Shown here: positions 1-64,000 of the stretch, piece by piece
How positions within the stretch are numbered: the first letter of the stretch is position 1
Layout of the letters: the number at the start of each line of letters is the position of its first letter
NCBI RefSeq assembly: GCF_004116625.1
Contig: NZ_NXIE01000006.1
Location: forward strand, 1 to 64,000
Length of the DNA stretch: 64,000 nucleotides
Direction of reading: 5' to 3'
Origin: Halarcobacter mediterraneus
Lineage (GTDB): Bacteria > Campylobacterota > Campylobacteria > Campylobacterales > Arcobacteraceae
The notes under the pieces: generated by a model
Told to the model about the DNA's origin: nothing
The model's input: the letters and a program-made list of their open reading frames with translations, nothing else
The model's database searches: none
Made by a program: the position numbers and the translations under genes

Positions 1-131
1 TTGAGTTTATTGCTAATAAGATTGCTGATATTTTAGATGATATTAACAACACAGAGCTTCAAGAACAAATTAAGCTAGAGCTTAAAGATTTAGCTTCTAA
101 CTTTGTTATTTACAACCAATCGACTTACTAA
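1..131 (+). CDS. glyA: Serine hydroxymethyltransferase, C-terminal fragment (partial)
   Basis: The window opens inside a reading frame (first full codon at 3) that codes 42 residues and stops at 129-131. The tail, with [10 protein letters not shown] and ending [13 protein letters not shown], resembles the C-terminus of GlyA, the PLP enzyme that converts serine to glycine and charges tetrahydrofolate. The next gene encodes a SPOR-domain protein; in Campylobacter jejuni glyA also lies just upstream of a SPOR-type membrane protein, which supports the call. Only the last tenth of the protein is visible, so the active site cannot be checked. The assignment rests on a short stretch plus gene order. 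Confidence 0.65.
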
Positions 132-162
132 AGGTTTAAACCAAGATTAATAAAGGTTAATT

Positions 163-1110
163 ATGGAAATAAAAGGCGAAGATTTTATAAAAAAAGTTCA
201 ATTAAAACAAGAAGAAAATGAAATTGAACAAAGATTAAATGAAATTAAAAATGCACAGGCAGTTTATGAAGGTCAAGAAGAAGAACCCATAGAAGAGCAA
301 CCAAGAAGAAATGTTGCCCCTGACTTAGATAGAGAACTTCAAATGCAAGAAGAGCAAGAATATAGTGATATAATGCTAGGGAAAACACCTAATAATTCTT
401 CTTCAAATGAAAACAATAAAAAGAAATATCTAGTTTTAGGTCTTGTTTTAGTTATTCTATTTTTATTAACTATAATTATCATTCGTCTTTTAACTAATGA
501 TTCAGATGAAGATGAGTCTTTTTCAAAAACACAAAATAGTGAAAATAAACAAACTATTTTAGAAAATGAAAATATTGAAGAGCAATATCAAAAAATCATC
601 AATGAAAAATTGAAAAATATAAAAGAAGAAAATACGCAGAACACTGTTTCTAATGAAAATTCAGAATTAAATTTAGAAGAAATTGAAGAAAAAGAAAAAG
701 TTATAGAAAAACCAATTCAAAATATGAAACCTGATGTTTTTAATGTAAAAAAAGTAGCACAAGAAGAACCTAAAATAGAAAAGAAAGTTGAACCTAAACC
801 AAAACCTGTTGTTAAAAAAGAAACACCAAAACCTATTGTTAAGAAAAGTTCTTCAAATAATAATATTACAAAGAAGCCACAAGGTACTTTTGTACAAATT
901 GGAGCATTTTCAAAAATGCCAAATGATAAATATTTAACATCTATTACTCAAAAAGGTTTTAAATATAAAATATATAAAGTTTCTATAAACAATAAAATGT
1001 TTCATAAAGTACTTATTGGCCCATATAATTCAAGAGGTCAAGCTAAATTAGCAATTGATAATATTAAAAAACAACTTAATATATCAGGAGCATTTATATT
1101 AACATTTTAA
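163..1110 (+). CDS. SPOR-domain inner-membrane protein (DedD-like)
   Basis: A 315-residue bitopic membrane protein. Residues 1-88 are charged and cytoplasmic, 89-110 form one hydrophobic helix (LVLGLVLVILFLLTIIIIRL), followed by a long Glu/Lys-rich and Pro/Lys-rich periplasmic linker (about 111-240). The last 75 residues form a SPOR domain starting GTFVQIGAFSK and containing KVLIGPYNSRGQAK. SPOR domains bind denuded septal peptidoglycan, so a role at the division site is likely by family knowledge. It sits 31 bp after glyA and 16 bp before trpE. The exact partner is unknown. Confidence 0.85.
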   Translation: MEIKGEDFIKKVQLKQEENEIEQRLNEIKNAQAVYEGQEEEPIEEQPRRNVAPDLDRELQMQEEQEYSDIMLGKTPNNSSSNENNKKKYLVLGLVLVILFLLTIIIIRLLTNDSDEDESFSKTQNSENKQTILENENIEEQYQKIINEKLKNIKEENTQNTVSNENSELNLEEIEEKEKVIEKPIQNMKPDVFNVKKVAQEEPKIEKKVEPKPKPVVKKETPKPIVKKSSSNNNITKKPQGTFVQIGAFSKMPNDKYLTSITQKGFKYKIYKVSINNKMFHKVLIGPYNSRGQAKLAIDNIKKQLNISGAFILTF

Positions 1111-1126
1111 TTAAGGTAACCAGTTA

Positions 1127-2539
1127 ATGCAATTTTATTCAAAAGAACTTTTTCTAGATCAATTTACACCAGTATCGATCTATGAAAAAGTTAAAGAACT
1201 ATACAAAGATGAACTTACTTTTCTTTTTGAAAGTACAATCAATTCAAGTAATGGAAATTACTCATTTATTTTTATTGGTCAAAGAGAAAGAATTTGGCAT
1301 GAAAATAATAAAACTTATTTCAAAAATGAAAAAAAAGAGACTATTGAAGTAGACTCAAACCCTTTAAAGTTTTTACAAAAATATTATAAACAATTTGATA
1401 AATCTATTTATAAAGAAAAAGCTAGAGAACTAGGTATTGGTTTAATTGATGGCTTTATTGGAAATGTTGGTTATGATATAGGAAAAGAGTTTGAACCAAA
1501 ACTTAAAAAATCTATGGATAACTTAGTTGACCAATTAAATATTCCTGATTTGGATTTAGTAAGACCAAAGATTATTTTAGCATTTTCTCATAAAACATCA
1601 AAACTTATAATGGTAACTTCTTTAGAAGAAAAAAAAGAAGATTTAAAAAAAATAGAAAAAGAACTCTATACCTCATATATGTATCAACCCTTAAAAAAAG
1701 CTACATTTTTAGACGAAGGTAAATTTAACTATTCAAAAAAAGAGTTTTTTAATATGGTAGCAGAAGCAAAAAAAATGATTAAATCAGGAGATGTTTTTCA
1801 AATTTTAATGTCAAATAGATTTATTCAAAAAGCTAAAGTAGACCATCTAAGTTTTTATCGAGTATTAAGAAGTAAAAATCCTAGTCCCTATGCTTTCTTT
1901 TTAGAATACGAAAATTTTTCAATAGCTGGTAGTTCACCTGAAGTAATGGTAAGACTTGTGGATGGTCATATCTTATTAAGACCTATTGCAGGAACGAGAA
2001 AAAGAGGTAAAACTATAGATAGAGATTTCGAACTTGAAGAAGAAATGCTTAAAGATGAAAAAGAAAAAGCAGAACATATTATGTTAGTTGACTTAGGTAG
2101 AAATGATGTGGGAAGAGTTGCAAAAAGAGGTACCGTAAAAGTAACTGATTTAATGAGAGTTGAAAGATACTCTCATGTAATGCATATGGTATCTGATGTT
2201 GAAGCACTTATTGATGAAAATAAATATGATATGTTTGATTTATTTGCTGCAACTTTTACAGCAGGGACAATGACAGGAGCACCTAAAATTAGGGCTATGG
2301 AACTAATAGCACAATTTGAAGGAATAAAAAGAAACTTCTATTCAGGTTCAATAGCTTACTTTGGATTTGATGGAAATATGGACTCTGCCATTACTATTAG
2401 AACAACTATGCTTACAGATGATAAAGTAATTTTTCAAGCTGGTGCAGGAGTAGTTGCTGATAGTATTCCTGAATTAGAATATTTAGAAGTTCAAAATAAA
2501 CTTGCTGCAAATATTTCTACACTAAAAGATTTATCATAA
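1127..2539 (+). CDS. trpE: Anthranilate synthase component I
   Basis: 470 residues, normal for TrpE, which makes anthranilate from chorismate with ammonia supplied by TrpG. The chorismate-binding domain fills the C-terminal half, with [43 protein letters not shown] and the end motif [13 protein letters not shown]. The N-terminal domain carries a [12 protein letters not shown] stretch resembling the Trp feedback-binding LLES-type region but with altered residues. The related PabB cannot be wholly excluded, although the [12 protein letters not shown] segment is typical of TrpE. No trpG or other trp gene is adjacent. An AAGG ribosome site precedes the ATG; pdxJ follows 14 bp later. Confidence 0.88.
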
Positions 2540-2553
2540 ATAAGGATTATAAG

Positions 2554-3330
2554 ATGTTACTTGGAGTAAATATTGACCACATTGCAGTTCTACGAGAAGC
2601 AAGAAAAATAAATGACCCAAATCCATTAGATGCTTTAGGAATTTGTAAACTTGCAGGAGCTGATCAAATAACTATTCATTTAAGAGAAGATAGAAGACAT
2701 ATTCATGATGAAGATGTAAAAGCAATTATTAAACAAAGTTCACTACCTGTAAATCTTGAATGTGCAATTGATGAAGAAATTATTGATATTGTTTGTAAAC
2801 TTAAACCTTCTAGAGCAACTTTAGTTCCTGAAAAAAGAGAAGAGGTAACTACAGAAGGAGGATTAAACTTAAGTACAAATTTTGCTAGAATAAAAAAAGT
2901 AATTAAAAAACTTCATGATAATGAAATAGAAGTCTCTTTATTTATTGACCCTACTAGGGAAATGGTAGAATTAAGTTCTAAATTAAAAGTTGAGTGGGTA
3001 GAATTACATACTGGAACTTTTGCCAATATTTATGCAATGTTAAATACAAATTTAAGTCAAACACATCATAGTATAAAAGAGCTAGAATTACCAAAAAGAG
3101 TATTAAAAGATCTTCTTCAAAAAAGTAGAAAAGAAATAAAGAAAACTGCTTCTTTAGCACAAGAGTTTAAAATAAAAGTTGCTGCAGGTCATGGATTAAA
3201 TTATCAAAATGTAGAATTAATTTCTTCTATAAAAACAATTGAAGAATTAAATATAGGACAAAGTATTATAGCAAGATCTATATTTACAGGACTTGAAAGA
3301 GCAATAATGGATATGAAAGAATTAATATGA
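2554..3330 (+). CDS. pdxJ: Pyridoxine 5'-phosphate synthase
   Basis: 258 residues. PdxJ condenses 1-deoxyxylulose 5-phosphate with 3-amino-1-hydroxyacetone phosphate in the DXP-dependent vitamin B6 pathway. Family motifs are present: GVNIDHIAVLREAR at the N-terminus, ITIHLREDRRHI, VNLECA and AAGHGLNYQN near the phosphate site. It is slightly longer than the usual 240 residues because of a lysine-rich insert around residues 180-200. Its stop overlaps the pdxA start by 4 bp (ATGA), so the two successive B6 enzymes are translationally coupled. Confidence 0.95.
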   Translation: MLLGVNIDHIAVLREARKINDPNPLDALGICKLAGADQITIHLREDRRHIHDEDVKAIIKQSSLPVNLECAIDEEIIDIVCKLKPSRATLVPEKREEVTTEGGLNLSTNFARIKKVIKKLHDNEIEVSLFIDPTREMVELSSKLKVEWVELHTGTFANIYAMLNTNLSQTHHSIKELELPKRVLKDLLQKSRKEIKKTASLAQEFKIKVAAGHGLNYQNVELISSIKTIEELNIGQSIIARSIFTGLERAIMDMKELI

Positions 3331-4268
3331 GTAAAGAAAAAAAAATTAAAGTTGCAATTTCAGTAGGAGATTTAAATGGTATTGGAATTGAATTAGCTTT
3401 AATTGCTCATGAAAAAATCACTCAATACTGTACTCCCCTTTACTGTATAAATAAAACTATGTTACAAAAAGCTTCTAAAGAATTAAATATTGATATTCCA
3501 AAAAACTTCAAAACCTTTAATATAAAAGGTGACTTTGAAATAAAACCAGGGCAAGTGACTAAAAAAAGTGGAAAATATTCTTTCGATTCTTTTTATCAAG
3601 CAATTGATTTAGCTAGAAAAGATGAAGTTAAAGCTATAGTTACTCTACCTATAAATAAAGAAGCATGGAATAAGGCTGAAATAAAATATAAAGGGCATAC
3701 TGAAGTTCTAAGAGATTTTTTTGGAGAGAATGCAATTATGATGTTAGGTTGTAAAAAGATGTTTGTTTCTTTATTTACTGAACACTGTGCATTAAAAAAA
3801 GTTCCAAAAAAAATTGAAGAAAAAACTCTAACTAAATTTCTCCTAGATTTTTATAAAAGTATAAATAGTGATAATATTGCAGTACTAGGATTAAACCCAC
3901 ATGCTAGTGATAATGGAGTATTAGGAGATGAAGAAGTAGAAATTTTTAAAGCAATTAAAAATGCTAATGAAAAATTAAACAAAAATATTTTTAAAGGCCC
4001 TTTAGTTCCAGATACAGCTTTTTCTCCAATGTCTAGAAAGAATTATAAATATTTTGTAGCTATGTACCACGACCAAGGATTAGCTCCACTTAAAGCTTTA
4101 TATTTTGACCAAAGTATAAATGTAAGTCTAAATCTTCCTATAATAAGAACTTCTGTTGACCATGGAACAGCTTTTGATATAGCTTATAAAAAAGATATAA
4201 AAATAAATACAAAAAGTTATATAAATGCAGTAAAAGAAGCTGTAAATCTTCATAAAAAAAGAGTATGA
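3327..4268 (+). CDS. pdxA: 4-hydroxythreonine-4-phosphate dehydrogenase
   Basis: 313 residues. PdxA oxidises 4-phosphohydroxy-L-threonine to the aminoketone used by PdxJ. The three metal-ligand histidine motifs can be read: KGHTEVLRDFF, MYHDQGLAPLKAL and SVDHGTAFDIAY, with GDLNGIGIE near the N-terminus. It overlaps pdxJ upstream and the ATPase gene downstream by 4 bp each, giving a three-gene coupled unit. Start and length fit the family. Confidence 0.95.
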   Translation: MSKEKKIKVAISVGDLNGIGIELALIAHEKITQYCTPLYCINKTMLQKASKELNIDIPKNFKTFNIKGDFEIKPGQVTKKSGKYSFDSFYQAIDLARKDEVKAIVTLPINKEAWNKAEIKYKGHTEVLRDFFGENAIMMLGCKKMFVSLFTEHCALKKVPKKIEEKTLTKFLLDFYKSINSDNIAVLGLNPHASDNGVLGDEEVEIFKAIKNANEKLNKNIFKGPLVPDTAFSPMSRKNYKYFVAMYHDQGLAPLKALYFDQSINVSLNLPIIRTSVDHGTAFDIAYKKDIKINTKSYINAVKEAVNLHKKRV

Positions 4269-5332
4269 ATACCTTAGAATATTGTCATGAATTTGATTTC
4301 TCGAAAATCAATTTTATTGAGCGAAAAATAAGGATAACTCATCCTAGAACAATTATATCAGGACCACCTAGAGTAGGAAAAACTTTTTTAATTTATGACT
4401 ATTTAGCAAAGTTTAAAGTTGAAGATTATTTGTATATTGACTTTAAAGACATTAGGAATTCAAAAAAAGTTATTGAAAAAAACTTAGAAGAGTATATCTA
4501 TAGAAATAAAATAAAGGTCTTAGTACTAGAAGACTTCCAATTTGATATAAAAATCCCTTTTTGTGAAAGTATTATAATTTCTACACAAAAAGAACATTAT
4601 CTAAAAGCTTACAAAAATATATTCTTAAATCCTTTAGATTTTGAAGAATATTTATTACATGAAAATAAAAATCAAAATATCACACAAAGTTTTAATACTT
4701 TTTTAAAACATGGGAATCTCCCTGAATCAGTCAATAAACCAGAATATATCATATATAAAGATTTACAAAATATTATCAAACTTTATACTAATGATTTAAT
4801 TAGTCAACAAATTTTAAAAATTCTTTTAGATAATATTGATGAAAAGAAATCCTTAAACCAATTATATTTAACTTTAAAAGAAGATTATAAAGTTTCAAAA
4901 GATAAATTTTATGAAAAATGTAAAGAGTTTGAAGAAAAAAGAATTATATATTTTATCAAAAAATATAATCAAGATAGAGCAACAAAAAAGATCTATTCAT
5001 ATAACTCTGCTTTTTTTAATGCAATAAATTATAAAAAGAAATTCAAAAATGAATTAACAAATATTGTTTTTCAAGAACTACTTAATAAATTTAAAGAAAT
5101 TTATTTTTTAGATTATATTGATTTTTTTATTCCAAAAGAAAAAATAGCTATTTGTCCTATTGCTTTTTTTAATTCATCATTAATGAGCCCTACTTTAAAA
5201 AGAATTTTAAAAGTAGCAAAAGAAAATAAAGTAGAAAATCTATACATAATTACAGTTTCAAATAATGAAACTTTTACTATCGATAATATTGAAATTAATG
5301 TTTTACCCTTTTATGAATGGGCATTAACTTAA
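4265..5332 (+). CDS. Orphan P-loop ATPase coupled to pdxA
   Basis: 355 residues. Walker A is clear at residues 33-40 (GPPRVGKT); a Walker-B-like strand KVLVLEDF lies near 84-91. The rest is lysine-rich with a possible winged-helix stretch around 190-240 and a C-terminal part (about 265-355) with IYFLDYIDFFIPKEK. The order resembles the archaeal/bacterial AAA ATPases with DUF4143 or DUF234 C-termini, whose members often act on DNA, but I cannot name a function. It begins inside the pdxA stop (ATGA overlap), so it is co-translated with B6 genes. No B6-related domain is visible. Confidence 0.7.
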   Translation: MNTLEYCHEFDFSKINFIERKIRITHPRTIISGPPRVGKTFLIYDYLAKFKVEDYLYIDFKDIRNSKKVIEKNLEEYIYRNKIKVLVLEDFQFDIKIPFCESIIISTQKEHYLKAYKNIFLNPLDFEEYLLHENKNQNITQSFNTFLKHGNLPESVNKPEYIIYKDLQNIIKLYTNDLISQQILKILLDNIDEKKSLNQLYLTLKEDYKVSKDKFYEKCKEFEEKRIIYFIKKYNQDRATKKIYSYNSAFFNAINYKKKFKNELTNIVFQELLNKFKEIYFLDYIDFFIPKEKIAICPIAFFNSSLMSPTLKRILKVAKENKVENLYIITVSNNETFTIDNIEINVLPFYEWALT

Positions 5333-5382
5333 ATATTAACTTTTTTTTTAGATAAATTTAGATAAAATCACGCAATTATTAA

Positions 5383-6099
<717 letters not shown>

Positions 6100-6108
6100 A
6101 GGGAAAAT

Positions 6109-6324
6109 ATGAGACTAGAAGAAAGAATGGCAAAAGCTTTAGAAAGAGTAAATAATGATAGATACATTTTAGCTATCGCAGTTGGTCAAAGAGCTGATGA
6201 ATTAAGTAAAGGTGCTAAACCTTTATTAGATAAAAATACTCAAAATATGAAATATACTGATATTGCAATTGATGAAATTGCAGATGGTCTTTTAAAAATT
6301 GAAGGTTTAGTAGAAAAAAGTTAA
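6109..6324 (+). CDS. rpoZ: RNA polymerase omega subunit
   Basis: 71 residues. Omega aids folding and assembly of the beta-prime subunit and in many bacteria carries a ppGpp site. The N-terminus MRLEERMAKALERVNNDRYI, then a VGQRADEL segment and a C-terminal KYTDIAIDEIADGLLKIEG, match short epsilonproteobacterial RpoZ proteins. It lies directly upstream of spoT, the usual rpoZ-spoT pairing. Its stop codon falls inside a long palindrome described separately. Confidence 0.93.
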   Translation: MRLEERMAKALERVNNDRYILAIAVGQRADELSKGAKPLLDKNTQNMKYTDIAIDEIADGLLKIEGLVEKS

Positions 6325-6351
6325 TTATAAAAGCTAAGCTTTTATAATTAA
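6321..6351. repeat. 31-nt perfect palindrome between rpoZ and spoT
   Basis: Two 15-nt arms, TTAATTATAAAAGCT and AGCTTTTATAATTAA, are separated by a single A. The left arm contains the rpoZ stop codon (6322-6324) and the right arm ends 12 nt before the spoT start. In RNA it could form a hairpin AAAAG-CTAAG-CTTTT with AU extensions. It is not followed by a T-run, so it may be a processing or attenuation hairpin rather than a full terminator. Confidence 0.6.
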
Positions 6352-6363
6352 TTTAGGTTACTT

Positions 6364-8502
6364 ATGGATCCATTTATTGAAAAAATAGAGAGTATTAAAA
6401 CTCTTGATGATGCTATAAATCTTCTTCAAACTGAAACAAAAATCACTCCAAAACTACAAGAATTAATTGATTTTGTAATTGAAGCCCATAAAGAGCAACA
6501 AAGAAAAAGTGGAGAACCATATTCTATTCATCCTTTATTAGTTGCTTCTATTGCTTCTCATTTTTCAAAAGATGAAGATGTAATAGCAACTGCTTTGCTT
6601 CATGATGTTGTAGAAGACACTCAATTTGATATTAGTTTTGTTAGAGAAAAATGGGGAGATGATGTTGCTCATATGGTTGATGGGCTTACAAAAATAGATG
6701 AAATAAGAGAACATGAATTAATATCATCTGATTCAGATAAAAAACTAATTACTTCTGCACTTACATTTAGAAAGATGTTAATTGCATCAATTAATGATGT
6801 TAGAGTATTAGTCGTGAAATTATGTGATAGACTTCATAATATGCTTACACTTGATGCCCTACCCCATAAAAAACAATTAAGAATTGCTGAAGAAACTTTA
6901 GTTGTTTATGTTCCTATTGCACACAGACTAGGTATTTCAACTATAAAAAATACTTTAGAAGATTTAGCTTTTTTTTATATCTATCCAAAAGAATATAAAA
7001 AAATTGATAACTTTATAAAAGAGCATCAACATGCAATACAGTTAACTTTTAATAAATTTACTGCTTCAACACAAAAATTATTAGAAAAAAATGGTTATGA
7101 CTTAAGTACAATCAAAATATCAAGTAGAATAAAACATTATTACTCAATTTACCTAAAAATGCAAAGAAAAGGTGTAAGTATTGATGAAGTTTTAGATTTA
7201 CTTGCTATTAGAATTTTAGTTCCTGAAGATATTGATTGTTATAAAGTTTTAGGTTTTTTACATTTAGAATATAAACCTCTTATTTCAAGATTTAAAGATT
7301 ATGTATCAACACCTAAAGAAAACGGTTATCAAACCATTCATACAACAGTATTTTATAACTCTAAGATATATGAAGTTCAGATTCGAACTTTTGAAATGAA
7401 TAAAGTAGCAGAATATGGTATTGCAGCCCATTGGAAATACAAAATTGGAGCAAAACAACAACCTAATTTAAATTGGTTAAAGTCTTTAGAATATTCAAAT
7501 GAAAATATTGAAGAATTCTATCAAGATACAAAAGATGATTTGTACTCAGAAGATATTGTTGTTTATTCACCACAAGGTGATACTTTTAGTTTACCAAGAG
7601 GTTCAACAGCACTTGATTATGCTTATGCAGTGCATACAGATATAGGAAGAAATGCAATTGAATGTTATATAAATAAAGTTAAAAAGCCTTTACTAAGTGA
7701 ATTAAAAAGTTCTGACATTATTTCAGTAAAAACAGTGGATTATGCCATTCCAAGATGCTCATGGACTGATTTAGTAAAAACAAATCGAGCAAAAAAGCAA
7801 ATAAAGTTTTTATGCTCTCAAAGATTAAGAGAAATTGATGAATTAACAGGTAAAAATATTATAAATACTCTCTTTTCAAAATATTATGAAAATGTAAGTA
7901 ATTTATTAAAGAACCAACCTTTACAAAAAGTTCCTCACAATCTTGATTACTTTAAGCATATTAAACATGAAATAGAAAAAAAAGTTAGTGATAAACAAGG
8001 TTTTGTAACCAGATTTAAAATGTATACTAGTAAAATAAAAAGATTTAAATTTGACAATATAATTATATATTCGAATTTTAGTATTAATTCTGTATCATTC
8101 GACCACTGTTGTCATCCTAAATTTGCTGATGAGATTGTAGCCTTTAGAGAAGGTAACAAAGCAATTATTCATCATAAAATGTGTGATAAAGCATACAAAA
8201 AGATTATGAGTAATGAACCTATGTTATTTTGTAAATGGACAAAAGACACTTTATACCATTATAAAATGGTAGTAAGTCTACCAAATACAAAAGGTGAATT
8301 AGCAAGATTACTTTCATATATGAGTCAATATGAAGGATATATTCTTGCCGTTGATTATGGAAGAGAAAAGCACTCATATCGACAATATTGTGATATTGAA
8401 TTTGAAATAAATAAATCAAACATCGATGAAGTAAGAAAAATTATAGAAAAAAAAGTAAAAGTTATAGAATTTTTTTCAAAAAAAGATGCCTATACTAAAT
8501 AA
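6364..8502 (+). CDS. spoT: Bifunctional (p)ppGpp synthetase/hydrolase
   Basis: 712 residues with the complete Rel/SpoT layout. The N-terminal HD hydrolase has HDVVED at 80-85. The synthetase domain has RFKDY at 309-313 (the RxKD signature of bifunctional enzymes rather than the ExDD of RelA) and STPKENGYQTIHTTV. A TGS domain follows around 390-450 (DIVVYSPQGDTFSLPRGSTALDYAY), then a helical region and a C-terminal ACT domain. It makes and degrades the stringent-response alarmone. No second long Rel homologue is seen in the window. It lies after rpoZ and 18 bp before tyrS. Confidence 0.95.
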   Translation: MDPFIEKIESIKTLDDAINLLQTETKITPKLQELIDFVIEAHKEQQRKSGEPYSIHPLLVASIASHFSKDEDVIATALLHDVVEDTQFDISFVREKWGDDVAHMVDGLTKIDEIREHELISSDSDKKLITSALTFRKMLIASINDVRVLVVKLCDRLHNMLTLDALPHKKQLRIAEETLVVYVPIAHRLGISTIKNTLEDLAFFYIYPKEYKKIDNFIKEHQHAIQLTFNKFTASTQKLLEKNGYDLSTIKISSRIKHYYSIYLKMQRKGVSIDEVLDLLAIRILVPEDIDCYKVLGFLHLEYKPLISRFKDYVSTPKENGYQTIHTTVFYNSKIYEVQIRTFEMNKVAEYGIAAHWKYKIGAKQQPNLNWLKSLEYSNENIEEFYQDTKDDLYSEDIVVYSPQGDTFSLPRGSTALDYAYAVHTDIGRNAIECYINKVKKPLLSELKSSDIISVKTVDYAIPRCSWTDLVKTNRAKKQIKFLCSQRLREIDELTGKNIINTLFSKYYENVSNLLKNQPLQKVPHNLDYFKHIKHEIEKKVSDKQGFVTRFKMYTSKIKRFKFDNIIIYSNFSINSVSFDHCCHPKFADEIVAFREGNKAIIHHKMCDKAYKKIMSNEPMLFCKWTKDTLYHYKMVVSLPNTKGELARLLSYMSQYEGYILAVDYGREKHSYRQYCDIEFEINKSNIDEVRKIIEKKVKVIEFFSKKDAYTK

Positions 8503-8520
8503 GTTTAAAAAAGAGGATTT

Positions 8521-9729
8521 ATGGAAGAACAAATAAAAGAAGCATTAGCAGAAATACAAAGAGGAACTGCTGAAATTATTGATATTGAAAGAATTGAAAA
8601 ACTTATAAGAAATTATTTTGAAAAAGGTGAAAACTTTTATGTAAAAGTAGGATTTGATCCAACTGCTCCTGATTTACATTTAGGACATACTGTACTTATT
8701 CAAAAAATGGCAACCTTTCAGAAGTTTGGAGGAATTGTCCAATTTCTAATTGGAGATTTTACTGCAACAATTGGAGATCCAACAGGAAAAAGTGAAACAA
8801 GAAAAGTATTAAGTGCTGAACAAGTTTTGGAAAATGCAGAAACATATAAAGAACAAGTTTTTAAGATATTAGATCCTGAAAAAACTGAAGTAAAATTTAA
8901 TTCACAATGGTTAAATGAACTAGGAACAGCAGGACTAATTAATTTAGCATCAAACTTAACAGTTGCAAGAATGTTAGAAAGAGATGATTTTTCAAAAAGA
9001 TATGCAAGTAATACACCTATAGCTGTAAGTGAATTTACTTATCCTTTATTACAAGGATATGATTCTGTTGCAATGAATACGGATATTGAAATGGGAGGAA
9101 CTGATCAAAAGTTTAATTTACTAATGGGAAGAACCTTACAAAAAGCATATAACTGTAAAAAACAACAAGCAGTTTTAATGATGCCTATATTAGAAGGCTT
9201 AGATGGTATTCAAAAAATGTCTAAATCTTTAGGTAATTATATAGGTGTTACAGATGAAGCTAATGATATGTTTGGTAAAGTATTGTCAATTTCAGATGAA
9301 TTGATGTGGAGATATTTTGAATTACTTTCTTCTAAGTCTTTAAAAGAAATAGAAGATTTTAAAGATGCCGTTAAAAATAATACTCTTCATCCTAAAAAAG
9401 TAAAAGAAGATTTAGCTATAGAAATAGTAGATAGATACCATGGTAAAGGTGCAGGAATAAAAGCAAAAGAAGAATTTGAAAAAGTATTTGCACAAAAAGA
9501 TATTCCTACAGATATAAAAGAGTTTGAATTAGAAAATGGAATTTGGCTTTGTCAAGCTTTAGTAGATACTGGGTTAGTTAAATCAACTTCTCAAGCAAGA
9601 AGAGATATAAAAGCAAATGCAGTTTCTTTAAATCAAGAAAAAGTTCAAGATGAAAAATTAAATTTAGAAGTGGGGGAATATATTTTACAAAAAGGTAAAA
9701 AAAGTTTCGCTAAGATAATAATAAAATAA
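8521..9729 (+). CDS. tyrS: Tyrosyl-tRNA synthetase
   Basis: 402 residues, class I synthetase. The HIGH-type motif is HLGH in [11 protein letters not shown] and the KMSKS motif is KMSKSLGNY. The tRNA/Tyr-binding signature [14 protein letters not shown] is present. A C-terminal S4-like RNA-binding segment ([20 protein letters not shown]) completes the protein. It attaches tyrosine to tRNA-Tyr. The length matches the TyrZ-like subgroup common in epsilonproteobacteria. Co-directional with spoT; a GAGG ribosome site precedes the start. Confidence 0.96.
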
Positions 9730-9742
9730 AAGAAGGCACAAT

Positions 9743-10816
9743 TTGAAAATAGGAAAATATGAAATAAAACATCCAATAATCCAAGGGGGAATGGGTGTTG
9801 GAATTAGCTGGGATAAATTAGCTGGTACTGTAAGTAAAGAAGGTGCGCTTGGTGTTATCTCAGGAGTAGGTACAGGATATTATCAAAGTGATGAATATCA
9901 AATAAAAACTAGAAAAGATAAACCTGTTGATGTATTAAATTTTTACTCAAAAGATGCTTTAACAACAATCATTAAAAATGCAAGAAAAATTTGTGGAAAT
10001 GCACCACTTGCATGCAATATTCTTTATGCATGTAATGATTATGGAAGAATTGTAAAAGACGCTTGTGAAGCTGGAATAAATATGATTATCACTGGTGCTG
10101 GTATTCCTACAAATATGCCTGAATTTACAAAAAACTTTCCAGATGTTGCATTAATTCCTATAGTTTCAAGTGCAAGAGCCTTAAAACTAATTTGTAAAAA
10201 ATGGAAAAGATATAATAGACTACCAGATGCAGTTATTGTTGAAGGACCAAAATCTGGTGGACATCAAGGTTTTTCTTATGATGATTGTTTTAAAGAAGAA
10301 TTCCAATTAGAAAATATAGTTCCTCCTGTTATAGAAGAAGCTAAAAATTGGGGAAATCCTCCTATCATAGCAGCTGGAGGAATTTGGGATAAAAAGGATA
10401 TAGATAAATTTATGGATATGGGTTGCTCAGGTGTTCAAATGGCAACAAGATTTATTGGTACCTTTGAATGTGATGCAGATCCAAGCTTTAAAAAAGTTTT
10501 AATTGATGCTAAAGAAGATGATATAAAACTAATGAAATCTCCAGTAGGTTTACCTGCAAGAGGTGTTCAAACAAATCTACAAAGATCTATGAAAGAAGGA
10601 ACTGCACCAAAAGTTGTTTGTATTTCAAACTGTGTAGCTCCTTGCCATAGAGGAGTTGAAGCAAAAGCTGTTGGATACTGTATTGCAGATAGATTAGGTG
10701 CTGCATATCAAGGGGATTTAGATACAGGACTATTCTTTACAGGTTCAAATGGATATAAAATTGATAAAGTAATTTCTGTTCATGAACTCATAGAGAAACT
10801 AACCAAAGGAGAATAA
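9743..10816 (+). CDS. Nitronate monooxygenase / 2-nitropropane dioxygenase family flavoprotein
   Basis: 357 residues. It starts at TTG (9743-9745) with the ribosome site AGAAGG 6 bp upstream; no ATG is better placed. The FMN-binding TIM-barrel family is shown by HPIIQGGMGVGIS, GAGIPTNMPE, VEGPKSGGHQGF, PPIIAAGGIWDKKD and GVQMATRFIGTFEC. The catalytic histidine position is in GGHQG. Relatives include nitronate monooxygenases and the enoyl-ACP reductase FabK; the cysteine-rich CISNCVAPCHRG segment near the C-terminus is seen in the nitronate-monooxygenase branch. The physiological substrate is not evident. The amidase follows immediately. Confidence 0.85.
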   Translation: MKIGKYEIKHPIIQGGMGVGISWDKLAGTVSKEGALGVISGVGTGYYQSDEYQIKTRKDKPVDVLNFYSKDALTTIIKNARKICGNAPLACNILYACNDYGRIVKDACEAGINMIITGAGIPTNMPEFTKNFPDVALIPIVSSARALKLICKKWKRYNRLPDAVIVEGPKSGGHQGFSYDDCFKEEFQLENIVPPVIEEAKNWGNPPIIAAGGIWDKKDIDKFMDMGCSGVQMATRFIGTFECDADPSFKKVLIDAKEDDIKLMKSPVGLPARGVQTNLQRSMKEGTAPKVVCISNCVAPCHRGVEAKAVGYCIADRLGAAYQGDLDTGLFFTGSNGYKIDKVISVHELIEKLTKGE

Positions 10817-10818
10817 AA

Positions 10819-12195
10819 ATTTATAAAAATTTTTCTTTTTTAATTTTTTTATTATCATTTTTATTTATAAATACTTCTATTTTTGCTAGTACTCTTGATG
10901 AGTACAATAAAGCAAGAATGGAATATCTAAAAGCAGTATTAAATAGTGATAAAAATAAAGAAATAACTAATCTAAAAAAGTTAATTCAAACAGGAAAAAA
11001 ATTAAATAAAAATATAAAAAAATATGAGATAGAATTAAATAAATATAATAAAGAAAAAGCAACTACTCCTATAAAAATTATTAAAAGAAAAACAAAAACT
11101 AACACTATAAAAAAAGTTTCTAAAAATAAAATAACATCTTCTTCTAAATATACTATCGAATCTGTAGAATCTAGAAATAATATGGTGATTATTGACTTCA
11201 AAACAAAAATATCTAAATCTTACGTAAAATTTATGGAAAAAAAAGTAAATAATGCTTATCAAGATATATATGATATAAAAGGTAATTTTAAAGATGCCTA
11301 CCCTACTAAGTTAAAAATAAATGGTGTAAAACAAATAGTTATAAAACAAGAAGATAAAAATACTCTAAGAATATTATTTGAAGACAACTATAATTTGAAA
11401 ACTATCTATTTTCTAGTAAATGATAAACGACTAATATTAAAAGTTCTAGATATAAAAAACTCTAACTCAAAAAGCACAAGTACAAAAAATACAAAAGTAA
11501 CATATAGACCAGGATTAAATAAGGTTGTTGTTTTAGATGCTGGACATGGAGGTAAAGATCCTGGAGGGATTGGACCAAGAAAAAGATATGAAAAAATTGT
11601 AGTTTTTAAAGTTACCAAATATCTAGAATCTTATCTAAAGAAAAGAGGATATAAAGTTTATTTAACTAGAAATAAAGATAAATTTATAAAAGTTAGAAAT
11701 AGAACAGTTTTAGCAAATAAAAAGAAAGCTGATATTTTTATTTCTATTCATGCAAATGCTATAGGAAAAGCGAAAGCTCATAAACTAAAAGGAATTGAAA
11801 CTTTTTTCTTAAGCCCTGCAAGAAGTGAAAGAGCAAAAAGAGTTGCTGCAAAAGAAAATGGTTCAGATGTAAGAGAAATGAGTAGCTCTACAAAAAGAGC
11901 ATTTTTAGAATCCCTTAATAGACCTAGAATTACTGCTTCTCATAAGTTATCAATAGATATACAAAGAAATATGCTTTTTAATGCAAGAAAGCTATATAAA
12001 GATACTGTAGATGGAGGAGTAAGAGAAGGACCATTTTGGGTTTTAGTTGGTGCACAAATGCCTTCTGTCTTAATAGAACTTGGATATATTACGCATCCTG
12101 AAGAATCAAGAAGACTTTATACTAAAAAATATCAAAAAGCATTGGCTGAAGGAATAGCTAATGGGATAGACTCTTATTTTCTAAAGAATCCTTAA
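10819..12195 (+). CDS. Secreted N-acetylmuramoyl-L-alanine amidase, probable ATT start
   Basis: The first ATG is at 10918, but the frame stays open upstream to 10819, where ATT lies 7 nt after AAAGGAG (10805-10811). The 33 extra residues form a signal peptide ending SIFA-S, which an exported amidase needs, so I place the start at ATT (458 residues). The middle is Lys-rich and followed by an AMIN-like segment. The C-terminal Amidase_3 zinc domain shows VVVLDAGHGGKDPGG, ISIHANA and the catalytic VLIELGYITHPEE. It cleaves the lactyl-Ala bond of peptidoglycan in the periplasm, typically at division. The 3' end overlaps the convergent NUDIX gene by 38 bp. Confidence 0.85.
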   Translation: MYKNFSFLIFLLSFLFINTSIFASTLDEYNKARMEYLKAVLNSDKNKEITNLKKLIQTGKKLNKNIKKYEIELNKYNKEKATTPIKIIKRKTKTNTIKKVSKNKITSSSKYTIESVESRNNMVIIDFKTKISKSYVKFMEKKVNNAYQDIYDIKGNFKDAYPTKLKINGVKQIVIKQEDKNTLRILFEDNYNLKTIYFLVNDKRLILKVLDIKNSNSKSTSTKNTKVTYRPGLNKVVVLDAGHGGKDPGGIGPRKRYEKIVVFKVTKYLESYLKKRGYKVYLTRNKDKFIKVRNRTVLANKKKADIFISIHANAIGKAKAHKLKGIETFFLSPARSERAKRVAAKENGSDVREMSSSTKRAFLESLNRPRITASHKLSIDIQRNMLFNARKLYKDTVDGGVREGPFWVLVGAQMPSVLIELGYITHPEESRRLYTKKYQKALAEGIANGIDSYFLKNP

Positions 12196-12601
12196 TTTGT
12201 TTTATTAGGTTATTTTGTTTTCTTTTTATTTTAGGTAAATCTTTAATATCAAAAAATTTAACTTTAGAATTTTCCCAAGATAAAAAAGTTTCATATAACT
12301 TATCCTTAAAAAAATAAGTATCTAAATCTTTAATTTTTTTTGCATTCACTAACCAAATACCAATATCTTTTTCATTGTTTTCTTGAAAGAAATATTCTTC
12401 AAAAAGATATGTTTCAATAATAATTCCACACTCTTCTTTGAACTCTCTTTTTGCACACTCTTTAGGAGTTTCATTTTTAAGCATAACTCCCTTTAAACAA
12501 CCCCATTTATCTAAACTTTTTACCGATTTACAAAGTAAAAGCTTTATACTATTTTTTTCTACTTTATATAAAGCAATACCATAAGCTTTTATTTTATGCA
12601 T
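12158..12601 (-). CDS. NUDIX hydrolase
   Basis: 147 residues. The Nudix box is complete: G-VMLKN-E-TPKECAK-REFKEECGI, matching Gx5Ex7REUxEExGU, so divalent-metal pyrophosphohydrolase activity is expected. The substrate cannot be told; Ap4A, ADP-ribose or nucleotide triphosphates are family options. The N-terminal KAYGIALYKVEKNSIKLLLC strand is typical of the fold. Its start overlaps the end of the permease gene by 8 bp, so it is co-transcribed with the lptG-pth block, and its 3' end overlaps the amidase gene on the other strand. Confidence 0.88.
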   Translation of the reverse strand: MHKIKAYGIALYKVEKNSIKLLLCKSVKSLDKWGCLKGVMLKNETPKECAKREFKEECGIIIETYLFEEYFFQENNEKDIGIWLVNAKKIKDLDTYFFKDKLYETFLSWENSKVKFFDIKDLPKIKRKQNNLIKQIKDSLENKSLSH

Positions 12602-13664
12602 ATCTTTTTCTCTTTTTGTAAATTAAATACGAACCTAAGAACCAAATAAAAAGTGGTAAAAGCAAAGAAAATTCTGGTTTTAAAACTCCACTATTTGAAA
12701 ACTTATACAACATAAAGAAAAAGCCCCAAACAACTAAGGTTCCAAATATAGATAAAGAAGTAAAAGATCCCATATTAAAAAATCTCCTATTTAAAGAAGT
12801 AAAGATAAAAATAATCATAATTAAGGGTAAAATGAAAAAAGGAATAAATAATTCATAGTATATTGCAGCACGAATTTTATCAGTATTAACTCCTTGCTTA
12901 CTCAATAATTCTAATGCTGAAAGAGCATCAGAAATAGAAAAATTTGACTTTTCTTCATATACATTATCCAAAATTTTTGGTTTAAACCCTTCTAAAGTAT
13001 TTAAAAACTTTTCATATCTCACTTCTAGTTTAGAGTTTTCAAAGTTCATATCTTTTGGTTTCTTTACAATTTTTGCATCAACAATATACCATTTATCATT
13101 CTGAAAATATGCTTTCTTTGCAATTATTGTTTCTTCTAAATCATCATTATTTATTTTATAAATATGTATACCTTCAGCTTCTTTTCTTAGAGGGTATAAA
13201 TTTTTGAAGTATACAAAATTATCATTATATTTTAAAAAAATATCTGATTTAATATTTGAAAAATAGTCTCCATCTAGTATTTTCTTCTTTTGTTCATAAG
13301 AGTAAGCTAAGGGTGTTGTTTGAATAAATATCATTACTAATAAAAGAAAAAATGAAACTAACACTACAGGTAAATAAATATCAATTCTTTTGGCACCTAA
13401 AGATGTAAAAGCAACTAATTCATTATTTTTTACAAATATTACTAGCGTTACTATCCATGCAAAAACTAAAGATAGTGGTAAAGTTAAAGTAAGAGTAAAA
13501 AAACTATTATACATAATATATAATAATTGTAAATTAGCTGAATCTGGTAAATCTTTTGAGTTTTGTAAAAAATCCATTCCTACAAAAAAAAGTTGTAATG
13601 AAATTAGTACGATTAAAAAGTGTATTAAGTATTTTTGTAAAATATATTTAGTAATTATGCCCAT
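12594..13664 (-). CDS. lptG: LptF/LptG-family lipopolysaccharide export permease
   Basis: 356 residues of the YjgP/YjgQ family. The layout is three N-terminal transmembrane segments (FLIVLISLQLFFVGMDFL; a second around 50-75; a third around 95-115), a periplasmic beta-jellyroll region (about 120-265) and three C-terminal segments. The family forms the LptB2FG complex that extracts LPS from the inner membrane. The KNNELVAFTSLGAKRIDI coupling segment after TM2 contacts LptB. LptG rather than LptF is inferred from the neighbouring pth and rplY genes, which flank a YjgP/YjgQ gene in Campylobacter too. No strong ribosome site is visible. Confidence 0.85.
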   Translation of the reverse strand: MGIITKYILQKYLIHFLIVLISLQLFFVGMDFLQNSKDLPDSANLQLLYIMYNSFFTLTLTLPLSLVFAWIVTLVIFVKNNELVAFTSLGAKRIDIYLPVVLVSFFLLLVMIFIQTTPLAYSYEQKKKILDGDYFSNIKSDIFLKYNDNFVYFKNLYPLRKEAEGIHIYKINNDDLEETIIAKKAYFQNDKWYIVDAKIVKKPKDMNFENSKLEVRYEKFLNTLEGFKPKILDNVYEEKSNFSISDALSALELLSKQGVNTDKIRAAIYYELFIPFFILPLIMIIFIFTSLNRRFFNMGSFTSLSIFGTLVVWGFFFMLYKFSNSGVLKPEFSLLLPLFIWFLGSYLIYKKRKRYA

Positions 13665-13668
13665 ATTA

Positions 13669-14220
13669 TTATTTCAATGTAAATTTTGTTTTTACTTCAT
13701 CAATTGATTCACTTTGTAATGCTTCAATTGCTTTAATAGTATGAGAGATTATACCTTCTAATTTATTTAATTCTTCTTTCGAAAAGTTTGATAAGACATA
13801 ATTTACAACTTCATTTTTATCTTGAGGTTTGCCTATACCTATTCTAACCCTTATATACTCTTTTCCAATACAAGAATCAATAGATTTTAAACCATTATGC
13901 CCCCCATGTCCTCCACCAATTTTAAACTTTACAGTCCCAAATGGTAAATCTAAGTCATCATGGATTACTATTATATTTTCAATATCAATTTTATAATAAT
14001 CTTTTATAGCAACAACAGCTTGTCCTGAATTATTCATATAAGTATTAGGTTTTACAAAAAGGTTATTAGAAGTTTTTGAAACTTCTGCTTTGAAGTTTGA
14101 TTTATTTATATTTGTAGTTTGTAAGTTTTTAGTTATTTCATCAATAACTAAAAAACCTACATTATGTCTAGTTAATTGGTACTTTTCACCAATATTTCCA
14201 AGACCTATTATTAAATACAT
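13669..14220 (-). CDS. pth: Peptidyl-tRNA hydrolase
   Basis: 183 residues. Pth recycles peptidyl-tRNA released from stalled ribosomes. Motifs: LIIGLGNIGEKYQLTRHNVGF with the catalytic His, KPNTYMNNSGQAV, HDDLDLPFG and GGHGGHNGLKSI. Length is normal. It follows rplY by 12 bp in the conserved rplY-pth-lptG order of Campylobacterota. Confidence 0.96.
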   Translation of the reverse strand: MYLIIGLGNIGEKYQLTRHNVGFLVIDEITKNLQTTNINKSNFKAEVSKTSNNLFVKPNTYMNNSGQAVVAIKDYYKIDIENIIVIHDDLDLPFGTVKFKIGGGHGGHNGLKSIDSCIGKEYIRVRIGIGKPQDKNEVVNYVLSNFSKEELNKLEGIISHTIKAIEALQSESIDEVKTKFTLK

Positions 14221-14232
14221 TAAAAGCCTAAA

Positions 14233-14769
14233 TTACTTAGCTTTAATTACACCTACAACAGGAACTCTTGGATCTAAGAAACATTGAACACCTTCTGGTA
14301 ATTCTAAATTTCTTACTAAAACATTATCACCAGTATCTAAATCAGAAATTTCTAAATTAAATGATTCTGGTAAGTTTTCAATTGTACATTTAACTGGAAC
14401 TCTTTTCTTATGGAAAACAAAAAGACCTTTGTTTTTTAAACCTTTTGGAGTTCCCTCAACAGTTACAGGAACTTTATAAGTAGTTCTTACACCTGGTTGA
14501 GCAACCATTAAATCTACATGTACTAAATCAGAAGTAACAGGATCTTTTTGATACTCTTGAACTACTACTTTAGTTACATTTCCACCAACATTTACATCAA
14601 ATGCAATAGTTGATTTATTTCTTAAAAACTTAATGAATTCATTCTTTTTAAATGCTGCATTAATATTTTCTAAACCTTTTCCATAGATATTTGCAATTAA
14701 GTAACCATCTTTTCTTAAAGATTTAGTTTCTTGTTTTGTCATACTATCTCTTACGATACCCTCTAACAT
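14233..14769 (-). CDS. rplY: 50S ribosomal protein L25/general stress protein Ctc
   Basis: 178 residues. The N-terminal half is the 5S-rRNA-binding L25 domain ([34 protein letters not shown]), and the C-terminal half is the TL5/Ctc beta domain ([45 protein letters not shown]). It binds 5S rRNA in the large ribosomal subunit. An AAGGAAAG ribosome site precedes the ATG. The short gap to the cytochrome gene holds a terminator-like hairpin, so rplY may have its own promoter. Confidence 0.95.
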
Positions 14770-14813
14770 AAACTTTCCTTTTTTTAAATTTGAAGGCGTA
14801 TTTTACTTAAAAA

Positions 14814-14836
14814 AAGTTTAAGATTACTTGAAACTT
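14814..14836 (-). terminator. Intrinsic terminator of the cytochrome c gene
   Basis: Read on the minus strand, AAGTTTCAAG pairs with CTTAAACTT (one bulged C) around the loop TAAT and is followed by a run of seven T. It begins at the stop codon of the cytochrome gene and separates it from rplY. Confidence 0.6.
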
Positions 14837-15200
14837 ATTTAATATTCTTAATATAGTAATATAAAGACTTCATTTCTTCTGTAGTTAAAAAATATGTTGG
14901 CATTACTTTAGACTCTGTTTTATCTGATTTTAATTTATCAACAAAATCTTTAAAACTTACATTACTTATAGCTGGTGCAATAATTTTTTTTTCCACTAAT
15001 TTTTTAGTTTTTTTATCTTTTTCTTTATATCTTGCTATTACTACAGCTTTATTTCCCTTTCCATGACATTTAATACACCCTACTCCTCTAGGGTTTTCAT
15101 ATAACATTGCCCCATATTCAAATTTAGTAATAAAAGAATTATCCATTATATTTCCAAAAAGAATTGTACTAAAAACTATAATAAAACCTATGAACTTCAA
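14835..15200 (-). CDS. Small periplasmic monohaem cytochrome c
   Basis: 121 residues with an N-terminal signal peptide (KFIGFIIVFSTILFG). One haem-binding motif, CIKCH, is at residues 42-46, and a likely methionine axial ligand is Met100 in KVMPTYFLTTEEM. The Lys-rich segment 58-73 between them is unusual. It is probably an electron carrier or a sensor-type cytochrome in the periplasm; the redox partner is unknown. It is divergent from folD and isolated from rplY by a terminator. Confidence 0.85.
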   Translation of the reverse strand: MKFIGFIIVFSTILFGNIMDNSFITKFEYGAMLYENPRGVGCIKCHGKGNKAVVIARYKEKDKKTKKLVEKKIIAPAISNVSFKDFVDKLKSDKTESKVMPTYFLTTEEMKSLYYYIKNIK

Positions 15201-15282
15201 TATAAGCCTTTATGTAATACTAGATTAAAAAAATTTTAGCTATTATACTACCTTAAAATTAAATAAATATGAGGCAAAAGCA

Positions 15283-16143
15283 ATGACATTACTTGATGGA
15301 AAAGCATTATCAAATAAAATAAAAGAAGAAGTTAAAGTTGAAGTTTCAAAACTTAAGGAAGAAAAAAATATTATTCCTGGACTAGCAGTTATTTTAGTTG
15401 GAGATGATGCGGCAAGTGCAACATATGTAAATAGTAAACATAAATCATGTGAAGCAGCAGGTATATATTCTGAAGTTCATACAAAAGAGTCTTCTATTTC
15501 TCAAAAAGAATTACTAAGTTTAATTGAAGATATGAACAATAATCCAAAACTTGATGGTATTTTAGTTCAATTACCATTACCTAAACATATTGATACAACT
15601 ACTGTTTTAGAAGCAATAAACCCTTTAAAAGATGTTGATGGATTTCATCCATATAATGTTGGAAGAATGGTATCAAACCTTGACTCTTTTTTACCAGCAA
15701 CACCATTTGGTGTAATGAGAATGTTTGAAGAGTATGGTATTGAATTATCTGGGAAAAATGCTGTTGTAATTGGTTCATCTGATATTGTTGGAAAACCAAT
15801 GGCATCACTTTTAATCAATGCAAAAGCAACGGTAACTGTTTGTAACTCTAGAACAAAAGATTTAAGTGCTCATACAAAAGCAGCAGATATTGTAATTATT
15901 GCAGTAGGTGTTCCTCATTTACTAAAAGCAAATATGTTAAAAGAAGGAGCTGTTGTTATTGATGTAGGAATCAATAGACTTGATACTGGTAAACTAACTG
16001 GAGATGCAGACTTTGAAGATTGTAAAGATAAATGTTCATATATAACTCCTGTTCCAGGTGGAGTTGGACCAATGACAATAGGAATGTTATTAAAAAATAC
16101 TCTAAAAGCTGCAAACCTTAGAGAAAAAAGAGAAAACAACTAA
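15283..16143 (+). CDS. folD: Methylenetetrahydrofolate dehydrogenase/cyclohydrolase
   Basis: 286 residues. FolD interconverts 5,10-methylene- and 10-formyl-tetrahydrofolate using NADP. Motifs: YVNSKHKSCEAAGI with the catalytic Lys, GILVQLPLPKHI, VDGFHPYNVGRM, VIGSSDIVGKPMASLL and TPVPGGVGPMTIGML. Its stop overlaps the lepB start by one base, so folD-lepB-rpiB form an operon. A possible -10 (TATTATACT) lies about 35 bp upstream. Confidence 0.97.
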   Translation: MTLLDGKALSNKIKEEVKVEVSKLKEEKNIIPGLAVILVGDDAASATYVNSKHKSCEAAGIYSEVHTKESSISQKELLSLIEDMNNNPKLDGILVQLPLPKHIDTTTVLEAINPLKDVDGFHPYNVGRMVSNLDSFLPATPFGVMRMFEEYGIELSGKNAVVIGSSDIVGKPMASLLINAKATVTVCNSRTKDLSAHTKAADIVIIAVGVPHLLKANMLKEGAVVIDVGINRLDTGKLTGDADFEDCKDKCSYITPVPGGVGPMTIGMLLKNTLKAANLREKRENN

Positions 16144-16928
16144 TGCTTAGAAAAGTTTACAACTGGTCTTCTTCATGGACAGGTACAATTGTTATTGTAC
16201 TTACAATTATATTTTTTATTGCACAAGCCTTTGTTATTCCAAGTGGAAGTATGAAAAACACCTTATTAATAGGAGATATGCTTTTTGTAAAGAAATTCTC
16301 ATATGGTATTCCAGTTCCTAGAATTCCTTGGATTGAAGTTCAAGTATTACCTGATTTTAAAGGAAATGGTCATCTACTTGAAGGAGACAGACCCAAAAGA
16401 GGTGATATTGTTGTATTTAGATATCCAAACAACGATAATATTCACTATGTAAAAAGAGCTGTTGCTATTGGTGGAGATATAGTTGCTTTAAAAGATAAAC
16501 ATTTATTTTTACATCCCAAAGAAGGTAATGAATATATTAAAGAGAATTATCCAAAAGAAAAAATAATCGAATCAAATGGTAGACTTTGGGTTATGGACCC
16601 ATATAAAGAGAAACATCCAGGGATTCATAATGATCCAAGTGTAAAAAGAGATGGATTACAGCCATATCAATTATTTGATATGATGCCTATTAAAATACCA
16701 GAAGATGAAACATTTATGATGGGAGATAATAGAGACCATTCAAATGACTCAAGATTTTGGGGTACAGTTCCATATAAATTTATTGTAGGTAAACCTTGGT
16801 TTATATATTTTTCTTGGAATGAAAATAAAGAAATTAGATGGAATAGAGTATTTAGAACTGTTGACTCTTTAGAAAAAGATATGCAAGGAAAAGAGTTAGA
16901 AATAAATCATAAAGAAGGAATTTACTAA
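16143..16928 (+). CDS. lepB: Signal peptidase I
   Basis: 261 residues. LepB removes signal peptides from exported proteins at the outer face of the inner membrane. One N-terminal transmembrane segment (about 13-32) is followed by the catalytic Ser36 in IPSGSM and the Lys104 dyad partner in YVKRAVAIGGD. The box-E sequence MGDNRDHSNDSRFWG is present. It overlaps folD and rpiB by one base each. Confidence 0.96.
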   Translation: MLRKVYNWSSSWTGTIVIVLTIIFFIAQAFVIPSGSMKNTLLIGDMLFVKKFSYGIPVPRIPWIEVQVLPDFKGNGHLLEGDRPKRGDIVVFRYPNNDNIHYVKRAVAIGGDIVALKDKHLFLHPKEGNEYIKENYPKEKIIESNGRLWVMDPYKEKHPGIHNDPSVKRDGLQPYQLFDMMPIKIPEDETFMMGDNRDHSNDSRFWGTVPYKFIVGKPWFIYFSWNENKEIRWNRVFRTVDSLEKDMQGKELEINHKEGIY

Positions 16929-17377
16929 TGAAATATTTTATTGGTGCAGACCATGCTGGTATTGATATAAAAGCATATGTAAAAGAACTATTTGAAGCTA
17001 GAGGTCATGAAGTCATTGACTTAGGTCCAAATACTAAAGATAGAGTTGATTATCCTGATTTTGCTGCAAAAGTATGCAAAGAAGTACTTGCAAATGAAGG
17101 AACAAAAGGAATATTAATTTGTGGCTCTGGAATTGGGATGTCTATGGCTGCTAATAAATTTGATGGGATTAGAGCTGCTTTATGTCATAATGAATACTCT
17201 GCAAAAATGGCAAGAGAACATAATGATGCAAATGTAATTTGCTTAGGAGAAAGAGTTTCTGGCTATGGTATGGTTGAAGCTATAATTGAAGCTTGGGATA
17301 AAGCTTCTTTTGAAGGTGGAAGACATGAAGGAAGAGTTGAAAAAATAAATAACTTATTTGGAAGTTGTAGAGCATAA
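16928..17377 (+). CDS. rpiB: Ribose-5-phosphate isomerase B
   Basis: 149 residues. RpiB interconverts ribose 5-phosphate and ribulose 5-phosphate in the pentose phosphate pathway. GADHAGIDIKAYVKE, GILICGSGIGMSMAANK with the catalytic Cys, RAALCHNEYSAKMAREHNDA and VICLGERV are all readable. Last gene of the folD-lepB-rpiB unit; a hairpin follows. Confidence 0.96.
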   Translation: MKYFIGADHAGIDIKAYVKELFEARGHEVIDLGPNTKDRVDYPDFAAKVCKEVLANEGTKGILICGSGIGMSMAANKFDGIRAALCHNEYSAKMAREHNDANVICLGERVSGYGMVEAIIEAWDKASFEGGRHEGRVEKINNLFGSCRA

Positions 17378-17400
17378 GTTGGAAAGTTTATCTTTCCAAC
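17378..17400. terminator. Hairpin between convergent rpiB and GNAT genes
   Basis: A perfect 9-bp stem, GTTGGAAAG and CTTTCCAAC, with loop TTTAT. It starts just after the rpiB stop and overlaps the last codons of the convergent acetyltransferase gene. No clear T-run follows on either strand, so termination is inferred from position and the relatively GC-rich stem. Confidence 0.55.
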
Positions 17401-17810
17401 TTCATTAAAACTGCATTTTCATTATTATAATAATTTTCTAAAATTTTTACTTTTTTAAAATTAAATTTTTCATAAAGATTTATAGCTTTAGTATTAGATT
17501 CTCTAACTTCTAGCTGTAGACTTTTACTTTCTAGGTTTTTTAAACTATACTTTAAAAGACTGCTTGCTATATTAAGTTTTCTATAATCTTCTAAAATTGC
17601 TAAAGAATAAAGTCTATAAAACTTTTTTCTCTTTAACCATAAAATATATCCAACTATTTTTTTATTAACTTCAACTTTATAAAAAAAGCTTTTTTCTACA
17701 TGATAATAAAAACTACTAAGACTCATTGCCATGATATCATTTTCAAAAACTTTTTGTTCAATTTCAAAAAGTTTTTTTATATCACTTTTTAAAGCTTTGC
17801 TAATTTTCAT
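17388..17810 (-). CDS. GNAT-family N-acetyltransferase (RimI-like)
   Basis: 140 residues of the acetyl-CoA-dependent GNAT fold. Motif A-like sequence YSLAILEDYRKLNIASSLLKY has the RxxxxA acetyl-CoA loop in a weak form, and LQLEVRESNTKAINLYEKFNF is the typical motif B of RimI-like enzymes. The substrate is unknown; protein N-terminal acetylation is one option. Its start overlaps the DUF2156 gene by 4 bp, so the two are coupled. Confidence 0.8.
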   Translation of the reverse strand: MKISKALKSDIKKLFEIEQKVFENDIMAMSLSSFYYHVEKSFFYKVEVNKKIVGYILWLKRKKFYRLYSLAILEDYRKLNIASSLLKYSLKNLESKSLQLEVRESNTKAINLYEKFNFKKVKILENYYNNENAVLMKLER

Positions 17811-18787
17811 TTTTGATAAATTGTATATTTAGGAATTAATTTATTTGGTCTATATGACATTTTTACTTTTTTCAAGTTTTCAAAACCCATATCATCACCA
17901 ACATTTATATATTCAATATTATATTTATCTTTTAAGATTTTTGTAAATTCTCTAAAGATAAATTGAGCACATCCTAAAACCTCAAAATCAGTTTTTTCTA
18001 TAATTACACTAGCCGTATTTTCATTTATTTTTTCTCCTACTGTAAAACCTTTTATCTCTCCATCAATATAAATTACTAAACCTATAATATCAAGATTCTC
18101 ATAATCATTAATTAATCGTTTTATTGCAAATCTTTCAAAATAAATTCCATCTAAAAAAATTTCAACTTCTTCTTTAGGCATATATGTAGTTCTATCTTTT
18201 ACCCACTTATTAAAAAGATTTAAAACATCATTTCCATGTTTAGTTTTATTTAAAATTTCAAGACTAAACTCTGGATAAATTTTTTTGAATTTATTTATTT
18301 CATTTCTTTTTGATTTATATGAATCCCCTTTTAACGATATTAAATCATCAACTTTATATATATAATCAACTAATTTTTTTTCAATAATAAAATCTTTTAG
18401 CATTTCATAAATCAAAGTTCCTTCTTCTAAATAGTCAACAAACCCTTCTAATATATTTTCATGAACATATTCGATTTTTGAATAGTTTTTATTACTATTA
18501 TGCTTATTCATTATTTCAAAACATTCTAATATAGCTTTATATGTATTATTCTTTTTCCCTAGTGGAGGTAATAACATTGTTAATTCACCAGAGTTTAAAA
18601 TAAATAAACAAAAAGTATCATTGACAATTGTATAAAAACCAGTTGCTGTTGAAAGCCAAATATAGTTTCCTGCAAAAGTATAATCACTTAAATCTACACT
18701 AATTAATTTTAAATATTTATCCATAAGTTCTTTTGCATTTAAATCAAAATGCTTCAATTTATAAGTGCCAATAGTTAATGTTGACAT
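17807..18787 (-). CDS. DUF2156-type acyltransferase-fold protein
   Basis: 326 residues, no signal peptide or membrane helices. The pattern ISLKGDSYKSKRNEINKFKK, followed by a GNAT-like second half with LVIYIDGEIKGFTVGE and EYINVGDDMGFENLKKVKMSY, matches the DUF2156 family (phosphatidylglycerol lysyltransferase C-terminal-like, tandem GNAT fold). Soluble members without the MprF flippase domain have no settled substrate. It lies upstream of and overlaps the RimI-like gene, so the pair may act on the same target; that is inference. Confidence 0.75.
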   Translation of the reverse strand: MSTLTIGTYKLKHFDLNAKELMDKYLKLISVDLSDYTFAGNYIWLSTATGFYTIVNDTFCLFILNSGELTMLLPPLGKKNNTYKAILECFEIMNKHNSNKNYSKIEYVHENILEGFVDYLEEGTLIYEMLKDFIIEKKLVDYIYKVDDLISLKGDSYKSKRNEINKFKKIYPEFSLEILNKTKHGNDVLNLFNKWVKDRTTYMPKEEVEIFLDGIYFERFAIKRLINDYENLDIIGLVIYIDGEIKGFTVGEKINENTASVIIEKTDFEVLGCAQFIFREFTKILKDKYNIEYINVGDDMGFENLKKVKMSYRPNKLIPKYTIYQK

Positions 18788-18923
18788 TGAAAAGTTTTCC
18801 TTCTTTTTATATTTTCAGAATTATACATCTTATTTTAAATTTTGCATCAAATTTTATTAATTTTTTTCATAAGCACCTATTTATCAATATTATGGGATAA
18901 TCAATTAAAACTAAAGAGAGTTT

Positions 18924-19040
18924 ATGAAAGAAGATTGGGTAGCATATTTAATAGTTCTTGTAGTAGTTGCATTAATGATGCTTGGGAAAAAAATGATTTT
19001 TTTTACTGATGATTCAAAAAACAAAAAGGATGATAAGTGA
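18924..19040 (+). CDS. 38-residue single-pass membrane protein
   Basis: A short ORF starting ATG after an AAGAGAG ribosome site. The sequence has a hydrophobic helix (WVAYLIVLVVVALMMLG) and a charged tail of Asp and Lys. It ends TGA at 19038-19040, overlapping the GTG start of the HD-domain gene by 4 bp, so the two are likely translated together. A possible -10 lies near GGGATAATC at 18895. Function unknown; the overlap and ribosome site support it being real. Confidence 0.65.
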   Translation: MKEDWVAYLIVLVVVALMMLGKKMIFFTDDSKNKKDDK

Positions 19041-20263
19041 TTAATCCCAAAATTATAGATTATATTTTTTCTTCAGCATCTATTCAAAGATGGAATGATT
19101 ATCCTAGAATGGTAGAACTTGTTGAATTAGATAAACAAGCTCATAAATTTATTATTGCTTACTTTATTGCAAAATTTGAAAAAGATGTAAATTTTACACA
19201 TTTAATTGAAGCAGGAATCTTTGAATTTTTAAGAAGAGTTGTAGTAACTGATATTCGTCCTGATGTATTTAGAAATGCTTTACAAAAAAGAGCAAAAGAG
19301 ATAAACTCTTGGGTTATTGCAAATTTAAAAGACTCTTTAGAAGAAATAGATAATGGAATTTTTCTTCAAAAATTTGAAGATTACTTAAATAATCCTAATA
19401 TGTACAAAAAAGAAAGATTTATTTTAAAAGCAGCCTCATACCTTTCCACTAAATGGGAGTTTTCAATTGTTTATCAAACTTCTGCATTTCTTTCAGATAT
19501 TGAAGATGTAAAAAAAAGTGTAGAAGAAGAACTTGAAGATTATTATGAATTAATAGGTGTAAGAAAAATTGCCTTAAATAAAAAATTAGCCAAAATTGTA
19601 GACTTAAGTGGAAGATTAAGATTTCAAAAGCGATGGGCACAAACCCCAAGAATCCCTGAAACTTCTGTTTTAGGACACATGTTAACAGTTGCAATTTTCT
19701 CTTACTTTTTTTCATTAAAAGTAAATGCTTGTGAAAAAAGACTAGAAAATAATTTCTTTGTTTCTTTATTTCATGATTTACCTGAAGCCTTAACAAGAGA
19801 TATTATTACTCCAGTAAAATATTCTGTTGATGATTTATCAGATATTATTGCTGAATATGAAATAAAAAAAATCAATGATGAAATACTTCCAAATATTCCA
19901 GAAAATATCCATGATGAATTTTGTTATCTTTTAGGAATGTTTAAAGAACATAAAGATGAATTTGAAAATAGAATCTATGAAAAAGAAATACAAATAGTTG
20001 AAGATACTTCAAAGTATAATATGAATAAATACAATACAATTGATGGTATTGCACTTAAACAATGTGATAAATTATCAGCATTTGTAGAGGCAAGTTTATC
20101 TATATCTCACGGGATTAAATCAAAAGAGCTTATAAATGGTAAAAAACAAATTATGAAAAGCTTTAGAGATGTGCAAGGAGTAGATTTTCTTAAAATTGCA
20201 AAAAAAATTGATGAAGAGTTTTGTACTACAGGTCAAACTCAAGTAAGAATGGATTTTGACTGA
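19037..20263 (+). CDS. HD-domain metal-dependent hydrolase (HD_3 type)
   Basis: 408 residues, starting with GTG inside the preceding stop. The C-terminal part has LGHMLTVAIFSYFF, FHDLPEALTRDIITPVK and a later QCDKLSAFVEA, which supply the His, His-Asp and Asp metal ligands of YfbR-like HD phosphohydrolases. Related proteins act on nucleotides, but the long N-terminal helical region (1-190) has no assignment I recognise. The diguanylate cyclase gene follows by 22 bp. Confidence 0.8.
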   Translation: MINPKIIDYIFSSASIQRWNDYPRMVELVELDKQAHKFIIAYFIAKFEKDVNFTHLIEAGIFEFLRRVVVTDIRPDVFRNALQKRAKEINSWVIANLKDSLEEIDNGIFLQKFEDYLNNPNMYKKERFILKAASYLSTKWEFSIVYQTSAFLSDIEDVKKSVEEELEDYYELIGVRKIALNKKLAKIVDLSGRLRFQKRWAQTPRIPETSVLGHMLTVAIFSYFFSLKVNACEKRLENNFFVSLFHDLPEALTRDIITPVKYSVDDLSDIIAEYEIKKINDEILPNIPENIHDEFCYLLGMFKEHKDEFENRIYEKEIQIVEDTSKYNMNKYNTIDGIALKQCDKLSAFVEASLSISHGIKSKELINGKKQIMKSFRDVQGVDFLKIAKKIDEEFCTTGQTQVRMDFD

Positions 20264-20285
20264 TTCTTTCAACTGAGTATTCCCT

Positions 20286-22193
20286 ATGAAAAACAAAATC
20301 ATAATACTTTTCTTCTGTATTTGTGTAATATTTAGTACAATTTCACTAAGTTTTTATATTAAATATAATAAAGATAAAGAGATAAATTCAAACAATAATA
20401 AGTCAATTAAAATGATAAAAGTGGCTTATAATTCAATTTTTAATGCTCATAAAATAACAGCAAAAGTACAATATTATGAAATACTTGAAAATACAAAAGT
20501 TTTAAACAAGCTAAAAGACTTTAAACATGCTAAAAATGAATTAGAAAAAAACCTCATAAGAAATAAACTTTATAATCTTTTAATAAAAAAATATACAAAA
20601 TTAAAACAATTAGGTATTATTCAATTTCATTTCCATACAAATGATGGGAAAAGTCTTTTAAGGTTTCATAAACCTATAAAATATGGTGATAATATAATAA
20701 GTATAAGAAAATCAATTGAAAGTGCTAATAAAAAATTCAAACCTTATTTTGGTTTTGAAAGCGGAAGAGCGTTTTCTGGGTTTAGATATGTTTTTCCTAT
20801 AATTTATGAAAAAGAACATTTAGGAAGTGTTGAATTTTCTATCCCATTTGAAGTTATAGAAAGAGAACTTCAAGCTGTTTTACCAAAAATAAAATACCAA
20901 CTACATTTAAATAAAGCTATCTCATATGAAAAAATATTTGATAGTTACAAAGAAGAAATAAAAGAGTCAAATATTCTTAATAATTATTATATTCAAGCAA
21001 ATAGTATAGAAAATAAAAATAAAATAGAACATATAAATATTATAGAAAAAAGACTTCCAAGTCTAATTAAAAAAGAACAAGTATTAAAAGAAGAAGATTT
21101 TACAATAAACTTTATAGAAAAAAATATCCCTTATAGAATAAACTTTTTATCAATTAAAAATGCAAATAATATCCATGAAGCATATTTAACTTGTTATTGT
21201 AACTTTGAAGAACTCTTAGAAATAAATAAACGATACTTTATTTTCCAATTTCTACTTATTGCTGTTTCTTTTATTGTTTTATTTTTAACATCTTTATTAT
21301 TAAAACAAATAAATCATATTATGAAAAAAAATAAAAATATTCAACAGCTTTTAGATACACAAAACAACATTGTAATTTTAACTGATGGAGAAAACCTTCA
21401 TTTTGTTAATACAAAGTTCTTCGATTTCTTTAACTTTAAAAGTCTAAAAGACTTTAAAAAATACCATAAATGTATTTGTGAACTATTTTGTGAAAATGAT
21501 AAATTCTTTCATTTAGGAAAAGTTAAAGAAAATGAGAATTGGCTTGATAGAATACAAGAACTTCCCCATTCAGAACGAATTGTATCTATGTTAGCAAAAG
21601 ATTTTTCTTTACATGCTTTTTCAGTAACAATTAATAAATTTGATGATGATTTTATGATTTTAACTTTTACAGATATTTCTCAGACTATCCTAAATTATAT
21701 AGAATTAGAAGAAAAAACTATAAGAGATAAACTAACAGGTGCATTTAATAGAGAATACTTTGAACAAAACTATAAAAACCTTTTAAGTGAGTTTAATAAA
21801 GATGATTTTCATTTTGCTTTAGCAATTTTAGATATTGATCATTTTAAACTAATAAATGACACCTATGGTCATGATATTGGAGATGAAGTTTTAATACAAT
21901 TTGTTAAGACGGTAGAAAAATACTCAAGAAAAGATGATATTTTTATAAGATGGGGAGGAGAAGAGTTTTTACTTTTATTAAAAGTTCATTCTAAAAAAGA
22001 TTTACAAAAAGCACTTGAACATATTAGAAAAGTAATAGAACTTCAAGAATTTTCTAAAGTGGGTCATAAAACTTGTTGCTTAGGAGGAACAATGTATAAA
22101 GAAAAAGAAAATATAAAAGAAACTATAAAAAGAGCAGACCAAGCAGTTTATAAGGCAAAAGAAAGAGGAAGAAATAAAGTAGTTATTTATTAG
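20286..22193 (+). CDS. Membrane diguanylate cyclase with periplasmic sensor domain
   Basis: 635 residues. TM1 is about 4-25 and TM2 about 318-340, enclosing a large periplasmic domain with a Cache-like pattern (GIIQFHFHTNDGKSLLRFHKP; FSGFRYVFPIIYEKEHLGSV). A PAS-like region (about 350-460) precedes the GGDEF domain. The active site reads GGEEF in IRWGGEEFLL, and the product-inhibition site RKDD (RxxD) sits 5 residues before it. Synthesis of c-di-GMP with feedback control is therefore expected. The ligand is unknown. Its 3' end overlaps the convergent amidotransferase gene by 11 bp. Confidence 0.9.
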   Translation: MKNKIIILFFCICVIFSTISLSFYIKYNKDKEINSNNNKSIKMIKVAYNSIFNAHKITAKVQYYEILENTKVLNKLKDFKHAKNELEKNLIRNKLYNLLIKKYTKLKQLGIIQFHFHTNDGKSLLRFHKPIKYGDNIISIRKSIESANKKFKPYFGFESGRAFSGFRYVFPIIYEKEHLGSVEFSIPFEVIERELQAVLPKIKYQLHLNKAISYEKIFDSYKEEIKESNILNNYYIQANSIENKNKIEHINIIEKRLPSLIKKEQVLKEEDFTINFIEKNIPYRINFLSIKNANNIHEAYLTCYCNFEELLEINKRYFIFQFLLIAVSFIVLFLTSLLLKQINHIMKKNKNIQQLLDTQNNIVILTDGENLHFVNTKFFDFFNFKSLKDFKKYHKCICELFCENDKFFHLGKVKENENWLDRIQELPHSERIVSMLAKDFSLHAFSVTINKFDDDFMILTFTDISQTILNYIELEEKTIRDKLTGAFNREYFEQNYKNLLSEFNKDDFHFALAILDIDHFKLINDTYGHDIGDEVLIQFVKTVEKYSRKDDIFIRWGGEEFLLLLKVHSKKDLQKALEHIRKVIELQEFSKVGHKTCCLGGTMYKEKENIKETIKRADQAVYKAKERGRNKVVIY

Positions 22194-22893
22194 AATAATT
22201 TTTTATAAATTCTATAAAGAACTCTATAATTTTATTTGATTGGCTAGCTTCTTTTACTTGAGATAAAATTTTTTCTTCTTCTAGTTTCTTAGTTTTTGAA
22301 ACCTCTTTTATATAAGCTTTCATAATTTTTTCATCATACTCTGGATGAAACTGTACACCCCAAATGCATGGTTCTATTTTAAAAGTATGATTAGCTTCAA
22401 AATCATTAAAAGCAAGTACTTTTGAATTATGAGGAAGTTTTAATACACTTTGAGAGTGTACCACGTGAGCATAAAAATCTTTTCCAAAATTTTTAAAAAG
22501 AAAATCTTTTTTTGCATCATCCTTTAAAGTTATCTTTACAGTTCCTAGTTCCATTCCTTTTGGATTAAAAATAACTTCACCACCTAAACTTTTTGCAATA
22601 AGTTGATGACCATAACATATTCCAAGTAGAGGAATCTGTTCTTTTGCAAGGCTTTTAATAAAGGTTTCTACTTCTAAACTCCATAAATGTTCTTCTGTAA
22701 CCATACTATGTGAGCCTGTTATTATAACCCCTTTACAATTTTCCATAAGTGGTAGTTTTTCATCTTTTAAAACATCAATAATTTCAGTATCAATTTCATT
22801 TATATATTTTAAAATCCAATCTTCAAAATCTCCATACTTTTTTTTAATATTTAAAAAAGTATTTCCTGTTTTTATAATATAAACTTTTTTCAT
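22183..22893 (-). CDS. Class I glutamine amidotransferase
   Basis: 236 residues from the second in-frame ATG (22893), chosen because AGGAT lies about 6 bp upstream; the first ATG at 22911 has no ribosome site. The catalytic triad is readable: Cys in LLGICYGHQLIAKSLGG and His and Glu in VQFHPEYDE. The single-domain form resembles GuaA-like stand-alone amidotransferases (glutamine hydrolysis to ammonia for an unseen acceptor, or gamma-glutamyl hydrolysis). The partner is not encoded nearby. Confidence 0.85.
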   Translation of the reverse strand: MKKVYIIKTGNTFLNIKKKYGDFEDWILKYINEIDTEIIDVLKDEKLPLMENCKGVIITGSHSMVTEEHLWSLEVETFIKSLAKEQIPLLGICYGHQLIAKSLGGEVIFNPKGMELGTVKITLKDDAKKDFLFKNFGKDFYAHVVHSQSVLKLPHNSKVLAFNDFEANHTFKIEPCIWGVQFHPEYDEKIMKAYIKEVSKTKKLEEEKILSQVKEASQSNKIIEFFIEFIKNYSNK

Positions 22894-22999
22894 TACTATC
22901 CTAAAATACATTTGATTATTATGAAAAAAATTATAGCTTATAAAAGATATTTAAATTAAAAAAGATTGTTTGAATTTTATACAGAAAAGAAGAAAGATA

Positions 23000-23026
23000 A
23001 ACTAAAGAAGAAAATCTTCTTTAGTT
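23000..23026 (-). terminator. Terminator of the TonB-dependent receptor gene
   Basis: An 11-bp perfect stem, AACTAAAGAAG and CTTCTTTAGTT, with loop ATTTT on the minus strand, immediately downstream of the receptor stop (23028). The following minus-strand sequence is T-rich. It separates the receptor from the downstream amidotransferase gene. Confidence 0.65.
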
Positions 23027-23027
23027 A

Positions 23028-24965
23028 TTAAAATGTATATTTTAAATTAACATAAATATATCTACCTGGATCATTTAATAATACTCTTTCTCCAATATCA
23101 ATATATGTTACATCTTGATAGGTATTTGTTGAAGCATAGTTTTTATCAAATAAATTGTCTATTCCAAAAGTTAAACCTAAATTCTTATTAAATTGATTAT
23201 TGTATTTTACATTTACTACTGCATAACCAGATAATTCTTGTTCTTTTGCACTACTATCATATGTATCCCAAGAGTCTACAGCAACAAGTTCTGCTCTATA
23301 TGTAGAACTATCTTGTTTATAATTTAAAGCTAGGTTTGCTTTTAATGGTGGAATTTCTGCTAAATCTTTGTCAGCATAATCTCCATCTTTTTTACCTCTT
23401 TGATAAGCTACTCCATAATCAAAAGAAAATTTATCACTTGCTTTATATGTTCCAGAAATATCCGCTCCATAAATTTTTGCATCAATATTTGAGAAGATTC
23501 CTGTATTATAAATATAATCTTCTAACTTAGAATAGAAAATCTTTGTTCTTACATTTAGATTTCCAATATCTTTTTCAAAACCTAGATCTACTTCATAATT
23601 TTTTGTATCTTCTAAGTCATAATTAGTATTGAATTCTCTAGCATCAGGAACTCTTGAAGACTTACCAAAACCTGCAAATATTTTTGTATCTTTATCAAGA
23701 TTATAAATACCAAAAACATTTCCACTTAATGCAATATACTTTTTATCTACAGTTGAATTTTCGATATCACTATTATCATATCTAAAACCCATTTGTAAAT
23801 CAAAATCACCAAATGTTTTTTCTACTTGAGTAAATAAAGCTTTATTTGTAGTATCCGTTGAATCTAAACTTACCGCACCAAGTGTACTGATTCCTGTTGC
23901 AACATTTGTTGAACTTCTTTGTCCTCTCCAGTTTCTAACACTCGTATCAACACCAAAAGTTACTAAATAATCTGAAATATCAAAAGAGTTTTTTAGTTTT
24001 GTTCCCCAAATATAAGATTTCATATGATTTGTCATATACATCATTTGACCACCATCTCTTAGTGCCGTATCCATTGGATGGTCAACTTTTGAATAATAAT
24101 ACTCTAAATTTAATTCTTTTGAAAAAGAACCTAAATTTCTTTTTGTATACTCTAAAGTATAAATATCCGAATCATCATACTTTGCATCCATTGGAGTATT
24201 TGGATATAAAACATTATCACTTCTATTAGCAGTATAAGATAAAGCCAATTCTGAACTATCATCAATATTTACAATTACTTTAGAGAATATTGTTTCTTTT
24301 TCATAAGCTTTCATTCCTCTATTTGATAAAGAGTATTCTCTATTTGTATTATCAGCTATTCCATTTTTTAATTGTTGTCCATAGAAATCATCGCCATTTC
24401 CATCTTCATATTGGTCAGATTCTTCTTTTGAAGCTGAAAATAAAACTTTTACAAAATCATTTCCACCACTTACACTAAAAGAACCTTTTTTATATCCAAA
24501 ACTTCCTACACCTAAATTTACTTCACCATTTAGTCCAGCTTCAGGTTCTTTAGTATTAACTTTTACTAATCCACTTAGAGTTCCAAAATTTTCAACATCA
24601 TAAGGACCTTCAATTATCTCTACACTTTCAATATTGTTTGTCAAAATATGAGAAGTTGGAGGATCCATTCTATTTGGACAAGCACCATAAATTTTACTAT
24701 TATCAATTAAAATATTGATATTATCTTTTTTTTGCCCTCGTAAGATAATATCATTTGCAATTCCACTTCTTCTTACTAAGCTTATAGAAGGTACATTTTT
24801 TACTAATGCTTCGGCTAAATCTGCTGATTTAACTTGTTCTTCACTAACATTTTTTACAATTTTTGTATTTACTTGAGAAATAACATCTATACTAGGTAAT
24901 TGAATATTTTCATTTGAATAAAGTAATGAAGCAGAAACAAGAGATAGATAAAGTCCTTTTTTCAT
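23028..24965 (-). CDS. TonB-dependent outer-membrane receptor, OprC/NosA-like (copper)
   Basis: 645 residues with a signal peptide, a TonB-box-like segment, a plug domain (ILRGQKKDNINILIDNS; VEIIEGPYDVENFGTLSG) and a 22-strand-type barrel ending in an aromatic residue (YIYVNLKYTF). The plug has C96-PNR-M100 followed by DPPT, and a barrel loop has H296-P-M298. CxxxM and HxM are the ligands that bind copper in Pseudomonas OprC, so copper import into the periplasm is the best prediction. It stands alone between a terminator and an AT-rich promoter region with direct repeats. Confidence 0.88.
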   Translation of the reverse strand: MKKGLYLSLVSASLLYSNENIQLPSIDVISQVNTKIVKNVSEEQVKSADLAEALVKNVPSISLVRRSGIANDIILRGQKKDNINILIDNSKIYGACPNRMDPPTSHILTNNIESVEIIEGPYDVENFGTLSGLVKVNTKEPEAGLNGEVNLGVGSFGYKKGSFSVSGGNDFVKVLFSASKEESDQYEDGNGDDFYGQQLKNGIADNTNREYSLSNRGMKAYEKETIFSKVIVNIDDSSELALSYTANRSDNVLYPNTPMDAKYDDSDIYTLEYTKRNLGSFSKELNLEYYYSKVDHPMDTALRDGGQMMYMTNHMKSYIWGTKLKNSFDISDYLVTFGVDTSVRNWRGQRSSTNVATGISTLGAVSLDSTDTTNKALFTQVEKTFGDFDLQMGFRYDNSDIENSTVDKKYIALSGNVFGIYNLDKDTKIFAGFGKSSRVPDAREFNTNYDLEDTKNYEVDLGFEKDIGNLNVRTKIFYSKLEDYIYNTGIFSNIDAKIYGADISGTYKASDKFSFDYGVAYQRGKKDGDYADKDLAEIPPLKANLALNYKQDSSTYRAELVAVDSWDTYDSSAKEQELSGYAVVNVKYNNQFNKNLGLTFGIDNLFDKNYASTNTYQDVTYIDIGERVLLNDPGRYIYVNLKYTF

Positions 24966-24994
24966 AATTTTTCCTTTTGTTTACATTTTAAAGT

Positions 24995-25030
24995 ATTTTA
25001 TAAAGCTTTTGTTAATTATCTGTTAATTAT
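24995..25030 (-). promoter_or_regulatory. Receptor promoter with 11-bp-period direct repeat
   Basis: On the plus strand TGTTAATTAT occurs at 25010-25019 and again at 25021-25030, exactly one helical turn apart. On the minus strand these precede TATAAAAT (24995-25002), a good -10 candidate about 30 bp before the receptor ATG. Tandem repeats with an 11-bp period next to a -10 are typical of OmpR-family response regulators. The regulator itself is not in the window. Confidence 0.45.
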
Positions 25031-25094
25031 TTAAATTGCTATTTAATAAAAAAGATTTATTTTTATTTATGATATACTTCCACAAAGGATTTTT

Positions 25095-25316
25095 ATGGCT
25101 AAAGTTACTCTAGATGTAGAAGAAAAAAATTTAAAAATAGTTTTAAATATATTAGATAATTTAAAAGATGGACTTATTAAAAATATTTCAACAAATAAGC
25201 AATATCAAAAGGCAAAACCTGTTTCAAGCTCACTTGATAAAACAGTAAAAAAAGCCCCATCGAGCAGTAAATACTTAAGTCCTGAAGAATTTAAAAATAG
25301 AATAAAAGGAAATTAA
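25095..25316 (+). CDS. Small conserved-looking hypothetical protein
   Basis: 73 residues with a good AAAGGA ribosome site. The N-terminal half (KVTLDVEEKNLKIVLNILDN) is predicted alpha/beta, and the C-terminal half is Ser/Lys-rich and ends YLSPEEFKNRIKGN, a short peptide-like helix. No family recognised. It is the first of three tightly spaced genes; the next starts after one base. Confidence 0.65.
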   Translation: MAKVTLDVEEKNLKIVLNILDNLKDGLIKNISTNKQYQKAKPVSSSLDKTVKKAPSSSKYLSPEEFKNRIKGN

Positions 25317-25317
25317 T

Positions 25318-25728
25318 ATGCAAATAATGCTTATCGCTATATTTTTTATATTTTTAATCGCTTATATTATTTATAAGGTTAATAATAAATTTGAAATAAA
25401 GGAATTGACTATTTTATTTTTTATTATTGTTCTACTGTCTATACTTAGTTACATGTTTCTTGAAGATAAAAAACACGAAGTTCCTGAATTATTTAAAGAA
25501 AAATACGAAAAAGTTAATAATGTAAAAATTGAAAAGTTTTCTTTTGAAAGACTCAATAATAAAATGGTTTCATCAAAAACAAACTTCATTTACAATTTTG
25601 ATTATATTGTAAAAAAAGAGAACAAAGAATATATTTGCAATGTAAAAAATGTAAAAATAAAAAAAATTGAAGATGAGTTTATTTTTGAAAACTTCAATTC
25701 TCTTAATGAAAAGTGTATTCAAAAGTAA
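25318..25728 (+). CDS. Membrane protein of unknown function
   Basis: 136 residues. Two hydrophobic segments at about 3-20 and 29-48 (IAIFFIFLIAYIIYKV; LTILFFIIVLLSILSYMFL) are followed by a soluble, Lys-rich domain of about 85 residues with two Cys (ICNVKNV and NEKCIQK near the end). It begins one base after the 73-residue gene and ends 4 bp before the acyl-CoA-dehydrogenase-like gene. No family recognised. Confidence 0.65.
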   Translation: MQIMLIAIFFIFLIAYIIYKVNNKFEIKELTILFFIIVLLSILSYMFLEDKKHEVPELFKEKYEKVNNVKIEKFSFERLNNKMVSSKTNFIYNFDYIVKKENKEYICNVKNVKIKKIEDEFIFENFNSLNEKCIQK

Positions 25729-25732
25729 GTAG

Positions 25733-26704
25733 ATGAATAAACAAAAAAATTTTATTAAAAATATTAGAAAAACCATAAAAGAACTTGAAGGTTTTTCTTT
25801 ATATAAAATTGATTATGATAGAAAATTATTAAAAAAAGCTTTTAATATTGCATACAAAAATGGTTTATATGATTTTCACAAATATCCAACAATTCAAACA
25901 GATTCTTTAAAATTCAAACTTTTTAGAAAAATAACACCCTACTCAGGTGCTTTAGCTTTTTTGTCTATTCAAATTCTTGCAGCAAATGCAATAATGAATA
26001 AAAACAATTTTAAAAGAAAAGAACATTTTTTCAAAAAAAAGTGTGGCATTGCTATAAATCATTTAAGGTCTAATGAGACAATAGTTGAAGCAAAAAAATG
26101 TAAAAATGGATACAAACTTAATGGACAATTATCTTGGGCTAGTGGTTATAAAATCTTTGATAGATTACTTATTGGTTTTCATTTTGAAAATAAAGAGTAT
26201 GAAGTATTGACAAAATTTAAAAAACAAAAAGGTTTTAAAATTATAGATACTCCTAAAACTTTTGTAGGATACTCTTTAAATACTGTAAATATTGAACTCA
26301 AAGACTTTTTTGTAGAAGAAAAAAATATAGTTTCTTCAAATGACAAAGGAAATTATAATAAAAACAAATCTTTGTCTAAGACTGTTCATTATGCACTTTA
26401 TGGTATTGGTATTGCAGCAATTCCAAATATAGAAAATAAAAAATTAAAAAAAGAATCACAAAAAAGAATCAATAAATTAAAAAATAGTTTTTTACAATCA
26501 AAAGATAAAGACCATCTTGATTTCTTGCGTATAGAATTATTTAATTGTGTTTTAAATACAATTTCTACTGCAATGATTTTAAATGGAGGAAAATCAATTC
26601 TTTTAGAAAAAAATTTACAAAGATTTTATAGAGAACTTATTATGTTTAATTCAAATGGATTAAATTCTCATTTAAAAAATCTTTTTTTAAAAAAGTTTCT
26701 CTAA
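25733..26704 (+). CDS. Divergent acyl-CoA dehydrogenase-like protein
   Basis: 323 residues. The middle shows the flavin-binding beta-domain pattern of acyl-CoA dehydrogenases: GIAINHLRSNETIVEAKK, NGYKLNGQLSWASGYKIFDRLLIGF, and FVGYSLNTVNIELKDFFVEEKNIV. The N-terminal helical region is short and the C-terminal bundle is reduced, with no catalytic-base Glu that I can place. It is shorter than the family's usual 380 residues. Enzymatic function is uncertain; it could be a hydroxylase/oxidase-type relative or an inactive fold. It is third in a small operon and unusually Lys-rich. Confidence 0.5.
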   Translation: MNKQKNFIKNIRKTIKELEGFSLYKIDYDRKLLKKAFNIAYKNGLYDFHKYPTIQTDSLKFKLFRKITPYSGALAFLSIQILAANAIMNKNNFKRKEHFFKKKCGIAINHLRSNETIVEAKKCKNGYKLNGQLSWASGYKIFDRLLIGFHFENKEYEVLTKFKKQKGFKIIDTPKTFVGYSLNTVNIELKDFFVEEKNIVSSNDKGNYNKNKSLSKTVHYALYGIGIAAIPNIENKKLKKESQKRINKLKNSFLQSKDKDHLDFLRIELFNCVLNTISTAMILNGGKSILLEKNLQRFYRELIMFNSNGLNSHLKNLFLKKFL

Positions 26705-26708
26705 AAAA

Positions 26709-26987
26709 CTATTGTCCACCACCTACTCCAGCAGCTAATTCCTTATGTAAATCAGATAAGCTTGTTGTTTGAGTATCTTTTATTTTTTGTAAACTATCTA
26801 TCAAAGTTGATAAATTTTCATAAGGAAACTCTATACTAGAAAAAACTTCTTGTTTTTCTAAAAGTTCTATTTTTATAATAGAATCACTATATTCTCCATA
26901 AGGTTTTTCTATATGAAAAATATCAATGAAACTTTTTTCAAAAGGATGAACTAAACTAATTGAATCTATTTTATTGACTGTTTTCAT
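26709..26987 (-). CDS. 92-residue hypothetical protein with Gly-rich C-terminus
   Basis: A minus-strand gene with a clear GGAG ribosome site about 9 bp before ATG. The sequence is acidic/hydrophobic mixed (SISLVHPFEKSFIDIFHIEK) and ends HKELAAGVGGGQ. No transmembrane segment and no known motif. Convergent with the acyl-CoA-dehydrogenase-like gene, 4 bp apart. A possible -10 TATTATACT lies in the 94-bp upstream gap. Confidence 0.6.
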   Translation of the reverse strand: MKTVNKIDSISLVHPFEKSFIDIFHIEKPYGEYSDSIIKIELLEKQEVFSSIEFPYENLSTLIDSLQKIKDTQTTSLSDLHKELAAGVGGGQ

Positions 26988-27081
26988 AATTAATCATCTC
27001 CTTTTTTGTTAAATTAATCAATCATAACAAGTATAATAAAAATAAAAAATAAAATTTTTCAATTAGTTTTCTACAATTTTA

Positions 27082-27735
27082 CTATTGTGGTTTAAATGAT
27101 TTTGTTGTCTTACATACATGAGGAAATAAACAATTATCACAATCTGGGTTTAATGCCTTACAGGTATATCTTCCAAATAATACCATCGCTTGATGAAAAA
27201 TATGTAAATCATCTTTTAGTTTTTTTACTAAATCTGCTTCTGTTTTCTCAACTGTTTTTTCATATGAAAGTCCAAGTCTATGGGAAACTCTAAATACATG
27301 AGTATCAACTGCCATTAGGTTTGCACCTTCAAACTCAATCATAAATACATTTGCAGTTTTATTTCCAACACCTGCAAGTTTTATCAACTCTTTTTGATTG
27401 TGAGGAATTTCTCCATCATAGTTTGCAATAACACTTTGTGCCATTTTAATAATATTTTTTGCTTTATTATTAAAAAATGAACAGCTTTTAAGTAGTTCTT
27501 TTACATCTTCTAAAGAAGCATCTGCAAGTTCAAAAACATCAGGATACTTTTCAAATAAAGCTGGAGTAATAATATTTACCCTTTTATCTGTACATTGAGC
27601 AGAAAGGATAATTGCAATTAATAACTCATAATCATTTTTATACTCTAACTCTGTAACAGCACCTGAATATTTTTCTTGGAATGCTTCTTTAATAATCTGA
27701 ATCTCTTCTTTACTTGCTTTTTTAAGTCTTGGCAC
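27082..27735 (-). CDS. nth: Endonuclease III
   Basis: 217 residues. Nth is a DNA glycosylase/AP lyase that excises oxidised pyrimidines. The helix-hairpin-helix LIKLAGVGNKTANVFMIEF carries the catalytic Lys, the catalytic Asp is in MAVDTHVFRVSHRLGL, and the C-terminal 4Fe-4S motif Cx6Cx2Cx5C (CKALNPDCDNCLFPHVC) is complete. Follows the Fic gene by 12 bp on the same strand. Confidence 0.96.
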   Translation of the reverse strand: MPRLKKASKEEIQIIKEAFQEKYSGAVTELEYKNDYELLIAIILSAQCTDKRVNIITPALFEKYPDVFELADASLEDVKELLKSCSFFNNKAKNIIKMAQSVIANYDGEIPHNQKELIKLAGVGNKTANVFMIEFEGANLMAVDTHVFRVSHRLGLSYEKTVEKTEADLVKKLKDDLHIFHQAMVLFGRYTCKALNPDCDNCLFPHVCKTTKSFKPQ

Positions 27736-27747
27736 TATAACTTCCTT

Positions 27748-29019
27748 CTATAAATCGACATTTATTCTAAAATAATTTTGTTTTTTATTTTTTGGAGCTT
27801 TTACTCTTTCTACTAAACCAAAATCGACTAATAATTTTAAATCTCTTTGAGTAGTTCTTTGTGATACTTGAAGTCTTTGTGATAATTCTTTAGTTGTTAT
27901 AATAAAAGTATTATTTTTATTTGACAATATCTTTATAATTTTTCTTTGTCTCGGTGTTAAATCAATATTATTTTCTTTTGCAACATTTTTAATAATATCT
28001 TCTCTTAAATGAGTATTAATTCTATGTTTTAATATTGATAATCCTTCAACCATCACTTCAGATAAATAATAAAAAAAATAAGTCATATCAAAACTATTTA
28101 CATCTTGAATATTACTTCTTTCAACATCAATAAATGATTGATAATAGTCTTTTGCTTTTTTTCTATTAATTATTTCAGATAATGATATATAATAAAACAT
28201 GTCATATCCATAATACTTGAGTAAATAACTAAAAAGTATTCTCACTGTTCTACCATTTCCATCATCAAAAGGATGTATATATGCAAATAAAAAATGAAAT
28301 GCTATTGCTTTATATATTTTTTCTAAAGGCTTAGAAAACTCATCATCTTTTAAAAACTTTAGTAATTCGTTTAACATCACATTCATTTTTTGAATATCAG
28401 ATATTGGACTAAAAATAACTTTACCACTTTGATTAATTATTTCATTTGGTTCAGTTCTATACTTTCCAATGTTATAATCTTCTTCTAATGTATTTTCAAC
28501 AGTAATTTCATGAATTTTAAATATTAATTCATTTGTTATTTCTTCTTTTTGTCCTTCTAGTTCAATTAATGCCTTAAAGTTATTATAAACCATAAATTCA
28601 CTTTTGTCTTTTGGTTGAGACTTTCCATTAGCTAAGGTCTTTGCTCTTTTAATAGTACTATGTGCTCCTTCTATTGTTGAAGAGTAATAACCTTCTTCAA
28701 TTAATGTTTCTTTTAAAAGCTCTAATGAAAACTTACTTTGAAAGTTATACTCCAAACTTTTCCAAAATTCTTTTATTGTTTCAATATTTTTAGTTAGTCT
28801 GAATGTATCAGTAATGAAAAACCTTTTTTCTTGAAAAACAAATATTTCTAATTTGTTCTTAGCTCTATATTCTTTTATATCATTAACAATCGAATCAAAA
28901 TTACATCCAGTTTCAATTATTATATTTTTTCTATGTTCAATTTGAAATGAAGTGAAATAATTATCAATAGTAAGATATTTTAGCCATTCACGTTCAGTAG
29001 AAGGATAATCTTTTTTCAT
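27748..29019 (-). CDS. Fic-domain protein with N-terminal autoinhibitory motif
   Basis: 423 residues. The Fic motif HPFDDGNGRTVR is intact at 249-260, so transfer of AMP (or another nucleotide part) from a nucleotide to a protein is expected. An inhibitory motif SxxxEG lies at 113-118 (SSTIEG), placing it with intramolecularly inhibited (class II) Fic proteins. The C-terminal 70 residues form a helix-turn-helix (LTPRQRKIIKIL; TTKELSQRLQVSQRTTQRDL), a common Fic-HTH arrangement. No separate antitoxin gene is adjacent. The target protein is unknown. Confidence 0.9.
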   Translation of the reverse strand: MKKDYPSTEREWLKYLTIDNYFTSFQIEHRKNIIIETGCNFDSIVNDIKEYRAKNKLEIFVFQEKRFFITDTFRLTKNIETIKEFWKSLEYNFQSKFSLELLKETLIEEGYYSSTIEGAHSTIKRAKTLANGKSQPKDKSEFMVYNNFKALIELEGQKEEITNELIFKIHEITVENTLEEDYNIGKYRTEPNEIINQSGKVIFSPISDIQKMNVMLNELLKFLKDDEFSKPLEKIYKAIAFHFLFAYIHPFDDGNGRTVRILFSYLLKYYGYDMFYYISLSEIINRKKAKDYYQSFIDVERSNIQDVNSFDMTYFFYYLSEVMVEGLSILKHRINTHLREDIIKNVAKENNIDLTPRQRKIIKILSNKNNTFIITTKELSQRLQVSQRTTQRDLKLLVDFGLVERVKAPKNKKQNYFRINVDL

Positions 29020-29050
29020 ATTTGTTCTTTCTCATTTTTAATAAATTATA

Positions 29051-31024
29051 TTATAATTTTTTTAATTTCTCAATCTCATCACGTAGTCTAATTGCTTCTT
29101 CAAAGTTTAAATCTTTTGCAGCTTTTTGCATTTTTTTATTTAGCTCAACTAAAATTTTCTTTCTTTCTGCTGCTGGCATTTTTTGTAACTTCTCTTTTTT
29201 CCAAGCTACATCATCATACTCTTCAAGCTTTAGATTTTCATCTATTGATCTTTTTGTTGTTGTTGGAGTTATTCCATGTTTCTTATTGAACTCTTCTTGT
29301 ATAGCTCTTCTTTCATTTGTTAAATCAATTGCATACTTCATAGAATCAGTAATTTTTTTTGCAAAAAGAATTACTTTACCATTTTGATTTCTTGCTGCCC
29401 TTCCCATAGTTTGAACAAGAGAAGTTCTACTTCTTAAAAAACCTTCCTTATCGGCATCTAAAATAGCTACAAGTGATGTTTCTGGAATATCAAGTCCCTC
29501 TCTAAGTAAGTTAATTCCTACAAGAACATCAAATTCCCCTACTCTAAGCTCTCTAATAATTTGATTTCTCTCAATTGCATCAATATCAGAGTGCATATAT
29601 TTAACTTTCATTCCTAAATCAGAATAATAAGAAGTTAATTCTTCTGCCATTTTTTTAGTTAATACTGTTACTAAAACTCTTTCATTTTTTGAAACTACTT
29701 TTTTGATTTCATCATGTAGTTTTTCTACTTGATATTCACTATCTTCTATTTGAATAATTGGATCTAAAAGCCCTGTTGGTCTAATAATCTGTTTTGCTAC
29801 AACTGCACTTTTTTCAATTTCAAGTTCAGCTGGTGTTGCAGATACAAAAAGATACGAAGGTGCTTTATTTATAAACTCATCAAATTTTAAAGGTCTATTA
29901 TCTAAAGCACTAGGCAGTCTAAATCCATAATCCACAAGTACTTCTTTTCTACTTCTATCTGCTGCATGCATTCCTCTAAACTGAGGTAAAGAAACATGAG
30001 ACTCATCTACTATAAGTAAAAAGTCTTTTCCTATTTGTTCAAAATAGTCCATCATAGAATAAGGAGTTTCTCCAGGTTTTAGTCCCGTTAAGTGACGTGC
30101 ATAGTTTTCAATCCCTTTACACATTCCTGTACCTTCAATCATCTCTAAATCAAACTCTACTCTTTGCTTTAATCTTTGATACTCTACTAACTTATCTTCT
30201 TTTGTAAAGTAATCAAGTCTTTCATCTAATTCTTCTTCTATTTGCTTTACAGCTCGTCCTAAATTTTCACTTGTTACAACAAAAGGATTAACTGAGTAAA
30301 TAATAGCTTCTTCTAGCTCTTTTGTTTTTTCATTTGTTAAATACTCATGTTTTGTGATAGATTCAACCTCATCACCAAAGAACTCAACTCTAATATACTC
30401 ATCTTCATAATAAGCAGGAAAGATATCTATTACATCTCCATTTACTCTAAAATCTGCTCTATCAAAAAAAGCATCATTTCTTTTATAACCCATTTCTACA
30501 AGTTTAAGTAAAAATTCTCTTTGTGAATATTCAAAACCAACTTCAATTCTTTGAACCATTGCTTTATATTCATTTGGATTACCTAAACCATAGTTTGCAG
30601 ATACAGATGCAATAACAATTACATCATCAAAGCTAAGTAAGGAAGCTGTAGCACTAAGTCTTAATCTTTCAAGTTCACTATTAATTGATGAATCTTTTTC
30701 AATAAAAAGATCAGTTCTTGGAATATATGCTTCTGGTTGATAATAATCATAATAAGAAATAAAATACTCCACATGATTGTTTGGGAAAAACTGTTTAAAC
30801 TCTGAATAAAGCTGTGCAGCTAATGTCTTATTATGAGTCATAATAAGAGTTGGTCTTTGAGTTTTTTCAATAACTTTAGCCATCGTATAGGTTTTACCAG
30901 AACCTGTAACACCTTCTAATGTTGTATATTTATTTCCATCTAAAATTGATTTACTTATTTTATCTATTGCAACAGGCTGATCACCTGCTGGTTTATATTC
31001 ACTGTTTACTTTAAATTTTGTCAT
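29051..31024 (-). CDS. uvrB: Excinuclease ABC subunit B
   Basis: 657 residues. UvrB is the damage-verifying helicase-like subunit of nucleotide excision repair. Walker A is [14 protein letters not shown]; the beta-hairpin segment is [45 protein letters not shown] and QTMGRAARN match helicase motifs II-VI. The C-terminal UVR domain ([18 protein letters not shown]) that binds UvrC is present. Complete and of normal length. Confidence 0.97.
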
Positions 31025-31090
31025 AAAAAATTATATCTAAGATTAAGTTATGATGTCTTTTATATTACAAATTGAAATAAAATTATATTT

Positions 31091-32635
31091 TTATTTAAGT
31101 GTTTTTAATATTGATATTAATTCATTTGAGACATTAATTAACTCTTTTGAAGCAGCTAGCGTTTCTTCTGACTCTTGTTTCGTTTTTTGTGAACTCTGTG
31201 ATACATCATTCATAGTATTTGAAATTTCTCCAATATCACTACTCGTTTTAGAAGTAATATGAGAAACATCATTTGATACACTTTCTTGCTTTTTTATTGA
31301 ATCTGAAATATAAGTTGACATTGAAGTTATTTCTTCAATAGTTTTATCAATCTTTGTAATAGATTCTAAAGAACTTTTAACTAATGATTGAATAAGCTCT
31401 ACTGCTTGAGTTATTTCTTTTGCCGCTTCATCTGATCTTGAAGCCAAACTTCTTACTTCCCCTGCAACAACAGCAAACCCCTTCCCTGCTTCTCCTGCTG
31501 TAGCAGCTTCTACAGCTGCATTTAATGATAATATATTTGTCTGAAAAGCAATTTGAGTAATTATATTAATTACTTCTCCAATTTTATCAGACTCTTCATC
31601 AAGTTTAACAATTGCTGCACTTGTACTTTTTGACTGTTCTTGTGCTTCAAGAGCAATCGTTTTCCCTTTTGAAGAAGATTCAGAAATACTTTTTATTGAA
31701 GATAACATATCTTCAACTTTTTGATGAATATTAACAATAGAATTATTCACTTCCGAAATAGAAGACGAAACTTCTTTTGAACCATTCATCGTAACTTTTG
31801 CCCCTTGACTCATTGAAGAAGAAGTATTTGATAAATGAGTTAAAGAGTCTGACAATTTTTCAACATTATGTTCTATTTCAAACATTTTATTTTTTCGACT
31901 TGTAATATCTGTTGCATATTTAACAACCTTAAATGGTTTTTTATCAAAATCCATAATAGGATTATAAGTTGCTTGAATCCAAACTTTTTTACCATTTTTA
32001 CCTATTCTTAAAAATTCCCCTGCTTCAAACTCTGCATTATTTAATTTTCTCCAAAACTGTTGATATTCTACAGACTCTTTATAACTATCTTCACAAAATA
32101 TACTATGATGTTTACCTACAATTTCATTTAAAGTATAACCTACTACATCTAGAAAGTTTTTATTTGCATAAAGTATTATTCCACTCATATCAAATTCAAT
32201 TACAGCTTGAGATTTACTTATAGCCTCTAATTGACCTTCATGGTCTAAATTCTGTAGTTTTTTTTCTGTAATATCTTGTGCAAATTTAATAACTTTATAA
32301 ACTTCACCTTTTTTATTTTTTACAGGAATGTATGAAGCTTGAATAAAAGTTGATTCTTTATTTTTCTTTACTCTTTTAAATTCTGATATTTGAGAGTTTC
32401 CTTTATTTAAGTCAATCCAAAAATCTTGATATTCTTTAGTTTTTATATAAGTCTCATCACAAAATATTTTATGGTTTTTCCCCACTATTTCAGATAAGGA
32501 AAAACCTAAAAGATTTAAAAAGTTATTATTTGCATGAAGTATTGTACCATCTGGTTTAAATGAAATTACTGCATAATTTTCATTTATAGCTTTTAATTGT
32601 GAAGATTCTTCTTTACCAAGTGAGAATAGTGTCAT
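31091..32635 (-). CDS. Cytosolic PAS-PAS methyl-accepting chemotaxis protein
   Basis: 514 residues without transmembrane segments. Two tandem PAS domains, about 15-125 and 135-255, are sequence-related to each other ([15 protein letters not shown] and [15 protein letters not shown]), so they probably arose by duplication. The C-terminal half is the chemoreceptor signalling coiled coil, with the conserved hairpin tip around [19 protein letters not shown] that contacts CheA and CheW. PAS receptors of this layout (Aer-like) often sense redox or flavin state; the cofactor is not identifiable. An isolated gene downstream of ppk2 in position. Confidence 0.9.
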
Positions 32636-32714
32636 ATTAATGACCTTTTTATTTAAAAATTTAGACGAAATTGTAACATCTTTTTATTTAAATAAAAAAG
32701 AAAAAACTAACTAA

Positions 32715-33608
32715 TTATTTATTTATATTAATTTTTGAACTTTTAGCCATAATTTCTAACTCTTTTTCCGCTGTAATAACAATTTCAGGATCAACAGAAA
32801 AATCAATTCTTGAATCTCTTCTTTGATAATCAACTTTATTTAATATAGTCTTTATAGCATTATATCTTGCTACAAACTTATCATCACTTCTAATTATTGT
32901 CCAAGGAGATTTTTCTGTATTAGTTTCCTTTAACATTCTATATTTCTTTTCTGTAAACTCATTCCATCTTTCTTGCATTTGTAAATCTATTTCACTTAAT
33001 TTCCACTGTTTTAAAGGATTTTCTTCTCTTTCTTTAAATCTATTTGATTGTTCTTCCTTTGAAACTGAAAAATATATTTTAAGAAAATGTATCCCATGCT
33101 CAATTAAATCTTCTTCAAAACTTGTTACTGTGTTCATAAATGTTTCATACTGCTTATCAGTGCAAAAACCAAAAACTGGTTCTACCATAGACCTATTGTA
33201 CCAAGACCTATCAAAAATAACTATTTCACCTGCTTTAGGGAATTGTTGTACATATCTTTGGAAATACCACTGACTTCTTTCTACATCAGAAGGTTTTCCT
33301 AAAGCTACAACACGATAATGTTTTTCATTCATATATCTTGTTATTCTTCTAATTGCTCCACCTTTTCCTGAAGCATCTCTTCCTTCAACTAAAATAATCA
33401 TCTTTTCATTATGTTTTTCAAGATGATCCTGAAGCTTTATTAACTCTACTTGTAGAGTTCTTAAAGCTTCTTCTTGTGATCTATATTGATATTTTCTATG
33501 CACTTCTTTTAAAAAGTTCTCATCAGGATTTTCTTTTAATACTTTTATAAAATCTTCATATTCTAAAATATCTGATATCTCTTTGTCATATAACTTTTCT
33601 ATTTTCAT
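32715..33608 (-). CDS. ppk2: Polyphosphate kinase 2
   Basis: 297 residues, one PPK2 domain. It transfers phosphate between polyphosphate and nucleotides, mainly making NTPs. Walker A is EGRDASGKGGAIRR, and the lid and Walker B region contains GEIVIFDRSWYNRSMVEP. QRYVQQFPKAGE and FKEREENPLKQWKLS are typical of class I PPK2. The C-terminal end is Lys-rich. The next gene upstream is a PepSY-like protein. Confidence 0.94.
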   Translation of the reverse strand: MKIEKLYDKEISDILEYEDFIKVLKENPDENFLKEVHRKYQYRSQEEALRTLQVELIKLQDHLEKHNEKMIILVEGRDASGKGGAIRRITRYMNEKHYRVVALGKPSDVERSQWYFQRYVQQFPKAGEIVIFDRSWYNRSMVEPVFGFCTDKQYETFMNTVTSFEEDLIEHGIHFLKIYFSVSKEEQSNRFKEREENPLKQWKLSEIDLQMQERWNEFTEKKYRMLKETNTEKSPWTIIRSDDKFVARYNAIKTILNKVDYQRRDSRIDFSVDPEIVITAEKELEIMAKSSKININK

Positions 33609-33649
33609 CGCAACCTCAATTTATAAATTATTTATATTTTATCATTATT

Positions 33650-34108
33650 TTATTTATCACCTTCTTTGATTTTCCTTCCATCTGCTGAGACTTCTAAATC
33701 TATTTTTCTATTATTATGTGTTCCTTCAAATTCATATTGTATTACTTTCATACTTTTTGAATGACTTGCTTCTATATAAGTGGGTATAAATCCTTTATAT
33801 CTTTTTTCAATTGCAATAAGAACTGCTTTAGGAACCATATATTCTGGGAACTCTATTTCAATTTCTTCTATTTTCCCATTATCAAAAATATCAACCTCTA
33901 CACTTCTATCATCTGAAAATCTACCTTGAATTTCATAAAGTGTAGAATTTTCTTCTTTCTCTAAGTTTGCTGAAATAATAGTTGCTTTAGGGATTGTCTT
34001 TTGTACTTCTTTCATAATATTACTAGGAACTTCTTTTAAACTAATCTTTATTTCTTCTCCTGCAAAAGAATAAATAAAAAATAAAGAAAATAATAAAATC
34101 AATCTCAT
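33650..34108 (-). CDS. Secreted PepSY-like protein
   Basis: 152 residues with a signal peptide (RLILLFSLFFIYSFAGE). Two repeated units resembling the PepSY-like (DUF2874) fold follow: EVPSNIMKEVQKTIPKATI with YEIQGRFSDDRSVEVDIFDNGKI, then VPKAVLIAIEKRYKGFIPTY with QYEFEGTHNNRKIDLEVSADG. Such proteins are periplasmic, with unclear inhibitory or binding roles. It overlaps the coiled-coil gene by 4 bp and may be co-transcribed with the Na/Pi transporter gene. Confidence 0.75.
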   Translation of the reverse strand: MRLILLFSLFFIYSFAGEEIKISLKEVPSNIMKEVQKTIPKATIISANLEKEENSTLYEIQGRFSDDRSVEVDIFDNGKIEEIEIEFPEYMVPKAVLIAIEKRYKGFIPTYIEASHSKSMKVIQYEFEGTHNNRKIDLEVSADGRKIKEGDK

Positions 34109-34350
34109 TTTTTATCCTTCTCATTACTTGCAAACATTTCATTAAGTTCTTCTTTTAGAAGTTGCCAAAACCCTTGTAAATTTGCAAATCTATTATTTAT
34201 AGTACTAAAATAGTTTTCTAATAAATCAATTTGATGATGTTGTTCTTCTTCTTCAACTTTTCTTAACTGTTCTTTTAATTTTTCTAATGACTCTTCTAAA
34301 TCCTCAATTTGTTGTTCTAATAAAGTTTTTCTAGTTAATTTTGCCATCAT
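34105..34350 (-). CDS. Small coiled-coil protein
   Basis: 81 residues. The first half is a strong heptad coiled coil rich in Glu, Leu and Lys (QQIEDLEESLEKLKEQLRK), the remainder is mixed (IDLLENYFSTINNRFANLQG). No signal peptide or membrane segment. It lies 6 bp after the transporter gene and overlaps the PepSY-like gene by 4 bp, so all three are probably one transcript. Function unknown. Confidence 0.65.
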   Translation of the reverse strand: MMAKLTRKTLLEQQIEDLEESLEKLKEQLRKVEEEEQHHQIDLLENYFSTINNRFANLQGFWQLLKEELNEMFASNEKDKK

Positions 34351-34356
34351 ATACTC

Positions 34357-35505
34357 CTATGTAAATGCAATTAATAATGCAGGAAGAATAAAAAATACAG
34401 TAAGAACATAAAGTACAATATATATTTTTCTTTTTACTGCTAAAGAAGCTAAAGCTTCAGCTAATTTAATTGGTATTTCTCTTAAAAAAGGAATCCCATA
34501 TATAAATACAACACCTAAAAGATTGTAAATAAAATGAATTAACGCAATTTGTAAAGCAAAAATGGCAAGAGGACCGCCTACTGCAGTTGCTGCTAAAATT
34601 GCAGTAATTGTTGTTCCTATATTTGCACCTAAAGTAAAAGGGTAAATTTGTCGTAAAGAAAAAACTCCACTACCAGCTAAAGGAACAATTAAACTTGTTG
34701 TTGTAGAAGAAGATTGAACTAATACGGTTATTGCAGTTCCTGAAGTAATTCCAGAGATAGGACCTCTTCCTACAGCTTTATGTAAAATATCTTTTGCCTT
34801 ACCAACCATAAGAACCTTTAATAATTTTCCAATATATGTAATTACCAAAAAAATTAATGCAATTCCAAAAATTATCATTAAAACTCCAACAGTAGTACTT
34901 CCAAAACCTATACTTTGAAATATGTTTTCTATAGTTGAAGTTGCTGGTTTTACAATTGGTTTAATAAAATTAAAACCTTTTATACTCATAGAGTCTCCAC
35001 CAACTAAAAGTGAAGAAAAATATGCTCCTAGTTTTTCTAAAAAACCAAACATAATTTCTAAAGGTAAAAATATAATTACACTTAAGAGATTAAAAAAATC
35101 ATGAATTGTTGCAGCAGAAAAAGCTCTTTTAAATTCATCACTAGCTTTAACCATACCAATACTAACAATTGTATTAGTTATTGTTGTCCCTATATTTGCT
35201 CCCATTACCATAGGAATTGCCATTTCAACAGGTAATCCTCCTGCTACAAGTCCAACAATTATTGAAGTTACCGTACTTGATGATTGAATAAGTGCTGTAG
35301 CAACAACTCCAATAACTAATGCTGTTATAGGATTACTTGCAAAGGCAAATAACTCTTTTGCCTGTTCACCTGCTGCTAGTTTAAATCCACTTCCTATTGT
35401 ACTAACAGCAACTAATAAACCATAAATTAATATAGCTATAAGTATCCAATGTAACCAATTTTGTGATAAGGCTACACTATTGTTTTTTTGTAATGTTGAT
35501 TCCAA
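34357..35505 (-). CDS. Na/Pi-cotransporter family protein
   Basis: 382 residues, about eight to nine membrane segments. It has the duplicated QSSS signature of the SLC34/NptA family: ALIQSSSTVTSIIVGL in the first repeat and VLVQSSSTTTSLIVPL in the second, with GANIGTTIT twice. This points to sodium-coupled phosphate transport. It lacks the C-terminal PhoU-like domain of longer family members. The PhoR/PhoB-type regulator or site is not seen nearby. The downstream pair (coiled-coil, PepSY-like) follows closely. Confidence 0.88.
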   Translation of the reverse strand: MESTLQKNNSVALSQNWLHWILIAILIYGLLVAVSTIGSGFKLAAGEQAKELFAFASNPITALVIGVVATALIQSSSTVTSIIVGLVAGGLPVEMAIPMVMGANIGTTITNTIVSIGMVKASDEFKRAFSAATIHDFFNLLSVIIFLPLEIMFGFLEKLGAYFSSLLVGGDSMSIKGFNFIKPIVKPATSTIENIFQSIGFGSTTVGVLMIIFGIALIFLVITYIGKLLKVLMVGKAKDILHKAVGRGPISGITSGTAITVLVQSSSTTTSLIVPLAGSGVFSLRQIYPFTLGANIGTTITAILAATAVGGPLAIFALQIALIHFIYNLLGVVFIYGIPFLREIPIKLAEALASLAVKRKIYIVLYVLTVFFILPALLIAFT

Positions 35506-35590
35506 ATCCGTCCTTTATTCTAAAATAAAGTAGGATTTTAAGTTAAGTCAATTACATTTTGATAACAGTATTGATTTTTTAATTATATTT

Positions 35591-36157
35591 TTAGTAGTTT
35601 TTATAATTTGCTAGAAAATAAAAAAGTATAGAAATATCTTTATTTGACCAAATATAATTTTTACAAAGAAAATCTTTACTTTCAGTTATATCAACATAAT
35701 TTTCATACTTTTTAAAAATTCCCCTAACTAAACTTTTTATATCATTATCAGAAGAGTTCAATAAAAAAAAGTGAAAAACCTCATTTTGATTAGGAATAAA
35801 AAATTCCTCTTCATGTTTATATAACATCAATAAAAAAGAGATTTGCCAAGAGTGCCATTCTTTCTTATCAAGTTCAAAAGTATTCATTTTTTTATAATCA
35901 AATATTTTATAAGAATCAAAAACTTTTTTTGTAATATTTAATACTTCCCGTTTACTCATTTTTTCAATATTAGAAGGTACTGATATTTTTAGAGTATCTG
36001 GCATTTTTACATACATAGAACTAGAAGTTGTAGCATACCTTTTAGAAGATTTAGAACTTTCTTTTTTATTTAACATCATTATTATTACTAGTAATAAAAT
36101 TATGATTATAGCAGCAACAATACCTAATATTATTATAATAATATTTTCATTTATCAC
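35591..36157 (-). CDS. Membrane-anchored hypothetical protein
   Basis: 188 residues with one strong N-terminal helix (IIIIILGIVAAIIIILLLVIIMML), followed by a basic/Ser-rich linker and a mostly helical cytosolic domain (MSKREVLNITKKVFDSYKIF; FLLMLYKHEEEFFIPNQNE). It overlaps the LpxH-like gene by 4 bp (ATGA), so the two are coupled. No family recognised. Confidence 0.6.
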   Translation of the reverse strand: MINENIIIIILGIVAAIIIILLLVIIMMLNKKESSKSSKRYATTSSSMYVKMPDTLKISVPSNIEKMSKREVLNITKKVFDSYKIFDYKKMNTFELDKKEWHSWQISFLLMLYKHEEEFFIPNQNEVFHFFLLNSSDNDIKSLVRGIFKKYENYVDITESKDFLCKNYIWSNKDISILFYFLANYKNY

Positions 36158-36852
36158 AGTTTCTTCCCTTTAAACTCTCCATCAAAAATCATATACTCTT
36201 TATTACAACATAAAGATGGAATATTTACATAAAGTTTGTTGTTTTTGGAAAATTGTTTTCCTTGGTGAAAATGTCCTTCAATAACAATATCTGCATTTTT
36301 ATAACAATTTAATCTTTTTCTAGCAAAACTATTAAAGTCTTTCATTTCATTACAAATAGTCTTCTTTAATAAACTATTTTCAATAGCTTTGGAAATAAAA
36401 CTAAAAAAATCAATTGAATTTAGAAATAGTAAAAGTGGCTTATTTCTAATTATTTTACAATATAAATTATAATGCCATGGAGTGAAGATATCTCCATGTG
36501 ACATTGCAATTTTATTATTTTTATATTGTAAATAAATAGGTTGTTGTTCTCTTTTAACAACTAAAACTCTAGGGAAAAGAGTTTTTAAGTTATAATCATG
36601 GTTACCTTCTAAATAAATAACTTCAATGTTTTTTGATAATTCATTAATTAGATTTATTATTTTTATATTTTTTTTAATAAAATATTTACTTTCTTCAGAT
36701 ATAAAATCAAAAATATCTCCCATTAAAAAAAGTTGAGAAGGCTTAATCTTATTTTCAACTATCAAATTTAAAAAAGATAAAAGTTCAGGATTTTTATCAT
36801 TAAAATGAGAATCAGCAACAAATATTGAATTTTCTTTTATTTTTAAAAACAT
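36154..36852 (-). CDS. Calcineurin-type phosphoesterase, LpxH-like
   Basis: 232 residues. Metal-site motifs are present in order: FVADSHF, LMGDIFDFI, LEGNHDYNL, AMSHGDIFTPWHYN and EGHFHQGK. Length and pattern resemble LpxH, the UDP-2,3-diacylglucosamine diphosphatase of lipid A synthesis at the inner membrane, but the motifs are not diagnostic within the wider family. No other lpx gene is adjacent. It shares a 4-bp overlap with the downstream membrane protein gene. Confidence 0.75.
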   Translation of the reverse strand: MFLKIKENSIFVADSHFNDKNPELLSFLNLIVENKIKPSQLFLMGDIFDFISEESKYFIKKNIKIINLINELSKNIEVIYLEGNHDYNLKTLFPRVLVVKREQQPIYLQYKNNKIAMSHGDIFTPWHYNLYCKIIRNKPLLLFLNSIDFFSFISKAIENSLLKKTICNEMKDFNSFARKRLNCYKNADIVIEGHFHQGKQFSKNNKLYVNIPSLCCNKEYMIFDGEFKGKKL

Positions 36853-36889
36853 AAGTTACTTTAATATAAAGTTCTATCTAAACTTTTCA

Positions 36890-37381
36890 TTATAAATTAA
36901 GTTCTCTATATCCAACACTTAAAATTTCAAATGCTGTTTCTCCTCCTGGAAGACTTGCAGTTAACTCATCACCTTCTTCTTTTCCTAAAAGTTGCTTAGC
37001 TAAAGGAGAATTAAAAGAAATAAAACCTTTTTCTGCATTTGATTCTACACCACCAACTATAGCGTAAGTAAACTCCTCATCTGTATTTACATCTACTAAG
37101 TGAACTGTTGAACCAAAACTTACTCTATCGTGAGGTAAATTTTCTGGGTCAATAATAACAGCTTTTGAAATAACTGAGCCAAGCTCTGCAATTTGAGCAT
37201 CAATTAAAGCTAGTTTATCTTTTGCTGCATGATATTCAGCATTTTCTTTTAAATCACCTAATTGTCTAGCTTCATCTAAGGCTACTACAGTTTCTGGTCT
37301 TTCTTTATTTTTTAAAAATTCTAATTCACCTGTTATTTTTTCATAACCTACTCTTGTCATTGGCTCTTTATCCATTTGCAA
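36890..37381 (-). CDS. greA: Transcription elongation factor GreA
   Basis: 163 residues. GreA stimulates RNA cleavage in backtracked RNA polymerase. The N-terminal coiled coil carries the acidic tip region (ARQLGDLKENAEYHAAKDK), and the C-terminal globular domain has AEKGFISFNSPLAKQLLGKEEGDE. Length is typical. Divergent from the tcdA-like gene. Confidence 0.95.
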   Translation of the reverse strand: MQMDKEPMTRVGYEKITGELEFLKNKERPETVVALDEARQLGDLKENAEYHAAKDKLALIDAQIAELGSVISKAVIIDPENLPHDRVSFGSTVHLVDVNTDEEFTYAIVGGVESNAEKGFISFNSPLAKQLLGKEEGDELTASLPGGETAFEILSVGYRELNL

Positions 37382-37416
37382 GACTCCTATAATATTTTAT
37401 TTTTCTTACGTATTAA

Positions 37417-37433
37417 TTTGCTATAATAGCAAA
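37417..37433 (+). promoter_or_regulatory. Palindrome over the -10 box of the tcdA-like gene
   Basis: TTTGCTAT-A-ATAGCAAA is a perfect 8-bp inverted repeat around one base. It contains TATAAT (37422-37427), a strong -10 box, 23-34 bp before the ATG at 37456. Overlap of operator-like symmetry and -10 could be regulatory or chance in AT-rich DNA. Also near the greA start, so transcription of greA may be affected. Confidence 0.45.
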
Positions 37434-37455
37434 ATTTTAATAAAAGAGTACAGAT

Positions 37456-38106
37456 ATGCAACAATATGATAGATCAATAAAACTTTTTGGTGAAGAGAAC
37501 TTTAAAAAAATACAAAAAGCTAAAATAATACTTCTTGGGGTAGGAGGAGTTGGAAGTTTTGCTTTAGATTCTTTATATAATACAGGACTAACAAATATAA
37601 CTATAGTAGATTTTGATACTTATGAAGAATCAAATATGAATAGACAGTTAGGAAGTCATGGAAATATTGGAAAAATAAAAGTTGATGCTTTAAAAGAAAA
37701 GTACCCAAAAGTACAAGCAATTCATGTAAAAATAACACCCGAATGGATTGATAATTTTGACTTTTCATCATATGATTATATTTTAGATGCAATTGATGAT
37801 ATAAAACCAAAAGTACATTTAATTCAAAAACATTTTACAAAAATTATTAGTACTAGTGGAGGTGCCAAAAGATTTGACCCAAGTAAAATTGAGTATAAAT
37901 CAATATGGGAAACATATAATGATCCATTTATTAGAAAAGTTAGAACAGAATTAAAAAAAAGAGGTTTTAAAAAGAAGTTTAAAGTTATTTTCTCTGGAGA
38001 AAGCCCAAATTGTATTGAAAAAGGAAGTTTTGAAGCAGTTACTGGTTCATTTGGATTTATGATGGCTGCTGTTACTATAAATAAGTTACTAAAAAGAAAG
38101 CACTAA
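37456..38106 (+). CDS. ThiF/MoeB-family adenylating enzyme, TcdA-like
   Basis: 216 residues. Nucleotide motif GVGGVGSFALDSLYNTGL and catalytic region SNMNRQLGSHGNIGKIK show the E1-like adenylating fold. Together with YDYILDAIDD and STSGGAKRFDPSKI it resembles TcdA (CsdL), which cyclises threonylcarbamoyladenosine in tRNA. The CxxC zinc motif seen in MoeB/ThiF is absent, which also favours TcdA. The TcdA call over other E1-like proteins is moderate. Slightly shorter than E. coli TcdA. Confidence 0.75.
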   Translation: MQQYDRSIKLFGEENFKKIQKAKIILLGVGGVGSFALDSLYNTGLTNITIVDFDTYEESNMNRQLGSHGNIGKIKVDALKEKYPKVQAIHVKITPEWIDNFDFSSYDYILDAIDDIKPKVHLIQKHFTKIISTSGGAKRFDPSKIEYKSIWETYNDPFIRKVRTELKKRGFKKKFKVIFSGESPNCIEKGSFEAVTGSFGFMMAAVTINKLLKRKH

Positions 38107-38189
38107 AGTAATCTTTTAGTAATATTCTAAAGTTTATTGTAAGAAAAAAGTTAATATAATCTTAGTATATTAGTATAAAGGGTATACAA

Positions 38190-39092
38190 ATGAGTGGTAT
38201 TAATAGTGTTGAGCAAATGACACAAGGACATTTAAGAAATGTACAGCAACTTGCTGTATTTTATACTGGTCATAATAATATTTATGCAATTAATATTGCA
38301 AAAGTTAAAGCATTTGTTATTGCAGAAGAAGTAACAATAAATGATACTCCTTCAAATAGTGATGTTGTTGCAGGAATTGCAACTATTAGAGGAGAACCTG
38401 TTACATTAATAAACCTTGATGCTTGGCTTGGTATACCAAAATTAGATATAAAAGAGTATAAGCTTATTATTTATTGTGAATTTAATCACAAAAAAGTAGG
38501 TTTTTTAATAAGAGATATGCTTGATATTGTAGAAAAAACTACAGATGAATTAAGACATACAGAAGAAACAAATTCTAAAGTTACTTATACTACTTATGTA
38601 AAAGTACATGATAAAGATGAGTTATGTACAGTATTTAATGCAGAACAACTTCTTCAAGACTTAGGTTGGGTTGATGATGGAGAAGAAACACTAAATAAAT
38701 ATGTAGAGTCTAAATTTCAAACAGAAAAACTTGTTTTAGCAGCAGAAGACTCTGGAGTTGCAAGAGAAGTTTTAACTAGATTCTTTAAAAAAGCAGGTAT
38801 TCATTATGAAATTTATAATAATGGTGCACTATTATTAGAAAGAATTGAAGAGATGGATCCAGAAGATATTGCATTAATCATTACAGATATAGAAATGCCT
38901 GAAACTGATGGTTTTCAAGTGGCTTCATTTATAAAACAAAATAGTAAATATGACCATATTCCTGTAATTGTAAACTCATCAATGACTACAGATGCAGTAA
39001 AAAATAAAATGAATAATATTGGAGTTGATGGCTTTATTGGAAAAACAGATATCCAAGCCTTATATGAAACTGCAAGAAAATATTTATCTTAA
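38190..39092 (+). CDS. cheV: Chemotaxis protein CheV
   Basis: 300 residues in two domains. Residues 15-165 form a CheW-like coupling domain (FYTGHNNIYAINIAKVKAFV; GIATIRGEPVTLINLDAWLG), and residues about 175-300 a response-regulator receiver with the phosphorylated Asp in LIITDIEMPETDGF, plus VNSSMTT and GKTD. CheV links receptors to CheA and is adjusted by phosphorylation. Own promoter: TATAAT at 38155-38160. A terminator follows. Confidence 0.95.
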   Translation: MSGINSVEQMTQGHLRNVQQLAVFYTGHNNIYAINIAKVKAFVIAEEVTINDTPSNSDVVAGIATIRGEPVTLINLDAWLGIPKLDIKEYKLIIYCEFNHKKVGFLIRDMLDIVEKTTDELRHTEETNSKVTYTTYVKVHDKDELCTVFNAEQLLQDLGWVDDGEETLNKYVESKFQTEKLVLAAEDSGVAREVLTRFFKKAGIHYEIYNNGALLLERIEEMDPEDIALIITDIEMPETDGFQVASFIKQNSKYDHIPVIVNSSMTTDAVKNKMNNIGVDGFIGKTDIQALYETARKYLS

Positions 39093-39120
39093 TAAAAAAG
39101 ACTAATTCTAGTCTTTTTTA
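39093..39120. terminator. Bidirectional terminator between cheV and argH
   Basis: A 12-bp stem, TAAAAAAGACTA and TAGTCTTTTTTA, with loop ATTC. It lies directly after the cheV stop and just before the argH stop on the other strand. A T-run follows in both directions, so it can serve both convergent genes. Confidence 0.85.
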
Positions 39121-39121
39121 T

Positions 39122-40513
39122 TTAATTATCTTTTAACCACTTTTTAAAATTTTCAATTTGTTTTTGGGTTTGTTTTGTTGATGTTCCACCAAGAGAAGTT
39201 CTTGCATTCATTGAGTTTCTTAAATCTAAATACATAACAATATCTTCACTTACATTTTTCAAATCTTCATTTGCTTCTTTTATTTCATCAATTGTAAGTT
39301 CACTAATATCTTTATTTAAAGAGTTTGCATGTGATACAACATCTTTTGTAATATAATAAGCTGTTCTAAAAGGCATATTTTGATTTTGCACTAGAAAGTC
39401 TGCTAAATCAGTAGCACTTAAATGTCCTACTTTACAAGCTGCCTGCATTTTATCTTTATTAACAATCATTGTTTTAATTACTTCATTTAAAATAGATAAA
39501 GAAATTTCAATAGTCTTAACTGAATCAAAAACACCCTCTTTATCTTCTTGTGTATCTTTATTATAAGCTAAAGGTAAACCTTTCATCACTGTTAAAAGCG
39601 AAATTAAGTTTCCATAAACACGTCCAGTTTTTCCCCTTAATAATTCAGGTACATCAGGATTTTTCTTTTGAGGCATGATAGAACTTGTTGTAGCATATTC
39701 ATCAGACATTCTAACAAATTGGAACTCATAAGAAGACCAAGTAATTAACTCTTCAGAAATTCTTGAAATATGCATCATTGAAGTAGAAATATTAAATAAT
39801 ATTTCTAAAGCAAAATCTCTATCAGACACAGTATCCATTGCATGATTCGTAGGCTCATAAAAACCTAACTTATCACTAGTTGATTTTCTATTTATATTAT
39901 GAGGTGTTCCAGCTAATGCTGCACTTCCTAAAGGAGAGTAATTGTTTCTTTCATAAGAACTTTCAAATCTTTCAAAATCTCTTTTAAACATATTTGCATA
40001 AGCAAGCATATGATAACCAAAATTTAATGGTTGAGCATGTTGTAAATGTGTCATTCCAGGAATTAGAGTTTCAGTATGTTTACTTGCAACATTTACAAAA
40101 GTTTCTATTAACTCTTTTAGTTGAGCTTTAATAGATAAAGATTTTTCTTGAACATAAAGTCTAAAGTCAGTTGCAACTTGGTCATTTCTACTTCTTGCAG
40201 TATGAAGTTTTTTCCCAGGTTCACCTATAATCTCAGTAAGCCTTGACTCAACAGCCATATGAATATCTTCAGTAGCAAGTGTAAACTTGAAATCTCCAGA
40301 TTCTATTTCTTCTTTTACTTGTAATAAACCTTTTTCAATAGCTTCTTGTTCTTCTTTTGTTAAAATTCCTTGTTCACAAAGCATTTGTGAATGAGCAATA
40401 CTACCTCTAATATCTTGAGAATATAACTCCTTATCAAACATAATTGAAGCATTAAACTCATCTAAAATTTGTGCATTTGTATTTTTAAGTATTTGATTAT
40501 TTTGATTTGACAT
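39122..40513 (-). CDS. argH: Argininosuccinate lyase
   Basis: 463 residues. ArgH splits argininosuccinate into arginine and fumarate, the last step of arginine synthesis. The superfamily signature [18 protein letters not shown] is present, with [17 protein letters not shown] and [13 protein letters not shown] containing the catalytic His. Normal length. Divergent from the small ORF at 40588; ends at a shared terminator with cheV. Confidence 0.97.
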
Positions 40514-40587
40514 ATATATAATTCCTATTTTGAACTAATTAAATTTGATTATATCAAAATTAGGATATATTTGGCTAAAGGACTATA

Positions 40588-40863
40588 TTGAATACACTTG
40601 AATTAATAAAAAAATTATCAGTTTGGGAATATAACTTAAAAGAGTATAAAGAATGTTTCGAAAAAAACAAAGATTTAGAAAATAGTAAAGAAGTTGAGAA
40701 GTTTTTAAATACAATAGATGAATTTATTTCTTATTATGAAATAAATAAAAATGACGATACAAAATATAATTATGCCTTACAATATTGGATTAAAAGTAAT
40801 GAAAAATATTTACAATTACTTAAAAACCTTTATATAGCCTACAAAAAAAGCCCTTTAAAATAA
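40588..40863 (+). CDS. Small helical hypothetical protein (TTG start)
   Basis: 91 residues. It starts at TTG (40588-40590) with AAAGGA 5 bp upstream; no ATG option is better. The sequence is mostly helical and charged with several aromatic residues (LSVWEYNLKEYKECFEKN; NYALQYWIKSNEKYLQLL). No family recognised. The 3' end is inside a terminator hairpin shared with convergent nifU. Confidence 0.6.
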   Translation: MNTLELIKKLSVWEYNLKEYKECFEKNKDLENSKEVEKFLNTIDEFISYYEINKNDDTKYNYALQYWIKSNEKYLQLLKNLYIAYKKSPLK

Positions 40864-40873
40864 AGGCTTTTTT
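40843..40873. terminator. Bidirectional terminator between small ORF and nifU
   Basis: Stem AAAAAAGCC with GGCTTTTTT plus inner TTTA/TAAA (one bulged C) and loop AAA. The hairpin covers the stop codon of the 91-residue ORF and is followed by T-runs in both directions, serving both it and nifU (which ends at 40881). Confidence 0.8.
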
Positions 40874-40880
40874 GTTTTAA

Positions 40881-41861
40881 TTAGATTGGTAATACTCTAA
40901 TATTTTCATCAACTTTTTGCTTAAGTACAGATTCAATAGCATATAAAGTTCCTGTATCACCTGATGCACAACCATTACAAGCACCTAAGTATCTAATATA
41001 TAAATCATAGAAAGGAATATTTTCTTTAATATCAATGATTTCCATATTTCCACCATCCATCATTAACATTGGTCTAATTTCACTATCTAATACTTCATCT
41101 ATTACTTTAATTCTTTGAACTATAGTCATTTTATCAAAAGTTGATTGACCCGCTGCACTTGCATCAGCAGCTTCTTTTAATTTTTCTTGTTCCATTTCTG
41201 CCCTTACATCATTTAATATATCAACTAGGTAGATGTCTTTTTCTTCATGACCACCTGGCTTGATACATGACTTACAGAATGCTCCTGCTTTTGTATAATC
41301 AGTGATTTCTTCAACAGATTTTAAATCATTTAATTTAATTACTTCTTGAATAGTTCCTAAAGTTACCCTTGCACACTCACAAATAATTACTTCTGTTTCA
41401 AAAGACTCCATATCTACACCTTTATATGTAGCAGCAGCTTTTTTAATAACATCATAAGCCATTACAGAACAGTGCATTTTTTGAGGAGGAACAGCTGGAG
41501 TATTAGGGTCATCTCTTAAAGCTTTTTCAACATCAATATTTGTAATTTTAACAGCCTCATCAACTGTTTTACCTTCACATAATTCAGCCATAGCATCAGA
41601 AGAAGCAATTGCAGTACCGCAACCAAAAGATTTAAATTTTGATTCTAAAATCTTATTTGTACCTTCTTCAATACACCAATAAAGTCTTACTGCATCACCA
41701 CATGATTCTGCACCAAAGTCAGCAATAATTAGTTTTCCACCTAACTCTTTTGCTCTTTCTTCAGTAATCTCACCTTGATGAGTTGGGTCATCCATTCTTC
41801 TAATAACTTGATTTGAGTATTCATCCCAAATTGAACCGCTTATTAAATCATTTTTTGCCAT
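40881..41861 (-). CDS. nifU: NIF-type iron-sulfur scaffold protein NifU
   Basis: 326 residues with the three NifU parts. The N-terminal IscU-like scaffold has GAESCGDAVRLYWCIEE and KSFGCGTAIASSDAMAELCEG. The central Fer2_BFD-type 2Fe-2S domain has ICECARVTLGTI and FCKSCIKPGGH. The C-terminal Nfu domain has GACNGCASGDTGTLYAIESVL. It assembles iron-sulfur clusters with NifS, 18 bp upstream, on the same strand. In Campylobacterota this NIF system serves general cluster assembly, not only nitrogenase. Confidence 0.95.
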   Translation of the reverse strand: MAKNDLISGSIWDEYSNQVIRRMDDPTHQGEITEERAKELGGKLIIADFGAESCGDAVRLYWCIEEGTNKILESKFKSFGCGTAIASSDAMAELCEGKTVDEAVKITNIDVEKALRDDPNTPAVPPQKMHCSVMAYDVIKKAAATYKGVDMESFETEVIICECARVTLGTIQEVIKLNDLKSVEEITDYTKAGAFCKSCIKPGGHEEKDIYLVDILNDVRAEMEQEKLKEAADASAAGQSTFDKMTIVQRIKVIDEVLDSEIRPMLMMDGGNMEIIDIKENIPFYDLYIRYLGACNGCASGDTGTLYAIESVLKQKVDENIRVLPI

Positions 41862-41879
41862 TTTTATATTTCCTTGTTT

Positions 41880-43091
<1,212 letters not shown>

Positions 43092-43162
43092 TTACATTTT
43101 AACACTTTATTATTACATATTTTAGTGTTGTTCCTAATTAAATCGCGTAATTATATTTTAAA

Positions 43163-43181
43163 TAGGATAAAAAGAGTCTTA
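43163..43181. promoter_or_regulatory. Operator-like element TAGGAY-N7-GTCYTA in the nifS/ABC gap
   Basis: TAGGATAAAAAGAGTCTTA followed by ATTAAAAAA. The same architecture with the same tail occurs before sufB at 45531. It lies 8 bp upstream of the nifS -10 box, covering its -35 region, and about 90 bp before the ABC binding-protein start. Its symmetry is partial (4 of 6 arm pairs). Read as a shared regulator site; the regulator is not in the window. Confidence 0.5.
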
Positions 43182-43270
43182 ATTAAAAAATCTAGCTATT
43201 TTTAATTAATTCTAATAAAAAAATAAGCTTCTTATGAGATAATATAAAAAAATTTTAAAGGTTATTACTT

Positions 43271-44080
43271 ATGTTAAGAAAAGTTTTAATGACATTATTT
43301 GTACCATTTATCTTGGTTTTATTGTCAGGTTGTAATGAGGATTCTTCAAAAAAACAAGAAGAAAAAGAAGTATTAAAAGTTGGAATGGAGTTAGCATATC
43401 CACCATTTGAAATGAGTGATAAAGATGGAACTCCATCTGGTGTTTCTGTTGACTTTGCTAAAGCTTTAGGAGACTATTTAGGACGAAAAGTAGTTATTGA
43501 AAATATTGCATGGGATGGTCTTATTCCATCACTTAAAACTGGTAAAATTGATTTAATTATTTCTTCAATGACAATAACTGAAGAGAGAAAAAAGTCTATT
43601 GATTTTTCTACTCCATACGCAAGAACATCACTTGCAATTTTAGCAAATAAAAATTCTGAAGTAAAATCAATTGAAGATTTAGATAAAGAAGGGAAAAAAA
43701 TAGCTGTAAAAAAAGGTTCTACAGGTCATGTATATGCAAAAGACAATCTAAAAAATGCTGAAATTTTAGTATTTGATAAAGAAGCAGCTTGTGTTTTAGA
43801 GGTTGTACAAGGAAAAGCTGATGGTTTTTTATATGATCAATTAACTATTTATAGAAATTATGCTCAGCATAAGGATACAACAGTTGCTCTTTTAAAACCT
43901 TTCCAAAAGGATTCTGAACATTGGGGTGTTGCTCTAAGACAAAATGATCCAATAAAAAAACAAGTTGATGAATTTATAAAAAAAGCAAAAGAGGATGGAA
44001 CTTTTGATTCATTTGCAAAAAAACATTTAACTCAAGCAAAAAAAACATTTGATGAGTTAGGTGTTCCATTTTTCTTTTAG
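43271..44080 (+). CDS. Polar amino-acid ABC transporter substrate-binding lipoprotein
   Basis: 269 residues with a lipoprotein signal ending LLSGC (Cys21). The family-3 solute-binding fold is shown by LKVGMELAYPPFEM, GVSVDFAKALGDYLG, LIPSLKTGKIDLIISSMTIT and DFSTPYARTSLAIL. Typical ligands are polar amino acids including cystine. Its place between nifS and suf fits cystine supply, but that is inference. The permease follows; no ATP-binding subunit is present. Confidence 0.88.
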   Translation: MLRKVLMTLFVPFILVLLSGCNEDSSKKQEEKEVLKVGMELAYPPFEMSDKDGTPSGVSVDFAKALGDYLGRKVVIENIAWDGLIPSLKTGKIDLIISSMTITEERKKSIDFSTPYARTSLAILANKNSEVKSIEDLDKEGKKIAVKKGSTGHVYAKDNLKNAEILVFDKEAACVLEVVQGKADGFLYDQLTIYRNYAQHKDTTVALLKPFQKDSEHWGVALRQNDPIKKQVDEFIKKAKEDGTFDSFAKKHLTQAKKTFDELGVPFFF

Positions 44081-44086
44081 GACTAA

Positions 44087-44881
44087 ATTATAAAATTAAA
44101 AAATTTATTTATTCAAGAAATTAATGTAAAAAAAGGTAAAAAACTTTCGCGAGTTTCTTACCTTTTTAATTTAGTTCTTCTTTTCTTAATTGTTGGATTA
44201 AGCATATATTTTATGTTTAAGAATATTACATATACTTTTAACTGGCAAAGTGTCTATGAATATAAACAAAAATTTATAGATGGCTTTATTATGACAATTA
44301 TCATATCTTTTTTTGCGCTTATTTTAAGCTTTTTAATTGGCTTATTTTTTGCTTATGGACAAAATTCAAAGTTTATTTTACTTAGATTTTTTTCAAGATT
44401 TTATATAGAAATAATTAGAGGAACACCTCTTTTAGTTCAAATTCTAATTTTCTTTTATGTATTTGCAAATAACTTAGGTTTTGAAAATCGATATATTGTA
44501 GGAACATTTATTTTAGCAATCTTTGCAGGAGCCTATGTAAGTGAAATAATTAGAGCGGCAATTGAATCTATTGATTATGAACAATATGAAACAGCTTTAA
44601 GTTTAGGTATGACTAACTATCAAATGTATAGATACGTAGTTTTCCCACAAGCTTTTAAAAGAATGTTACCTGCTTTAACTGGACAATTTGCAACAATAAT
44701 AAAAGATTCTTCTTTATTATCAATTATTTCAATTAGTGAGTTTACAATGAATGCACAAGAAGTTAACGCTTATACTTATTCTACTTTAGAAAGTTATATT
44801 CCTCTTGCAATTGGATACTTATTATTAACCTACCCTATTTCTTATTATACAAATAGTTTAGAGAAGAAAATCAAAAAATAA
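44087..44881 (+). CDS. Polar amino-acid ABC transporter permease, probable ATT/ATA start
   Basis: The first ATG is at 44213, but the frame is open back to 44087 and the upstream 42 codons contain a full membrane helix (YLFNLVLLFLIVGLSIYFMF). The only ribosome site is AGGA at 44079-44082, placing the start at ATT 44087 or ATA 44090; no ATG, GTG or TTG is in frame upstream of 44213. The HisM/GlnP signature EIIRGTPLLVQILIFFYVF and the EAA-type loop YEQYETALSLGMTNYQMYRY are complete. It works with the lipoprotein; no ATPase is adjacent. The 3' end overlaps a GNAT gene by 11 bp. Confidence 0.85.
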   Translation: MIKLKNLFIQEINVKKGKKLSRVSYLFNLVLLFLIVGLSIYFMFKNITYTFNWQSVYEYKQKFIDGFIMTIIISFFALILSFLIGLFFAYGQNSKFILLRFFSRFYIEIIRGTPLLVQILIFFYVFANNLGFENRYIVGTFILAIFAGAYVSEIIRAAIESIDYEQYETALSLGMTNYQMYRYVVFPQAFKRMLPALTGQFATIIKDSSLLSIISISEFTMNAQEVNAYTYSTLESYIPLAIGYLLLTYPISYYTNSLEKKIKK

Positions 44882-45389
44882 GAGTTTTTTGCATTTGCTC
44901 ATATAAAAACTTGTACTCTTCTTCTTTAAGTCTATTTTGATAAGTCATTAAAAGTAGTTCTAGTTTTTCATCTTCTTTTCTAAATGGTATTTGATAATGT
45001 GTATATTCATTTAAAACAAAGCCAAATCTCTCATAAAATTTTAATCTTCTTTGTGAAGTTTCATCTTTTATTGGTTCTATTTCTAAAACAATATTATCAT
45101 TAGTTTTTATAAATTCATTTAAAACTTTTGAACCATAAGACTTACCTCTTAATTGATTATCTACTGCAAAATGTTCTAAAAAAGTATAACCTTTAATATT
45201 CCAATAAAAAACTATAGCAACTAACTTATTTCCATCAAGGTAACAACTAGCTTTATAAGCATTATTTCTTAAAATTTTTTTGTGTTCTTCTAAAGTTCTT
45301 CTTTCTTCCTTAGGAAAAGAGTTTAAATAAATCTCCCAGGCTTTATCAAAATAATTATCTTTAGTTTCATTTAGATATATTAATTGCAT
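44871..45389 (-). CDS. GNAT-family N-acetyltransferase
   Basis: 172 residues. GNAT motifs: FLEHFAVDNQLRGKSYGSKVL for acetyl-CoA binding (a variant R/QxxGxG/A) and RRLKFYERFGFVLNEY for motif B. Substrate unknown. Convergent with and overlapping the permease by 11 bp, and divergent from sufB across a 180-bp regulatory gap. Confidence 0.82.
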   Translation of the reverse strand: MQLIYLNETKDNYFDKAWEIYLNSFPKEERRTLEEHKKILRNNAYKASCYLDGNKLVAIVFYWNIKGYTFLEHFAVDNQLRGKSYGSKVLNEFIKTNDNIVLEIEPIKDETSQRRLKFYERFGFVLNEYTHYQIPFRKEDEKLELLLMTYQNRLKEEEYKFLYEQMQKTLIF

Positions 45390-45530
45390 TTTTTTCCTTT
45401 TTTTATAAAAAGAATCTACTCTAAAGTGCCTTATAAGTCCATTTTAGTAAAATTGAAACTAAATTTAAAGTAATATATTAATTAAACACTTATACATTTT
45501 TTTAATGAACATATGATAAATTTAAACAAA

Positions 45531-45549
45531 TAGGACAATTTTAGTCCTA
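45531..45549. promoter_or_regulatory. Operator-like inverted repeat upstream of sufB
   Basis: TAGGAC-AATTTTA-GTCCTA: perfect 6-bp arms, 7-bp spacer, followed by ATTAAAAA. It is 21 bp before the sufB start and just downstream of a likely -10 (TATGAT, 45512-45517), so a bound protein would block transcription; as RNA it could also form a small hairpin in the 5' leader. The related element is at 43163. Confidence 0.6.
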
Positions 45550-45569
45550 ATTAAAAAGAAGGCTTTAAA

Positions 45570-47006
45570 ATGAGTGATAACAAACATTTAAAAGAGATAC
45601 TTAAACAAGATTATAAACTTGGATTTGAAACACTTGTAGAAAGTGATACTTTTCCACCAGGTTTAAATGAAGATGTTATTAAAGCAATCTCTAAAAAGAA
45701 AAATGAACCTGAATGGTTACTTGAATTTAGACTAAAAGCTTATAAAGCATGGCTAAAGATGGAAGAACCAAATTGGGCACATTTAAAATACCCAAAAATA
45801 GACTATCAAGATATCGCATATTATAGTGCTCCTAAAAAAGCTTTAGACTCTTTAGATGAAGTTGATCCAGAAATCCTAAAAACCTATGAAAAATTAGGAA
45901 TTCCTCTAGAAGAGCAAAAAATGCTTGCGGGTGTTGCTGTTGATGCAGTTTTTGATTCTGTTTCAGTAAAAACTACTTATCAAGAAGAGTTAGAAAAGTT
46001 AGGTATTATTTTCTGTTCAATTTCTGAAGCAGCACATTCTCATCCTGAAATTTTAAAAAAATATCTAGCTTCAGTTGTAAGTAGAAATGACAACTATTTT
46101 GCTGCTTTAAATAGTGCTGTATTTACAGATGGAAGTTTTGTTTATATTCCACCAAATACTAGATGCCCAATGGAGCTTTCAACTTATTTTAGAATAAATG
46201 CCTTAAATACAGGACAATTTGAAAGAACTTTAATAATCTGTGATGAAAACTCTTATGTTTCATATAATGAAGGCTGTTCTGCACCAATGAGAGATGAAAG
46301 ACAACTTCACGCAGCAGTTGTTGAACTTGTAGCACTAGATAATGCACAAATAAAATACTCTACAATACAAAACTGGTATCCAGGGGATGAAGAAGGTAAA
46401 GGTGGTATTTTAAACTTTGTTACAAAAAGAGGTTTATGTAAAGGAGAAAACTCTAAAATATCATGGACTCAAGTTGAAACGGGTTCTAGTTTAACATGGA
46501 AATATCCTTCATGTATCTTAAAAGGTAATAACTCTGTGGGAGAATTTTATTCTGTAGCAATTTCTAGCCGAGCCCAACAAGCTGATACTGGAAGTAAAAT
46601 GGTACATTTAGGAGAAAATACGAAATCAACTATTATCTCAAAAGGTATTTCTGCTATGACAGGAGTAAATGCCTATAGAGGGTTAGTAAGTGTAGGTAAA
46701 AATGCAAAAAATGCAAGAAATATTTCAGAATGTGACTCACTTTTAATAGGACATAAATGTAAAGCTCATACCTACCCATACCATGAAATTAAGAACTCAA
46801 GTGCACACATTGAACATGAAGCAACTACTTCAAAGATTTCAGAAGAACAACTTTTTTATCTTAATCAAAGAGGTATTGACGAAGAAGATGCTATTGCAAT
46901 GATTGTAAATGGATTCTGTAAAGAAGTTTTAAAAGAGTTACCAATGGAATTTGCCGCTGAAGCTAAAGAGTTATTAAATATCTCTTTAGAAGGAAGTGTG
47001 GGATAA
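45570..47006 (+). CDS. sufB: Fe-S cluster assembly protein SufB
   Basis: 478 residues. SufB is the scaffold of the SufBC2D complex. [39 protein letters not shown] and [11 protein letters not shown] with conserved Cys are typical, and the C-terminus has [20 protein letters not shown]. First gene of the suf operon, with an AAGAAGG ribosome site. The operon promoter region carries the TAGGAC inverted repeat. Confidence 0.97.
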
Positions 47007-47040
47007 ACAAAACTAAAAGATTATAAAAAGGTAAAAAAAT

Positions 47041-47781
47041 ATGTTAGATATTAAAGATTTAAAAGTAACTATAGATAATAAAGAAATTTTAAAAGGTCTA
47101 AACTTAAATATAAAACCAGGTGAAATCCATGTACTAATGGGACAAAATGGTGCAGGGAAATCAACTTTAGTAAAAACAATAAGTGATCACTATGACTGTG
47201 AGGTAACAAATGGTTCTATTACTTATAAAAATAAGGATTTATTAGAGCTTGATGTATCACAAAGGGCAAAGGAAGGTATTTTCTTGAGTTTTCAAAATCC
47301 AGTTGAAGTGCCAGGGGTTAATAATAGTTATTTTTTAAAAACTATTGTAAATGAAAAAAGAAAATATGAAAATCAAGAAGAATTAGATGCAATGGGCTTT
47401 TTAAAATATACTAAAGAAGAACTTGCTAAATTTGATATTGACAAGTCACTTTTACAAAGAGATTTAAATGATGGTTTTTCAGGTGGAGAGAAAAAAAGAA
47501 ATGAATTAATTCAATTATTACTTTTAAAACCTGATTTAATTATGCTTGATGAAATTGATTCTGGACTTGATGTGGATGCAATAAAAACTGTTGCTAAAGT
47601 AATTAATAATTTACTTGAGGATAAAAGTAAGTCTTTATTAATGATTACGCACTATGATAAATTATTAAATCTTGTAAAACCAGATTATGTACATATTTTA
47701 AAAGATGGAAAAATAGTAAAAACAGGAGACTATACTTTAGCTCAACAACTTGATAGTGTTGGGTTTCAAGGATTGGAGTAA
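47041..47781 (+). CDS. sufC: Fe-S cluster assembly ATPase SufC
   Basis: 246 residues, ABC-type ATPase. Walker A GQNGAGKSTLVK, the signature NDGFSGGEKKRNELIQLLL, Walker B LIMLDEIDSGLDVDA and the switch His in ITHYDKLL are all present. SufC powers the SufBCD scaffold. 34 bp after sufB; sufD starts 2 bp later. Confidence 0.97.
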   Translation: MLDIKDLKVTIDNKEILKGLNLNIKPGEIHVLMGQNGAGKSTLVKTISDHYDCEVTNGSITYKNKDLLELDVSQRAKEGIFLSFQNPVEVPGVNNSYFLKTIVNEKRKYENQEELDAMGFLKYTKEELAKFDIDKSLLQRDLNDGFSGGEKKRNELIQLLLLKPDLIMLDEIDSGLDVDAIKTVAKVINNLLEDKSKSLLMITHYDKLLNLVKPDYVHILKDGKIVKTGDYTLAQQLDSVGFQGLE

Positions 47782-47783
47782 TT

Positions 47784-48815
47784 ATGAAATTAATAGATTT
47801 AAAAGATATAAAATTTCCAACAAAAAAAGATGAAGACTTTAGAAAAATAAATTTGAGCCCTATTTTAAAAAAGGAGTTTGAATATTCAAAAGAGTATAAA
47901 TTAGATTTAGAATTACAAGAGAGTAAATCTATTTCAAGTAGAACAAATGAATTATTAAAAATAAATGAGAGATTAAATACAAAAAACTATGAATTAAATA
48001 TTCAAGAAGATAGCAATGAGCCAATTATCATTGTACATAATTTAGAAAATGAAAATAGTATAAATACAAATTCATTAAAAATAAATGTTGCAGAAAATAT
48101 AAAAGCTTCTATAATAGAAATATTTGTTAATAAAAAAGAAAAAAATATTTACACAGTAAATAGAGAATTAAATTTAGCAAAGAATTCTAAATTAGAGTAT
48201 TTAAAAATACAAGACTTTTCAGAAGACACTTCTTTTTTAATTAATTATCTTAATCATTTAGATGATAATTCAAAATTAAATCATACAAACTTTGAAATAG
48301 GAAAAGGTTTTTCTCTTTCAATATATGATACAAATTTAGAAAAAGAAAATGCAGCTTTTAATATAAATGGTCTTGTAAAACTTTATGAAAGTGCAGATTC
48401 TTCATCAATATTTAATACAAATCATGAAAACAAAAAAAATACTAGTGATATAAAATATAAACACATTTTAAATGATAATTCAAAAGCTGTTTTTGAAGCT
48501 ATATCAAGAGTTGATGAAAAAGCATTTTTTTCTCAAGTACATCAAAACTCAGATACTATTTTATTAAGTGATGAAGCTGCAATATTTGCAAAACCCCATT
48601 TAGAAATAAATATTGATGAACTAGAAGCTAGTCATGGTGCTACAACTGGTTCTTTAAATAAAGACCAACTTCTTTATTTACAATCAAGAGGTATAGATGA
48701 AAAACTTGCAAAACAAATTTTATTAAAAGCTGTAGAAAATGAGATTATTGAGACTATCTTAGATGAAAAAGTAAAAGAGTTTATAAAAGAGTATAAAAGG
48801 GATAATTATGTTTAA
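47784..48815 (+). CDS. sufD: Fe-S cluster assembly protein SufD
   Basis: 343 residues, shorter than E. coli SufD (about 420), with low similarity in the N-terminal part. The beta-helix half and the C-terminal end HLEINIDELEASHGATTGSLN with DQLLYLQSRGIDEKLAKQIL match SufD and mirror SufB. SufD supports iron acquisition in the SufBC2D complex. Overlaps sufS by 8 bp. Confidence 0.92.
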   Translation: MKLIDLKDIKFPTKKDEDFRKINLSPILKKEFEYSKEYKLDLELQESKSISSRTNELLKINERLNTKNYELNIQEDSNEPIIIVHNLENENSINTNSLKINVAENIKASIIEIFVNKKEKNIYTVNRELNLAKNSKLEYLKIQDFSEDTSFLINYLNHLDDNSKLNHTNFEIGKGFSLSIYDTNLEKENAAFNINGLVKLYESADSSSIFNTNHENKKNTSDIKYKHILNDNSKAVFEAISRVDEKAFFSQVHQNSDTILLSDEAAIFAKPHLEINIDELEASHGATTGSLNKDQLLYLQSRGIDEKLAKQILLKAVENEIIETILDEKVKEFIKEYKRDNYV

Positions 48816-49989
48816 AGAAGATTTTCCTTATTTTAAAAATAGTGAAATTACATATTTAGATAATGCTGCAACAACACAAAAACCCAAAAGTGTTATAAAT
48901 GCAGAAATGGATTATTATGAAAACTATTGTGCTAATACTCATAGAAGTTCTTTTGGAGATGCAAACAAAGCAACTCTAAATTATGAAAATGCAAGAGTAA
49001 GCTTACAAAAATTTATTAATGCACCTAAAAAAGAAGAAATAATCTTTACAAAAGGTGTTACAGAATCTATAAATTTTATTGCTAATTCTTTTGCAAAAAA
49101 GTTTGAAAAAGTGATAATTTCATCGTTAGAACATCATTCAAATATTACCCCTTGGCATATGCAAGGACGTTCTTTAAGTAAAGGACTTGAAGTTGTATCT
49201 TGTAATGAAAATTTAGATTTTGATTTTAGAGATTATGAAAATATTTTAAAAGAAAATCCAAACTCTTTCGTAAGTATTACTCATATTTCAAATGCTTTTG
49301 GAAAAATCCATGATATAAAAGCAATTATCCAACTTGCACATAAATACAATAGTGTAGTTATGATTGATGCTGCCCAAAGTTTAGCCCATATGAGCGTTGA
49401 TGTTCAAGATTTAGATGTTGATTTTTTTGCAATGTCAGGACATAAAACTTTTGGGCCAACGGGTGTTGGGGCAATTTATATAAAAGAAATTTTTCTAAAA
49501 GAAGTTGATACCTATCAAACAGGTGGAGCAACAATAAATGAAGTTGATTTTGATTCTTCAACTTTACTTGATTCTCCTTATAAATTTGAAGCAGGAACTC
49601 AAAATATTGCAGGAGTTATTGGTTTTGCAAAAGCTTTAGATTATCTTTCAAATATTGGTTATGAAAAAATAGAGAAACAAGAACTTATTTTATATGAATA
49701 TTTAGATGAACAATTAAGTAAATTACCAAATATAAAGTTTTATAATACTATTGAAAACTCTATAGGTAGTAGAAGTTTTAACTTTAAAAATATTAGTCAC
49801 GATGATATTGGAATTTTAGTAGATAAAATGAAAGTAGCTTTAAGAGTAGGACATCATTGTGCTCAACCTATAATGAAACAATTAAATATAAAAGGAACAA
49901 TAAGAGTTTCTCTTGCCTTTTATAATACAAAAGAAGATATAGACAAGCTTATTAAAGCTCTTAAAAAAGCTTTAAAAATGTTAGCATAA
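48808..49989 (+). CDS. sufS: Cysteine desulfurase SufS
   Basis: 393 residues, group II cysteine desulfurase. The PLP lysine lies in FFAMSGHKTFGPTGVGAIY, the start YLDNAATTQKPKSV is characteristic, and the catalytic cysteine is in RVGHHCAQPIMKQL. It provides persulfide to SufE. Together with nifS this gives the organism two desulfurases of different groups within 6 kb. Confidence 0.96.
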   Translation: MFKEDFPYFKNSEITYLDNAATTQKPKSVINAEMDYYENYCANTHRSSFGDANKATLNYENARVSLQKFINAPKKEEIIFTKGVTESINFIANSFAKKFEKVIISSLEHHSNITPWHMQGRSLSKGLEVVSCNENLDFDFRDYENILKENPNSFVSITHISNAFGKIHDIKAIIQLAHKYNSVVMIDAAQSLAHMSVDVQDLDVDFFAMSGHKTFGPTGVGAIYIKEIFLKEVDTYQTGGATINEVDFDSSTLLDSPYKFEAGTQNIAGVIGFAKALDYLSNIGYEKIEKQELILYEYLDEQLSKLPNIKFYNTIENSIGSRSFNFKNISHDDIGILVDKMKVALRVGHHCAQPIMKQLNIKGTIRVSLAFYNTKEDIDKLIKALKKALKMLA

Positions 49990-49997
49990 GGAATAAA

Positions 49998-50408
49998 ATG
50001 ACAAGTATTGAAAAAAGAGTTCAAGATATAAAAGAAGATTTAGACTTTTTTGAAGATGAATTACAAAAATATGAATATATTATTGATTTAGGTAAAAAAC
50101 TTGAAGATCTAGAAGAAAAATACAAAACACCTGAAAATATTGTTCATGGTTGTACATCTCAAGTTTGGTTAGTTTGTGAAAAGAAAGATAATAAACTTTT
50201 TTTCAAAGGAACTTCTGATGCTGTTATTGTAAAAGGTTTAGTTTATATTATTTTAAATATTTTTTCAAACTCAAGTATTGAAGAGTTAAAAGAAGTTAAT
50301 ATGGATATAGTTTATGAACTAGGTCTTAGTGAAGTAATTACTCCAAATAGACAAAGTGGAGTAATTGGAATGATTAAAAAGATTAAAGAGTATGCTTTAA
50401 AAGCATAA
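49998..50408 (+). CDS. sufE: Sulfur acceptor protein SufE
   Basis: 136 residues. The acceptor Cys is in NIVHGCTSQVWLVCE, the typical SufE loop, and the rest (DLGKKLEDLEEKYKTPEN; LGLSEVITPNRQSGVIGMI) fits the family. It receives sulfur from SufS and passes it to SufB. 8 bp after sufS. Confidence 0.94.
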   Translation: MTSIEKRVQDIKEDLDFFEDELQKYEYIIDLGKKLEDLEEKYKTPENIVHGCTSQVWLVCEKKDNKLFFKGTSDAVIVKGLVYIILNIFSNSSIEELKEVNMDIVYELGLSEVITPNRQSGVIGMIKKIKEYALKA

Positions 50409-50419
50409 AAGGATTTTAA

Positions 50420-50764
50420 ATGTCACTTTTAGAAAAAAAAGATGAAATAGAAGAAGAAGTAATAAAAAGATTAAAATCAGTATATGATCCAGAAATTCCA
50501 GTAAATATTTATGATTTAGGATTAATATATAAAATTGATTTTGAAGAAAAAAATAACTATTTATTTGCAACAATAGAAATGACACTAACCTCTCCAGCTT
50601 GTCCTGTTGCAGAGAGTTTAGTAGAACAAGTAAAATATGTAACACAAACAGTTGATGAAATAGATGAAGCTTATGTTCATCTAGTTTTTAACCCTCCATG
50701 GGAACCTTCTATGATAAGTGAAGATGGGAAAGATATAATGGCTGCATCAGGAGCACATATTTAA
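50420..50764 (+). CDS. sufT: MIP18/DUF59-family Fe-S maturation protein (SufT-like)
   Basis: 114 residues. The DUF59 signature KSVYDPEIPVNIYDLGLIY is followed by TLTSPACPVAESLVEQV and VHLVFNPPWEPSMIS. SufT-type proteins aid delivery of Fe-S clusters to target enzymes and are commonly the last gene of suf operons, as here. The Cys in PACP is the conserved one of the family. Confidence 0.92.
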   Translation: MSLLEKKDEIEEEVIKRLKSVYDPEIPVNIYDLGLIYKIDFEEKNNYLFATIEMTLTSPACPVAESLVEQVKYVTQTVDEIDEAYVHLVFNPPWEPSMISEDGKDIMAASGAHI

Positions 50765-50766
50765 AT

Positions 50767-53034
50767 TTATTCAAAAACCTTTATTAACTTACTTACAGTT
50801 GATTTAGGTTTTCCTATATAATATCCTTGAGAATAATCTATTCCCATAGATTTTATATAATCAAAAATTTCTTTATTTTCTATATACTCAGCAATTGTTT
50901 TTATACCTAAATTGTCACATAAGAACTTTAATGTTCCAAGTAAAAGTTGAGTTTTTCTATTTTTATGAATATCTTTTATTAAACTTCCATCAATTTTCAA
51001 ATAATCTATATAGTCATTTAAACTAATAATATAATTATAGTTTGAGTATCCACTACCAAAGTCATCAATTGCTATTTTACAACCAAAAGTTTTTGCTTCT
51101 TTTATAAAACTTACAAACTCTTCAAAATTGTCTATAGCTTCTGATTCAACTATTTCAATAACAAGTTTACTTCCTATCTCATATTCTTTAATTTTATCAA
51201 AAAGATAAAATTGAATTTCTTTTGAAGAGATATCTTCAAGACTTAGATTTATTGAAAACTCTGTATTTTTGTCTTTAAAATACTCAAAAGATTTAGAAAT
51301 TACAATTTTGGTTAACTTTTTATATTTTTTTATATCTTTAGCTATTTGTAAAAAGCTATCTGGATATATTATTTCTCCTTCTGATTTTAAACGAATCAAA
51401 GTTTCGTATTTAGTAACTTTATTATAAAAATTTGAATAAATAGGTTGAAAATGAATTATAACATCATCATTTTCAATTGCTTTTTTTATTTTACTAACCA
51501 TTCTAATATTATCTTTATGTAGTTCTATATTTTTATCTTTTTTATCATAAATTTTTATATCTTCTTTTTTAGATAAAGCAATATCCAATGCTATTTCAGC
51601 CTCTTGTAGTTTTGTCTCATTTCTTGAAGAGTTTGTACTTATTCCAATTGTTGAATCAATTAATACTTTAAAATCATCTCTTATTATAAAATCTTTATTT
51701 TCAATATTCTTTTGTAATTTTCTTGTTTGTTCTAGTAAAAGTTTTTCATCTTTATATTCATACAAAAAAGCAAAAGAGCTTTTCCCTACTTTAAATAAAG
51801 TTTTAAATCTATCTTGTTTTTCATAAGACTCTAAATAATGAGCAAAAACTTTTTCTAGTCTATTAATAACTCTATAACCATAGGCATTTCTTATTTTTGA
51901 TAAATTATCAATATTTATAATGATTACAATATTTTCTTTATTTTCTTTTTTATTTAAACAACTTAACAAATGTTCTCTATTTGGAAGGTTTGTTAAGCTA
52001 TCTGTTATCATTTGATGTTTTATTCGTTTTTTTAAAGTATCAGGAACTTTTGAAAAATATATAATGATAGGAAATAAAAGAACTAATAATATAAATAACA
52101 ACATATAAACAAAAACTTCTCTTTCATTTTTTTTTGCACTTAAGTGTTCAAATTTTGAACTTAATATCAATCTTAAATCTTGTCCAGTATTAAAGTTATC
52201 TATTTTTTTACTATAGAAAAATTTTGAATAATATTCATTATTAGATAATATTTTATTAGCAGTTGAAAAAGTATATAAATCTTTTAATAAAAATGTTTTG
52301 AAACTTTCTCTTATCATTCCATATTTAGAGTTTGTACTAAGAATTATACGTCCAAAATTATCAACAATCATTACATTATATAAAGAAGTATCAATAAAAA
52401 ACTTGAAAAAATCTGTTAAAGAAACATTTATAACTAAAATACCTGCTTTTTTACCATCTTTATCAAAAACAAGTTTTCCTAATCTTATTGTCTCTTTTTT
52501 AGGTATTATAATTTTTCCAAAATCTCTTTCTAAATCAATTTTAGAAAAACCTATTTCTTCTTTTTTTAAATTTTTAAATCTATGAAAATAGTATCTATTT
52601 GATTTATCTTGAAGAACCTCTTCTTTTACTACTTCAACTTTTCTTTTTTCATTATAGTCGTGACTTGCCACACCATTAATTCTAATTTTTTCAAAACCAT
52701 TCATATCTAAAAGTCTTATTTGAATTGCACTAGGAAGTGTTTTTTCTAAGGTTATAAATATTTCTTCAAGCTCTTTTTTACTTTTTCCATTATTTAAATA
52801 TTCATATAAAAATTTATTTTGACTTAAAGCATATAAAGCTTGTTTATAATCTTCTAAAAAATCTTTTAAAAAAGCTTCTCTCTCCATTGCTTTTTCTTTT
52901 ATTCTTTGAATAGAAATCTCTTCTATATTATTAGAACTAGAACTATTCGATATATAAATTATTATTGAAAATATTGAAATAATTGATAATAAGAAAATTA
53001 TTAAAAATGAAATTTTATAATTGATTTTTTCCAT
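50767..53034 (-). CDS. Membrane c-di-GMP phosphodiesterase with degenerate GGDEF and EAL domains
   Basis: 755 residues from ATG 53034 (GGAG 8 bp upstream), preferred over the upstream ATG at 53130 that lacks a ribosome site. Layout: TM1 about 8-28, periplasmic Cache-like domain (LPSAIQIRLLDMNGFEKIRING), TM2 about 310-330, GGDEF-like domain, then EAL. The GGDEF signature is lost (GKSSFAFLYEY), so no cyclase activity is expected. The EAL domain begins HFQPIYSNFYNKVTKYETLIRL (ETL in place of EAL) and keeps AIDDFGSGYSNY and the C-terminal IAEYIENKEIFD. Phosphodiesterase activity is likely. Confidence 0.88.
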   Translation of the reverse strand: MEKINYKISFLIIFLLSIISIFSIIIYISNSSSSNNIEEISIQRIKEKAMEREAFLKDFLEDYKQALYALSQNKFLYEYLNNGKSKKELEEIFITLEKTLPSAIQIRLLDMNGFEKIRINGVASHDYNEKRKVEVVKEEVLQDKSNRYYFHRFKNLKKEEIGFSKIDLERDFGKIIIPKKETIRLGKLVFDKDGKKAGILVINVSLTDFFKFFIDTSLYNVMIVDNFGRIILSTNSKYGMIRESFKTFLLKDLYTFSTANKILSNNEYYSKFFYSKKIDNFNTGQDLRLILSSKFEHLSAKKNEREVFVYMLLFILLVLLFPIIIYFSKVPDTLKKRIKHQMITDSLTNLPNREHLLSCLNKKENKENIVIIINIDNLSKIRNAYGYRVINRLEKVFAHYLESYEKQDRFKTLFKVGKSSFAFLYEYKDEKLLLEQTRKLQKNIENKDFIIRDDFKVLIDSTIGISTNSSRNETKLQEAEIALDIALSKKEDIKIYDKKDKNIELHKDNIRMVSKIKKAIENDDVIIHFQPIYSNFYNKVTKYETLIRLKSEGEIIYPDSFLQIAKDIKKYKKLTKIVISKSFEYFKDKNTEFSINLSLEDISSKEIQFYLFDKIKEYEIGSKLVIEIVESEAIDNFEEFVSFIKEAKTFGCKIAIDDFGSGYSNYNYIISLNDYIDYLKIDGSLIKDIHKNRKTQLLLGTLKFLCDNLGIKTIAEYIENKEIFDYIKSMGIDYSQGYYIGKPKSTVSKLIKVFE

Positions 53035-53166
53035 ATATTTATCTCCTATATATGAAATAATACTATTTAATAATATCACAATAGTATTATTATAAAAATC
53101 TATGGTATTATTAGAGTAATATTTTAACAATCAAGATTTAATAATTTTTATGTAATAATCTAAATT

Positions 53167-53469
53167 ATGGCAAAAGAATATAAAATACAAAAGAAAAAAA
53201 CACCTTTACAAACCTTAGGGCAATATATTTTTAGAGGCTTAATTGTAGTAGCAGTACTTATCTTTGCATATATTATATATGATAAAATGGATTTTGGTTC
53301 TGGTTCCCTTGATTTCGATAATGTAAAGAGAAGTAAAACAGATAATTCTACCCCTTCTGAACTTAATTGGTTTAATGATTTTAAAGGAGTTGAAAATGTT
53401 CCAACTAAAAAACAGCTCGAAGATGAAAATGAAAAATCAGGTAACTTTTTAGGATTTGGTTCTAAATAG
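53167..53469 (+). CDS. Small membrane-anchored hypothetical protein
   Basis: 100 residues. One transmembrane segment around 23-42 (GLIVVAVLIFAYIIYDKM), with a basic N-terminal cytosolic part and a polar tail containing DFDNVKRSK and ending LGFGSK. No family recognised. Divergent from the GGDEF/EAL gene, and followed by the 54-residue gene. Confidence 0.6.
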   Translation: MAKEYKIQKKKTPLQTLGQYIFRGLIVVAVLIFAYIIYDKMDFGSGSLDFDNVKRSKTDNSTPSELNWFNDFKGVENVPTKKQLEDENEKSGNFLGFGSK

Positions 53470-53477
53470 GAAAATTT

Positions 53478-53642
53478 ATGGAAATAATTTTTGTAATATT
53501 TTCTATTTTTTTATTTATCTTTACTATTTTTATACTTTTTCAAAGTTATAAATACTTTAAAAATATGAAAAAGTATAAAAAAAGAAAAGAAGAAGGTGCT
53601 TCAAAAAAAGAACTTGAAAAAGAATTCAAGTTCTTTGATTAA
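53478..53642 (+). CDS. 54-residue single-pass membrane protein
   Basis: ATG at 53478 after TAGGAAAA, 8 bp after the previous stop, ending TAA at 53640-53642. It has a hydrophobic N-terminal helix (IIFVIFSIFLFIFTIFILF) followed by a highly basic Lys-rich tail (KKYKKRKEEGASKKELEKEF). Probably co-transcribed with the preceding 100-residue gene. The 3' coding end overlaps a strong hairpin that terminates the efflux operon from the other strand. Function unknown. Confidence 0.65.
   Translation: MEIIFVIFSIFLFIFTIFILFQSYKYFKNMKKYKKRKEEGASKKELEKEFKFFD
53607..53636 (-). terminator. Terminator of the RND-TolC efflux operon
   Basis: A perfect 12-bp stem, AAAGAACTTGAA and TTCAAGTTCTTT, with a 6-nt loop TTCTTT on the minus strand, followed there by a run of seven T. 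It lies 15 bp downstream of the tolC-like stop. The same sequence is the 3' end of the opposite 54-residue coding region. Confidence 0.8.
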
Positions 53643-53650
53643 TAAAGTAT

Positions 53651-54895
53651 CTATTTTTCAAATATTCTATATAAAGAAGCTTTAGCTAAAAATCTATCAT
53701 AATATGCACTATCAAAACTTTGTTTTGCTTGACTTAATAAAAAGTTGGCATTGATTAAATCTGTAGTTGTTGAGATTCCTTCTTTAAATCTATTATTTAC
53801 TATTTTATAGTTTTCTTCTGATTGTTCCAAAGACACCACAGCAGTTTCATAATTTAATTTTGAAACCTCATACTCTTCAAGTGCTTTTTCATATTGAAGT
53901 TTAATATCAAGTTTTAAACTTTCTAAATCTTCTTTTGCTTGTGAAATCTTTTTTTGTAAGATTATTGTTTCTGATTTATCTTTTCCACCATTATAAAGAT
54001 TCCATTTAAAATTTACAGTTGCAGTTGACTGATTTTCAATTTCAGATTCATTTACATTTAAAGAAGCATCTTCTCCTAATTTTGTATATTTTAAATCTAA
54101 AGAAACCTTAGGTAAATTTGAACCATAAGTATTTGCATCTTTTTGATTTCCTAAAGCTTCTATACTCTTTTTTAAAGATTTTACTTCACTTCTTAAATAT
54201 AATTCTTCTTCATTAAAAATTGACTCAAAAGTATTTATTCTTTCTAAATCTTCAATTTTTTCTTCTTTACTTAAAGTTCCACCTAAAATATTTTTTAAGT
54301 CATACCAAGCTATTTTAGAGTCAGCCTTTGCTCTAGCTAAATTTTGTTTTGCTTGTAACATTTGAGCATTTACTTGAAGTAAATCATTCTTTGCTAATAA
54401 ACCTTGTTCAAATTTATTTAAAGAGTCTTCATATTGCTTTTGTAAAAGTTTATAAGCATTATTTAATGTTTCAATATTTTTAATACTTTTTAAATAAGAA
54501 ATATATCTTGCTTTAATATTATAAACTAAATCATGTTTCGTTGCTTCTAAAGTATATTTTGAAGATTTTTCAGAATCCTTTGAAGCTTCTAAATTATACT
54601 TATCTTGCAAACCATTAAATAGACTATAAGAGATTATTGCACTTGCATTTGCATTATCTTTACCATCTCCTAAATCTTCTTTATTTGCATTATAAGTATA
54701 TGATAAATCTAATGTAGGCAAAAAGTTTCCTCTACTTTTTACTACATTTTCTTTAGCTTCATCATAAATATATTGTTGCTTTTTATAACTATTATTATTT
54801 TCTAGACCAAGCTTTATTGCTTCATCTAGATTAAGTGCATATATATTTACAGTAAAAAAAGCTAAAGGCAATAATTTTATTATATTTTTTTTCAT
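53651..54895 (-). CDS. TolC-family outer-membrane efflux protein
   Basis: 414 residues with a signal peptide (LLPLAFFTVNIYA). Two repeats of the outer membrane factor fold are visible (YKKQQYIYDEAKENVVKSRGNFLPTLD in the first; NYETAVVSLEQSEENYKIVNNRFKEG in the second), with long alpha-helical coiled coils. It would be the trimeric exit duct of the RND pump encoded just upstream (9 bp gap). Slightly short relative to E. coli TolC, typical of epsilonproteobacterial partners. Confidence 0.92.
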   Translation of the reverse strand: MKKNIIKLLPLAFFTVNIYALNLDEAIKLGLENNNSYKKQQYIYDEAKENVVKSRGNFLPTLDLSYTYNANKEDLGDGKDNANASAIISYSLFNGLQDKYNLEASKDSEKSSKYTLEATKHDLVYNIKARYISYLKSIKNIETLNNAYKLLQKQYEDSLNKFEQGLLAKNDLLQVNAQMLQAKQNLARAKADSKIAWYDLKNILGGTLSKEEKIEDLERINTFESIFNEEELYLRSEVKSLKKSIEALGNQKDANTYGSNLPKVSLDLKYTKLGEDASLNVNESEIENQSTATVNFKWNLYNGGKDKSETIILQKKISQAKEDLESLKLDIKLQYEKALEEYEVSKLNYETAVVSLEQSEENYKIVNNRFKEGISTTTDLINANFLLSQAKQSFDSAYYDRFLAKASLYRIFEK

Positions 54896-54904
54896 CTTTT
54901 TTCC

Positions 54905-57900
54905 TTATGATTTACTAACATCTACAGGTTCTTTAGTACCTTTTTTCTTTACTCTTTGCTCTAATTTAATAAAAAACATAAGTAAAGCAGGTGTTACAAA
55001 AATTGTAAATATAGTTGAGAAAGCTAGACCTCCAGTTATTACTGAACCTAAACCTCTATAAAACTCACTTCCTGGACCTGGTACTAAAACAAGAGGTAAC
55101 ATACCAAAAACAGAAGTCATTGAAGACATATAAATAGGTCTAATTCTTGTTTTTGTTGCAGCTACAACTGCTTTTTTATGTTCCATACCTTCATTTCTAA
55201 TATAATTTAAACTTTGATGTACTATTAAAATTGCATTATTAACAACAATTCCAACTAAAATAATAAATCCTAACATTGTTAAGATATCTAAAGTTTGAGG
55301 AGCAATAAAAGTATTAGTTAAAGCTAAACCTATAAAACCTCCTGCAGTTGCTAAGGGAACTGTAAACATAATAACTATTGGATACAAGAAATTTCCAAAT
55401 AAAGAAGACATAAGTAAATAAACTATAACTAATGCCAAAATAAAATTTCCAAGTAATAATCCAATTGTTTCTGTAAGTTTATCTGCTGTTCCAGACATTC
55501 CTACTTCTACACTAGAAGGTATCATTCCTTTTGCTTTCATTCCTTCAAGCATTCCACCAATAGTTTGCATAGCTTCATCAAGGGTCATTCCCATTGGAGG
55601 TGTAACTCTTAAGGTAATAGTTCTTTTACCATCTAAGTGCCGTATTTCACTAATTCCTGTAGTAAACTCTGTACTAGCTAAAGAAGAAACAGGAACTAAA
55701 GAAGAGTTTGGCAAAGCAATTTGAGAAGCTAAGATATCTTCAGGAGATTTTATCAACTTATCATCGGCTTTTAATACTAAATCGATTTTCTTTTTACCCT
55801 CTTGTTCAAAATCACCTATTTTTCTACCATCCATTAAGACATCAACACTTATTCCTAAATCTCGTGAACTCATTCCTAAGGCTCTTAAGGCATCTTGATT
55901 TGGTTTTAGTCTAACTTCTGGATACAATAACTCAACTGAAGGTACTGGTCTTACTTGACTTCCTTTTAAAGTTTGTGTTGTTACACCAAAAAGTTGTGCT
56001 CCTACACTTGCTATATCTTCTATTTTTTCACCTGAAATGTCAATATTTATACTATTCCCTTCACCGATACCATCTTCAAAAACTCCTTCTTGAATAGATA
56101 CTCCAAAAATTGAAGGTAATGAATTTACAAGTGATGATAACATTGGAATTAAATCTCTTGCTCTATCTTCATGAATAGAAGTAGCTCCAAGAAGATTGAA
56201 ATCTCCAAAAGAAACAAAAAAAGCTTTATTTATTCCAGGAGTGTCACCAATATCTTTATTTATATAAGGTTCTATTCCTTTCATTAAATAAGCACCCATT
56301 TCATATCTCTCTTCATAAGATAAACCAGGAGGTGCAATTAATATATTAAAAATCATATTCTTATTCCCCTGTGGTAAATAGTCTAACTTTGGAAAAAGGA
56401 TATAGATTATTAATACAGAAAAAGTTCCCAAAGATAAAATTGTTATAAGTTTAGACATAGTACTTTTTAAAGAAAGATTAACAATAGACATAATTAAATC
56501 TACCATTTTATGCCCAAAATTAGCTATTGCGCCTGCATCCCTTGGTTCTTTTTTAGAAAAAGATGCAAACTTCTTCCAAAGCATTGGAATAACAGCAATA
56601 GAAACAAATAAAGAAAAAGATACAGCTGATGTTACAGCAATTGCAATATCTTTAAATAATTGACCAGCTTCATCTTCTAAGAAAATAATAGGTAAAAATA
56701 CTGCTATTGTAGTTAAAGCAGAAGCAATTAAAGCTCCCCAAACTTCTGTTGCACCTTTATATGCTGCTTCAAAAATTGGGTCACCTGATTTTCTATGTCT
56801 GTCAATATTTTCTAAAACAACAATTGCTGAATCAACTAACATACCAACAGCAAAAGAGATTCCTGCTAATGAAATAGTATTTAAACTTCTTCCCATAGCA
56901 CTCAAAATAATAAAAGTACCAATAATTGAAATAGGAATAGCAACTGAAACAACGGCAGTAGGAGAAATACTTCTTAAAAAGAGTATTAAAATAAAGATTG
57001 CTAAAACTCCACCTATCATGATATTTTTCTGAACTAAATCTACAGAACCAACGATATAAGGTCTATCATCATTTAACCATTGAATTTCTAATTGTTCCTT
57101 TGATAAAACTCCAGCATTTAACTCATTTACAACTTTTTCAACATCATTTGTTAGTTTTACAACATTAACTTCAGAACTAGGTTGAACTCCTAAAAAAATA
57201 CCATCTTGACCTAAAAACATAGCAACTGAACTTGGTGTTTCATAACCAAAATTTATTTTTGCAAGGTCTTTTACTCGTACTCTTTGTTCTCTATTTGAAA
57301 TTAAAATAACATCTTCAATATCTTTTATAGTTTTAAACTTATGTACTGTTCTAATTCTATATGAACGTCTTTCTAAATTTTGTAAACCAGCTGATACATC
57401 TACATTTTCATTTTGTAAAATATTTATTACTTGAGGAATAGTTAAACCATAAGATGCTAACTTATTTGTATCAAACTCAATTTGCATCTCTTGTTCTCTT
57501 CCTCCACCTCCCATTGTTCCCGAAACACCTTCAACTCTTCTAATTACTGGTTTTATTTCATCTTCAAAAAAAGTTTTATATTCATCAATATGTCTTTTGT
57601 TTTCAGGTTTAGTTTGAAGCATCATCCAAATTACAGGACTTGCTGTTGCAGTTTCTATAACAGGTTCTTCCACATCATCAGGATAGGAGCTAACTTCATT
57701 TAACTTATTTGAAACATCTTGTAAAGCTGCTCTTAAATCTGTTCCCAATTTAAAAGTTAAAGTAATTTCACCTGAATCATCCATAGAGCTAGATTCATAT
57801 TCAATTAAATTATTTAAACTTTTTAGGGCATCTTCTTGCTCTTCAATTATCTCCCTTTCAACCTCATAAGGAGTAGCACCTGGCCAAACAGTTGTTACTT

Positions 57901-58036
57901 TTATTTCTGGTTTTGTTACAGAAGGAGTTAATTGATAAGGAAGTTTTGATAAAGATAAAAAACCAAATAATACAACTATAAGAACTGAAACTATAATTGT
58001 AACTGGGTTTTTTATGGAAAACTTGATTAAATCCAT
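54905..58036 (-). CDS. RND-family efflux pump inner-membrane transporter
   Basis: 1043 residues, AcrB/HAE1-type. There are 12 transmembrane segments with two large periplasmic loops: TM1 near 9-28 (VTIIVSVLIVVLFGFLSL), the TM4 proton-relay motif SFAVGMLVDSAIVVLENIDRH with a single Asp where AcrB has two, and GIVVNNAILIVHQSLNYIR in the second half. Drug or solute export driven by protons is expected; substrate unknown. The adaptor gene precedes it by 9 bp and tolC follows by 9 bp. Confidence 0.95.
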   Translation of the reverse strand: MDLIKFSIKNPVTIIVSVLIVVLFGFLSLSKLPYQLTPSVTKPEIKVTTVWPGATPYEVEREIIEEQEDALKSLNNLIEYESSSMDDSGEITLTFKLGTDLRAALQDVSNKLNEVSSYPDDVEEPVIETATASPVIWMMLQTKPENKRHIDEYKTFFEDEIKPVIRRVEGVSGTMGGGGREQEMQIEFDTNKLASYGLTIPQVINILQNENVDVSAGLQNLERRSYRIRTVHKFKTIKDIEDVILISNREQRVRVKDLAKINFGYETPSSVAMFLGQDGIFLGVQPSSEVNVVKLTNDVEKVVNELNAGVLSKEQLEIQWLNDDRPYIVGSVDLVQKNIMIGGVLAIFILILFLRSISPTAVVSVAIPISIIGTFIILSAMGRSLNTISLAGISFAVGMLVDSAIVVLENIDRHRKSGDPIFEAAYKGATEVWGALIASALTTIAVFLPIIFLEDEAGQLFKDIAIAVTSAVSFSLFVSIAVIPMLWKKFASFSKKEPRDAGAIANFGHKMVDLIMSIVNLSLKSTMSKLITILSLGTFSVLIIYILFPKLDYLPQGNKNMIFNILIAPPGLSYEERYEMGAYLMKGIEPYINKDIGDTPGINKAFFVSFGDFNLLGATSIHEDRARDLIPMLSSLVNSLPSIFGVSIQEGVFEDGIGEGNSINIDISGEKIEDIASVGAQLFGVTTQTLKGSQVRPVPSVELLYPEVRLKPNQDALRALGMSSRDLGISVDVLMDGRKIGDFEQEGKKKIDLVLKADDKLIKSPEDILASQIALPNSSLVPVSSLASTEFTTGISEIRHLDGKRTITLRVTPPMGMTLDEAMQTIGGMLEGMKAKGMIPSSVEVGMSGTADKLTETIGLLLGNFILALVIVYLLMSSLFGNFLYPIVIMFTVPLATAGGFIGLALTNTFIAPQTLDILTMLGFIILVGIVVNNAILIVHQSLNYIRNEGMEHKKAVVAATKTRIRPIYMSSMTSVFGMLPLVLVPGPGSEFYRGLGSVITGGLAFSTIFTIFVTPALLMFFIKLEQRVKKKGTKEPVDVSKS

Positions 58037-58045
58037 TTATTTTTC

Positions 58046-59086
58046 CTATTTTTTATTTAATACTTGTACAGGAGAATCTGGGAATACCCTTTCATTTCCT
58101 TTACTAACTACATCCATGCCAACTGATAGACCTTCTCCTTGAATTGCTACTTTTTTTCCTAAATAACCAATCACTTGTACAGGTATCATTTTAGCTATCA
58201 TTTTGTCTGTAACTATAAAGACAACATTTTGACCAAATCGTTTAATTACAGAATCTCTTGGTACAACTAATGCTTCTGTTTTTGCATTCTTTGATAATGA
58301 AACCTTTGCTTCTTGTCCATCAAAAATAAAACCATTATTTACATCTGCTTTAAACTTTACAGGAAAAGTTCTTGTTAATATATCCCCATTAGGAATTGCT
58401 GCAAGTAATTTTGCTTTTATAATTTCATTTCCAAGATAAATATCATAAATTTCATTTTTTCTAAGTCCATCAACAACAGATAAAGGAATGTTAAAAGTAA
58501 TTTCTATTTTTGAAGTATCCACTACAGTTGCAACTTTACTTCCTGCATTTACCCACTCCCCTAAATCAACATATCTTTCAACAACAATTGCATTATAAGG
58601 TGCTTTTATTTTTTTCTTCTGGCTTTGTATTTGTAACTCTTTTAATGTAGCTTCTAAGGCTTGTACATTACTTAAACTAGAATCCTTTTTTAATAAAGCA
58701 TCATCGTACTCTTTTTGAGTTATTGATTTCGTCTCTAAAAGTTTTTTATACCTCTTATAATCTTTAGATGAATTTTTATTTTCATCTTTTGCTGCTTTTA
58801 AATTAGCTTTTGCTGCTTTTATTTGAGCATTCAAAATATCAGCATCAATGTGAACTAAAGTTTTTCCTTTTTTTACCTTATCACCTAACTCAAAATTTAT
58901 TGTTTTTACTACCCCTGAGTTTTGTGCTGCAAGTACTGACTTTTGATCAAACTTTACAGTTCCAACAAACTCTTGTAAAGGATTAACTTCCTCTTTTACT
59001 ATTTTCGATACTTCCACTAAAGATGCCCCTTGTGCACTTATAAGAAGTAAAAAGAAAATAGATAAACTAAATATTTTCTTTGACAT
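58046..59086 (-). CDS. RND efflux periplasmic adaptor subunit
   Basis: 346 residues with a signal peptide (IFSLSIFFLLLISAQGAS). Lipoyl-like halves (VLAAQNSGVVKTINFELGDKVKKGKTLVHI; KIKAPYNAIVVERYVDLGEW) flank a helical hairpin (KAAKANLKAAKDENKNSSKDYKRYKKL), then the beta-barrel and membrane-proximal domains follow. It bridges pump and TolC. Its start overlaps the DUF2798 stop by one base. Confidence 0.93.
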   Translation of the reverse strand: MSKKIFSLSIFFLLLISAQGASLVEVSKIVKEEVNPLQEFVGTVKFDQKSVLAAQNSGVVKTINFELGDKVKKGKTLVHIDADILNAQIKAAKANLKAAKDENKNSSKDYKRYKKLLETKSITQKEYDDALLKKDSSLSNVQALEATLKELQIQSQKKKIKAPYNAIVVERYVDLGEWVNAGSKVATVVDTSKIEITFNIPLSVVDGLRKNEIYDIYLGNEIIKAKLLAAIPNGDILTRTFPVKFKADVNNGFIFDGQEAKVSLSKNAKTEALVVPRDSVIKRFGQNVVFIVTDKMIAKMIPVQVIGYLGKKVAIQGEGLSVGMDVVSKGNERVFPDSPVQVLNKK

Positions 59087-59319
59087 TATAAATTTTCCTC
59101 TTTTATTAATTTATTCGTAATTCTTTGAACAGCAGGAGCTACAAAAAATACAATTGGGAAAGCACAAACATAAGCTTTAAAAAATGCTTCCATCCACCTA
59201 ATAACAAAATCATCTACAAACCCCAAATTTATAAAAGTAATTACCATACTCATAATGAAACTCATAAACAAAGACATAAAAAAAGCAAAAATAACTCTTC
59301 TATATTTCATATCAAACAT
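59086..59319 (-). CDS. DUF2798 two-helix membrane protein
   Basis: 77 residues with two hydrophobic segments (VIFAFFMSLFMSFIMSMVITF and AYVCAFPIVFFVAPAVQRI). The spacing with FVIRWMEAFFKAYVC matches DUF2798, a small protein often found near transporters. It overlaps tetR by 8 bp and the adaptor by 1 bp, so it is part of the efflux operon. Function is unknown. Confidence 0.8.
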   Translation of the reverse strand: MFDMKYRRVIFAFFMSLFMSFIMSMVITFINLGFVDDFVIRWMEAFFKAYVCAFPIVFFVAPAVQRITNKLIKEENL

Positions 59320-59914
59320 TTTTTATCTCCAATAATTTAAAAAAAGAATTTAAAAAATCTTCACATACTTTTCTTGCATCAAAATTTTCTTGTGCCATTT
59401 TTCTAAGAACAACACCCTTTTCAAAACAAATTATTCCCTCTACAAAATCTGCTGCTTGAGGAATAAGTTCACCTGATTTTATACCATCATCTAAAATCTG
59501 TTTTATTTGAGAAGTAAAAAACTCATTACAACTACAATTAAAAGTTTTCATTTCTTTATTATCATCTGATAAAACTACAGATAAATAGTCTTGATAACCT
59601 TTAAAATGTTCTCTCATTTCTTCACTATCGTCCATCACAAATCTGAAAAAAATCTTTAACTTTTCTTTTGCCGATTTTGTATTTTGTATAACTTTTACAA
59701 ACTCTTTATGATAATCTTCAATATGTAAATTCATAATTTCAAAAATAATATCTTCTTTGTTTGAAAAATATTCGTAAATAGTTCCCTTACCTATTCCAGC
59801 ATTTTTTGCCACCTGCTCTACTGTAATATTTCTAATTCCTTTATGTATTAAAGGTTCAGATGCAAGAGCTATTTCTCTTCTTCTTTGATTTTTATCAATT
59901 CTTCTTGGACTCAA
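59312..59914 (-). CDS. TetR-family repressor of the efflux operon (TTG start)
   Basis: 200 residues, TTG start (59912-59914) with AGGAGG 5 bp upstream, the best ribosome site in the area. The N-terminal DNA-binding helix-turn-helix is ITVEQVAKNAGIGKGTIYEYFSNKEDII. The C-terminal ligand domain contains Cys residues (FNCSCNEF), unusual but not diagnostic. It heads the operon and probably represses it through two operators at 59948 and 60013; ligand unknown. Confidence 0.93.
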   Translation of the reverse strand: MSPRRIDKNQRRREIALASEPLIHKGIRNITVEQVAKNAGIGKGTIYEYFSNKEDIIFEIMNLHIEDYHKEFVKVIQNTKSAKEKLKIFFRFVMDDSEEMREHFKGYQDYLSVVLSDDNKEMKTFNCSCNEFFTSQIKQILDDGIKSGELIPQAADFVEGIICFEKGVVLRKMAQENFDARKVCEDFLNSFFKLLEIKNV

Positions 59915-59947
59915 TAATACCTCCTAAGTATCATTATTTTATATTTT

Positions 59948-59962
59948 CTGACTAATGGTCAG
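59948..59962. promoter_or_regulatory. TetR-type operator, copy 1
   Basis: CTGACTAATGGTCAG, a 15-bp near-palindrome (six of seven pairs). It lies 34 bp upstream of the tetR start and about 15 bp downstream of a likely -10 (TATACT at 59976-59981, minus strand). A second copy in the opposite orientation is centred 65 bp away. Confidence 0.65.
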
Positions 59963-60012
59963 TTATAAAAATAGAAGTATAGAAAAAGATTACTTAAATA
60001 GATTTTAACTAA

Positions 60013-60027
60013 TTGACCAGTAGTCAG
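60013..60027. promoter_or_regulatory. TetR-type operator, copy 2
   Basis: TTGACCAGTAGTCAG; its reverse complement CTGACTACTGGTCAA differs from copy 1 at two of 15 positions. The centre-to-centre distance to copy 1 is 65 bp, about six helical turns. It lies about 108 bp upstream of the lipoprotein gene, which may therefore be in the same regulon. Confidence 0.6.
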
Positions 60028-60134
60028 ATATAATTTTATATTAAACTTAATATAGGAATTTATAATAATTTTAAAGATTCTTTATATATAAAATAAGTAT
60101 ACTTGCAAACATTTAAATATATAAAAGGGGTATT

Positions 60135-60431
60135 ATGAAAAAATTATTATTAGCTTTAAGTTTTTTAGTTTTAATATTACAAGGATGTACAGAAAGTAAA
60201 AAAGATGAAAGTACAACAAATGAAGTTAAAGAAATCGTTAAAGATAAAGCTGAGGATGTTGCAGACAAAACTGAAGATGCTGTTGATGAGGCAGAAGACG
60301 TTGTTGATAATAATGAAGATGAAGTTGAAGATAGTATGAATGAAGCTAAAGATAAAGCAGAAGAAATTATCAACAATGTAGAAAATGAAGCTAAAGAAAC
60401 TTTAAAAACTATAAAAGAGAGTGTAGAATAA
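60135..60431 (+). CDS. Acidic helical lipoprotein
   Basis: 98 residues. The signal ends LILQGC, a lipobox, giving a lipid-anchored Cys. The mature part is a continuous amphipathic acidic helix with repeated units such as KDKAEDVADKTEDAVDEAED and NEAKDKAEEIINNVENEAKE, reminiscent of apolipoprotein- or LEA-like helices. Strong AAAGGGG ribosome site. Divergent from the tetR operon across the two operators. Function unknown; cell-envelope stress is a guess. Confidence 0.8.
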   Translation: MKKLLLALSFLVLILQGCTESKKDESTTNEVKEIVKDKAEDVADKTEDAVDEAEDVVDNNEDEVEDSMNEAKDKAEEIINNVENEAKETLKTIKESVE

Positions 60432-60445
60432 CACTTACTCTTTTA
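60414..60445. terminator. Bidirectional terminator between the lipoprotein gene and selO
   Basis: AAAAGAG-AGTGT pairs with ACACT-CTCTTTT (a two-base TA bulge) around the loop AGAATA. It covers the lipoprotein stop and the end of selO; a T-run follows in both directions. Confidence 0.6.
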
Positions 60446-61894
60446 AGAAGAACATGAAAGCTGTATATTTGCATATTTAATAGGTGTTGGCTTAGCATAT
60501 TGTTCAAATTCTTTATGTTCATCAAAAGGAGTTTGAGCAATATTTAGTAAATCATTTACTAAAGTAAAATTTCCCTCTTGAGCTTTTTCTATAGCCTCTT
60601 GCAACATATAATTTTTAATCACAAATTTTGGATTTGTTTTTTTCATAAGTTTTTTCATCTCATTGAAATCTTGTTTTTGAGTACTTATTACTTTTTTATA
60701 TTTTATAAACCAATCTTCTAAAGCTTCTCTTATAGGTACAATATCTAAAATTGAAGAAAAATCTTCAAATGAGTCCAATTTTGTAAGTTCCCAGAAAAAA
60801 CAATTGTAATCACACTTTGACACCTCTAAATCTTCTAATAAATCTATTATTAAATCTACATTTGAATCACCACTTAAAGATTCATCAAGTCCTAATCTTT
60901 TATTCATTAGCTCTAAGTAATATTTTTGATTTGTACTCATAAAAGTTTGTAAATACTCCAATAATTTATCTATATTACAAACATCTTTTAAACTATAGGC
61001 TAAAACTTCCAAATTCCATTTTGCTATATGGGGTTGATTATTATAAGAGTATCTTCCTTCCACATCAGTATGATTACAAATACACATCATTTCAAAGTTA
61101 TCCATAAAAGCATAAGGACCATAATCGATTGTAAGTCCATCTACACTCATATTATCTGTATTCATAACCCCATGCATGAACCCGTAAGCCATCCATTGTG
61201 CCATAAGTTTTGCTGTTTTATCAACTAATTCAAAATAGAATTCTTCATATCTATTCTTATTGTTCTTTAAATGACTATATGAATTCGTAATAACATACTC
61301 TAATAACTTTATTAAATGATCTTTCCTTTTTTTTGAAAAATATTCAAAAGTCCCTATTCTTACCCATGATGGAGATATTCTTAAAACTATTGCAGCACTT
61401 TCAGGCTCACTATATGGTCTATACACTGGATGTTTAGAACCAATTAAAGCTAAAGCTCTTGTAGTAGGAATTCCTAAATGATACATTGCTTCACTCATAA
61501 TAAATTCTCTAATACTTGACCTTAAAACTGCTCTACCGTCTCCTTGTCTAGAATATTTTGTAAGACCTGCTCCTTTTGTTTGTAAATGCCAGTTATTGAT
61601 GCTACCAAAGTTAATAGCTCTACCATCTCCTAATTGAGGAACATAATAACCAAACTGATGACCAGAATAAGCCATAGAATAAGGAATAGAACCTTTTAAA
61701 AGCTTTTCTCCATTTACAAACTGCACAAACTCTTCTTTTTTGCATTCATCATAATCTAAATTTATTAAATCACAAGCAGCTTTTGAAAAACTTATTAAAT
61801 ATGGAGTACTTAAAGCTTGTGGTTTAACTTTTTGATAAAATATTTCATCAAAGTCAAAATAATCACATTTAAATTCTAATTCATTTAATTTCAT
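60443..61894 (-). CDS. selO: Protein adenylyltransferase SelO
   Basis: 483 residues from ATG 61894 (AAGG 6 bp upstream), preferred to the longer ATG 61945 that has no ribosome site and adds an unlikely 17-residue extension. SelO is a pseudokinase-fold enzyme that transfers AMP to proteins, described for redox proteins in E. coli. Motifs: YSGHQFGYYVPQLGDGRAI with the glycine loop, QTKGAGLTKYSRQGDGRAVL, and GVMNTDNMSVDGLTIDYGP in the active site. Length is as usual for the UPF0061/YdiU family. Confidence 0.93.
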   Translation of the reverse strand: MKLNELEFKCDYFDFDEIFYQKVKPQALSTPYLISFSKAACDLINLDYDECKKEEFVQFVNGEKLLKGSIPYSMAYSGHQFGYYVPQLGDGRAINFGSINNWHLQTKGAGLTKYSRQGDGRAVLRSSIREFIMSEAMYHLGIPTTRALALIGSKHPVYRPYSEPESAAIVLRISPSWVRIGTFEYFSKKRKDHLIKLLEYVITNSYSHLKNNKNRYEEFYFELVDKTAKLMAQWMAYGFMHGVMNTDNMSVDGLTIDYGPYAFMDNFEMMCICNHTDVEGRYSYNNQPHIAKWNLEVLAYSLKDVCNIDKLLEYLQTFMSTNQKYYLELMNKRLGLDESLSGDSNVDLIIDLLEDLEVSKCDYNCFFWELTKLDSFEDFSSILDIVPIREALEDWFIKYKKVISTQKQDFNEMKKLMKKTNPKFVIKNYMLQEAIEKAQEGNFTLVNDLLNIAQTPFDEHKEFEQYAKPTPIKYANIQLSCSS

Positions 61895-62066
61895 AAAAAA
61901 CCTTATACTATTTTGCAAATTATAAAACAAGATATTTTCTGTCATATTTAATCATCAATATACTTTATAAAATTAAGCTATATTACAATGTTACCTTATA
62001 TATAAGTTTTTATAATAATAATTTTTTTTTAATTCTTAAACTTTTTAACTCTTATGAAAAATTCGT

Positions 62067-62072
62067 TATAAT
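62067..62072 (+). promoter_or_regulatory. -10 promoter box of the trans-sulfuration genes
   Basis: TATAAT in GTTATAATCC, 23 bp before the ATG at 62095. The 149-bp gap between selO and this gene holds otherwise AT-rich sequence with no other strong signal. Confidence 0.55.
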
Positions 62073-62094
62073 CCACCTAAAAAATTGGATATGC

Positions 62095-63249
62095 ATGAAA
62101 AAAATTAAAATAGAAACAGCTCTTAGCCATATAGCTAAGTATGCACCTTTTGAGGATAAAGCAGGTGCTTCACATTTCCCCATTTATAACACAGGAACTT
62201 TTGATTTAAAAAAACAAGAGGGAGATAAAATATATGATTATACAAGAAGTGATAATCCAACAAGAGAGATGTTAGAAAATCTTTTTACTGATGTAGAAAA
62301 TGCTGCTGGTTGTGTATGTACTCATACAGGAATAGCTTCAGTAGCCTTACTTTTTGAAACTGTTTTAAAAGCAAATTCTCATATTTTAGTGGAAGCTGAT
62401 TGTTATGGTGGTACATTTAGATTATTAAAAGTATTCAAAGAAAAGTATAATATTACAGTTCATTTTGCAGACTTTTTAGAAGAAGATAAACTAGAAGATA
62501 TTTTAAAAAATAATACAATAGATTTAGTACTTTGTGAGTCTCCTACAAATCCTGGTCTTAAAATTATAGATTTACAGAAGATTGCAACTTTAACACATAA
62601 ATATAAAGCCTTATTTGCAGTTGATAATTCACTTGCTACTTTTATATCTCAAAGACCTTTAGACTTAGGAGCTGATTTTTCTTTATTTTCAACTACTAAA
62701 TATATTTCAGGTCATGGGGCTGTTGTTGCTGGGGCAATTGCAGCAAAGACAAAAGAATTAGCCCAAGAACTTCACTATTATGCAAACGCACAAGGAAGAA
62801 GTCAAAACCCAATGGATGTTTATCTTATTTCTTTAGGAATTCCTACTTTAAAAGTAAGAATGAAAGAACATCAAGAAAGCTCTATAAAAATTGCAAAGTT
62901 TTTAGAGAAACAAAGTTACATTACTAAAGTAACTCACCCTGCTTTGGAATCTCACCCTCAATATGAACTTGCAAAAAAACAAATGGAATATATTCCTGGT
63001 GTATTTTGTGCAGATTTCCAAACACTTGAACTTGCGGAAAAGTTTATTGAAAATACAAAAATATTTGGTGAGAAATGCTCTTTTGGAAGCCCTGATTCAA
63101 GAGCTGAAATCCCTGCAAAGATTTCCCATGCTTCTTTCTCAAAAGAAGAATTAAAAGCAATAGGAATTAGTGATGGAACAGTTAGATTTTCTATTGGTTT
63201 AGAAAATTTTGAAGATTTAATAGAAGATATAAAACAAGCAGTAAAATAG
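62095..63249 (+). CDS. Trans-sulfuration-type PLP enzyme (cystathionine/O-acylhomoserine family)
   Basis: 384 residues, Cys/Met metabolism PLP family. The PLP lysine is in FSTTKYISGHGAVVAG, and YDYTRSDNPTREMLENL, CTHTGIASVALLFETV and ESPTNPGLKIIDL match the family. Candidate reactions are cystathionine gamma-synthase, O-acetylhomoserine sulfhydrylase or cystathionine lyase; they cannot be separated from sequence alone. An ATG at 62091 reads straight into a stop, so 62095 is the start. Followed directly by a second PLP enzyme of the same family. Confidence 0.88.
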   Translation: MKKIKIETALSHIAKYAPFEDKAGASHFPIYNTGTFDLKKQEGDKIYDYTRSDNPTREMLENLFTDVENAAGCVCTHTGIASVALLFETVLKANSHILVEADCYGGTFRLLKVFKEKYNITVHFADFLEEDKLEDILKNNTIDLVLCESPTNPGLKIIDLQKIATLTHKYKALFAVDNSLATFISQRPLDLGADFSLFSTTKYISGHGAVVAGAIAAKTKELAQELHYYANAQGRSQNPMDVYLISLGIPTLKVRMKEHQESSIKIAKFLEKQSYITKVTHPALESHPQYELAKKQMEYIPGVFCADFQTLELAEKFIENTKIFGEKCSFGSPDSRAEIPAKISHASFSKEELKAIGISDGTVRFSIGLENFEDLIEDIKQAVK

Positions 63250-64000
63250 ATGAAAAATAGTTTTTTTAAAGCCATTCCAAGTGGAGAAACCTTACCTATA
63301 AATAATATCCATGCAGTCTCAGTTTCTATGCCAACACTTAAAGATGTAATAGGTTATGAAGAACAAGATGAAAAGACTTTAAAAGTTATTAAAAGTGGTT
63401 ATCCAAGGTTTATCTTACATCCTTATTTAAAAAAACTTAGTGAATATATAAAAAAGAAATATGATGTTTGTGATGAATATGAAGTTGTTGTTTTAAGTTC
63501 TCAAAAAGCTGCAAAACTTATAAGTGATAAATACTATATTTACAATAAAATAGAAATAGATGAACCTTTTGGAGTGATTCTTGTACAAAATGGAACAAGC
63601 CAACTACAAAAGGTACTTACTTATATCCAACATGTAGGCTGTAATCTTTCTTCAAGATTAGCAGAAGAGTATCTTTACAAAGTTAAAGAAATAGATACTT
63701 TACATAAAGAAGAATTAGAAAAAGAAGAAAAAGCTAAAGATATAGTAATAAATACATTAGCAAATGCCTATAAACAACCCTATGAAAATGTTTGCTTAAC
63801 ACCTTCTGGAATGAATGCAATTTATTCTGTAATTAGAGGTATAAACTCTATTCAAAGTCATAATGGAAGAACTGTCTTAGTTCAATTTGGTTGGTTATAT
63901 CTTGATACAATGAATATAGTAAATCATCATTATCAAAGACAAAAAATTTTTAAAGATATTAAAAGATTAGATTTATTAGAAAATTATTTGAAACAAAAAG
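63250..64000 (+). CDS. Second Cys/Met-metabolism PLP-like enzyme (partial)
   Basis: At least 250 residues, cut off by the window end. The first about 160 residues (ending near ELEKEEKAKDIVINTLANAY) are not typical of bacterial cystathionine enzymes. The later part LTPSGMNAIYSVIRGI resembles the PLP-fold region just before the active-site lysine, which is not yet reached. The long N-terminal part recalls fungal cystathionine gamma-synthases with an extra domain. It begins at the base after the preceding stop, so the two are co-translated. Confidence 0.65.
   Translation, partial: MKNSFFKAIPSGETLPINNIHAVSVSMPTLKDVIGYEEQDEKTLKVIKSGYPRFILHPYLKKLSEYIKKKYDVCDEYEVVVLSSQKAAKLISDKYYIYNKIEIDEPFGVILVQNGTSQLQKVLTYIQHVGCNLSSRLAEEYLYKVKEIDTLHKEELEKEEKAKDIVINTLANAYKQPYENVCLTPSGMNAIYSVIRGINSIQSHNGRTVLVQFGWLYLDTMNIVNHHYQRQKIFKDIKRLDLLENYLKQK

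Follow-up and report, generated by a model that had tools for sequence, protein, structure and literature searches.

Two operators in the 64-kb window (the whole stretch of Halarcobacter mediterraneus DNA that was analysed), one before nifSU and the other before suf, appear from comparison of related genomes to be a single switch that is conserved over nearly the whole Campylobacter class. They very probably belong to one Fe-S-homeostasis regulon, whose regulator is most likely a cluster-loaded repressor, the Rrf2-family protein referred to here as Rrf2(rpsO). A shared element joining nifSU and suf had been proposed in a first-pass annotation of this DNA, and conservation of the site across both family and class makes the case stronger than was originally claimed. 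The features concerned are collected in Table 1.

Table 1. Coordinates of the operators, of the genes and promoter elements around them, and of the two Rrf2 genes of H. mediterraneus
Feature	Position	Strand	Remarks and basis
Operator 1, TAGGATAAAAAGAGTCTTA	43163..43181	n/a	Exact pattern match; read toward nifS, TAAGACTCTTTTTATCCTA
Operator 2, TAGGACAATTTTAGTCCTA	45531..45549	n/a	Perfect 6-bp arms; 20 bp 5' of the sufB ATG
Putative nifSU -10 box, TATAAT	43150..43155	-	7 bp downstream of operator 1; sequence and conserved spacing
Possible sufB -10 box, TATGAT	45512..45517	+	Sequence reading only
nifS, cysteine desulfurase, 398 aa	41880..43076	-	Candidate regulated gene; ORF and retrieved orthologs
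nifU, Fe-S scaffold, 326 aa, in nifS operon	40881..41861	-	ORF; family from sequence reading
sufB, 478 aa, first gene of suf operon	45570..47006	+	ORF and orthologs
sufC, sufD, sufS, sufE-like and DUF59/SufT-like genes, remainder of suf operon	47041..50764	+	ORFs; families from sequence reading
Amino-acid ABC transporter, substrate-binding protein and permease, divergent from nifS	43271..44881	+	SBP_bac_3 match
Rrf2(rpsO), 134 aa, directly downstream of rpsO	C2:220741-221142; L018:1495-1899	- (genome)	Three Cys
Second Rrf2, CymR-like, between metY (O-acetylhomoserine sulfhydrylase type) and cysK	L017:1372-1785; C3:419637		Cysteine-free

Both elements have the TAGGAY-N7-GTCYTA arms originally described for them, they are the only two exact matches to that pattern in the window, and a recount agrees that they share 21 of 27 aligned bases. 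Alignment of sites extends the element to 25 bp, AAATAGGAC-N7-GTCCTATTT. The AT-rich tail ATTAAAAA, which had raised the worry of an inflated match, belongs in part to the outer arm (AAA/TTT) of this longer element, which is AT-rich and conserved.

A genome-wide scan, which the first-pass annotation had called for, located the exact pattern at just three places in the 2.83 Mb genome, upstream of nifS, sufB and mrp/apbC, all of which are Fe-S biogenesis genes; the control, the same pattern read backwards, gave no exact match. The third site (C3:222141, locus L001) is situated 57 bp upstream of mrp, the gene for an Mrp/ApbC-type ATPase and Fe-S carrier. Matches with one mismatch fall nearly all within ORFs, and a relaxed pattern revealed no convincing additional target across the same genome; the looser matches, most of them in ORFs, were treated as chance and set aside as targets. 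One of them, at C1:31367 (L004), was retained because the corresponding gene in relatives has an exact site in front of it (L070, L072, L080). The gene, before which the operator-like site is conserved across the genus, encodes a protein of 249 aa (L004:674-1423) without a Pfam or NCBIfam match, which is possibly a new regulon member, and it is followed by a rubrerythrin-domain gene.

Across 104 Arcobacteraceae genomes strand hits to the exact pattern numbered 309, as opposed to 20 for the reversed control, a 15-fold excess, and at least one exact site is present in 92 of the 104. Conservation before orthologous genes, likewise proposed as a check, was surveyed in the 260 bp 5' of each target in 30 genomes over 20 genera, using the relaxed form TARGAY-N7-RTCYTA. 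Among the sampled genomes this form occurs before nifS in 21 of 28 (26 of 28 with at most one mismatch), before sufB in 15 of 18 (18 of 18) and before mrp in 24 of 30 (26 of 30). A Markov model predicts 0-0.05 exact occurrences and 0.3-0.45 with at most one mismatch; the reversed control is partly inflated in this survey, because ATCCTA-N7-TATAAT looks like the reversed motif. Exact copies of the motif are also found inside a conserved CTP synthase-like gene (L033, L055, L084) in Aliarcobacter-type genomes, but these are coding sequence, were rejected as operators, and probably reflect coding constraint.

The site also precedes nifS in named records of Halarcobacter, Poseidonibacter, Aliarcobacter and Sulfurospirillum, but is absent before nifS in two Helicobacter records, and 50 loci bearing the labels of other phyla yielded no match, even with one mismatch allowed. 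In one genome of a further family, taken to be Campylobacteraceae (G105, family f3), AAGGATAAAAAATATCCTA is placed 15 bp before nifS, and in families other than Arcobacteraceae generally the nifS site is mostly 15-42 bp 5' of the start codon. In several of these families mrp lacks the site.

Exact sites in relatives reveal further candidate members: genes for a redoxin-family peroxidase (read as Tpx), a di-haem cytochrome c peroxidase, the Fe/Mn superoxide dismutase SodB, hemerythrin-PAS proteins, and a flavodoxin encoded beside a DUF59 Fe-S assembly protein. Judged from these gene families, the target set reads as Fe-S assembly together with the defence of Fe-S enzymes. In two lineages (G052 and G102) the rrf2 gene is itself preceded, at 49-55 bp, by an exact site, but none of the 30 close relatives in the upstream survey has one, and autoregulation was rejected as a general rule.

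The first-pass annotation had suggested one unseen regulator, perhaps Rrf2/IscR-like, and a search for Rrf2-family genes returned two clear ones in the H. mediterraneus genome. Rrf2(rpsO), encoded elsewhere in the genome and unlinked to nif and suf, emerges as the best candidate. It scores above the cut-offs of the Rrf2 family models (PF02082, 101 bits against 30; TIGR00738, 108.5 against 73.3), and below those of the NCBIfam models for IscR (68.2 bits, cut-off 207.55), NsrR (34.2, cut-off 182), CymR (36.9, cut-off 195) and RirA. Among solved structures, it is closest to IscR and to a further Rrf2 regulator (6hsd). Its three cysteines form a pattern, C-x6-C-x7-C, that is invariant in all 41 readable sequences.

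The distribution of this gene follows that of the operator. Rrf2(rpsO) was found in 102 of 104 Arcobacteraceae genomes, a few as weak hits only, the exceptions being G038 and G040, a putative second loss. In a survey of 397 genomes of the class it was present in 296 of 297 outside Helicobacteraceae, and no ortholog was found in any of 100 Helicobacteraceae, nine of which show weak hits only; this family was assigned from a genome, G118, whose nifS upstream sequence is the same as that in a Helicobacter brantae record. The pattern TARGAY-W7-GTCYTA is not enriched in Helicobacteraceae (11 hits against 28 for the control), whereas the larger Rrf2-bearing families gave 20 against 2, 51 against 2, 37 against 2, 20 against 2 and 18 against 0. 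Upstream of nifS, 17 of the 22 Rrf2-positive genomes from other families carry a site with no more than one mismatch, against none of six Helicobacteraceae (p=0.0012, unadjusted for relatedness). The contrast with Helicobacteraceae is essentially one phylogenetic event, and therefore other genes could share the same distribution.

It is unlikely that the regulon, itself real, answers to a different regulator: either the second, CymR-like Rrf2 or a factor from outside the Rrf2 family that Helicobacteraceae have lost. The CymR-like protein does exist in the H. mediterraneus genome, and the link to Rrf2(rpsO) depends on distribution and on the two autoregulatory sites. However, several site-bearing genomes have Rrf2(rpsO) as their only detected Rrf2 (E<=0.001), the operator has IscR-type spacing that suits an Fe-S Rrf2, and the reading frame of the CymR-like protein is free of cysteine and belongs to a cysteine-synthesis operon. 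That second protein scores 104.4 bits with the NCBIfam CymR model, below the cut-off of 195, and is itself a candidate regulator of cysteine synthesis. On sequence grounds, Rrf2(rpsO) is most likely the regulator of both operators, a choice best supported because of its three invariant cysteines, the phylogenetic match, the occasional autoregulatory site and the IscR-type operator spacing.

Rrf2(rpsO) resembles IscR of E. coli and P. aeruginosa in being an Rrf2 protein with three invariant cysteines, in its proposed control of Fe-S assembly operons (here nifSU, suf and mrp), and in an operator that overlaps the promoter region. The [2Fe-2S] cluster of IscR is held by three Cys and one His, arranged as C-x5-C-x5-C-x2-H. 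The cysteines of Rrf2(rpsO) are spaced by six and seven residues instead of five and five, there is no His at the corresponding place, and in local alignment its third Cys falls at the position of IscR His107. The two operators are alike as 25-bp palindromes with a GAC-N7-GTC core and AT-rich ends, and the published IscR type-1 consensus, ATASYYGACTRWWWYAGTCRRSTAT, has this same length and core (PMC6599224); they differ in their arms, which are TAG/CTA here and SYY/RRS in the type-1 site. IscR is encoded by the first gene of the isc/suf operon that it represses, whereas the gene for Rrf2(rpsO) lies beside rpsO, away from its proposed NIF-type, SUF and mrp targets, and usually lacks an autoregulatory site. 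Rrf2(rpsO) was not filed as IscR, which it fails to match in equivalog score, in Cys/His spacing and in gene context; by analogy, it probably works like IscR, with a putative cluster.

Other Rrf2 systems offer partial parallels. IscR and RirA of Rhodobacter (Iron-Rhodo-box and RirA box) are likewise Rrf2 proteins with a 19-bp palindromic operator over the -35/-10 region, and cluster-bound IscR represses there as is proposed here, but in Rhodobacter IscR there is a single Cys, and most of its targets serve iron uptake and storage. The nitric-oxide sensor NsrR shares the three cysteines and, in some relatives here, hemerythrin-type targets; it differs in that Fe-S assembly genes make up the core targets here, and the score of the NsrR model is far below cut-off. 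The Rrf2-family protein Cj0883c of Campylobacter jejuni is probably the ortholog of Rrf2(rpsO) in that genus, which we presume from gene order, as its gene is next to rpsO. Cj0883 is listed among the putative regulators of C. jejuni with unknown regulon (PMC9426514), and a transposon fitness table for the species includes a gene annotated as Rrf2, CJJ81176_0891, which may be the ortholog (PMC5438104).

The placement of the sites bears on the mode of control. At nifS and mrp the orientation is fixed, as TAAGAC-N7-ATCCTA, and in most genera a -10-like TATAAT or TAGAAT follows 6-7 bp after the site, so the site would cover the -35 region. The claim that operator 1 sits on the -35 region of nifS is thus borne out: it ends 7 bp upstream of TATAAT, a spacing that recurs at nifS and mrp across genera. 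At sufB most genomes have a site 10-33 bp 5' of the start codon, and in some there is a second copy farther upstream. Operator 2 was rightly placed at a spot compatible with repression, possibly just downstream of the putative sufB transcription start. With start sites read from promoter-like sequence, these would all be positions where a bound protein blocks transcription.

We infer from the sites, their conservation and positions, the genes that they precede and their co-distribution with the Rrf2 gene that Rrf2(rpsO) binds them, carries a cluster and represses. In the mechanism proposed, an Fe-S cluster would be held by Cys92, Cys99, Cys107 and a fourth ligand, and the cluster-loaded dimer would bind the 25-bp element and block RNA polymerase, over the -35 region at nifSU and mrp and just after the start at suf. 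Oxygen, peroxide or iron shortage would strip the cluster and lift repression, so that NIF, SUF and Mrp would be produced in concert, and the derepressed set would in relatives also include Tpx, SodB, cytochrome c peroxidase and the hemerythrin proteins.

That the protein is mainly an activator in its cluster-free form, as apo-IscR of E. coli is on suf, seems improbable: such dual behaviour is known for IscR, and apo-IscR activates some genes in a model for R. sphaeroides (PMC4618611), but the sites, with centres around -28 at nifS and mrp and a location past the putative start at sufB, are poorly placed for activation. The idea that the two operators resemble each other by chance, as AT-rich intergenic regions might, has next to nothing left in its favour, for even though two-mismatch versions are no commoner in the window than chance predicts, conservation at orthologous genes in 20 genera and the 309 hits against 20 over 104 genomes exclude it, and show the motif to be far commoner than the random occurrence that had been named as grounds for abandoning it.

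In the open-licence papers searched, no description of this operator or regulon was found. Campylobacterota live as microaerophiles, and the oxygen lability of their Fe-S enzymes is what limits them. On balance we favour a broader reading, held less firmly than the regulon itself, of a class-wide Rrf2 repressor that senses Fe-S and differs from IscR in how its ligands are spaced and in the arms of its operator. With its gene apart from the operons it controls, this repressor would set NIF, SUF and Mrp assembly as one, and in particular lineages the defence against peroxide and superoxide as well. Helicobacteraceae would have lost both the repressor and its operators, and in Campylobacter it would explain how Fe-S biogenesis responds to oxygen. 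Levels of NifS, NifU and Mrp in C. jejuni go up above 100% aerobiosis, co-ordinated with oxidative-stress enzymes, and how oxygen is sensed and the signal relayed is stated to be an open question (PMC5656828). An operator, a target list and a candidate regulator for most of the class make that question directly testable, and Helicobacteraceae provide a natural loss case for the regulon.

Operator 1 lies between the divergent nifS (minus strand) and ABC substrate-binding gene (43271-44080, plus strand), and the first-pass annotation had raised co-control of amino-acid (cystine) uptake as a mere possibility. This part of the proposal is not supported. The element is locked in orientation and spacing to the nifS promoter and persists where nifS has different neighbours, and among the exact-site loci of relatives none was seen beside the substrate-binding gene without nifS; the transporter was therefore rejected as a regulon member. 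The substrate-binding protein scores 164 bits with a Lys/Arg/ornithine model and 150 bits with a cystine model, both below cut-off. No ATPase gene adjoins the transporter genes, which are followed by a GNAT-like gene on the other strand.

Two genome bins labelled Spirochaeta (L313, L314) have a NifS 56% identical to that of Campylobacterota, without the operator, which may reflect transfer or mis-binning. Arcobacteraceae of genera g8 and g9 (G044-G053) encode a diverged NifS, about 48% identical, and have kept the operator in front of it in a TAAGAY form.
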